From Acidobacteria bacterium Ga0077522 (GTDB lineage Bacteria; Acidobacteriota; Vicinamibacteria; Vicinamibacterales; Vicinamibacteraceae), in contig LNDN01000051.1 in assembly GCA_001464065.1 (NCBI GenBank), positions 1 through 38,567 on the forward strand: a stretch of DNA of 38,567 nucleotides, given 5' to 3'. Below, piece by piece: positions 1-38,567 of the stretch. Position 1 is the stretch's first letter. Every line of letters starts with the position of its first letter. The notes below the pieces were generated by a model that did no database searches, was not told the DNA's origin, and worked only from the letters and a program-made list of their open reading frames with translations. The translations under genes were made by a program, and so were the position numbers.

Positions 1-231
1 CCGGGCACCGCGGTGCTCGCCGCCGGGGCCAGCGACTGGGTGTTCGAGCGCAGCGGCGAGGCCCCCTTCGGCCCGCCGTCGCCTGGACCCATGGCGCACC
101 TGATCGACTGCCTCCGATCGGGCGAGGCGCCGATGGCGACCATCCGCGACGCCCGCGAGTCGTTCCGCATCGCCCTGGCGGCCTACGCGTCGGCGCGCGA
201 CGGCCGGGCGGTGCACCTGCCCGGTCGGTAG
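1..231 (+). CDS. Gfo/Idh/MocA-family oxidoreductase, C-terminal end (partial)
   Basis: The reading frame is open from the first base and stops at TAG 229-231, so only the last 76 residues of a gene that begins outside the window are present. The tail has the pattern of the C-terminus of Gfo/Idh/MocA NAD(P)-dependent oxidoreductases: a conserved helix around 'MAHLIDCLRSGEAP', then 'DARESFRIALAAYASARDG' and a terminal 'VHLPGR'. In this family that segment follows the substrate-binding beta-sheet domain. The NAD-binding Rossmann part is not in view, so the substrate cannot be guessed. About 190 bp without a gene separates it from the next gene, so it probably belongs to a different transcription unit. 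Confidence 0.75.
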   Translation, partial: PGTAVLAAGASDWVFERSGEAPFGPPSPGPMAHLIDCLRSGEAPMATIRDARESFRIALAAYASARDGRAVHLPGR

Positions 232-420
232 CGGCGTTCGGTCAGCGGCCGGCGGTCGTTTCCACAAGCACAGCCAGGTTCAGCTCCCGCGCGTGGTCCG
301 TGCGCGAGAGCCGTGGGGAACAGCGGTGCCGCACGATGTGGCCCGTGGCGGGGAGCACCATGACGTGCGAAATCGCCTGCGTCGTCCGTCTCTGACAGAC
401 GTGCCTGCCGGAGTGACCTC

Positions 421-1029
421 ATGAGCGCGATGCCGGAGTCGCGATCCGGCGTTCCTCAGGAGATGTCCATCACGCGCCAGTCGTTCGCGCTGCTGTTCGA
501 GCGCGCGAAGCATGGCGACGCGTCGGCGTTGCACGTGCTGTTCTCCCGCCACGTCGATCCGCTGCGGCGGTGGGCGCGCGGGCGTCTGCCGCGCTGGGCC
601 CGGACCATGGCCGATACGGCCGACCTCGTGCAGGAAGCCCTCGTCCAGACCCTCCGGCGGCTCGGCGACTTCGAGCCGCAGGGACATCACGCCCTGCAAG
701 CGTACCTGCGCCGCGCCGTCCACAACCGCATCCACGACGAGTTCCGTCGCATCGGTCGCCGCGGGGTGGCCGCCGCGCTCGACGAGGCCCAGCCCGATGC
801 GCGGCCCTCGCCGCTCGACGAGGCGGTCGCGCGGCAGACGGAGGGGCGCTATCGGGCGGCCCTCGCGCGCCTGCGGCCCGGCGATCGCCGCCTCGTGGTC
901 GCCCGCGTCGAACTCGGCTACTCGCTCGAGCAACTCGCGCTGATGACCAATCGCCCTCGAGTCGACACCGCTCGCGTGGCGCTGCGCCGCGCTCTCGAAC
1001 GCCTTGCGCTGGAGATGGCGCATGCGTGA
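421..1029 (+). CDS. ECF-type RNA polymerase sigma factor (kinase-associated)
   Basis: This 202-residue protein has the two-domain layout of extracytoplasmic-function sigma factors. Region 2 spans about residues 20-95 with the core-binding helix 'DTADLVQEALVQTLRRL' near residues 65-81. Region 4 spans about residues 145-198, with a helix-turn-helix 'YSLEQLALMTNRPRVDTARV'. It would direct core RNA polymerase to a private promoter set. The start at 421 is preceded by GGAG at a 7-nt spacing; the in-frame ATG at 463 has its purine run too close. The stop overlaps the start of the downstream Ser/Thr kinase and no anti-sigma factor is present. That context resembles the kinase-partnered ECF group, in which a Thr in region 2 is phosphorylated; here Thr66 lies in the motif D-T-A-D. 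Regulation by that kinase is inference. Confidence 0.88.
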   Translation: MSAMPESRSGVPQEMSITRQSFALLFERAKHGDASALHVLFSRHVDPLRRWARGRLPRWARTMADTADLVQEALVQTLRRLGDFEPQGHHALQAYLRRAVHNRIHDEFRRIGRRGVAAALDEAQPDARPSPLDEAVARQTEGRYRAALARLRPGDRRLVVARVELGYSLEQLALMTNRPRVDTARVALRRALERLALEMAHA

Positions 1030-2731
1030 GGCCGTCGTCGCTGCCGCGCGTCGCCGTGTTGGCGACGATGCCCCGAGTCTCCGCGTCGTCGTGGACGCGT
1101 TGGTCGATGGCCTGCCCGTCGCCTGGGATCGCGTCGATCGGCTGGGACGCACGGCGGGTGAGCGGCGCATGACGCGTGAGCTCGGGGCACTCATGGCGCT
1201 CGTGTCGCCGCCGCCACGGATCGCACGTGTCGACCGCAGGTCGGCGGCCAGGGGGGGCGTCGCGATCGCGGGCCCTGGTCGTGCTGTCGCGGCCGCCTGG
1301 GCGCGGCTGTGCCATCCCGTCATCGCGACCATCGATCGCCTGCGGGCGCTGCCGGCGGTGCACTTCGCGGCACTCGCCGCCGACCTGCAGCGCGCCCGAT
1401 CACCCCGCGAGGTCGCGGCTGCCCTGCTCGTTCATCTCGATCACGTCGTCGGCAGCGCCGCACACGTGGTCACTCCGGGCGATCGTGCCTGGGCCGTGCT
1501 GGTGGGGCATCTGCCGCACCTCGATGCGGAGTCCGGCGTGGCCTCGCTGCTGGCCTCGGCCGACGAGCCGATCCGCGTCGACCCGCGTGCCCGTCTGCAT
1601 GCGCTGTTGCCGGATGCCGACCGGGCCTGGCTCGCCGTCACGGGCGTGTCCACCCTCGTGCGGATCGCCGGGCCGGACGGCGAGGTGCTGGCGGGCCTGC
1701 TGGTCGCCGGCCGCGCCGACGGGCGCCCGCACGATCCGCGTCAGCGCGCCTTCATCGCCGCCGCCGCGCGCACGAGCGCGGTCGCGCTCGCGGCGATGGA
1801 CCGGCCCCGCGCCCAGGCGCGGACGACGACCGACGCGGATCTGGCCTTCGAGTGCGGAACCTGTGGTGTGGTCACCGCCGCGCCGCACCGCTGCCCGTGC
1901 GGCGGCACACCGCAGCTGGCGGCACTGCCGGCATGCGTTCGCGAGATCTTTCGCGTCGAGCGCAGGATTGGGCACGGCGGGATGGGGGTGGTGTACCTCG
2001 GTCGGGACTTGCGTCTCGACCGCCCCGTCGCCCTCAAGACCATGCCGACGCTCTCCGCCGGGCGCGTCGCCTCGCTGCATGCGGAGGCAAGGGCGATGGC
2101 GGCGGTCGAGCACGCCAACATCGCGGTGCTCTACGGGCTGGAGGAGTGGCGCGGCACGCCGGTGCTCGTTGCCGAGTACCTGCCTGGCGGCACGTTGGCG
2201 ACGCGCCTGGCCACCGGTCCGCTGCCCGTGTCCGAGGCGGTGGCCATCGGCATCGTGCTCGCCGATGCGCTGGCCACGCTGCACGCGAGGGGCTGGCTCC
2301 ACCGCGACATCAAGCCGAGCAACATCGGCTTCTGTCGTGCCGGGCAGCCCAAGCTGCTCGACTTCGGCTTGACGCACTGGCCCACCGAGACGTCCGACGA
2401 CGAGGGGCTGCCGCTCTCCGGCACGCCGCTCTACCTCTCGCCCGAGTTGCTGGGCGGCATGCCGCCGAGTGCGCCCGACGACGTCTGGGCCCTCGGCGTG
2501 GTAGTGGCGGAGATGGTCGCGGGCGTGCATCCGTTCCGCGCCATGTCGCTGGACGACCTCACGCGCCGCGTGCACCGTGGCGACGGGCTGGACGTCGCTC
2601 GCCTGGGCACACACGTGCCGCCCGCCCTGACGACGCTGCTCGCGCAGGTGCTCCACCCGTCGCGTGCGGCGCGGCCCTCGTCTGCATGCGCCCTCGCCGC
2701 CTCGTTGCGGATGGCCAGGGCGTCGTCGTGA
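1022..2731 (+). CDS. Ser/Thr protein kinase with GAF-like and zinc-ribbon segments
   Basis: This 569-residue cytosolic protein ends in a Hanks-type kinase domain (about residues 312-565). It has a glycine-rich loop 'IGHGGMGVVYLG', the ATP-binding lysine in 'VALKTM', the catalytic loop 'HRDIKPSN' starting at His427 (catalytic Asp429), a DFG motif in 'LLDFGLTHW' and an activation-segment 'SPE'. Residues about 115-270 resemble a GAF sensor domain. Just before the kinase is a probable zinc ribbon, with Cys278, Cys281, Cys291 and Cys293. No transmembrane segment is seen, so it should act in the cytosol. I chose ATG 1022, which overlaps the sigma-factor stop by 8 bp, over an upstream in-frame ATG at 1004. 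Overlap implies translational coupling. Likely partners are the sigma factor upstream and the membrane protein downstream (inference). Confidence 0.88.
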   Translation: MREAVVAAARRRVGDDAPSLRVVVDALVDGLPVAWDRVDRLGRTAGERRMTRELGALMALVSPPPRIARVDRRSAARGGVAIAGPGRAVAAAWARLCHPVIATIDRLRALPAVHFAALAADLQRARSPREVAAALLVHLDHVVGSAAHVVTPGDRAWAVLVGHLPHLDAESGVASLLASADEPIRVDPRARLHALLPDADRAWLAVTGVSTLVRIAGPDGEVLAGLLVAGRADGRPHDPRQRAFIAAAARTSAVALAAMDRPRAQARTTTDADLAFECGTCGVVTAAPHRCPCGGTPQLAALPACVREIFRVERRIGHGGMGVVYLGRDLRLDRPVALKTMPTLSAGRVASLHAEARAMAAVEHANIAVLYGLEEWRGTPVLVAEYLPGGTLATRLATGPLPVSEAVAIGIVLADALATLHARGWLHRDIKPSNIGFCRAGQPKLLDFGLTHWPTETSDDEGLPLSGTPLYLSPELLGGMPPSAPDDVWALGVVVAEMVAGVHPFRAMSLDDLTRRVHRGDGLDVARLGTHVPPALTTLLAQVLHPSRAARPSSACALAASLRMARASS

Positions 2732-2759
2732 GACATCCGGCGCGCGGAGTGCGGCACCC

Positions 2760-5700
2760 ATGACCACGGACACCCGGTCTCCACTGTCGTTCCTCGGCCC
2801 GTCCCTGCCTCCGACGGTGGTCGTGGTGCTCGCGGGACTCGCCCTGTTCACCGGCGGCCGCGGCAGTTCCAGCGCGCCGCCACAAGTGGCCACCATCCCG
2901 GTGGTGGCGGCGACGCCTGCGGCACCGGCGCCACCCGTCGTGCCGCCGCCGGCCACGATCACCACGGCATGGCTCGACGCGCAGGTCGCCGGCAGCCGCA
3001 CGGCACGGCTGATCGACGACTACCTCGCCGACATGGGGTGCCTCGCGGCCGCCACGGCGCTGCGCACCGACACCGTGCGCGGTCCCGCCGCCGCGTTGGC
3101 TGCCGTGGGCGAGCGCGTGCCCTGTCGGCTCGGGGCCGTCATCGTCTCCCTGTCGGCGTACGAGGACTCCAACAGCCGGTGGCAGGCCGACCGGACGCTG
3201 GCGACGATCCAGAGCGCGGTCAGCGCGGCCAACTACACGTTGGAGCGCTTTCACCTGCCACGCGCCGGGAGCGGCACGGCCGCCGCCACCGACACCGACC
3301 CTGACGCGCGCCGCGGACCCGGCGTGCTGCTGTTCAGGAGAACCGCTGGCACGCCCGGCGCGCGCCTGCGCCAGGCCCATGCCGCCGACGGTGAAGGCCA
3401 TGTCGAGGTGCTCGCGGTGTTGACCGTCCCGGAGATGCCGACCTCGGGCATCGAGCGCGTGCCGCTCCTGCTGGCCAGTCACCTCGCGCTCGCCCTGCAC
3501 GCCCTGCCGCATCCCGATGGGCCGTCGCATGCCGCGGAACTGCGCGTCGTCGGGCCGTTCTACTCGGGGTCCTCGTTGTCGCTGCTGCGGGGACTCGAGG
3601 AGATGGCCTGGCTCGAAGGCGAGTCACCCGATCGGCAAGGCCTGCAGGTGCAGGTCATCTCCGGATCCGCCACCAGCTGGAGCAACTGCGACGTGCTGTC
3701 TGGGGCGCTGGCGCACGACGGCCAGATCACGTTCGAGCGGACCGTGCACCAGGACGAGACGCTGCTGCTGGCGCTGCAGGATCACCTCGCCGCCATCCGA
3801 CCCGAGTGGGCGCATGGCGAGGGCGTGGCCCTGCTGGTGGAGTCGAGCACCGGATGGGGCACCGGGCTCGGCCAGGCGCCAGCGGGGAGCCTGGGTGATG
3901 GCGGGGCACCCGTCACGCCACTGCGAGGCGTCAGCGACGGCTCGCCCTGCGGCGAGTCCGCCACCGCCCCTCGTCCGACGGTCTTCGAGCACGCCCTGCG
4001 TCTCGGCTTCCCGCTGCACATCGCCGATCGCTACGCGTCGCGCCAGCGGAGCGTGGCCGCGCCGGCAGAGTTCTCGAAGCTGGTGGCCACTGCGGAAGTC
4101 CTGCGCCTCGAAGACTCGATCACACCGAGCGACCGCCTGCCCACCTTCACGCCGAGCCTGACCGATGCCGCGCGCGACCTGACGCTCGAGGGCATCCTGT
4201 CGCAGCTGCAGCGCCGGCGCATCGGCGCCATCGGCATCCTCAGCACGGACGAGCGCGACCGGCTGTTCCTGGCGCGCGAGATCAACCGCGTCTCCCCGGA
4301 CGTGATCCTCTTCGGCACCGAGCCGGACATCCTGATGCTGCACCCGGAGTACGCGCCGTTCGTGCGGGGCATGCTGATGGCCTCGTCGTATCCGATGCAG
4401 GGACATGCCCAGACGCTGACGCACGGCGACGGCATGCACGGCCGGCGCACGCAGTTCACTTCGATGGCGCAGCAGGGCGTCTACAACGCGTTGCTGCTGG
4501 CGCTCGGCGACTCGTCCGAGGCCGGGCCACTGCTCGTGGACTACCGGGCGCCCGATGGCAGCGAGGCGAGCGGCGCGGCAACGCAGTGCGCCGACGAGGC
4601 CGGCGTCGAGCGCCCCGTGCCCTGGGTGCTGGTGGTGGGGCAGCGCGAGTTCACGCCCTTCTCGGCGCGGGCGCAGCTGATCTCGCCGCAGGATTGCGCC
4701 GTCGTGCGCGGGCGCGTGCGCACCGTCGGCGACGTCGACGAAGAGCGGTACCTCTTTGCCTCCGATCAGGAATTCCTGATGTGGCTGCTGCTGCCGGTCA
4801 CGGCGGTGGTGCTGATGGGGCTCGTGGTGGCGGCGCAACGCCGCCCGCTGCCGTCGGCGCGGTGGTTGTCACCGCCCGCGTTGCTGCGTCGTCTCGAGGG
4901 CGCCAGCCCGGTCGCCGCTGCGGGGACACGGCGAGGGGCGCGACGACACGGCGAGGAGGCCTCGCATGCGGCCGAGCACGCCATCCTGACCGTCGGCCTG
5001 CTGCTGGCGCTGGGCATCTTCACGGTGTGGCAGGTGCACCTCTGGCACGACGTGTCGCTGTCGGCGGCGCCCGACCTGACCGCGAGTACCGACGCCAGCA
5101 CCCTCGTCAGGCTCTGGCGGTCCTGGCATGCCCTGTCCTGGGGCGCGTGGCGGATGTCGCCAGCCATGTACCTGACGTCGTGGACCCTCACGGCGCTGGC
5201 CACGCTCGGTGCCATCGTGCTGGTGGCGCTCGGGGGATGGCGGCTCTGGATCGTGTCGCGTGGCCGCGCCGCCCGTCGGGCCTCCTGGCGCGTCGTCGTC
5301 CGGCGCTCCCTCGCGGCCTGCGCCCCCGAACTCGTCTCGGTGATCGTGCTGCTGATCGGTGCGGCGTTCGTCGTGGCGGAGCTCGGCTTCCTGTGGCGAC
5401 AGACGCCGGGCGGAGCGGCCGACCGACTCTTCGCGTCGAGTCGCGCGTTCGACCTGTCGAACCTCCTGTCGCCCGCGCCGCTGCTGACGATGTTCCCCGT
5501 GATGATCGTGGCGTGGATCGCGTGGAGCCTGCGCACGCTGTACTACCAGCGCATCAGCCCCACCTGCGCCCTGCCGCTCGTGCACGCGCTGGTCAGCCGC
5601 GACGCGCGCGACCGCCGGCTCGAGATGGCGCTCGTGTCCACACTCGGCACGACCATGCAGCCAGCTGGCGTCTTCCTCCTGGTGCCGGTGGCCGTGCTGC

Positions 5701-6539
5701 TGCTCATCTGGTTGTTGCTCGAGCCCCGGATGGCGTCGGTCGAAGGCGCCGCGTACGGCGCGGTGGTGCTGCTCGGCACCACGCTGGGTGCCGTGGCCGC
5801 CGCACTCGAACTCGGGCAGGCGGCGTGGCTTGCCCGGCGCGTGACGCGTCTGCTCGAACGGGTGCGCATCCACCCCATCGCGGCCGACGTCGAGGCGATG
5901 GAGCAGGAGCCCTTCGACTGGCGTCCGGCGCTCCGTCCGACGCGGTCGCCCGAGCGCCTCTTGCGGCGAGCCCTGGAGGCGGCCGGCGAGGTGCCTCCCG
6001 TCGACACCGTCATCGTCGCGACGCACGATCGGGTCCCGGTGCTGCGGACCGAGACGTGGCGCCTCGCGCTGCAGCGCGCGGGGCAGTGGCTGCGGCCCGG
6101 CATGACGTCTGGCGTCCCACTGACGGTGGCCCAGCGCCGACTCAGCGCGATGGTGATCAGCCTGCTGTTGCAGTCGCTCGTCACGCGCGTGGTGCGAGGC
6201 TTCGGCATCGCCGTGCTGCTGTCGATGCTGCTGCTGGTGGGCCACCTCCTGACGGCGTTCTCGGGCCGAAGCCTGGCCCTGCTGGTGGACGTCGGTCTGA
6301 TCGTGGTGGCTGCGGCGCTGGCGATTCGCGCCCTGCTGACGCTCGAACGCGACCACGTGCTGAGCCGCTTGTGGCACGGCACCCCAGGCAGCCTGAACTG
6401 GAACAGCGGGCTGGTGTGGCGCGCGGTGATCTACGCCGGTCTGCCGCTGCTGACCATCATCTCGATGCGCTTCCCCGAGGTCGGCGGGCAGCTCATCACC
6501 GTTGTCGAGCCTCTGCGGCACCTGATGCCGACCCCCTGA
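2760..6539 (+). CDS. Large polytopic membrane protein with extracytoplasmic ligand-binding-like region
   Basis: This 1259-residue protein has no family I can name with certainty. An N-terminal hydrophobic segment (about residues 17-33) is followed by a Pro/Ala-rich linker and about 600 residues of soluble alpha/beta sequence. Stretches such as 'ELRVVGPFYSGSSLSLLRGL' and 'IGAIGILSTDERDRLFLARE', followed by 'SPDVILFGTEPDILML', look like the Rossmann-like lobes of a type-1 periplasmic-binding fold. From about residue 674 there are eight or nine hydrophobic segments, including 'FLMWLLLPVTAVVLMGLVV' and 'AILTVGLLLALGIFTVW', alternating with basic loops, then a short C-terminus. The ATG at 2760 lies 28 bp after the kinase stop; an in-frame ATG at 2664 inside the kinase gene is unlikely. 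It ends 4 bp before the next gene. By context it may be the receptor of the operon (inference). Confidence 0.72.
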   Translation: MTTDTRSPLSFLGPSLPPTVVVVLAGLALFTGGRGSSSAPPQVATIPVVAATPAAPAPPVVPPPATITTAWLDAQVAGSRTARLIDDYLADMGCLAAATALRTDTVRGPAAALAAVGERVPCRLGAVIVSLSAYEDSNSRWQADRTLATIQSAVSAANYTLERFHLPRAGSGTAAATDTDPDARRGPGVLLFRRTAGTPGARLRQAHAADGEGHVEVLAVLTVPEMPTSGIERVPLLLASHLALALHALPHPDGPSHAAELRVVGPFYSGSSLSLLRGLEEMAWLEGESPDRQGLQVQVISGSATSWSNCDVLSGALAHDGQITFERTVHQDETLLLALQDHLAAIRPEWAHGEGVALLVESSTGWGTGLGQAPAGSLGDGGAPVTPLRGVSDGSPCGESATAPRPTVFEHALRLGFPLHIADRYASRQRSVAAPAEFSKLVATAEVLRLEDSITPSDRLPTFTPSLTDAARDLTLEGILSQLQRRRIGAIGILSTDERDRLFLAREINRVSPDVILFGTEPDILMLHPEYAPFVRGMLMASSYPMQGHAQTLTHGDGMHGRRTQFTSMAQQGVYNALLLALGDSSEAGPLLVDYRAPDGSEASGAATQCADEAGVERPVPWVLVVGQREFTPFSARAQLISPQDCAVVRGRVRTVGDVDEERYLFASDQEFLMWLLLPVTAVVLMGLVVAAQRRPLPSARWLSPPALLRRLEGASPVAAAGTRRGARRHGEEASHAAEHAILTVGLLLALGIFTVWQVHLWHDVSLSAAPDLTASTDASTLVRLWRSWHALSWGAWRMSPAMYLTSWTLTALATLGAIVLVALGGWRLWIVSRGRAARRASWRVVVRRSLAACAPELVSVIVLLIGAAFVVAELGFLWRQTPGGAADRLFASSRAFDLSNLLSPAPLLTMFPVMIVAWIAWSLRTLYYQRISPTCALPLVHALVSRDARDRRLEMALVSTLGTTMQPAGVFLLVPVAVLLLIWLLLEPRMASVEGAAYGAVVLLGTTLGAVAAALELGQAAWLARRVTRLLERVRIHPIAADVEAMEQEPFDWRPALRPTRSPERLLRRALEAAGEVPPVDTVIVATHDRVPVLRTETWRLALQRAGQWLRPGMTSGVPLTVAQRRLSAMVISLLLQSLVTRVVRGFGIAVLLSMLLLVGHLLTAFSGRSLALLVDVGLIVVAAALAIRALLTLERDHVLSRLWHGTPGSLNWNSGLVWRAVIYAGLPLLTIISMRFPEVGGQLITVVEPLRHLMPTP

Positions 6540-6543
6540 CGCC

Positions 6544-9135
6544 ATGCTTGCCATCACCGATGAGAAGTGGGTCGCGCTGGCCCAGACGCTGCAGGTCGAA
6601 CTGGCCACCTTGCGCGCCGTCGCCGAGGTCGAATCCGGCGGCAGCGGCTTCCTGACCACGACGCCGCCCCGGCCGAAGGTGCTGTTCGAGGGCCACTACT
6701 TCCACCGCCTCACCGGCGGGCGGTTCGGCGCCGCGCATCCGACGATCAGTTACCCGACCTGGACCCGGAAGCACTATGCGAAGACCGGCGCGGGCGAGTG
6801 GGCCCGGCTGGAGCAGGCGATCCTCCTCGATCGCGCCTCGGCCCTGCAGTCGGCCAGCTGGGGGGCGTTCCAGATCATGGGCGCCAACTATGCGCAGGCT
6901 GGCTTCCCCGACGTCGAGGCGTTCGTCGCCGCGCACGCCAGCAGCGCCGAGGCCCAGCTCGAGGCCTTCACCCGCTTCATCGCCCGACGCTGGTACCTGG
7001 TGCCCCTGCGCGACAAGGCGTGGGCGACCTTCGCCGAGCGCTACAACGGACCCGCCTACGCGCGGAATCAGTACGACGTCAAGCTGGCACGTGCGTACGA
7101 GCGCTGGGCGGCGCTGGCGTCCGCACCGGCGCTGCCGCGCACGCGGCGAGGGGCGGCCGGGCGTGCCGGCGGGCCGGCGCGGGCGATGTCCGCACAGACG
7201 CCGCCGGGACGGCCCCTGATCGGCGCGGTGCCCGTCGCGCGCCAGTTGCCGATGCAGCGCATCGTGCGCGCCGATGCGCTCGACCTGCGCGACTGGCTGT
7301 ATAGGCCACGCGTCGGGCAGGCACCGCCGGGCACGCTGTTGCCGCTGCGGCTGCGGCCGGTGTCGAGTCAGGGCCGCAGCAGCGCCTGCACGGGCTTCGC
7401 GCTGGCATCGGTCATCGAGTACCTGCTGGACCGCGCGGCACGACCGGTGGAGGCCATCTCGGGGCACATGCTCTACGACATGGCGCGGCGCTACGACGAA
7501 TGGGCCGAGAACGACCAACAGGACCAGGGATCCTCGCTGCGGGGCGCGCTGCGAGGCTGGTTCCACCATGGCGCCAGCACGCACGCGTTGTGGGGGGATC
7601 CGTCGATGCCGGGCGCCAGCCTGGATGAGGGCGACTGGTGGCTGGATGCGGTCAAGCGGCCCCTCGGCGCGTACTTCCGGGTGCAGACCGACATGATTCC
7701 CGATATCCACAGCGCGCTGGCCGAGACCGGGGTGCTCTACGCGAGCGCCCTGACGCACGCCGGGTGGGATGCCCTGCACCACGCCGAGCCGACGCCGGCG
7801 CCGACCTCACCCGAGACCTACCCGGTGATCGAGACGCGGGAGGGCCTGCCGGATGCGGGCCACGCCTTCGCCATCGTCGGCTATACGGAGCGGGGCCTCG
7901 TCGTGCACAACTCGTGGGGGGACCGGTGGGGCGCCGGTGGCTTCGCGATCCTGCCGTACGCGGACTGGCGCCAGAACGCGATGGACTGCTGGGTCGCGCA
8001 GCTCGGTGTGGTGACCGACGAGCACACGGCGGTGGCCGACGCCGCCACCCTGCGCATCGACGCCGCGACGCAGCGCGTGCAGCTCTCGAGCAATCCACAA
8101 CTGGCGGCGCACGAGATCTCGCCGTTCGTCGTCACCGTCGATGGGGAAGGCCAGTTGTGCACGCGCGGGCGCTTCCGCACCAACGCCGACGACCTGGCCC
8201 TGCTGGTGGACGAACACCTGCCGCGCGCCTGCGAGCGCTGGGGCTGCGCCGACGGCATCGACGTGGCCATCGTCGTCCACGACGGGCTGGCGGGCGAGCA
8301 GGGGGCCCTCGACCGCGCCCTGCACTGGATTCCCCTGCTCTACTCGCATCAGGTGTTCCCGGTCTTCCTGCTGTGGGAGACCGACGCCGCCGGCGGCGTC
8401 CGCAAGCTGCTCGAGGCCAAGGTGGGCACCGAGGACGAACCCGCGACGCCGCTGCCGTGGCGGGCCGTCACGCCGACGGCGCTGCTGGCGTGGCACGACG
8501 AGCGCATCGAGGGGCATGTGCGTCGGCCGGGGCGCGCGCTGTGGCGCGAGGTGAAGGCGCATGCCACCGAGGTCGCGACCGCAGAGGGGGCAGGGCTGCT
8601 GCAGTTGCTGGCGCTGCTGAAGGCGCGCGGCCGACGCGCGTCGTTTCCCGCCATCCGTCTGCACCTGGTCAGTCACTCGGCGGGCGGACTGGTCGTGACG
8701 CACGCCATTCCCCGCGTCGTGCGTCTCGGCCTCGCGCTCACGAGCGTGAACCTGCTGGCGCCGGCGGTGGCCGTCGAGGAGTTCACCGAGGCCGCCGGTC
8801 TGGCGCTCGAGGCCAGCGAGGCGAGACTACTGGTGGCCTACCTGTCCGATGCCGCGGAGCGGAGCGACGCGACCTGCGCGCCATACGGGCATTCGCTGCT
8901 GTACATGATTTCGCGCGTGCTGGAGGAGGAACCCGACACGCCGATGCTCGGCCTCGAGCCGTACCTGGTGCCGGCGGTGGTGCAGCGCGACTGGGGCGCC
9001 AGGGTGACGCGACTGATGGCCCCCGGCGGGCGCACGCCCCAGGACCTGCGGTTCACCACCGCCACCACGCACGGCGGGTTGCCGGAAGATCCGGCCGTGC
9101 TGCAGGCGGTGCTGCAGCACATTCGGCAGGGCTGA
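6544..9135 (+). CDS. Triple-domain fusion: N-acetylmuramidase, papain-like peptidase, alpha/beta-hydrolase
   Basis: This 863-residue protein joins three hydrolase-like domains. Residues 1-190 match the N-acetylmuramidase family (DUF3380) known from phage lysins: catalytic-type Glu30 in 'VESGG', 'KVLFEGHYFHRL' and 'SASWGAFQIMGANY'. Residues about 255-490 are a C1A papain-like peptidase with the full set of key residues: Gln276 of the oxyanion hole, Cys282 six residues later, His440 in 'GHAFAIVGY' and Asn456 in 'HNSWGDRWG'. Residues about 510-863 look like an alpha/beta-hydrolase, with candidate nucleophile Ser712 in 'SHSAGG' (the first Gly of GxSxG is Ser) and a candidate His783. There is no signal peptide or membrane segment, so it is made in the cytosol and would need lysis, a dedicated secretion system or an unknown route to reach peptidoglycan. 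It starts 4 bp after the membrane-protein stop. Confidence 0.82.
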   Translation: MLAITDEKWVALAQTLQVELATLRAVAEVESGGSGFLTTTPPRPKVLFEGHYFHRLTGGRFGAAHPTISYPTWTRKHYAKTGAGEWARLEQAILLDRASALQSASWGAFQIMGANYAQAGFPDVEAFVAAHASSAEAQLEAFTRFIARRWYLVPLRDKAWATFAERYNGPAYARNQYDVKLARAYERWAALASAPALPRTRRGAAGRAGGPARAMSAQTPPGRPLIGAVPVARQLPMQRIVRADALDLRDWLYRPRVGQAPPGTLLPLRLRPVSSQGRSSACTGFALASVIEYLLDRAARPVEAISGHMLYDMARRYDEWAENDQQDQGSSLRGALRGWFHHGASTHALWGDPSMPGASLDEGDWWLDAVKRPLGAYFRVQTDMIPDIHSALAETGVLYASALTHAGWDALHHAEPTPAPTSPETYPVIETREGLPDAGHAFAIVGYTERGLVVHNSWGDRWGAGGFAILPYADWRQNAMDCWVAQLGVVTDEHTAVADAATLRIDAATQRVQLSSNPQLAAHEISPFVVTVDGEGQLCTRGRFRTNADDLALLVDEHLPRACERWGCADGIDVAIVVHDGLAGEQGALDRALHWIPLLYSHQVFPVFLLWETDAAGGVRKLLEAKVGTEDEPATPLPWRAVTPTALLAWHDERIEGHVRRPGRALWREVKAHATEVATAEGAGLLQLLALLKARGRRASFPAIRLHLVSHSAGGLVVTHAIPRVVRLGLALTSVNLLAPAVAVEEFTEAAGLALEASEARLLVAYLSDAAERSDATCAPYGHSLLYMISRVLEEEPDTPMLGLEPYLVPAVVQRDWGARVTRLMAPGGRTPQDLRFTTATTHGGLPEDPAVLQAVLQHIRQG

Positions 9136-9144
9136 CGGGCCGGG

Positions 9145-9999
9145 CTAGTTGGCCAGCCGCGTGAAGGTGATTCCCGCCCCGCCCGGGACGCCCATCGGCG
9201 AGACGGCAAAGCGGTTGTCGCCGCGGCCAACCGTGACGGCGCGGCCCGAGATGATGCCGATGCCGGCCCCGAAGATCACGTCGCTGGCGAAGTGGCGTCG
9301 TTCCTGGAGGCGAGACGCCGCGACGTAGGCGGCAACCGCGTACGCCGGGGCGCCGACCTTCCAGCCGAAGTGTCGGTGGAGGACCGAGGCGTTGGCAAAC
9401 GTCCCCGACGAGTGCCCCGACGGAAAGGACCACGTATCGCCGTCCGGCCGGGTGCGATTGATCGACAGCTTCAGGCCCTGCGTGAAGATCGTGTTCACCA
9501 ACTGGGCGCGCACGAGATCCGCGCCGACCTGCGCCACCCGCTCCGACTTGACGACGCGGCCGATGCCGTAGGCCGCCCAGGCACCACCGAACTGGACGGC
9601 GAAACCGCCGACGACCTTGCCCGGGCCCAGGAGGCGATCGAGCGTTGGCGATGACGAGAAGGTGTCGGTCAGACGAAAGTCGTACGGGTGGATCAGGGAG
9701 GCCGACGCGCCGGCGGTGACCATGATGACGGCGTTGGTCGTGTCGGCCGTGTTGCGCAGGTCGCCGCGCAGGTCCGTGAACAGTGACGCGACCGACGGCA
9801 TCGCGCCCCGGCCGCGGGTCGTCAGCGGCACGATCGCCTCAGTCGGGGCGTCAGCCGCCGTCGGCGCAGGAGGATCGGCGATTGCGGCGGCGGCCGTCGG
9901 TGCCGCGAGGTCGGCGGACACGCGGGTGTCCTGCGCGCAGACCGGTGCGGCGCTGACGCAGAGCAGCGTGGTGACGAGAAGAGCGGAACAGTGACGCAT
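9145..9999 (-). CDS. Exported PAP2-superfamily phosphatase
   Basis: This is a type-2 phosphatidic-acid-phosphatase-like enzyme, a family that removes phosphate from lipid phosphates such as undecaprenyl pyrophosphate or phosphatidate at the outer face of the membrane. All three signature motifs are intact: K-x6-RP in 'KLSINRTRP', 'PSGH' in 'WSFPSGHSSG', and SR-x5-H-x3-D in 'SRLQERRHFASD'. The chosen ATG at 9999 opens a clear signal peptide, 'MRHCSALLVTTLLCVSAAPV', with cleavage after 'CAQ'; the upstream in-frame ATG at 10089 would bury it. The 284-residue length fits a single-domain exported form. It converges on the fusion gene with only 9 bp between the stops and diverges from the TIM-barrel gene across about 190 bp that must hold both promoters. 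The exact substrate is not visible. Confidence 0.88.
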   Translation of the reverse strand: MRHCSALLVTTLLCVSAAPVCAQDTRVSADLAAPTAAAAIADPPAPTAADAPTEAIVPLTTRGRGAMPSVASLFTDLRGDLRNTADTTNAVIMVTAGASASLIHPYDFRLTDTFSSSPTLDRLLGPGKVVGGFAVQFGGAWAAYGIGRVVKSERVAQVGADLVRAQLVNTIFTQGLKLSINRTRPDGDTWSFPSGHSSGTFANASVLHRHFGWKVGAPAYAVAAYVAASRLQERRHFASDVIFGAGIGIISGRAVTVGRGDNRFAVSPMGVPGGAGITFTRLAN

Positions 10000-10190
10000 G
10001 CGGCTGATCCCCGAGACCGGGCCTCGGGGCCGGGTCACACATGGACAGAGTCTCGCATCCGTGGATGAAGGCCACATGAGGACGCGCACTCGCCTCCCCT
10101 TGTATCGACAGTTCCCGGAGCGCCGTTACTCTACCTCAGCCTCGGAGGGTGTGCCACCCTGTGGCGTCCTTGTCGCAACGGAGAATCCGG

Positions 10191-11267
10191 ATGATTGACC
10201 GACGCGCATTCCTGATGATGGCCGTGGCCGCGGGAGCCAGAGCGGGCGCGCGGCAGCCTGAGGGACCCCGACGCGGGACGTCCATGTACCTCGCGTACAC
10301 GTCGTTCGCGGTCAGGCTCGCGCAGGGCCGCGATCTCGTGCGGACCAGCGCGGCGGGGTTCGGCCCAGGCGTCTTCCGTGACCTGTGTACCCGGTTCGGT
10401 GCGGCGGGCGCGCAGATCGACCTGTCGCAGATTCCGGCCGACCCCGAGGCCCTGACCGCCATCCGCGACGCCTTCGCGCGCGCCGGCGTCGCTATCGAAC
10501 TCTCCCTGCCCGCCCGTGTCCTCGAGTCGCCGGCCGCCTATGCGCAGGCGGTGTCGGTGGCGCGTGCGCTCGGCGCCCGCTGCGCACGCGTCGCGTTGCT
10601 GTCGGGCCGACGCTACGAGACATTTGCCACCGCCGAGGCCTGGAGCGCGTTCTCGGCCCGCTGGCAGGAGACGCTGGTGCGCATGCGCCCCGAGTTCGAG
10701 CGCCACCAGTTGGCCATCGGCATCGAGAATCACAAGGACTGGTGTGCCTCCGAACTCGTGACCGTGCTGCGCGCCGTCGACAGTCGCTACGTCGGCGCCT
10801 GCGTCGACTTCGGCAACAACCTCGCGCTCCTCGAGCCTCCCGACGAGACGATCGCGCTGCTGGCGCCCTTCGCCATCACCACGCACCTGAAGGACATGGC
10901 CGTGCGGCGCACCGCCGAGGGTTTCGACCTGTCCGAGGTGCCGCTCGGCCAGGGCATCCTGCCGCTCGGGCGCTACATCGAGCGCATCCGTGCCGCACGG
11001 CCCGAGGCGCGCCTCTGCCTCGAGATGATCACGCGCGATCCGCTGTCGGTCCCCTGTCGTACCGACCGCTACTGGACGACCTTCGGCCCGTCGCCGACCC
11101 GCGCCGAGCGCTTGGAACGGTTCGAGGCCGCGGTACGCTCGCAGGCGCGTGCAGACCTGCCGCGCGTGTCCGGGTTGTCGCCCGAGGCGCAGCGCGCGGC
11201 CGAAGACGACAACGTGCGCGCGTGTGTGACCCATGCCCGCGACGTGCTGCACCTGGAGAGCAACTGA
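10191..11267 (+). CDS. Tat-exported sugar-phosphate isomerase/epimerase-like TIM barrel
   Basis: This 358-residue protein belongs to the xylose-isomerase-like TIM-barrel superfamily (AP endonuclease 2 fold). The usual Glu-Asp-His-Glu metal site can be traced: 'IGIENHKDW', 'ACVDFGNN', 'TTHLKDM' and 'CLEMITRDP'. The chosen ATG at 10191 follows a CGGAG ribosome site and opens a twin-arginine-type leader, '[14 protein letters not shown]', so the enzyme is probably exported folded; the longer start at 10149 would hide it. The gene is 2 bp from an SDR dehydrogenase, with which it likely forms an operon for isomerising and oxidising a sugar or polyol. The substrate is unknown. The family also includes hydroxypyruvate isomerases and inosose dehydratases. 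Confidence 0.8.
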
Positions 11268-11269
11268 CC

Positions 11270-12055
11270 ATGGCCGACGGACGTCCTCACGCGATTGACC
11301 TGTTTCGTCTGCAGGGGCGCACCGCGCTCGTCACGGGTGGCACGCGCGGCCTCGGCCTGATCATGGCCGAGGCCCTCGCGGAAGCCGGCGCCGCGGTGTG
11401 CGTGTCGAGCCGGTCGGCAGACGCGGCGCAGCGCGCGGCGGCCGACCTCGCCGCCACCACGGGCGCACGCGTGGTCGGTGTGACCGGCGACGTGTCGACC
11501 AGCGCCGGGGTCGATCAACTCCTGGCGCAGACCGCGGCCGACTTCGGCCCGGTGGACATCCTCGTGAACAACGCCGGCGTCAACATCCGGGGCCATGCCG
11601 ACGCCCTGTCGGAACAGGACTGGGACACCGTCATCGACACGAACCTCAAGGGCCCGTTCCTCGTGGCGCGCGCGCTCGGGCCGCAGATGTGCGCGCGTGG
11701 GTGGGGACGCGTGATCATGCTGTCGTCGATGCTGGCGTCGATCGCCCTGCCCGGTCGCGCCCCCTACGCGTCCTCGAAGGCCGGGGTCACGGCGCTGACC
11801 CGCGTGCTCGCCCTCGAGTGGGCGGCCGCGGGCGTGACCGTCAATGCCATCTGCCCAGGGCCGTTCGGCACCGAGATGAACCGGCCGCTCATGACCGACC
11901 CGGAGAAGTACCAGGCCTTCCTGCAGAAGCTGCCCGTCGGCCGCTGGGGCGACCTGCACGAGATCAAGGGCGTGGTCGTGTTCCTCGCCTCGGAGGCCTC
12001 CTCGTTCATGACCGGCGCCTCACTCGTTCTCGATGGCGGCTGGACCGCCCAGTGA
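11270..12055 (+). CDS. Short-chain dehydrogenase/reductase (SDR), gluconate-5-dehydrogenase-like
   Basis: This 261-residue classical SDR uses NAD(P) to oxidise or reduce a hydroxyl/keto group. It has the cofactor motif TGxxxGxG (residues 22-29, 'TGGTRGLG'), the structural 'NNAG', the catalytic Ser in 'MLSSMLAS', and Tyr166-x3-Lys170 in 'YASSK'. The late '[12 protein letters not shown]' and '[11 protein letters not shown]' segments are typical of the gluconate 5-dehydrogenase / 3-oxoacyl reductase branch, but the specific substrate cannot be assigned. The ATG at 11270 sits 2 bp after the upstream isomerase stop, with a GGAGAG upstream; a far longer open frame starting within the isomerase gene is ignored. 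Its last 36 bp overlap the convergent M23 peptidase gene. Confidence 0.85.
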
Positions 12056-13372
12056 GCCGTCGCCGACCCATCCCTCGAGTTCACCGCCGACGCGAACGAG
12101 TCTGAACGTGCCGAACGTGCCGAGCACGTCGGCCTGGCGGGGTTCGTCGAGTGTCTCGATCACCGGTGCGGTCGCCGACGGACGCTCGCGCAGGAGCGCA
12201 CCCGCCTGCAGTCGCTCACGTCGCCAGGGCGTGTCGCCGGGCGTGACCGCGCGCTGATTCACGTAGCCAGCCGATCCATCCGGCAGATGCAGCCGATAGG
12301 CCGTGGCGGTCTGGCCGACGACCTGCGCGATCGTCCCCTGCGGCAGCACCGTCTCCGACGCCGGCGTGCGTGTGAGGCCTGGCCGCAGGGGCACCCGCGC
12401 CTGGGCCGTCCGCACCGTGGTCCCGAGCCGCGACGTGTTGGTGGGCGCCGGATCGGGCGGGGCGTCGTCGGGCGCCAGGAACGGCAGGGGATCGATCGCG
12501 CTGCCCTCGTAGATCCCGAAGTGCAGGTGCGGCGCCGTCGTTCGCGCATTGCCGGTGTTGCCGACGTAGCCGAGCACGGTGCCGGCGGCGATGGTCCGCA
12601 CGCCCTCGGTCTCCCAGCGATCGAGGTGCGCGTAGTAGTACGAGCGGCGCGCATCGCGGACCCACACCACGTTGCCGCCGAGCCCGTCGGTGCCGGTGCG
12701 CGCGATCCCGGCGCTGACGGCGACGACGGGGGTGCCACGGGGCGCGAAGATGTCGATGCCTTCGTGCTCGCGGCGTCCGGCATCGCGCTGCGCGCCGAAC
12801 TGGCTCTGCACGGCTCTGGCGGTGAGTCCCTGCACCGGGAAGGCGAGACTCGCCAGCGTGCGTTCCGTGATCGTGTAGCGACCGCCGCGCAGCAGTTCGG
12901 GCTGCACGCGCACGACGTAGGAGCCGTCGCGCGGTACGTCGTAGACGAGCGTGGTCGCGTCCGCGGCCAGCGACGCCACGCGCTCGGGCGGCGCCTCGCC
13001 TCGCAGTGCGAAGAGATCGACGAACAGTTGCGTCGGTGCACTGGCCTCGATGGTGACCTCGATGGACAGCCGACGGCCCCGTGTCAGGTCCAGGCGGTAC
13101 GCGGTGGCGCTCGGGATGGCGGGAGGGAAGTAGCCGGTCTCCTGGAAGGGAGAGGCGGCCGACACCGGGCGTTGCACGGCGAGGGCGCCTGCCGCGAGCC
13201 AGTCGCGGCCGAGCGCCGTCTCACTGAGGCCCGATGCCGTCAGCGTGGCGAGGTAGCCGTCGTGCGGCGACGCCGGCGTGGTGAAGCGCGAGAGCGGACC
13301 ACTCGTGGCGCACCCGGCGATCAGGGCAGCGGCAGCCAGCAGGGCCGCGACGGAGAGGCGAGCGACGGACAC
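12020..13372 (-). CDS. M23-family metallopeptidase lipoprotein with SH3-like tail
   Basis: This is a LytM/peptidase-M23 endopeptidase of the LasA/lysostaphin type, which cleaves peptide cross-links in peptidoglycan. It has a lipoprotein leader with lipobox 'LIAGCATS', a beta-rich N-terminal region, the metal site H-x3-D in '[12 protein letters not shown]', and the second motif '[11 protein letters not shown]'. The C-terminal about 130 residues resemble one or two bacterial SH3-type wall-binding repeats ('GYVNQRAV', 'GWVGDGSL'). Two GTG starts are possible. GTG 13372 has GAGGAG at an 8-nt spacing, while GTG 13381 abuts the same purine run, so 13372 is preferred. It lies downstream of the methyltransferase gene on the same strand and overlaps the 3' end of the SDR gene by 36 bp. 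Confidence 0.87.
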
Positions 13373-13437
13373 GCGAGGCACTCCTCAGTGTGGCCGGTCC
13401 CTCGGCGCAGGCCAAGCTGGGCCGAACGACGCTCGAG

Positions 13438-14208
13438 TCAGTGACGACGGGGGATCAGCGTGGCGAGGTAGCCGCGGAACACCACGTCCCGTGTGGTGGA
13501 GCCGAAGACCGGCGTCAGCGTCTCGGTGACCCAGGCGCGCACGTCCTCGAGCGGCGTGCCACGCCGGACGGCATCGCGCACGCTCGTCTCGGTGAGCATG
13601 TAGGCGATGTGGAAGTCGAGGGCATGGGGGAGGGGCAGCTCGAACGGCTCGCCGCGCTCGACCGTGAAGCCGGTGGCGACGTCCCGCAGGATCGCAGGCG
13701 AGAGTGGGCGGGCCTGACTGGCCGGGAACGGGTAACGGGCGAGGAACGCCTCGAACCACCTGTCGAGCGCGTCGGAGTCCGCGAAGGACCGCCCTGGCGA
13801 GAAGTCGTAGACCGCCAGCACGCCGCCCGGCGCCAGCACACGAGCGGCCTCGCGGAGCGTCGCGTCCAGGTCGCTGGCGTAGTTGAGTGATCCGGCGGCC
13901 GTGAGCAGGTCGACCGAGGCGTCGGCAAACGGCATGGCCTCGCCGGCGGCGGCGACGAAACCAACCCCAGGCACCGTGCGCCGGGCGACGCGCACCATCG
14001 ACTCGGCCGGGTCGAAGCCGACCACCTGCGATGCGAGGCTCGTCAGCGGTCGCGACGACAGGCCGGCACCGCACCCCACGTCGACGGCGAGGCCGACCGG
14101 GGAGCCCTCACGCCAGGCGCGGAGTCGATCGACGATGAGCGGATGAAGGGCGGGGCGGCTGGCCGCATAGCCTGCGGCCAGCCCCAGGTCACCGAAGGGG
14201 TTCGCCAT
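13438..14208 (-). CDS. Class I SAM-dependent methyltransferase
   Basis: This 256-residue Rossmann-like methyltransferase has motif I 'AVDVGCGAGLSSRPL', an acidic loop 'VVGFDPAESMVRVARR', motif II around 'MPFADASVDLLTAAGSLNY' and 'VLAPGGVLAVYDFSPG'. This is the methyltransf_11 (UbiE/BioC-like) pattern for small-molecule acceptors. The ATG at 14208 opens 'MANPFGDLGLAAGYAASRP', the usual N-terminus in such proteins; a further in-frame ATG at 14337 adds a basic, low-complexity tail over the DUF892 gene end and is rejected. The acceptor is not identifiable. It probably shares a transcript with the M23 lipoprotein gene 57-66 bp downstream. Confidence 0.85.
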   Translation of the reverse strand: MANPFGDLGLAAGYAASRPALHPLIVDRLRAWREGSPVGLAVDVGCGAGLSSRPLTSLASQVVGFDPAESMVRVARRTVPGVGFVAAAGEAMPFADASVDLLTAAGSLNYASDLDATLREAARVLAPGGVLAVYDFSPGRSFADSDALDRWFEAFLARYPFPASQARPLSPAILRDVATGFTVERGEPFELPLPHALDFHIAYMLTETSVRDAVRRGTPLEDVRAWVTETLTPVFGSTTRDVVFRGYLATLIPRRH

Positions 14209-14254
14209 CACGAGCGCAATTCTAGCCTCGTGAAGCGGACGTTCGGTGGTCGCG

Positions 14255-14899
14255 CTAGCGCTTGCGGGCGCCGGTGGTCGCCTTGCGGGCGGGACCGCGC
14301 GAGGATGCCGACCTGGCCGTCGCCTTCGCGGCGGCACCGGTCTGCTTGCGACGCGCCGGCGTCGGTGCCATCGGCTCGTCGTCCTCGTCCTGGTCGCCGC
14401 CGTGCGCCAGGTCCGCGGCTTCCTGGTTGATGCCTCCCTCGGCGAGCGTGGTCAGCTTCTCGTCCGTGGCCTTCTCCTCGTCGAGCGTCTCCTGGAGGAG
14501 CTGCGCGGCCTCGGTGTGCCCCATGGCGGTGGCCCAGGAGACCAGCGTGCCGTACGCCGCCATCTCGTAATGCTCGGCGCGCTGGGCCGAGGCGATCAGC
14601 AGGGCGTCCATCGTGGCCTCGTCCGCGTCCTCCTCGAGGGCACTCTTGCCCTCCTCGATGATGCCGGCCATGCCGTCGCAGTGCTTGCCGCGGGGCTTCT
14701 CGCCGAGGCTCTCGAACACCTGGGCCAGACGCTCGATCTGGGCCCTGGTCTCCTGAAGGTGCTGCTCGAAGGCGGCGCGCAGGTCCGTCGAGGTCGCGGC
14801 TTTCGCCAGCTTGGGCAGCGCCTTGGTGAGTTGCTTCTCGGCGTCGTACGTGTCGCGCAGTTCGTCGATGAACATGTCGTGCAGTGATCCCTGGGCCAT
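14255..14899 (-). CDS. Ferritin-like DUF892 (YciE/YciF-type) protein with basic C-terminal tail
   Basis: This 214-residue protein matches the DUF892 ferritin-like family, known in enterobacteria as stress-induced YciE/YciF. The N-terminus 'SLHDMFIDELRDTYDAEKQL' and the later 'QRAEHYEMAAYGTL' and 'QLLQETLDEEKATDEKL' supply the Glu/His residues of a four-helix-bundle di-metal site. After about residue 170 an acidic patch 'GGDQDEDDEP' leads into a Lys/Arg/Ala-rich tail with repeated 'RKA/AKAT' units like those of histone-H1-like proteins, ending 'ARKATTGARKR'. The tail could bind nucleic acid (inference). The ATG at 14899 is preceded by AAGGAGA at good spacing. The roughly 290 bp upstream, to 15187, hold no recognisable gene. 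Confidence 0.85.
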   Translation of the reverse strand: MAQGSLHDMFIDELRDTYDAEKQLTKALPKLAKAATSTDLRAAFEQHLQETRAQIERLAQVFESLGEKPRGKHCDGMAGIIEEGKSALEEDADEATMDALLIASAQRAEHYEMAAYGTLVSWATAMGHTEAAQLLQETLDEEKATDEKLTTLAEGGINQEAADLAHGGDQDEDDEPMAPTPARRKQTGAAAKATARSASSRGPARKATTGARKR

Positions 14900-15187
14900 G
14901 AGCGGTATGTCTCCTTGAATGCGCGCCAGAGGGCGCGCCGTGTGCGATACACGAGATGCGCAGCACCAGTGCAAGCGAGAGGCCAGGCCTGTGCGCGTGC
15001 CACACGCGGTTCTCCCACGGGTGGTGGTAGCGTTCCGCGTCACCGTTGTAGCAATCCGTGCCACGCATGCCGATCCACACCCTTCGATGGGGCAAGGCCG
15101 ACGTCGGTGGTGAGGCTCACGAGGGCCCTCGGGCACGCCGATTCTCGACACAGGCGACTCGCGTCGAGCCGCCCACACGTCTTCGGC

Positions 15188-16290
15188 ATGTCGCCTGCCT
15201 CGCTGGTTCCTCCGCTCGCGTCCGTCGACGTCGCGCACGCACTGTGCATGCTGGGCCTGGCGGGAGCGCTCGGGCTTGCACTGCTGGCGATCGTGGCGTC
15301 GCGCCGGGCGCAGCAGCGCGAACGCGAGGCTCGCTTGCGCGTGGGCGCGGCACACGAGGAGATCGGACAGGCCCAGGCGACCCGTCCCGAGCGCACCGAA
15401 GAACGGTGGCGCCTCGTGCTCAGCGGCGCCGCGCCGGGCATCTGGAACAGGCCCGCATCACCCAGCTCGCCTCGTCGTACGCCACGCTCAGCGAACTGAC
15501 CCACGCGATCGTGCCTGCGTCCCGCGAACAGGAAGTTGCTGCGCCATCTCTGCCAGTCCGCGGTCGTCTCGGGCGGCTTCTCGATGGCCTTCGTGGCGAT
15601 GATCGACGAGACCACCGGGGCCGTGGAGCCCGGCGCCTGCTACGGCGACATGCGCGGCAATCTCGAGGGCATCCACGTCTCGGCGTCCGCCGACACCCCG
15701 TGCGGACACGGTCCCACCGGCACGGCCATCGGCGAGAACCGCCCGTGCTGGTGTCAGGCGTCCATGGAGGACCCAGGGACGCAGCCGTGGCGCGGCGCGA
15801 CCGCTGTCCCGAGGGCCCCCCGGGGGCTCGGCGGCGGCGCTGCCGCTCCGTCGCCACGAGCAGGCGGTCGGCGCCATGCCGGATCTGATCTTCGAGCTGG
15901 GTCTGGACGGGCGCTTCTCCAGCTACCATACGGACTGGCCCACGACCTCAACAACATCCTGACGCCGATCATCATCGGCACCTCCCTGATCAAGGATCAC
16001 GTCCGCGACGCGCAGGCGCACGAGATCCTCGACACCACCGAGCAGTGCACCCGGCGCGGCGCCGACATCATCCGTCGCCTGCGCACCGTCGCGCGCGGCA
16101 CACTCGGCGACCGCAAGCCCGTCGCCGTCGGCGACCTCTTTCGCGACATGGCCCGGATCATCTGCGAGACCGTCGCCCGCAACATCCCGCTCGAGCACGA
16201 CGCCGCCGACAGCACCTGGGCGTCCACGGCGACAGCACGCAACTCCAGCAGGTGCCGATGAACTTCTGCGTCGTCGCGCGCTCGTCCGCT
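15188..16290 (+). pseudogene. Decayed PAS-GAF-PAS-HisKA sensor histidine kinase
   Basis: No frame is open across this stretch, but pieces of one kinase appear in order across three frames. An N-terminal membrane segment (from ATG 15188, 'LCMLGLAGALGLALLAIVAS') and a PAS start 'ERWRLVLSGAAPGIWN' are in frame 2. The first GAF helix 'RITQLASSYATLSELTHAIV' is in frame 1. The GAF body 'GGFSMAFVAMIDETTGAVEP' is in frame 2. A GAF end joined to a second PAS start, 'GAMPDLIFELGLDGRFSSYH', is in frame 3. The HisKA phosphoacceptor box 'GLAHDLNNILTPI' returns to frame 2, and the ATPase N-box remnant 'STQLQQVPMNFCV' is in frame 1. Several deletions or frameshifts are therefore needed. The HATPase core is missing, so the product cannot be an active kinase. 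Confidence 0.75.
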
Positions 16291-16482
16291 CAGGCAGCGG
16301 TGCGCGTCACGCAGCGCTGGCAGCGCGCGCGCCGGATCGTCGCCGTCGCAGAGGGCCACGCGCAGCACCTGGGGGTGATGGGCACTGGCGTGAGCCAGCA
16401 CGTCGCCGGCGCCGCCGTGGGGCACCCGGCACACGACCACGTCGACCGCCCTGGCCTCCAGCGGATAGACCGCCTCGTCGAC
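16255..16482 (-). pseudogene. Response-regulator receiver-domain fragment
   Basis: On the minus strand, 'EARAVDVVVCRVPHGGAGDV', then 'HPQVLRVALCDGDDPARAL' and 'LRDAHRCLS', follows the middle and end of a CheY-like receiver domain of the kind found before HDOD or HD-GYP outputs ('HP..VRivLsG..D...a...aH.fLsKP'). The phosphoacceptor Asp expected after the hydrophobic 'VVV' strand is missing and the conserved C-terminal Lys has been lost. No start codon, first strand or output domain is linked in frame. It abuts or slightly overlaps, head-on, the remains of the sensor kinase, so both look like relics of one broken two-component locus. The boundaries are approximate. Confidence 0.5.
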
Positions 16483-16753
16483 GGTACCGCGATCTGGTCG
16501 TCGCGCTGCACCGTTTCCACCAGGATGCGGCCGGCCCCCACCGCTCGGCCGCCTTCGCGCTCGGCCAGGCTGCGGGCCGCCGCGAGCATGAGGCGGACGC
16601 AGCCCGGACTCACCGCCCGCGTGCTGCCGCGGACCCGTGGCGGGTCCGGCTGGTACACCGTGTCGCAGACGCGGGTCGCTGCAGCCAGACCGTCCTCGAC
16701 GTATCGAAGGTGTTATGGAGGGGGGCTGCCTCGCCGTGGGTTCCTTCGCGGGC

Positions 16754-16813
16754 GCGCGGGAAATCCCGCGCTGCCGGCCAGGAGACTCAGTCGGCGGTGC
16801 CGGAAACCCGGCA
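16754..16813. repeat. Two palindromes with AAAY loops upstream of hemN
   Basis: Two perfect inverted repeats with nearly the same loop lie 26 bp apart. The first is GCGCGGG-AAAT-CCCGCGC at 16754-16771; the second is TGCCGG-AAAC-CCGGCA at 16798-16813. They sit 38 bp before the preferred GTG start of hemN, in the gap after the decayed two-component genes. They could be paired RNA hairpins in the hemN leader, an operator pair, or a REP-like dispersed repeat. No RAYT transposase is visible nearby. Confidence 0.6.
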
Positions 16814-16850
16814 CTTCGAGCGTGGCCCGTGCCTTGCACTCCTGTGCGTC

Positions 16851-18308
16851 GTGCCTGTCTCGTCGCCGCACGATGTCCCTGTCTCCCTGCTCACGCCGGG
16901 CGCGCCCCCCGCGTCCGGCGACCTCGCTGAGCAGGCCGTCACCCTCCAGTTGTTGCGCACGTACGACCGACCCGGTCCGCGCTACACGTCGTATCCGACA
17001 GCCGTCGAGTTCCACGACGGCTTCGGCCCGGACGCCTATGCCCGGCACCTGGCCGCGGCGGCCCGGCACACGGACGCGCCGCTCTCGCTCTACCTGCACC
17101 TGCCGTTCTGCGAGTCGCGCTGCGCGTTCTGCGGCTGCTCGGTGATCGTCACCAAGAAGCGGCACGTGGCCGCGCAGTACCTGACCTACCTCGCGCGCGA
17201 GATCGGCATGGTCGCGCAGGCGCTGGGCCGCCGGCGACGGGTGGTGCAGTACCACTGGGGCGGCGGCACCCCCAGCTATCTCTCGCCGGAGCAGATGCGT
17301 GACCTGCACGCCGAGGTCTTGCGCCACTTCACCATCGACCCCGACGCGGAGGTCGCGCTCGAAGTCGACCCGCGCGTGACCTCGGTCGCGCAACTCGAGA
17401 CCCTGCGGGCCCTCGGCTTCAACCGTCTCTCCCTGGGCGTCCAGGACTTCGACGACGAGGTGCAGCGCGCCGTCAATCGGGTGCAGGGCGTCGAGGAGAC
17501 GGGCGCCCTGGTGGCGCATGCCCGCGCCCTCGGCTTCGCGTCGGTCAACGTCGATCTGATCTACGGCCTGCCGCGGCAGACGGTCGAGTCCTTCGCGCGC
17601 ACCATCGACACCGTGGTGGCGCTGCGTCCCGATCGCGTCGCCGCCTACTCGTTCGCCCATGTGCCGTGGATTCGCGCCCACCAGAAGCTGCTCAAGGTCG
17701 AGGAACTGCCGTCTGCCGATCGCAAGCTGCAGCTGTTCGCGGAGGCGCGCACCCGCTTCCTCGCCGCCGGGTATCGCGCCATCGGCATGGACCACTTCGC
17801 GCTGCCGGACGACGACCTGGCCCGTGCGGCAGACGCCGGCACGCTGCATCGCAACTTCATGGGCTACACGACCCGGCCCGCTCCCGATGTCATCGGGTTC
17901 GGCGTCTCGGCGATTGGCGATGTCGCCGGGGCCTTCGCCCAGAACACCAAGAAGCTGAGCACCTACTATCAGGCCATCGACGCGGGTCGCGCGCCGGTCG
18001 AGCGCGGCTACGCACTCGATGCCGACGATCAGCTGCGCCGTCACGTCATCTCGCAGCTGATGTGCAACCTGCGGCTGGACACGCAGGCCACGGCGGGACG
18101 CTTCGCCATCGACTTCGAGGCGTACTTCGCCCGCGAGCTGAGCGAGCTGGCCGAGGGCCCCGTCGCCGATGGCTTCCTCGAGATCGAGCCCGGCGCGTTG
18201 CGGGTGACGACGCGCGGCCGTCTGTTCGTCCGCAACATCTGCATGATTTTCGACCGGCACCTGCGCGAGAAGCGCGCGGCGACCCCGGTGTTCTCCCGGA
18301 CCATCTAG
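16851..18308 (+). CDS. hemN: Oxygen-independent coproporphyrinogen III dehydrogenase (HemN)
   Basis: HemN is a radical-SAM enzyme that converts coproporphyrinogen III to protoporphyrinogen IX without oxygen. The 4Fe-4S motif C-x3-C-x2-C is present as Cys87, Cys91 and Cys94 in 'CESRCAFCGC', with the fourth HemN-type Cys at 96. The N-terminal 'YDRPGPRYTSYPTA' is diagnostic of true HemN rather than HemW. 'YHWGGGTPSYLSPEQ' and 'NRLSLGVQDFDDEVQ' are further core motifs, and the C-terminal HemN domain is complete. I prefer GTG 16851 (485 residues, close to the 457 of E. coli). The frame is open back to an ATG at 16710, but that extension runs through the two palindromes and has no homologous look. 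No strong ribosome site is seen. hemH starts 2 bp after the stop. Confidence 0.93.
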   Translation: MPVSSPHDVPVSLLTPGAPPASGDLAEQAVTLQLLRTYDRPGPRYTSYPTAVEFHDGFGPDAYARHLAAAARHTDAPLSLYLHLPFCESRCAFCGCSVIVTKKRHVAAQYLTYLAREIGMVAQALGRRRRVVQYHWGGGTPSYLSPEQMRDLHAEVLRHFTIDPDAEVALEVDPRVTSVAQLETLRALGFNRLSLGVQDFDDEVQRAVNRVQGVEETGALVAHARALGFASVNVDLIYGLPRQTVESFARTIDTVVALRPDRVAAYSFAHVPWIRAHQKLLKVEELPSADRKLQLFAEARTRFLAAGYRAIGMDHFALPDDDLARAADAGTLHRNFMGYTTRPAPDVIGFGVSAIGDVAGAFAQNTKKLSTYYQAIDAGRAPVERGYALDADDQLRRHVISQLMCNLRLDTQATAGRFAIDFEAYFARELSELAEGPVADGFLEIEPGALRVTTRGRLFVRNICMIFDRHLREKRAATPVFSRTI

Positions 18309-18310
18309 CC

Positions 18311-19366
18311 ATGCCCCTCTCTGCTCCAGCCTGCGCCCCGGTGGCGCCCGAGATCCCCGTGATCGATCGCGCCTTCGCTGCCCCTCCGGTCGGTGTGCTG
18401 CTGTTCAACATGGGCGGGCCGGGGACGCTGGCCGACGTCGAGCCCTTCCTCGTCAATCTCTTCTCCGATCGCGACATCATCGAGCTGCCGATGGGCGCCC
18501 TGCTCCAGCCGGTCGTGGCCCGCATCATCGCCAAGGCGCGTGGCAACGGCGTCCGCCGCAACTACGCCTCCATCGGCGGCGGGTCGCCGCAACTGCGCCT
18601 GACCCGGGCCCAGGCGATGGCCCTGAACGATCACCTCGATCGCCAGACGGGACGCCGGCACGTCGTCGAGGTCGCGATGCGCTACTGGCAGCCCGACACC
18701 GAGACGGCCCTGCAGCGGCTCGCCTCTGAGGGCGTCTCGCGGCTCGTCACGCTGACGCTCTACCCGCACTACTCGCGGGCGACCACCGGGTCGTCCCGCC
18801 GCGAGTTCGAGCGCGTCGTCGCGCAGCCGAAGTGGCGGGGGCGGTTCGAGGTGGACCACGTCGAGGCCTATCCCGACCACCCGCTCTATCTCGAGGCGAT
18901 GGCCGACAACGTGCGCCGGGCTCTGGCGGGCTTTCCCTCGCACCGGCGCGACAAGGTGACCATCCTGTTCAGTGCGCACGGCCTGCCGAAGAAGTTCATC
19001 GACGAGGGCGACCCCTACGTCGAGCACACGCACCGCACCGTGCAGGGGATTCTCGATCGCATCGCGGTGCCCAATCCTCACACCATCGCCTTCCAGTCGC
19101 GCACCGGTCCGGTCACCTGGATCGGCCCCGGCACCGAGGACGTCCTGCGTGACCTCGGCCGGCAGGGCGTCAAGGAAGTGCTCATGGTGCCGGTGTCCTT
19201 CGTCTCGGATCACATCGAGACCCTCTACGAAGTGGATCAGCTCTTCAGAGAGGATGCGATCAGGTCCGGCATCGTCGACTATCGACGCAGCGAGGCCCTC
19301 AACACGCATCCGCTCTACATCGAGGCGCTGGCCGAACTCGTCAGCCGTCAGCTCGTGACGACATGA
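18311..19366 (+). CDS. hemH: Ferrochelatase (HemH)
   Basis: Ferrochelatase inserts iron into the porphyrin ring, the metal-insertion step of heme synthesis. The 351-residue product opens its conserved core with 'GVLLFNMGGPGTLADVEPFL' and 'NLFSDRDIIELP', followed by 'RRNYASIGGGSPQLRLT'. The catalytic His region 'LTLYPHYSRATTGSS' and the second conserved block 'ILFSAHGLPKKFIDEGDPYV' are intact, as are 'FQSRTGPVTWIGPGTED' and 'PVSFVSDHIETLYEVD' near the C-terminus. The ATG at 18311 is 2 bp after hemN and its stop shares bases with the hemG start (ATGA). All three genes are therefore probably translated from one message. Confidence 0.95.
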   Translation: MPLSAPACAPVAPEIPVIDRAFAAPPVGVLLFNMGGPGTLADVEPFLVNLFSDRDIIELPMGALLQPVVARIIAKARGNGVRRNYASIGGGSPQLRLTRAQAMALNDHLDRQTGRRHVVEVAMRYWQPDTETALQRLASEGVSRLVTLTLYPHYSRATTGSSRREFERVVAQPKWRGRFEVDHVEAYPDHPLYLEAMADNVRRALAGFPSHRRDKVTILFSAHGLPKKFIDEGDPYVEHTHRTVQGILDRIAVPNPHTIAFQSRTGPVTWIGPGTEDVLRDLGRQGVKEVLMVPVSFVSDHIETLYEVDQLFREDAIRSGIVDYRRSEALNTHPLYIEALAELVSRQLVTT

Positions 19367-20856
19367 GCGACAGGGCTGCGGCGCGATCGTCCCGTCAGCA
19401 TGTCGTCGTCATCGGCGGCGGGGTCGCCGGGCTGTCGGTGGCGCACGCGCTGCGCGCCCAGGACGCGGCGCGCGAGATCGACGTCACGGTGCTCGAGCGG
19501 AGTGCCCGCCCTGGCGGCAACATCCGCACGGAACACCTCGACGGGTACGTCTGCGAATGGGGGCCGAACGGGTTCCTCGACAACGCGCCAGACACCCTGG
19601 CGCTCGTCCGTGATCTCGGTCTGGACGCCCGTCTGCAGCCGAGTGACGACCGCGCGCGCCGTCGCTTCATCTTCAGGGCCGGCCGGTTGCACCCGCTGCC
19701 GGGCGGGCCGCTCGACTTCATCGGCAGTGGCCTGCTGTCGTGGTCTGGCAAGGTTCGTCTCGCGATGGAGCCCTTCGCGCGTGCGCGCCCCGAGGGCGAC
19801 GAGACGATTCATGCGTTCGCGACGCGGCGCATCGGCCGGGAGGCCGCCGACGTCCTCGTCGACTCGATGGTGTCGGGGGTCTTCGGCGGCAATGCGCACG
19901 ACCTGTCGCTGCGGGCCTGCTTTCCGAAGATGTGGCATCTCGAGACCGACCACGGCGGCCTGGTCCGCGCCCTGATCGCCAGACGTCGGCAGCACCCCCG
20001 CCGGCACGGGGAGGCGATGGGCGCGCCGCTCGGACGACTGACGTCCTTCCGCGACGGCGCCGAGGAACTGATTCGTGGGCTCGTCGCGCGCCTCGGCGAC
20101 GTGGTCCGCACCGGAGTGGACGTGCAGGGCCTCACCGCCGAGCACGGCCGCTTCCGGGTGGGCATCGCCGGCGACCGGCCGATCGATGCCGATGCCGTGG
20201 TCCTCGCGAGTGGCTCGGCGACGACGGCCCGTATCGTGCGGGCGCTGGACGCGCCGCTGGCCGCGACGCTCGACGCCATCCCCACTGCCGGCATGGTGGT
20301 GGCGTGCGTCGGCTATGGCGCGCATCGCCTCCCGTCACCGCTCGACGGCTTCGGGTATCTCGTGCCGCGCAGCGAGGGCCTGCGCACGCTCGGCGTGCTC
20401 TGGGACTCGTCGGTGTACCCCGGGCGCGCGCCGCACGGCCACGTGCTGCTGCGCGCGATGCTCGGCGGCGCGACCGACCCCGAGGCGCTCGCGCTGGACG
20501 ATGCGCAGGTGGTGAGTGTGGTGCGTGCGGAGCTGCAGCGTGCGATGGGGATCGACGTGACGCCGGATTTCGTGCGGATCTTCCGGCATCCCACCGGCAT
20601 CCCGCAGTACACCGTCGGTCACCTCGATCGCGTGGCGCACGCCGAGGCGCGCCTCGCACAGTGGCCGGGTCTGGCTCTGGCAGGCAACGCCTATCGCGGT
20701 GTCGCCATCAACGCCTGCATCGCGGATGCCTCGCCGGTGGCGGCGCGGGTCCTGGCGCACTGCGCCTCACGCGCGTCGCGTGCGGCGGTCGCGGCAGGCG
20801 AGGGTCAGGCGAGCGGGGCGAAGGCGTCGCGATCCGCTCGACCGGTTCTGCGGTAG
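19363..20856 (+). CDS. hemG: FAD-dependent protoporphyrinogen oxidase
   Basis: This 497-residue flavoprotein oxidises protoporphyrinogen IX to protoporphyrin IX (HemY-type; often labelled hemG). The dinucleotide-binding motif GxGxxG is present in 'VVVIGGGVAGLSVAHALRAQ', followed by 'RPGGNIRTEHLDGYVCEWGP' and 'GFLDNAPDTLALVRDLGLD', which are typical of the PPOX/amine-oxidase family. The C-terminal FAD block reads 'PGLALAGNAYRGVAINACI'. The ATG at 19363 overlaps the hemH stop as ATGA, implying coupled translation. Having this oxygen-using enzyme behind an oxygen-independent HemN is common in bacteria. The last about 35 residues are a low-complexity Ala/Ser/Arg tail that adds nothing recognisable. 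Confidence 0.93.
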   Translation: MSDRAAARSSRQHVVVIGGGVAGLSVAHALRAQDAAREIDVTVLERSARPGGNIRTEHLDGYVCEWGPNGFLDNAPDTLALVRDLGLDARLQPSDDRARRRFIFRAGRLHPLPGGPLDFIGSGLLSWSGKVRLAMEPFARARPEGDETIHAFATRRIGREAADVLVDSMVSGVFGGNAHDLSLRACFPKMWHLETDHGGLVRALIARRRQHPRRHGEAMGAPLGRLTSFRDGAEELIRGLVARLGDVVRTGVDVQGLTAEHGRFRVGIAGDRPIDADAVVLASGSATTARIVRALDAPLAATLDAIPTAGMVVACVGYGAHRLPSPLDGFGYLVPRSEGLRTLGVLWDSSVYPGRAPHGHVLLRAMLGGATDPEALALDDAQVVSVVRAELQRAMGIDVTPDFVRIFRHPTGIPQYTVGHLDRVAHAEARLAQWPGLALAGNAYRGVAINACIADASPVAARVLAHCASRASRAAVAAGEGQASGAKASRSARPVLR

Positions 20857-20865
20857 AGTCCCGCC

Positions 20866-21793
20866 ATGCAGCGACGCGACTTCCTCTCCCGGGCCGTGGC
20901 CCTCGGTGCGGCGACCCTCCCCTCGGCTGCGCACGCGCAGGCCCCGGCACCGCCTCCGGTGCGCCGTGCCGAGCCCAGTCCCGCCCCTGCCGGCCTGCCC
21001 CTTGCCGTCCGCGTGGGCATGACCGACTGGAATCTCGGCAAGCGCGGCGACATCACGAAGATCGCGCTGGCCCGCGAACTGGGGCTCGATGGCATTCAGG
21101 TCAGCCTGACGTTTCCCACCGATGGCAGCCCGCATCTGCGTCAGCCCGCGACGCAAGTGGCGTTCAAGCAGCAGGCCCTCGAGCACGGCGTGCAGATCTG
21201 CTCGCTCGCCATCGGCAATCCGGGCAAGACGCGTCTGCCGTTCCACACCAATCCGGCCTCGGCGATTCTGCTGGTGGAAGCCGTGGAGGTGGCGCGCAAC
21301 CTCGGGACGACCAACATCCTGCTGCCGATTCTCGGCGACAGCCACATCGACATGGCGAGCCAGGCGCAGGTCGACACCTTCGTCGCGATGATGAAGGAGG
21401 TGGCGCGGTACGCCGAGCAGGCGGGTGTGGTCATCGCGCTCGAGGACTGGATCTCGGCCGAGGACAATCTGCGGCTGCTCGACGCGATTGGGTCGCCCGC
21501 GATCGGGGTGTACTACGACGCGCGCAACATCAAGGCGAAGGTGCACGACCCCTACGGCGAGCCGGCGAAACTGGGCGCGCGCATCGATCAGATTCGTCAA
21601 GAACGGCCAGCAGTTGATGCGGGATCCCGAGCAACTCGACTGGCCGCGCCTGGCGCAGGAGTACGAGGCCATCGGCTATCGGGGGTGGTACGTCCTCGAG
21701 ACCGGGTCGCCCACCGGCGACTTCGAGGCCGACACGAAGGCCAACATCGCGTACGTGCGCCAGACGTTCCGCATGCCGGCACCGCGACGCTAG
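20866..21793 (+). pseudogene. Tat-exported TIM-barrel isomerase/epimerase with internal frameshift
   Basis: The gene starts at ATG 20866, 9 bp after hemG, with a twin-arginine leader 'MQRRDFLSRAVALGAATLP', and reads as a xylose-isomerase-like TIM barrel: 'VRVGMTDWNLGKRGD', 'GVVIALEDWISAEDNLRLL', 'GVYYDARNIKAK'. After 'GARIDQI' (about 21595) homology moves to frame 2, continuing 'VKNGQQLMRDPEQLDWPRLA' and ending 'YVRQTFRMPAPRR' at the stop 21791-21793. The family expects 'QIHVKNG' here, so about two bases of a His codon appear to be missing. Read straight through, frame 1 ends in unrelated sequence at 21828. It could be a true pseudogene or an assembly/sequencing error; otherwise the protein would be about 309 residues. 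Confidence 0.8.
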
Positions 21794-21811
21794 GTTTGGC
21801 CCCATCTGGGG

Positions 21812-21853
21812 CAATTCTTCGCAATTGACAGGCGTCGAGCGCGCCTCTACCGT
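21812..21853 (+). promoter_or_regulatory. Putative sigma-70 promoter with overlapping palindromic operator before the TonB receptor
   Basis: A perfect TTGACA (21825-21830) is followed after exactly 17 bp by TACCGT (21848-21853), a weak but acceptable -10. An inverted repeat CAATT-N6-AATTG (21812-21827) overlaps the -35, and GCAATT is repeated 10 bp apart, as expected for a repressor site. It is an AT-rich island in a GC-rich sequence. Just upstream, a GCCCC-ATCT-GGGGC hairpin (21799-21812) may terminate the preceding gene. Confidence 0.5.
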
Positions 21854-21942
21854 GAGCGCATCATCACAGCGATGACCCGTCGCCGCGGCGTGCTGCCGTC
21901 GCGACGGTACCCCTTCCGAACGCCATGTCGCTGGAGGCGCAC

Positions 21943-24900
21943 ATGTTTTCTGTTGCTCGATGGCCGAGGCCCGTCGCGGGTCTCCTGCTGTGGACCCTGC
22001 TCTGCTTCCTCCCGTCCGAGGTGGCCGCGCAAGCCATCTACGGCACGGTCACCGGGCAAGTGGCTGACGATTCCGGTGCGAGCGTGCCCGGGGCCTCGGT
22101 GGCGCTCGTCAACGAAGCCACCGGTCTCAAGCTCGAGGCCGTCAGCGACGAGAACGGCGACTACACGATTCGCAACGTCACGGCCGGTCCGTACACGCTG
22201 CGTGCGTCGCTCCAGGGCTTCAAGGAGTACGTGCAGACGGGCATTCCGGTCACGCCGGGGGCCATCGTGCGCGTCGCGGCCAAGCTCGAGGTGGGCGCCC
22301 TGACCGAGTCGGTCACCGTCACCACCGAGGCGGCGCTGCTCAAGACCGACAAGGCCGATGTCAGCGTCGACCTGCGGCCCGAGGACGTCGTCAACCTGCC
22401 GCTCAATCAGTACCGCAACTATCAGGCGCTGATGAACCTGGTGCCGGGGGCGACGCCGCCGGCGCTGCAGAACGCGCAGACCGACACCCCGGGCCGGGCG
22501 CTGACGACCAACGTCAACGGCACCGCCCGCAACACCAACACCACGCGCATCGACGGCGCCGCCAGCATCAACGTGTGGCTGCCCCATCACGCCGGCTACA
22601 TCGCGCCGGTCGAGACCATCGAGAACGTCAACATCTCGACCAACAGCTTCGATGCCGCGTCGGGGATGACCGGCGGTGCGGCGATGTCGGTGGCGACCAA
22701 GTCGGGCACCAACAACCTGCGCGGGTCGGCGTTCTACTTCCGCAACCAGGACGAGTTCAACGCACGACAGGGCTACTTCGACCCGGTCAAGCTCGACGCC
22801 AGCACCAGCGTCATGGGTGGCACCGTGGGCGGCCCGATCGTGAAGAACCGCCTGTTCTACTTCGGTGGCTGGGAGCGCAACCTCCAGAACCAGAGCCGCT
22901 TCGATCAGTTCACGGTGCCGACCGAGAAGATGCGCAACGGGGACTTCAGCGAGGTGCTGGCGTTCAACCCGAACTTCCGCATCTACGACCCGACGACCGG
23001 CAACCTCGCGACGGGTGCCGGCCGCACGGCGTTCCCCGGTGCCGTCATCCCGGCCGACCGGATCAACGGGATCGCCAGGCAGATCCAGGCCCTCTACCCG
23101 GCGCCCAACAACGCGGGCACCAACAACGGCTTGCAGAACAACTACTTCGCCGCCCGCTCGCCGGAGGCGACCCGTGACAACTACGACCTGAAGGTGAACT
23201 GGAACCGCACGTCGGCGCACCAGATCTGGGCCAAGTACTCGATGATGGACGCCTCGGTGCAGGACCTGTTCTACCTGCCGTTCGAGGAGGCCGGCGGTGG
23301 CGACACGAAGGTGTACCTCGGCACGATCGGCAACACCTGGACGCTGAGCCCCACGCTCATCGTCGACGGCAATGCCGGCTTCAACATCATGAAGCACCAG
23401 TCGCAGGGCCCCGATTTCGGCGTCAACTACGGCACCGACGTCTTCGGCATCCCCGGACTGAACCAGCAGGGGCTGACCGGCAACAGCGCCACCGTGCCCG
23501 AGCGGCACAGCGGCATGCCGGTGTTCGAGACCGGGCTCGGCATCCTGGGCAACAACGCGACGTGGACGCCGGTCGTCCGTGACGAGCGCAGCTACACCGC
23601 GTCGATCAACCTGACCAAGGTCGCGGGACGGCACGAGATCCGGACCGGCTTCGACTTCGTGCGTCTCGAGCTGACGCACTGGCAGCCCGAGATCGGCAAT
23701 CCGCGCGGCGCCCTGACGTTCGCCGGCGGCATCACGGGCACGCCCGGCTACGCCAGCGTCGGCGGCTGGAACTCCTACGCCACCTTCCTGCTCGGCCAGA
23801 TCGGCAGCTACAGCAAGAGCGTGCAGTTCGAGGAGATGACCGGCCGCGAGAACCAGTTCGGGCTCTACATCTCGGATCGGTGGCAGGTCAACGAGAAGCT
23901 GACGGTCAATCTCGGGCTGCGCTACGAGAACTACCCGCTGTTCCATCGTGCCGACCGCGGCATCGAACTGCTCGACTTCAACACGTTCAACGTCGCCCTC
24001 GGCGGGTTGGGCGGCAATCCCGAGAGCCTGAACCTCAAGACGAGCAACACGCTGTTCGCCCCGCGCCTCGGTGTGGCCTACCGCATCAACGACGACACGG
24101 TCGTCCGGGGCGGCTTTGGCCGGACCTTCAACCCGATGCCCTGGTCGCGGCCGATTCGCGACCCGTACCCGCTCGTCATCGCCTACAGCGGCGCCGGCCT
24201 CAACGGGTTCGTCCCGAGCGGCAGTCTCGCCGCCGGCATTCCCGGCGCGCCCAACCCGGACATCGCGAGCGGCAACGTCCTGCTGCCGCGCGGCGTGGCG
24301 ATGCGTTCGCCCAACCCGAACGACATCGACCGCGGCACCATCGACTCGTGGAACGTCTTCGTCGAACGGCGGCTCCCGCTCGATCTGGCCGTCAGCGCCG
24401 GCTACGTCGGCACGGCCACGCGGGGCGGGTATGCCGACATCAACCAGAACTACGCCGAGTCCGGCGGCAACGGCGCTCGCCGCTTCTTCGCCCAGGCCGG
24501 CAACGCCAACATCCTCGACTGGGGCTCGTTTGCGATTGCCAACTACCACTCGCTGCAGATGGCGCTGAACCGCCCGTTCAAGAACGGGCTGCTGCTCAAG
24601 GGCGCCTACACCTTCAGCAAGGCGCTCAATCAGGTGGACGATGACGGCCGTGCCGTCGTCTCCTGGAGCCAGCCGTCGCAGTTCGACCGCAACTACGCCT
24701 ATGCCGGCTACGACCGCCCGCACATGGTGCAGCTCGGCTTCGTCTACGAACTGCCGTTCGCCCGCGAGGCCTCCGGCGTGCTCCCGATGCTGATCAAGAA
24801 CTGGCAGATCAACGGCATCGGCTCATGGCTCTCGGGTACGCCATTCTCGGTCGGCGGCGACAACGGTCTGCTGCAGCAGCAGGGTGGTCTCCAGACGGCG

Positions 24901-25216
24901 AACGTCAGTGGGGAGATCTCCGGCGGCTTCGGGGAAGCCGGCCCCGACGATCGGTGGTACGACCCGACAGCGTTCAGCCAGCCAGGCAATGCCTGGGGCA
25001 ACAGCGGGCGCAACGCCTTCCGCGGGCCGTCGAACTGGAACCTCCTTCCCGATCGGCCGCTATCGCGTCGAACTGCGCGCCGAGTCGTCCAACGTGTTCA
25101 ACCACGCGCAGTGGGGGAACCCGATTACCGGCCTGACCGACCCGAACTTCATGCGCATTCGCGCCCTGGCGCGCAACCCACGCACGGTGCAGCTCGGGCT
25201 GCGGTTCCAGTTCTAG
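21943..25216 (+). pseudogene. Oar-like TonB-dependent receptor with 3' frameshift
   Basis: This is an outer-membrane TonB-dependent receptor of the acidobacterial Oar-like type, about 1090 residues. It has a signal peptide ('GLLLWTLLCFLPSEVAAQA'), a carboxypeptidase-regulatory-like domain ('TVTGQVADDSGASVPGASVA'), a plug ('INVWLPHHAGYIAPVETIEN', 'GGAAMSVATKSGTNNLRGSA') and a long beta-barrel. Near 25042 the frame changes: 'NAFRGPSNWNL' in frame 1 continues as 'SFPIGRYRVELRAESSNVFN' in frame 2, ending in the aromatic beta-signal 'VQLGLRFQF' at stop 25214-25216. Several expected residues between them (usually '..SLFR') are missing, so this looks like a small out-of-frame deletion. Unrepaired, translation runs on into the amidohydrolase and the last strands are lost. 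ATG 21943 has GGAGG 5 bp upstream; ATG 21925 has none. Confidence 0.85.
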
Positions 25217-25218
25217 AA

Positions 25219-25281
25219 GGCTCAGGGCTCTGGGCTCAGGGCTCACCACTCAAGGCCCAGGGCCCAAGGCCCACGGCCCAG
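25219..25281. repeat. Nine-unit degenerate heptamer array (GGCYCAN)
   Basis: Immediately after the TonB receptor stop, nine 7-bp units lie in perfect register: GGCTCAG, GGCTCTG, GGCTCAG, GGCTCAC, CACTCAA, GGCCCAG, GGCCCAA, GGCCCAC, GGCCCAG. The first half is GGCTC-based and the second GGCCC-based, as though the array grew by two rounds of duplication. It is non-coding and lies between the receptor and the amidohydrolase gene. Confidence 0.85.
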
Positions 25282-25289
25282 TCCTTCAG

Positions 25290-25325
25290 GTCTCGAGTCT
25301 CAGATCCGTCTCTGAGACTCGGGAC
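25290..25325 (+). terminator. Strong hairpin, probable terminator
   Basis: A 15-bp stem with a single mismatch (25290-25304 with 25311-25325) encloses a 6-base loop TCCGTC; the inner 11 bp, CGAGTCTCAGA/TCTGAGACTCG, pair perfectly. There is no T-run. It lies between the heptamer array and the amidohydrolase start at 25342 and could end receptor transcripts or fold in the amidohydrolase leader. Confidence 0.6.
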
Positions 25326-25341
25326 CCGTCTCGCACCGCCT

Positions 25342-26433
25342 ATGTCCACGCGTCGTCTTGCCCTCTTCGCCACCGTGTCCCTGACGCTGGCACTCGCGTC
25401 ACCGTCTGCCCAGGCGCCGGCGCCGCCGCCCGACGTGCCCGGCTTCGAGGCGATGCGCAAGATCGATGTGCACTCGCACGTCTACGAGGACATCCCCGCC
25501 GTCGTGGCGATGCTGCGTCGCACCAACACCCGCATCGTCAACATCAGCAATCCCGGCACGGACGGCTTCCTCGAGTTCATGCACCGCGTCAACGTGGGGC
25601 TGATCACGGCGCACCCGGATCAGTTCTCGTTCGCCTCGACCTTCGATCTCACCACCCGTCTGCAGCCGAACTACGGCGCGCGGATGGCGGCCGCGCTCGA
25701 CGAGACCTTCGCGAAGGGCGCCGTGATGGTGAAGATCTGGAAGGAGGTCGGCCTCGAGCTGACGCGGCCCGACGGCACGTTCCTGCTTCCCGACGATGCC
25801 AGCCTCGATCCGATCTATGCGCATCTGGCGGCCAGGAAGAAGCCGCTGCTCGCCCACCTCGCGGAGCCGCTGGAGGCGTGGCTGCCACTGAATCCCGATG
25901 GGCTGCACTACGGCTACTACTCGCAGAATCCTGAGTGGCATCTGTACGGCAAGGGCGGGTTCCCGAGCCATCAGCAGCTGATGGATGCGCGGGATCACAT
26001 CCTGGTGAAGCACCCGACCCTGATCGTCATCGGGGCTCACCTCGGCAGCATGGAACATGATGTCGACAAGGTCGCACGACGGCTGGACCGCTACCCGAAC
26101 TTTCACGTCGAGGTGTCGGCCCGCACCCGCAACCTCACCCGGCAGTCCTCGGCGAAGGTGCGGGCGTTCTTCCTGAAGTATCAGGACCGCATCATGTATG
26201 GCACCGACTCGGCGTGGCGGCCGTTCCGCACGCCGGCCACCGTGCCCACCGACGCGCAGCGCGAGGCCTTCGCGGCACGGCTCGAGGCCCAGTACCGCCT
26301 CGACTGGGCGTACTACGCCGGCACCGCGCCCCTGGAGTACAACCGCGTGCGCGTGGACGCCCTGGGGCTCCCACGCGACGTGCTGGAGAAGTTCTACTGG
26401 AAGAACGCCGAGCGACTGATCGGCGTCAAGTAG
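25342..26433 (+). CDS. Exported amidohydrolase (amidohydrolase_2 family)
   Basis: This 363-residue TIM-barrel metal-dependent hydrolase of the amidohydrolase-2 type (relatives include decarboxylases such as ACMSD) carries the metal-binding HxH motif in 'MRKIDVHSHVYED'. Further candidate ligands are a mid-chain His in 'KKPLLAHLAEP', a His in 'LIVIGAHLGSME' and the Asp in 'RIMYGTDSAWRP'. A signal peptide 'RLALFATVSLTLALASPSAQ' follows the ATG at 25342, so it acts outside the cytoplasm. It shares a frame with the upstream TonB receptor because of that gene's frameshift, producing an artificial 1502-residue reading frame; the two are separate genes. The substrate is unknown; uptake by the adjacent receptor would fit. 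Confidence 0.85.
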   Translation: MSTRRLALFATVSLTLALASPSAQAPAPPPDVPGFEAMRKIDVHSHVYEDIPAVVAMLRRTNTRIVNISNPGTDGFLEFMHRVNVGLITAHPDQFSFASTFDLTTRLQPNYGARMAAALDETFAKGAVMVKIWKEVGLELTRPDGTFLLPDDASLDPIYAHLAARKKPLLAHLAEPLEAWLPLNPDGLHYGYYSQNPEWHLYGKGGFPSHQQLMDARDHILVKHPTLIVIGAHLGSMEHDVDKVARRLDRYPNFHVEVSARTRNLTRQSSAKVRAFFLKYQDRIMYGTDSAWRPFRTPATVPTDAQREAFAARLEAQYRLDWAYYAGTAPLEYNRVRVDALGLPRDVLEKFYWKNAERLIGVK

Positions 26434-26452
26434 CCGCCGGGTCGGCCTCCGA

Positions 26453-26476
26453 CATTCCAGCATTCCGGCATTCCTG
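26453..26476. repeat. Three-copy octamer repeat between convergent genes
   Basis: CATTCCAG, CATTCCGG and CATTCCTG follow one another without a gap in the 50-bp space between the convergent amidohydrolase and LarA-like genes. No hairpin typical of a terminator was found in this gap. Confidence 0.7.
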
Positions 26477-26483
26477 TGTCCAC

Positions 26484-27779
26484 CTACGACCCCACCGCCC
26501 AGGCGGGCGGGTTGGCGAGGCGGTAGAGCATCTCGCCGGCCTTGCGCACCAGCAGCACCCCCTCGTCCTCACGATTGGCGAACGCCTCGACGTCGATGGT
26601 CGCCGGGTCGCGATACCCGAGGTTGATCTGGTGGCAGATGTGTTCCGGGATCTGGCTGGCCACGGTCACCTGGATGCGGCACCGCTCGACGCCGCCCTCG
26701 TAGGTGCCGACGCCACGCACGTGTGTCGAGTGCGCGAGCACCCCCCACGGCAGGTGACCGAAGCGGTCCCACTGGCCACGGAAGTAGTCGCGGCAGTGGT
26801 AGCCCACCTCCAGCAACAGGGTGCCGTGCGTCACCGAGACCTCGGAGATGTGCGGCGCGTAGATGATCAGTTCGCCGCCGTCGGCCACGACGGGCTCGAG
26901 CTTGTACATGCCCTTGCCGCCGGTCCACAGGTCGTCGTACATCGGCGGTACGCACGACAGGACGGTGTGGTACGGCCGGTCCTTGTAGACGATGTGCGTC
27001 TGGCGCGAGAGTTCGCTCGCCTCGGTCCACGCGGCTTCCGGTGTGCCGCCGACGATGCCGGCCAGTGAGCCGTCGGGGCGGACCACGAGGCAGAAGCACG
27101 TCTTGGGGACGGTCACCAGCGCGCCCGCCGCATCGACCACCTTGCGGACCGGCGTCCACTTGCTGCCGATGATCATCGGGTTGGTGACGACCGCGCCCAG
27201 CCAGTGGAAGAAGTTGAGGATGTCCGGGCCACTGACGCCGGGGAACAGGTACTTGTTGCCGCCGGAGAAGCCGACCACCTCGTGCGGGAAGACCGGGCCG
27301 ATGATGACGATGCGGTCGTAGTCGAGCACACGGCGGTTGATCTCCACCGGGACGTCGATCGAGAAGGCCCCGTCCGTCAGGTCATGGATGCGGTCGGCAG
27401 ACAGCACTCCCACGCGGCGCAGGGCCGCCGGGTTGTCCCATTCGTGGTTGTAGAACGCCACGTCCCGGTAGGTGCTCTGCCGCTCCGCCATCGTCATGTC
27501 GAGGCGCCGGCAGATGGCCTCCTCCGACATCGGCTGGTGAGTGCCGAGGGCAATCATCACGTCCAGCGAGGCCACGACACCGGCCAGGTGGTCGTGCAGC
27601 AGGCGGAAGACGAGCCCCACCGGCGCCGTGCGTGTGCCGTCGGGCACGATGGCCAGGATGCGCTGCCCGCGACAGGTGTCGGCCGGGCAGGTCCGAGCGA
27701 GGACGTCGGCCACCGCGTCGTTCGAGACGGCGGTATCCGGGCGGGCGATGGCAGACAGACTTTGCGAGGCGTCGGTCAC
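26484..27779 (-). CDS. LarA-like nickel-dependent racemase/epimerase (DUF2088)
   Basis: This 431-residue protein belongs to the lactate-racemase (LarA) superfamily, whose members use a nickel-pincer (NPN) cofactor to racemise or epimerise 2-hydroxy acids. Key residues can be placed: His81 in 'ALGTHQPMS', His166 in 'FPHEVVGFSGG', Lys176 in 'GGNKYLFPG' (the NPN-anchoring Lys in LarA) and His192 in 'NFFHWLG'. The spacings of 10 and 16 residues equal those of LarA H174/K184/H200. The N-terminal 'IVPDGTRTAP' is also typical. No ATG is available near the start; GTG 27779 gives the usual family length. No larB, larC or larE is in the window. Neighbouring epimerase and aldolase-like genes suggest a sugar-acid rather than lactate substrate (inference). 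Confidence 0.85.
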   Translation of the reverse strand: MTDASQSLSAIARPDTAVSNDAVADVLARTCPADTCRGQRILAIVPDGTRTAPVGLVFRLLHDHLAGVVASLDVMIALGTHQPMSEEAICRRLDMTMAERQSTYRDVAFYNHEWDNPAALRRVGVLSADRIHDLTDGAFSIDVPVEINRRVLDYDRIVIIGPVFPHEVVGFSGGNKYLFPGVSGPDILNFFHWLGAVVTNPMIIGSKWTPVRKVVDAAGALVTVPKTCFCLVVRPDGSLAGIVGGTPEAAWTEASELSRQTHIVYKDRPYHTVLSCVPPMYDDLWTGGKGMYKLEPVVADGGELIIYAPHISEVSVTHGTLLLEVGYHCRDYFRGQWDRFGHLPWGVLAHSTHVRGVGTYEGGVERCRIQVTVASQIPEHICHQINLGYRDPATIDVEAFANREDEGVLLVRKAGEMLYRLANPPAWAVGS

Positions 27780-27837
27780 GGTAATCGCATGATAGTCGGC
27801 CGAGCTGTGTCCAGGGGTAGGGCCGGTTCCCGACGAC

Positions 27838-28719
27838 TCAGCCGAACTCCGGGCCGATGCTGGCGCACAGGCACGTGGCGTCGCCGGACGGACGCCACGG
27901 ACCGCGATACATCCGGGTGAACGGACGCTCGGCGACGAACCCCAGCGCCTCGACGCCCTGCCGCCAGTCGGGCCGGGCCTCGGCCACGTCGAGCAGGAAC
28001 GTGTGCGTGGGATGGCGGACCACGCAGGCCTCGACCAGCGCGAGCGCCGCGGGCGTCGACACGGCGTGCAGGGGGCCGAGATGACTCGCCGTGTGGCCAG
28101 GCCGACCGAGTACGACGCCGTCGATGCCTCGGGGGCCCTCCGAGACCCAGGCGTACTCCGGGGCGCCTTCGAGCAGCCACGCCAGCATGGCTCGGCGGTC
28201 GAGGCCCGTCGCGTGGGCATCGAGCGTCGCGATGGCGTCGAGGTCGCTCGCCTGCGCCGTCCGTACCGACGCCCCCTGCCCGAGCCCGCACGGTGCCGCC
28301 GGAGGGCGTCGCATGCGCGTGAGCGCGATATCGGCGGTGAACCCGAGCTTCTGGTACAGCGGTTGCCCGAGCGGGGTCGCATCGAGGCCGACGGTCGCGA
28401 CGTCACGCACGGAGGCGAGTCCGGCCTCGAGCAGCGCCGTCCCGATGCCGCCGCCACGGCAGGCGGGATCCACGAGGACCATCGCGACCCACGCCAGGGC
28501 GTCGGTCGTCGACTGACCGGCGTAGCGCAGCGTGGCCACCGTGCCCACGACGTCACCGGTCGGATCCACGGCGACCGTCGCTCCCCCGGGTGCGAGGCGG
28601 AGGAACTGGTCCCAGTCGCGTGCCACCTGATTCCAGTGGCTGAGACGGCACAGCCGCAGGCCGGCCTGCACGTCGTCTCGTGTCATCGCGCGGAGCGAGA
28701 TCGGCAGGGGGATGCCCAC
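27838..28719 (-). CDS. GNAT-family N-acetyltransferase (two-domain)
   Basis: This 293-residue protein has a standard GNAT domain at its N-terminus: 'AMTRDDVQAGLRLCRLSHWN' and the acetyl-CoA pyrophosphate-binding loop 'DPACRGGGIGTALLEAGL', followed by 'GQPLYQKLGFTADIALTRM'. The C-terminal half (from about residue 150) resembles the second acetyltransferase-like domain of YitH-type proteins, ending 'FTRMYRGPWRPSG'. It would transfer an acetyl group from acetyl-CoA to an unidentified amine. The first codon is GTG 28719; ATG 28686 (Met12) is an alternative and neither has a clear ribosome site. It lies 58 bp upstream of the LarA-like gene on the same strand, so co-transcription is likely. Confidence 0.85.
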   Translation of the reverse strand: MGIPLPISLRAMTRDDVQAGLRLCRLSHWNQVARDWDQFLRLAPGGATVAVDPTGDVVGTVATLRYAGQSTTDALAWVAMVLVDPACRGGGIGTALLEAGLASVRDVATVGLDATPLGQPLYQKLGFTADIALTRMRRPPAAPCGLGQGASVRTAQASDLDAIATLDAHATGLDRRAMLAWLLEGAPEYAWVSEGPRGIDGVVLGRPGHTASHLGPLHAVSTPAALALVEACVVRHPTHTFLLDVAEARPDWRQGVEALGFVAERPFTRMYRGPWRPSGDATCLCASIGPEFG

Positions 28720-28794
28720 GCCGACAGGCTACTGCCGAAGCCACCCGCGCAGCCAGCCACCGCGCCACGCGGGCCTCGCATAGAATGCGCGCAC

Positions 28795-29844
28795 ATGCCC
28801 GCGCAGACGCCTCCGTGGCCCTCCTCCATTGCCGACGACGCCCAGCTCGACGACCTGCTCAGCACACCCAGCTCCGAAGCCATCGAGACGATGCGGCACC
28901 TCGACGGCGATCTCGTCGTCCTCGGTGTCGCCGGCAAGATGGGCCCGACCCTTGCGCGCATGGCCAGGCGTGCGTCCGATGCTGCGGGCGTGACGCGCCG
29001 TGTCATCGGCGTGTCGCGTTTCTCGGAGCCGGCTCACGAGGAGGCCCTGCGGGCGCACGGCGTGGAGACGATCCGCTGCGATCTGCTCGACGAGGCCGCC
29101 GTGGCGCAGTTGCCGGACGCGCCGCTCGTGGTCTACATGGCCGGCCGCAAGTTCGGATCCACGGGCCTCGAGTCGCTCACCTGGGCGATGAACACCTGGT
29201 TGCCCGCCGTCGTGTGCCGCCGCTACGCCGGCAGCCGGATCGCCGCGTTCTCCACCGGCAACGTCTATGGTCTCTCGCCGGTCGGTCGCGGTGGGTCCAC
29301 GGAGACGGATGCCGTGGCGCCGGTCGGCGAGTATGCGATGAGCTGCCTTGGCCGCGAACGCATGTTCGAGTACGTCAGCCGCAGCGCGGGGACGCGCGTC
29401 AGCCTGCTGCGCCTGAACTACGCCACCGAGATGCGGTACGGCCTGCTGGTCGACCTCGCGCGCAAGATCGCGGCGGGCACGCCCATCGATCTCTCGATGG
29501 GGCACGCCAACGTCATCTGGCAGGGCGACGCCAATGCGATGTCGCTCGTCGCCCTGGCGCACGCGGCCTCGCCCCCCTACGTCGTCAACATCGCCGGGCC
29601 CGACGAACTGTCGGTCCGGGAGGTGTGCGTGGCACTCGGGGCACGTCTCGGGCGCCCGGTGACCTTTACCGGCACCGAGGCCGGCGACGCGTTGCTCAGC
29701 AACGGGGCGCGTGGCTGGTCCGACCTCGGGCAGCCGCAGGTGGGCCTCGCGCAGTTGATCGACTGGACGGCCGACTGGGTCTCGCGCGGCGGCGCCAGCC
29801 TCGGCAAGCCGACCCACTTCGAATCGCGAGACGGGAGATTCTGA
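28795..29844 (+). CDS. NAD-dependent epimerase/dehydratase family protein
   Basis: This 349-residue extended SDR-like protein starts with a nucleotide-binding segment 'DLVVLGVAGKMGPTLARMA'. Next come 'IRCDLLD', 'LVVYMAGRKFGSTG', a catalytic-type Ser/Thr region 'IAAFSTGNVYGLSP', and 'GEYAMSCLGRERMFEYVS', in which Tyr-x3 is followed by Leu-Gly rather than Lys, so the classic YxxxK lysine is displaced. The C-terminal part 'NIAGPDELSVREVCVALGAR' matches sugar-nucleotide epimerase homologues. ATG 28795 lacks a ribosome site but is preceded 9 bp upstream by TAGAAT, so a leaderless transcript is possible. The upstream gene is divergent. The stop is 1 bp before the GTG of the DHDPS-family gene. Confidence 0.82.
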   Translation: MPAQTPPWPSSIADDAQLDDLLSTPSSEAIETMRHLDGDLVVLGVAGKMGPTLARMARRASDAAGVTRRVIGVSRFSEPAHEEALRAHGVETIRCDLLDEAAVAQLPDAPLVVYMAGRKFGSTGLESLTWAMNTWLPAVVCRRYAGSRIAAFSTGNVYGLSPVGRGGSTETDAVAPVGEYAMSCLGRERMFEYVSRSAGTRVSLLRLNYATEMRYGLLVDLARKIAAGTPIDLSMGHANVIWQGDANAMSLVALAHAASPPYVVNIAGPDELSVREVCVALGARLGRPVTFTGTEAGDALLSNGARGWSDLGQPQVGLAQLIDWTADWVSRGGASLGKPTHFESRDGRF

Positions 29845-29845
29845 C

Positions 29846-30892
29846 GTGAACGCTGCGGTACGCACTGCCCTCGACCGTGGGCTCGTGATTCCGGCTCACC
29901 CCCTGGCCCTGACGCCGGATGGACGCTTCGACGAACGTCGGCAGCGCGCCCTGACGCGGTACTACGTCGCGGCCGGTGCCGGTGGCCTGGCCGTCGGCGT
30001 GCACACGACGCAGTTCGCCATCCGGCGGCCGGAGGTGGGACTCTTCGCGCCCGTGCTGACCCTGGCCCGGGAGGAACTCGATCGGGCCGATGCGGGGCGC
30101 GCGACGCCGCTGGTCCGCATCGGCGGCGTGTGTGGCGACACCGCGCAGGCCTGCGCCGAAGCCGACCTGCTCGTGTCGCTCGACTACCACGCGGGGCTCC
30201 TCAGCCTCGCCGCCCTGGCCGACGCGACCGACGACGTGCTCGTGGCGCATTGCGAGGCGGTGGCCGCCCGCATCCCGGTGATCGGCTTCTACCTGCAGCC
30301 CTCGGTCGGCGGGCGCCGCCTGTCGTACGCCTTCTGGCGTCGCTTCGCCGAGATCCCCGGCGTCATCGCCATCAAGATCGCGCCCTTCAATCGCTACCAG
30401 ACGCTCGACGTGGTGCGGGCGGTGATGGACGCCGGCCGCGACGACATCACGCTCTACACCGGCAACGACGACAACATCGTGGCCGACCTCGTGACGGCAT
30501 TCCCCGATGGCACGGGTCGCGTGCGGCGGATTGCCGGAGGACTGCTCGGGCACTGGGCCGTGTGGACCTCAGGCGCCGTGGACCTGCTGGCGCAGTGTCA
30601 GGCGGCGTCCCGGGCCGCGTCGGTGCCGGCGAGCCTGCTGACCACCGGCGTCGAGGTCACCGATGCCAACGCGGCCTTCTTCGATGCCGCCAACGGCTTT
30701 GCCGGCTGCATCGCCGGCCTTCACGAGGTGCTGCGCCGGCAGGGCCTGCTCGAGACCACGCGGTGCCTCGATGCGCACGAAGTCCTGAGCCCGGGCCAGG
30801 CCGACGAGATCGATCGCGTGTACCGCACGTATCCCCATCTCGCCGACGACGCCTTCGTCGCGGCCCATCTGGACGAGTGGCTCGGGGCGTGA
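29846..30892 (+). CDS. Dihydrodipicolinate synthase/N-acetylneuraminate lyase family protein
   Basis: This 348-residue (beta/alpha)8 class I aldolase-type protein has the Schiff-base lysine at Lys177 in 'VIAIKIAPFNRYQT' and the family segment 'PVIGFYLQPSVGG' ahead of it. The front half carries 'LTPDGRFDERRQRALTRYYV' and 'AGAGGLAVGVHTTQFAIR'. True DapA is about 290 residues, so this longer form probably works on sugar acids (for example as a dehydratase or retro-aldolase) and not in lysine synthesis. The GTG start at 29846 has GGAG 8 bp upstream and follows the epimerase stop by 1 bp. Its own stop overlaps the start of the amidohydrolase gene. Confidence 0.87.
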   Translation: MNAAVRTALDRGLVIPAHPLALTPDGRFDERRQRALTRYYVAAGAGGLAVGVHTTQFAIRRPEVGLFAPVLTLAREELDRADAGRATPLVRIGGVCGDTAQACAEADLLVSLDYHAGLLSLAALADATDDVLVAHCEAVAARIPVIGFYLQPSVGGRRLSYAFWRRFAEIPGVIAIKIAPFNRYQTLDVVRAVMDAGRDDITLYTGNDDNIVADLVTAFPDGTGRVRRIAGGLLGHWAVWTSGAVDLLAQCQAASRAASVPASLLTTGVEVTDANAAFFDAANGFAGCIAGLHEVLRRQGLLETTRCLDAHEVLSPGQADEIDRVYRTYPHLADDAFVAAHLDEWLGA

Positions 30893-32625
30893 CGTCGGTC
30901 GTCCTGGCGTGGCTGGCCGCCGGGACGATCGTGATCGGCGGCGCGGCGGTGCGTGCCGGGCAGCAGGTTGCCGCGGCGGAACCCGCCGACCTGATCGTGC
31001 TGAACGGCAAGGTCGTCACCGTCGATGCGCGCGCGTCGGTCGCCGAGGCCGTCGCCATTCGTGGGGGGCGCATCATCGCGGTTGGTGACGCCGCGTCGGT
31101 CCGTGCGCGGACCGGCCCGGCGACGCGGGTCATCGACGCCCGCGGCCGCACCGTCATCCCGGGGCTGATCGACAGCCACGTCCACGCGCTGGGCGCGGCC
31201 CCGGTCGAGGCCGTGCGTCCGTTCCGCACGCTGTCGTCGGTCGGTGACCTGCAGGCGTGGCTGCGCGACGAGGCACGGCGGGCGCCGGGGACGGGCTGGA
31301 TCTGGAGCCCACGCGTCTATCCGACGCGCCTCGCGGAAGGGCGCTTTCCGACCCGCGCGGAACTCGACGCCGCCGTGCCAGACCGACCGGTGGTGGCCGA
31401 TGGCGCCTATGCCTTCGTGCTGAACACCGCCGCCCTGCGCGCGGCCGGCATCACGGCGACATCAGCCGATCCCGCGGGCGCGCAGGTCGTGCGCGATCCC
31501 GGCGGCGAACCGACCGGGCTCGTGCGCAACGCGCGCAGCGTCCTGGCGCGGTACCTGCCCCCGGCCACGGACGCCCTCCCGCTGGATCAGATCGAGGCGC
31601 TGCACCGCGTGTACCTGCAGTCGGGCATCACCAGCGTGGTCGAGCGCGGCGGCACCGTGGAGGGCTATCGCGCGTACGAGGCGTTGAAGACGACCGGGCG
31701 TCTGCACGTCCGCGCGACCGTCACCCTGATGCTGCCCGCCGGTCTGCAGCCCGCCGACGCGGACCGCGTCATCGCGTCGCTGCCGCTGCAGCCGGGCCAG
31801 GGTGACGACCGATTGAAGGTGGGGCCGCTGAAGCTCACGGTCGACGGCGGCATCCTGCTGGGCACCTCGTTCATGCGGGAGCCGTACGGGCAGTCGTCTC
31901 GTGCGCTCTACGGCGTCCAGGACGCGCGGTACCGCGGGTTCCTCTCGACCACGCCCGACGTCATCCATGCGGGGATCAAGGCTGGCCACGCGCGCGGCTG
32001 GCAGATGACGGCGCACGTCACTGGTGATGCCGGGGTCGATGTGGTCCTCGACGCCTTCGAGGCCGCCCAGCGCGCGCACCCGCGCGCCGACCCGAGGCAC
32101 ACGCTCATTCACGCCTACTTTCCGACACCCGAGGTGGCGCACCGCGTCGCGACCCTCGGCGTGCTCGTGGACACCCAGCCGGCGTGGCTGTTCAAGGATG
32201 GCGACGCCCTGAGGGCCGCGCTCGGGCCCCAGCGCCTGGCGCGCTTCATCGGCGTGCGGACGTGGCGCGACGCCGGGGCACGCGTGGCCATCAACACCGA
32301 TCACATGTTCGGGGCCGATCGCGACACCGCGATGAATCCGTTCAATCCGTTCCTGACGATGGCGACGGCGGTGAGTCGCCGCACGGAGTCGGGGCAGGTC
32401 GTCGGGGCAGGGGAGCGCGTGACGCGCGACGAGGCCCTGCGCATGATGACCATCGACGCGGCTGCGCTGAGTTTCGACGAGGCCGACCGCGGTTCGATCG
32501 AGGTCGGCAAGCTTGGCGATCTCGTCATCCTCTCCGACGACCTGCTGACCGTGCCCGAGGCGCGGCTTCGCACGATCACGGCCGACATGACCATCGTCGG
32601 CGGCGTCGTCGTCTTCGAAAAGTAG
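30889..32625 (+). CDS. Exported YtcJ-like amidohydrolase (amidohydrolase_3)
   Basis: This 578-residue metal-dependent hydrolase has the composite-domain start 'DLIVLNGKVVTVDARA', the HxH motif in 'VIPGLIDSHVHALG', and later metal or catalytic residues in 'GWQMTAHVTGDAGVD', 'HTLIHAYFP' and 'VAINTDHMFGAD'. It ends with the usual 'EVGKLGDLVILSDDLL'. YtcJ-type proteins are generally annotated as exoenzymes or amide hydrolases with unknown substrates. GTG 30889 overlaps the upstream stop as GTGA, so translation is coupled. The N-terminal 'VVLAWLAAGTIVIGGAAV' looks like a signal peptide. It is the last gene of the epimerase/aldolase operon and is followed by a tandem repeat and hairpin. Confidence 0.88.
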   Translation: MTSVVLAWLAAGTIVIGGAAVRAGQQVAAAEPADLIVLNGKVVTVDARASVAEAVAIRGGRIIAVGDAASVRARTGPATRVIDARGRTVIPGLIDSHVHALGAAPVEAVRPFRTLSSVGDLQAWLRDEARRAPGTGWIWSPRVYPTRLAEGRFPTRAELDAAVPDRPVVADGAYAFVLNTAALRAAGITATSADPAGAQVVRDPGGEPTGLVRNARSVLARYLPPATDALPLDQIEALHRVYLQSGITSVVERGGTVEGYRAYEALKTTGRLHVRATVTLMLPAGLQPADADRVIASLPLQPGQGDDRLKVGPLKLTVDGGILLGTSFMREPYGQSSRALYGVQDARYRGFLSTTPDVIHAGIKAGHARGWQMTAHVTGDAGVDVVLDAFEAAQRAHPRADPRHTLIHAYFPTPEVAHRVATLGVLVDTQPAWLFKDGDALRAALGPQRLARFIGVRTWRDAGARVAINTDHMFGADRDTAMNPFNPFLTMATAVSRRTESGQVVGAGERVTRDEALRMMTIDAAALSFDEADRGSIEVGKLGDLVILSDDLLTVPEARLRTITADMTIVGGVVVFEK

Positions 32626-32626
32626 G

Positions 32627-32696
32627 CCCGCATGGGAGGGCCCGCATGGGAGGGCCCGCATGGGAGGGCCCGCATGGGAGGGCCCGCATGGGAGGG
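32627..32696. repeat. Five perfect 14-bp tandem repeats
   Basis: The unit CCCGCATGGGAGGG is repeated five times without a single change (32627-32640, -32654, -32668, -32682, -32696), starting 1 bp after the YtcJ-like stop. Each unit holds an ATG and a GGGAGGG purine run, so a short in-frame Gly/Ala/Arg-rich frame appears, but it shows no sign of being a gene. The period is twice seven. Confidence 0.95.
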
Positions 32697-32715
32697 CCCG
32701 CTCGCCGAGCGGGCC
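32695..32715 (+). terminator. GC-rich hairpin after the tandem array
   Basis: A perfect 10-bp inverted repeat, GGCCCGCTCG / CGAGCGGGCC, with a one-base centre overlaps the end of the 14-bp array. It lies between the convergent YtcJ-like and FAD oxidoreductase genes and may act as a bidirectional terminator, although it has no T-run. Confidence 0.55.
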
Positions 32716-32768
32716 GCATGCGCGGACGCCTCGGCGAAGCCTCCCTCCCAGGTGACCCGTGGTGCGCG

Positions 32769-34262
32769 TCAGGCGGGCTGGACGTTGGCGTTGAGCCGGA
32801 ACAGGTTGTTCGGGTCGTACTGCGACTTCACGGCGACCATGCGCGGGAAGTTCTCGCGGTAGTTCGCGTTGAGCACGGCTCGCGACTCGTCGTTGACCTC
32901 GTTGATGTAGAAGCCGCTCGTGAGGGGCTCGATGGTCGCCCAGTACTTGCGCGCCCACCCCATGTGCGGGGCGCCATCGTCGCCAACCTTCCAGGACACG
33001 GCGGCCATCAGCGCATGCTGCGCGTGCCGGTGCGGGAAGGCGCAGGAGCCGACCGGCTGGCGGCCAATCGCGCCGCCGGCGTGCTGCGTGAAGACGGCGG
33101 TGGATCTGGCCGCATGGCCCTCGAAACCGTCCACGATGCCGGCAATCAGGCGCTCGTCGATGCCGGTCGTGAAGCCGCTCTTCATGTACTCGCCCATCGT
33201 CCGGACGTCGGAGTAGTCGCCCGAGCGCTGGAAGTCGACGTAGCGCTGTGCCTTGATGGTGTTGGCCGTGGGCGTGCCCAGCGTGCGCAGCGGGGCGAGG
33301 TCCCGGTCGGCGTGGTCGCCGCAGTAGCACACGTGCAGCAGTGCGACGCCGTCCTTGCCCCCCGGCGGCTGCGCCATCACGAAATCGACGTACAGGGCGT
33401 CTGGCGCCCGCTGCGACCACTCCGCGTAGAAGCGGAGGACCTCACGCGCCCGGGCGATCGGGAAGACGACTTCGCCGGCCGTGACCGTGCCGGCGAAGGG
33501 GTGCAACTGGAACTCGAAGCTGGTCACCACGCCGAAGTTGCCGCCGCCACCCCGCACCCCCCAGTACAGGTCGGCGTGTTCCTGCGCGTCAGCGTGACGC
33601 ACGCGGCCATCGGCTGTCACGACATCGACGCCGACGACGTTGTCGACGGCGAGGCCGTAGGTCCGTGCCAGTCGGCCGAAGCCGCCGCCGGTCGTCAGTC
33701 CGCCGACGCCCGTGTGCGACACGGTGCCGAGTGGCGTCACCATGCCGTGCGCCGCGGCTTCGTGGTCGACGAGCCCAAGCAGCGTGCCCCCTTCGACGTA
33801 GGCCCGCCTGGCCCTGGCATCGACGCGCACGCTGCGCATGCCGGACAGGTCGATCTGCATCCCCTTGTCGCAGGTGGACATGCCCGAGAAGCTGTGGCCG
33901 CCGCACTTGACCGCGACCAGCAGGCCGTGCGCGGCGGCGAAGTGCACCGCGCGGCTCACGTCGGCCGCACCCGTCGGCTGCACGATGAGTGCCGGTCGTC
34001 GGTCGATGGCCGGATTGAGCACGCGTCGGGCGCTGTCGTAGCCGGCCGAGTCCGCGAGCAGCACCGGGCCGCGCAGGCTCGCCGCCAGGTCCTTGATGGC
34101 CGAGGCGGGCAGCGTGATGGCGCGGCCGTCGCCACGGATGGCCTCCAGATCGCCGGCGGCCTTCGCGGCCGTCTGGTACAGCGTGGCCAGCGCAGGCCGC
34201 GCCGCCAGGGGCATGAGGCCCGCGGCGGCAGCAGCCGACCGCAGGAAGTGTCGTCGATGCAT
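32769..34262 (-). CDS. Tat-exported FAD-binding oxidoreductase with BBE domain
   Basis: This 497-residue flavoprotein of the PCMH-FAD / berberine-bridge-enzyme family oxidises sugars or alcohols using oxygen. The leader 'MHRRHFLRSAAAAAG' is a twin-arginine signal, so it should be exported with FAD already bound. The FAD domain contains 'ALIVQPTGAADVSRAVHFAA' and the covalent-FAD His in 'VKCGGHSFSGMST'. The second attachment Cys found in bicovalent members is replaced in 'TGVGGLTTGGGFGRLARTYG', so attachment is probably by a single bond (inference). The C-terminal BBE motif 'YDPNNLFRLNANVQP' is intact. ATG 34262 has GGAGG 6 bp upstream. The substrate is not visible; carbohydrate oxidation would suit the neighbourhood. 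Confidence 0.9.
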   Translation of the reverse strand: MHRRHFLRSAAAAAGLMPLAARPALATLYQTAAKAAGDLEAIRGDGRAITLPASAIKDLAASLRGPVLLADSAGYDSARRVLNPAIDRRPALIVQPTGAADVSRAVHFAAAHGLLVAVKCGGHSFSGMSTCDKGMQIDLSGMRSVRVDARARRAYVEGGTLLGLVDHEAAAHGMVTPLGTVSHTGVGGLTTGGGFGRLARTYGLAVDNVVGVDVVTADGRVRHADAQEHADLYWGVRGGGGNFGVVTSFEFQLHPFAGTVTAGEVVFPIARAREVLRFYAEWSQRAPDALYVDFVMAQPPGGKDGVALLHVCYCGDHADRDLAPLRTLGTPTANTIKAQRYVDFQRSGDYSDVRTMGEYMKSGFTTGIDERLIAGIVDGFEGHAARSTAVFTQHAGGAIGRQPVGSCAFPHRHAQHALMAAVSWKVGDDGAPHMGWARKYWATIEPLTSGFYINEVNDESRAVLNANYRENFPRMVAVKSQYDPNNLFRLNANVQPA

Positions 34263-34313
34263 GGAGTGCCTCCAGACGACCTAACGACGAGGGGGACCGG
34301 TGCGAACGCCGCG

Positions 34314-35267
34314 CTACTCGAGCGCGGGCAGGTGCGCGAGATGGCCCTGACTGGCGGCCCACACCACCGCCGCGCCCAGCACCAGCAGCACGAGGCCGAA
34401 GAGGGCCACGGCGATGGCCGAACTCGGCAGGGCGGTGTTGCGGCGCAGCAGGGGAGTGGGCCCGCCGGTCACCACCGTCAGCGGCGACCCGCCGAGGCCG
34501 CCGGGGTCGGGACCGAGCACGCGACGGTCGGGCAGCCAGTGTCCGGCCGCAGACACGGTGGCGCCCACGGGAAGCACGTGTTCCTCGAACCGGAGCGTTG
34601 CGGCATCAGGCGACGTGTTGGCCCGGTGCCAGTCGCGGCGCAGGCCTGCCTGCGCGTTGCCGACACGATCGCCGACCATCGTGCCGAAGAGCGAGACGAC
34701 CTCGGCGCCGGCGACCTCGTCGAACGGCGTGGCGGCGAGGTAGGTCCGCGTGCGCTCGATGGTCGCGCTCGACCGGTCGCGGTTGGGCTCGTCGACGAAG
34801 TCCGGCATCCCCACGACGCGGACGGCGCGCGCGTCGGTGTCGATGGTGAAGGGCTGACAGGCATAGCCTCCCCAGTAGACCGTCGTGCGCCGGCGGTCAC
34901 CCACCGCCACGCGGGCGCGTTTGTAGAGGCGGTACTGGTAGGCGACGCACTCGGTGCCGGAGAGCGGGGCACGCAGCGCGGCGCCCTCCGCACGCACGGT
35001 GCCGGTGACCAGCATCGGACCGCCCTCGGCGGGCGGTTCACCCGTGGCCGCCCGTGCCAGCAGGGCGCCGCGCGAGCTGTCGCCCTGTCCATACCCGCGC
35101 AGCAGGTGGAAGACGTTCGAGGCGCCGAGCACCAGCAGGGTGGCCGCGACCAGGCCGACCCACGGCCGCAACGCGGCCGCGACGTGCGCGCCGGTGGCCT
35201 GGTCGATGCCAATCGTGAGCCCCACGATGAGGACCAGGTGCGCCAGGCAGCCGAGTGCCTTCGTCAT
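34314..35267 (-). CDS. GIDE-domain-like membrane protein
   Basis: This 317-residue protein has N-terminal hydrophobic segments ('LAHLVLIVGLTIGI' and 'WVGLVAATLLVLGASNVF'), a soluble middle and a C-terminal membrane anchor ('AIAVALFGLVLLVLGAAVVW'). The middle begins 'MLVTGTVRAEGAALRAPLSG', then 'TECVAYQYRLYKR' and 'YWGGYACQPFTID', and resembles the GIDE domain known from the mitochondrial E3 ligase MUL1, which also occurs without a RING finger in bacteria. Its bacterial role is unknown. ATG 35267 has GGAG at an 8-nt spacing and is preferred over GTG 35276. It lies upstream of the FAD oxidoreductase gene (51 bp) and may be transcribed with it. Confidence 0.65.
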   Translation of the reverse strand: MTKALGCLAHLVLIVGLTIGIDQATGAHVAAALRPWVGLVAATLLVLGASNVFHLLRGYGQGDSSRGALLARAATGEPPAEGGPMLVTGTVRAEGAALRAPLSGTECVAYQYRLYKRARVAVGDRRRTTVYWGGYACQPFTIDTDARAVRVVGMPDFVDEPNRDRSSATIERTRTYLAATPFDEVAGAEVVSLFGTMVGDRVGNAQAGLRRDWHRANTSPDAATLRFEEHVLPVGATVSAAGHWLPDRRVLGPDPGGLGGSPLTVVTGGPTPLLRRNTALPSSAIAVALFGLVLLVLGAAVVWAASQGHLAHLPALE

Positions 35268-35342
35268 GCGGTCCACTCCGGCGTGCGACGATCCTGTGGG
35301 CAGAACATCAGGGCCTCAGTCCTTCTGGTGAACGACGCGGCA

Positions 35343-36937
35343 TCACTGCGGGTCGAGGGTGCGGTGACCGTAGGGGGGCGGACCGACCGGCGCAATCGTC
35401 CACGTGCCGGCCTCGAAGCGCTCGCCCTGCATCAACTCCGAGCCGAGCCGCAGCCGCGGTGTGCCCGTGCCCCCGCTGACGCGGTACAGCCAGTTGGGCT
35501 CGACCATGAACCACTCCGGGAACTCGTTCAGGCGCACGTAGTTCTTCGCGAGATTGATCACACGGCGGTGCCGCGCGACATCGAACTGCAGGCGCACGGC
35601 GGCGACGCCGCCCACGTGCAGGCGCACACCGTCGCCCTCTCGCACCGCACCGAGCTGCACGCCGGGGGCCTTCTCGGCCGGCATCACCCCCTGGCTCTTC
35701 ATGAGGGCGTAGAGCAGGAGCGTGCGATTGAAGTTGCCCTCGCCGTACCAGTCCTCGAGGTGCCCGTCGGCCCGCTGCATGTCGAGCATCACCGCGATCT
35801 CGGACTCGATCCACGCGAGGGCATGGCGTCGGCATACCCGTCGAAGGAGCCGAGCGGCAGGTTGGCCGATGGCGGGCGCGGCTCCCAGACGTGGCGACGA
35901 TACGTCGGCAACTGTCCCAGCACGCGCCGCACCGCGTCCCGATAGGTCGTCTCGCCGGTCACCTGGTAGAAGGTGTACATCGCGCCGTAGACGTAGCCCC
36001 AGTTGTCGGACAGGCCGTCGTTGCTGGGGGCGAGCGTGCGGGCGTCCACCTGGTTGTACAGCATGCCGTCGGCATTGGCCGAGGCGAGGATGCGGTCGAG
36101 CATGGTCCTGACGGCCGCGCCGTAGCGAGCGGCGCGATCGGAGGCCAGGTCGGACTCGAGGGCGTACAACAGCGTCAGGCCGACCACCAGTTCGTTGCCG
36201 TGGTCGCGCAGTCGCAACTGGGCCTCGCCGGTATGCGTGGTGAAGTCCCACTTCGTCGAGGGCACGCCGAAGTTGCCCGGCAGCACCTCCTCGACGTAGG
36301 CATCGGCGATGCCGCGGGCCCAGGTCAGATAGCGGGGATCGCCGGTCATCGTCGACAGGCGTACGAGCACCTGGAGGAAGTCGCCGTTCAGCTCGCCGTC
36401 GGCCGCAGGGAGCCTGCCCCAGCGAGTGGCGATCGGCGCACGGTCCATCGCGTCGGCGATCATGTCGGCCATGCGGTAGAACCACGGAGTGCGGCCGAGC
36501 AACTCGGTCACCGTGATGAGGCCGTCCTTGGCGTACTCGCCAGCGCCGAACAAGCTGGCAGGCCCCAGCGTCCGTGTGGCGAGGTCGTAGTTGCCCGGCA
36601 CCGATCCGGACGCCGTCGTGTAGCGGACCTCGTTGCGCAACATCTCCAGCATCTTCCCGTCGTAGAGCGGCGGGTCGGTCAGCTTCGCCGTCAGGATCAG
36701 ATACGGATAGAGGTCGGCGGCGAAGTTGTGCGGCGTCGCGACGCGGGCCTCGCCGGTCACCCGGTCCGGCATCAGCGTGGTGGTCGGGTCGGCCGCGCGC
36801 AGCCACGCGTGCAAGGTGCGCTCGGCGGCGGCCATCGCGCGGGCATACGCCGCGCCATGCTGCTCCGGCGTCTGCGCGCGGCACGGCGTGGCAGCAAGCA
36901 CGCTACTGGCAAGCAGGCAGCAGATCACCACACGCAT
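35343..36937 (-). pseudogene. Exported protein of unknown function with frameshift (helical-toroid hydrolase-like)
   Basis: The gene starts at ATG 36937 behind GAGGAG and a signal peptide ('VVICCLLASSVLAATPCRA'), and runs through an alpha-helical, aromatic-rich domain ('TPHNFAADLYPYLILTAKL', 'GELNGDFLQVLVRLS', 'LSDNWGYVYGAMYTFYQVTG') that suggests an alpha/alpha-toroid glycosidase-like fold, although no family is certain. Around 35820 homology leaves this frame after 'LGSFDGYADA' and resumes in another as 'ALAWIESEIAVMLDMQRADG', ending in a beta-rich tail 'RLRLGSELMQGERFEAGTW' at the stop near 35343. The junction looks like a short deletion. In the first frame translation ends at 35789, losing about 150 residues. 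Intact length would be about 530 residues. Cause unresolved: decay or assembly error. Confidence 0.72.
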
Positions 36938-36993
36938 CGCGTCTCTCCTCGAAGTGCGGCCCCAGTTGTAGCACGGGTCTCGCGGCCCGTGGG

Positions 36994-38139
36994 TTACCGG
37001 ATGGCGGCGATCACCCTCCGGACGACCTCGGCCTCGTTGCCCTGCTGCCACCGCAGCACGACGACGAGGTCGTGCTCGGGCGAGACCGTGATCGTGTTGC
37101 CGCCGGCGCCGCGGGCTGAGTAGGCGGTCCGGGGCAGGCCGGGGAGGTGCGAGCCCTTCGTGTTCAGCCACCACAGATAGCCGTAGTCCGGGCCGTGCGC
37201 GCTCGGCGTCAGCGCCTCCTTCACGAAGGCGGCCGGGACGATCTGTCGGGTGCCCCAACGCCCCCCACGCAGCCACAGGTAGCCGACGCGTGCCAGGTCC
37301 CAGGCGTCGATCCACATGCCGCCGCCCCAGCGCGTTCCCCCACTGACCGAGGCCATGCGCACCCCATCGTCGTCCACGTAGCTGTTCACGTACGGGACCC
37401 ACTTCCAGGACGACGAGGCGCCGATCGGATCCATGACGTCGGTGCGGAACACGTCGGGGACGGGGCGCCCGAACGTGCGCAGCAGCGACAGGGCGAAGCG
37501 ATTGATCCGCACGTCGTTGTACTCGTAGAACGTCCCCGGCGGCTGCAGGGACCGCGGCGCTCGCGCGCCTTCGCCGAAGGCGGCGCGGCCGATGAAGTCG
37601 TGGGACTTGCCCCAGAGCTCGCCTTCCCACTCGCTCTCCTGCTGCAGGTGCATCTTCCAGGTGACCTGCGCATTGCGTGGCGAGTCGTAGCCGCCGTCCC
37701 TGACCGTCCGGCCCACCGGCGCGTCGACCATGAGTCGTCCCTCACGCACGGCCACGCCCGCGACGGTGGCGAGCAGGCTCTTGGCGACCGAGTACGTGGG
37801 GTCCACGCTCGTGGGATCGCCGAACGTCGCCACGACGTAGCCCTTGTAGATGACCAGCCCGTTGGTCGCGGCTCGACGCGTCGGCACCGAGCCGAGCAAC
37901 GTGCCGAAGATGCGCTCCTGATCAGAGAAGTCCATCGCGCGTGTGGAGTCGCGTCCCTGTGCGAAGCGGATGGCCTCGGCCAGCGCCATGGGGTCCATGC
38001 CGAGTGCGGCTGGCGATTGGGTCTCCCACGCACCAGCGGGTGGGAAGTACGGCGACGGCGGGGCTTGCGCATCCAGGCGCGACGTGAGACTGACGACGGC
38101 CGCAAGGACGGCACAGACGACGAGGCGTGTGATCACCAT
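36994..38139 (-). CDS. Exported serine hydrolase, class-C beta-lactamase/PBP fold
   Basis: This 381-residue protein has a signal peptide ('LVVCAVLAAVVSLTSRLDAQ') and the beta-lactamase/transpeptidase-like core of family S12. The nucleophile motif S-x-x-K is Ser117-Lys120 in 'PTYSVAKSLLA', and the second motif Y-x-N is in 'FYEYNDVRINRFALSLL'. The late 'YSARGAGGNTITVSPEHDLV' is the position normally taken by the KTG/HxG triad. Members include esterases, D-aminopeptidases and beta-lactamase-like enzymes; the exact activity is open. ATG 38139 has AGGA 9 bp upstream. Two copies of CGTGTGACC (38162-38170, 38205-38213) in its upstream region could be an operator. It ends 56 bp before the frameshifted gene on the same strand. 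Confidence 0.87.
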   Translation of the reverse strand: MVITRLVVCAVLAAVVSLTSRLDAQAPPSPYFPPAGAWETQSPAALGMDPMALAEAIRFAQGRDSTRAMDFSDQERIFGTLLGSVPTRRAATNGLVIYKGYVVATFGDPTSVDPTYSVAKSLLATVAGVAVREGRLMVDAPVGRTVRDGGYDSPRNAQVTWKMHLQQESEWEGELWGKSHDFIGRAAFGEGARAPRSLQPPGTFYEYNDVRINRFALSLLRTFGRPVPDVFRTDVMDPIGASSSWKWVPYVNSYVDDDGVRMASVSGGTRWGGGMWIDAWDLARVGYLWLRGGRWGTRQIVPAAFVKEALTPSAHGPDYGYLWWLNTKGSHLPGLPRTAYSARGAGGNTITVSPEHDLVVVLRWQQGNEAEVVRRVIAAIR

Positions 38140-38412
38140 GTGGCGACATCCTACCCGTCTTCGTGTGACCTTTTCGCCACACTGTGAAGGCTGCGCACCG
38201 CTGGCGTGTGACCAGAACGCCCCACCTCGTCACGACTTGTACGGTTCGTGTATCGATGCCGTTGTAGTGAGTGGTCCCTGCAGCGCATCGTCAGTCTGGC
38301 CGACCCGGAAGTCAGCCTGTGCCGCCCTGCTCAGACAAAAGGCATCAGGGGCGGCGACTCGCAGTGGACACCGATCAGCGGCCTGTCTGGCTGTCCCGAA
38401 AGTAGATACGTC

Positions 38413-38567
38413 ATGCGTCGTGGTGTCTTGCTGTTCACCCTTGCTGCCGACCAGCGTGCGCTGCTCGAGCACTGGGTGCGTTCCGGCACGATGGCGCAGC
38501 GCATCGTGCGTCGCAGCCGCGTGGTGCTGGCCCTGGAGGGGCACGGCGTGCGCGAGACCGCGGCGAT
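38413..38567 (+). mobile_element. IS630-family transposase, N-terminal part (truncated by window end)
   Basis: An open frame starts at ATG 38413 and runs off the end of the window. Its 51 visible residues contain 'FTLAADQRALLEHWVRSGTM' and 'RIVRRSRVVLALEGHGVRET', the N-terminal helix-turn-helix of IS630-type transposases ('LT..Er..L....R......l..Ra.iiL...G.s..eIA'). The DDE catalytic domain is outside the window. The left inverted repeat should lie in the about 270 bp between 38140 and 38412; I could not identify it without the right end. No other gene is visible in that gap. Confidence 0.72.

Follow-up and report, generated by a model that had tools for sequence, protein, structure and literature searches.

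A run of four closely spaced genes at the start of a contig from the acidobacterium Ga0077522 raises the question of whether a sigma factor, a protein kinase, a giant membrane protein, and a composite hydrolytic enzyme form a single signalling pathway, or whether a smaller part of the run is the functional unit. The window, that is, the whole stretch of DNA analyzed (38,567 nucleotides), is the entire contig C51, taken from its first base, of a 5.4-Mb assembly in 429 contigs (genome G000), and the gene left of position 421 is cut. The features considered are as follows.

421..1029, + strand: ECF-type sigma factor, 202 aa, identified by Pfam and homologue alignment
1022..2731, + strand: Hanks-type Ser/Thr kinase, 569 aa, with a zinc-ribbon-like CxxC...CxC
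2760..6539, + strand: giant membrane protein (the "receptor"), 1259 aa, of an orphan family
6544..9135, + strand: leaderless muramidase-papain-hydrolase fusion, 863 aa
9145..10089, - strand: PAP2-family protein, at the edge of a variable slot and not part of the system

The positions, strand, and spacing of the four plus-strand genes (-8, 28, and 4 bp) proposed by an earlier, sequence-only reading are backed by conserved orthologous frames, found for genes 1-3 in the congener G125 (88, 58, and 71% identity) and for genes 1, 2, and 4 in the congener G298 (85, 49, and 72%). Because all four have such orthologues, the frames are real genes and not chance. The PAP2-family gene is the right-hand flank common to the same site in G298 and in a further congener, G299. 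Neither phage nor defense genes were seen at the locus, and a prophage origin was ruled out because the flanks are metabolic genes common to congeners. In PADLOC, the sigma factor, receptor, and fusion had no match, and the kinase domain alone matched generic kinase models. Elsewhere in the window, a plus-strand frame of 1502 aa (21925-26433) combines an amidohydrolase (PF04909) at the C-terminus with a beta-barrel receptor of the outer membrane (PF25183); it is either a genuine fusion or the result of losing a stop codon.

The first two genes resemble a known type of regulator. The product of gene 1, taken for an ECF sigma factor at the outset, matches PF04542 in Pfam (E 2.3e-11), and that of gene 2 matches PF00069 (E 2.4e-38). 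Gene 2 had been called a GAF/zinc-ribbon Ser/Thr kinase, of which the kinase and the CxxC...CxC motif, kept in all four orthologues, stand, but no GAF domain was detected by Pfam. The two genes adjoin directly, with an 8-bp overlap, and the pair is kept in four congeners. The sigma-2.2 motif reads DTAD in all four sigma orthologues, with a Thr that is invariant across 16 aligned homologues; a phosphorylatable Ser or Thr inside or adjoining this acidic motif is also a feature of ECF sigma/Ser-Thr kinase pairs. EcfP-PknT and EcfK-PknS are precedents for phosphorylation of ECF sigma factors by kinases (PMC8999054, PMC13147305), and these two, together with ECF59, ECF61, ECF62, ECF217, and ECF283, recognized by synteny, share with the window adjacent sigma and kinase genes, a Thr within the sigma-2.2 motif, and no anti-sigma gene seen. 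EcfP, of group ECF43, has lost the acidic DAED residues and carries STTA instead (PMC8999054), whereas DTAD retains two Asp, and the loss of acidic residues by which ECF43 is defined is therefore not seen here. Two further differences from known pairs are new downstream cargo and a kinase without the transmembrane (TM) segments of its own orthologues. Several hydrophobic TM segments of the G125 and G298 kinases are missing from those of the window and G299; compared with L113:4688-6964 and L155:6176-8536, the window kinase (1022-2731) is missing the TM-bearing block, and a membrane kinase seems, from these sequences, to have turned soluble in the window. Such sigma-kinase pairs are numerous in these genomes, and G125 has a second one (L157:240-3751), convergent to a caspase-amidase locus. 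The pair at the window site is a regulator of this known kind; it probably sets expression in the genus and is dispensable elsewhere.

The third gene encodes a protein with an N-terminal TM segment, ∼640 predicted extracytoplasmic residues, and ∼10 C-terminal TM segments, as judged by hydropathy. The size, membrane nature, and large predicted outer part agree with the first description of this protein, but no ligand-binding family was detected in the region that had been called ligand-binding-like. The extracytoplasmic region has no match in Pfam or the PDB, the receptor as a whole has none in Pfam, NCBIfam, PHROGs, or PADLOC, and no channel or holin homology was found. Homology to periplasmic binding proteins, suspected from a look at the sequence, was not found: hhalign against LivJ/LivK gave a probability of 0.3%, similar to controls. 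The predicted structure is poor (pLDDT 39), which makes Foldseek matches of the model meaningless. The family occurs in Acidobacteriota and Lysobacterales, is rare (15 of 297 and 10 of 348 genomes), and was not found on plasmids; a first pattern scan of genomes returned 71 pattern matches with no relative among them.

The fourth gene is the best-defined part of the locus. Its description as a leaderless three-enzyme fusion with traceable catalytic residues is borne out, with all three residue sets present (E30; C282-H440-N456 with Q276; S712-D775-H843) and no leader or TM segment at the N-terminus, though the family assignment of the hydrolase is weak. An AlphaFold model (mean pLDDT 89.5) comprises a DUF3380 muramidase (∼2-193), a flexible linker (197-234), a xylellain-like C1 cysteine protease (∼229-489), and an alpha/beta-hydrolase-like domain (∼530-863). 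The muramidase matches PF11860 in Pfam (E 2.5e-59, 200.9 bits against a curated cut-off of 22.3), and in structure residues 2-193 resemble two phage endolysins, AP3gp15 (Z 24.0) and Pae87 (Z 23.1). E30 aligns, allowing for the alignment offset, with Glu101 of AP3gp15, mutation of which cuts activity by 99.4% (PMC5674055), and the E30 column of the homologue alignment holds 27 Glu, as many as there are muramidase-bearing rows. The papain domain falls below the Pfam cut-off (E 0.012), and residues 229-489 fit xylellain, a C1 cysteine protease of Xylella (3ois), with the same fold and catalytic residues (Z 27.8, 24% identity) and including a segment that corresponds to the propeptide; Q276, C282, H440, and N456 are invariant in 50 homologues. 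Xylellain is a stand-alone protein, whereas the window domain is the middle of a three-enzyme chain. The propeptide segment of xylellain and other proenzymes is inhibitory. In the hydrolase domain, HSAG at 711-714, D775, and H843 are invariant in 50 homologues, a triad drawn from sequence only; the family match is weak (Abhydrolase_3, E 8.6e-4 in one orthologue, below the cut-off; best PDB sequence match, E 0.99), and a structure search of the whole fusion was filled by papain and lysin matches, so the hydrolase fold is not drawn from that search. With the muramidase and papain folds in place and catalytic residues present in all three domains, the chain looks able, to judge by those residues, to cleave murein glycan, carry out papain-type proteolysis, and, as a Ser-Asp-His hydrolase, split esters.

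Whether these four genes belong together was examined in seven genomes of the family, two of which have the receptor, two the complete fusion, and four a close sigma orthologue (≥79%). One syntenic site with shared flanks is common to four congeners, and the sigma-kinase pair is its sole constant part. Behind the pair lie receptor and fusion in the window, the receptor only in G125, the fusion only in G298, where it starts 22 bp after the kinase gene, and nothing in G299; no remnants of the missing genes were found at these sites by tblastn. The four genes do not form one fixed system, and the sigma-kinase pair is separable from the rest. The obligate linear pathway of the sequence-only reading, in which the receptor senses, the kinase relays, and the sigma factor switches on the fusion, is consistent with the tight plus-strand spacing. 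The window and G298 fusions are also sisters with 75% identity in the same slot, a divergence that fits vertical descent, and the ancestor may have had four genes; a genus ancestor with all four and later losses is a possible account and the simplest one. G298 and G299 group together in the sigma tree (98/98), and the genus is not resolved in the kinase trees. However, congeners keep the sigma-kinase pair with just one or neither of its supposed partners, the G125 and G298 kinases bear TM segments of their own, and the fusions of Lysobacterales occur with or without a receptor and with no sigma-kinase pair nearby, so that an obligate four-gene pathway is improbable.

To follow the enzyme beyond the genus, 84,980 species genomes were scanned for the papain-hydrolase part of the fusion. 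This returned 80 loci, mostly stand-alone papain-hydrolase genes with varied neighbours, of which 15 carry the same muramidase in front, with 49-63% identity in the muramidase domain. All 15 are from Lysobacter, Pseudoxanthomonas, or related gammaproteobacterial assemblies, and no relatives of the window sigma factor or kinase lie near them. The four-gene proposal had been expected to fall if fusion homologues were routinely found away from the sigma, kinase, and membrane genes, and they are found away from the first two at 15 of 15 loci and from the membrane gene at most, not all. All 16 fusions included in a 92-sequence tree (two from Acidobacteriota and 14 from Lysobacterales or related) group in one clade (99*); the fusion thus had a single origin, followed by transfer between phyla or by widespread loss. 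Papain-hydrolase genes on plasmids are mostly solitary, with the exception of Rhizobium etli IE4771 plasmid pRetIE4771b (L110:7310-10812), on which an Amidase_2 and PG_binding_1 gene lies directly upstream, placing a murein hydrolase beside the same two enzymes again, as separate genes. The stand-alone form is widespread, occurring among ordinary neighbours in Achromobacter, Nitrospira, Gallionella, and other taxa. This would suit a housekeeping role in which the fusion acts in recycling or remodeling of murein and of proteins of the envelope, tuned by the membrane protein as an envelope sensor, neither being suicidal nor antagonistic. The lack of phage and defense genes at the locus points the same way, but a murein glycan hydrolase without an export signal would be unusual for turnover and the patchy presence in congeners argues against an essential role; this explanation is unlikely, if not to be dismissed lightly.

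The receptor and the fusion, which had been proposed to belong together, are paired again in another phylum. In six Pseudoxanthomonas, the fusion is followed on its own strand, at a distance of ∼40 bp, by a receptor homologue, the reverse of the gene order in the window. Three of these pairs are intact; L193 and L194 have a broken receptor frame beside an intact fusion, and both frames are broken in L246, the broken frames being either pseudogenes or sequence errors. When 16 Lysobacterales fusion genomes were searched whole, the receptor was present in 6, always beside the fusion, and absent from the other 10. In the receptor tree, the window and Acidobacteriota receptors are strongly set apart from those of Pseudoxanthomonas, and the label "beside a multi-hydrolase gene" must change at least three times. 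Given these forced changes and the reversed gene order, the pairing very likely arose independently in the window lineage and in Pseudoxanthomonas. A third pairing is found in G647, in a single plus-strand run that comprises a receptor, a gene of 211 aa, an amidase-hydrolase-caspase protein, and an HExxH protease; the receptor tree forces this to be a further independent event.

Recurrence of this kind bears on the simplest rival, that the variable slot behind the sigma-kinase pair collected two unrelated genes. All four combinations at the slot among congeners would be expected of chance neighbours, as would the co-occurrence of receptor and papain-hydrolase across Acidobacteriota, which is not above expectation, with one shared genome. 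Set against this are the independent adjacency of the same two families in another phylum and the rarity of the receptors and, more so, of the caspase enzyme (2 of 350 genomes), from which chance adjacency of a receptor and a multi-hydrolase gene is estimated by us at the order of 1e-5 per locus. Chance is thus a very improbable explanation. Most receptor homologues have no multi-hydrolase neighbour. A different C1 peptidase adjoins the receptor homologue in G205 and G252, and a DUF3376/patatin gene does so in G242 (L118:2293-14965), 5 bp downstream; in G242, a 1077-aa orphan and a membrane protein that is 47% related to one upstream of the caspase enzyme in G125 come next. In our reading, the core is a receptor with a multi-domain lytic enzyme, the sigma-kinase pair serves for local control, and the unit is the receptor-fusion pair and not the four-gene operon.

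The amidase-caspase enzymes offer a parallel to the fusion. G125, which has no fusion, encodes at another locus an amidase-hydrolase-caspase protein with a hydrolase domain related, at 28-31% identity, to that of the window. Amidase_2, alpha/beta-hydrolase-like, and caspase domains occur in one chain of 936-995 aa at L157:6943-9930 (G125), L156:3625-6558 (G300), L165:8162-10972 (G191), and L297:11682-14603 (G647), each gene being followed by one for a 589-653-aa HExxH-motif protein, the plasmid relatives of which are often annotated as S8 peptidases. A 2012 survey by Asplund-Samuelsson noted Caspase-Amidase_2 proteins, of which one includes a GDSL lipase domain (PMC3501461); like the fusion, they place a murein hydrolase, a cysteine protease, and a lipase-like hydrolase in one chain. 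Their amidase and caspase are not homologous to the window muramidase and papain, and the parts of that survey consulted mention no receptor partner (PMC3501461), whereas a similar enzyme adjoins a receptor homologue in G647. Evolution has thus arrived at this combination of activities on at least two occasions, using different parts.

Since it joins three degradative activities, the fusion could instead serve as a weapon or an anti-predator enzyme directed at other cells after release, with the membrane protein as an immunity or export partner. Lysobacterales include predatory bacteria. The 2012 survey called a comparable caspase-amidase-lipase chain a destructive weapon (PMC3501461). The fusion, however, has no leader, no secretion or VgrG-like neighbours were seen beside it, many fusion genomes lack the membrane protein, and the type VI sheath gene (PF05591) is absent from both fusion-bearing genus members, G000 and G298, which disfavors type VI export. 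An outward-directed weapon is accordingly improbable.

Among the possibilities, a sensor-gated lysis module is the most likely reading, though one to be held tentatively. Its closest known counterparts are phage holin-endolysin cassettes and DUF3380 endolysins such as AP3gp15 and Pae87, in which, as in the window, a leaderless DUF3380 muramidase of the same fold accompanies a multi-TM membrane protein. The window muramidase differs in being fused to a papain-like protease and a hydrolase, and the membrane protein differs in its 1259 aa, large extracytoplasmic region, chromosomal flanks, and lack of holin homology; the small holin-type protein in a phage context that typifies such cassettes is not what is found, the receptor having no PHROG match and non-phage flanks. 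By analogy with these cassettes and from the anatomy of the two proteins, a core of a multi-TM membrane protein with a large outer region and a cytosolic, leaderless, three-activity enzyme would act like a holin-endolysin pair with a built-in sensor. The enzyme would accumulate in the cytosol, perhaps kept latent by its xylellain-like propeptide segment, until the membrane protein detects an envelope signal and allows the enzyme to reach, or act at, membrane and periplasm; digestion of the cell, or of something within the envelope, would follow. In the genus, the pair would have been placed behind the ECF sigma factor and Hanks kinase, with sigma phosphorylation setting the amount made. The recurrent, independent pairing and the separable regulator are observed features of these genomes. 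Against this reading stand the broken L193 and L194 receptors, the many receptors with no multi-hydrolase neighbour, and the failure to find signal-binding fold, channel, or holin homology. Moreover, the fusion must also work without the receptor, since 10 of the 16 Lysobacterales fusion genomes and G298 have none. A broader interpretation, possible but rather doubtful, is a new sense-and-lyse kind of system, an outside-triggered chromosomal lysis cassette in which each giant sensor of the orphan family has as its partner one of a set of composite "destroyer" enzymes; these would combine a murein hydrolase, a cysteine protease, and an ester or lipid hydrolase, of the muramidase-papain or amidase-caspase type.

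Sigma-kinase pairs, DUF3380 muramidases, and C1 peptidases are of known kinds; the membrane family is unmatched, and no report of it or of the muramidase-papain-hydrolase fusion, and no description of the pair, was found in open-licence papers. The four-gene reading is corrected in that the pair, not the operon, is the unit to test. The sigma-kinase pairs provide an example of how new outputs are acquired, and the membrane family, unnamed in the libraries used, is common to soil Acidobacteriota and Lysobacterales. If the receptor and enzyme act together, they would be a chromosomal counterpart of the phage lysis cassette with a sensor attached, and would offer a handle on programmed lysis or envelope defense in bacteria where neither is understood.
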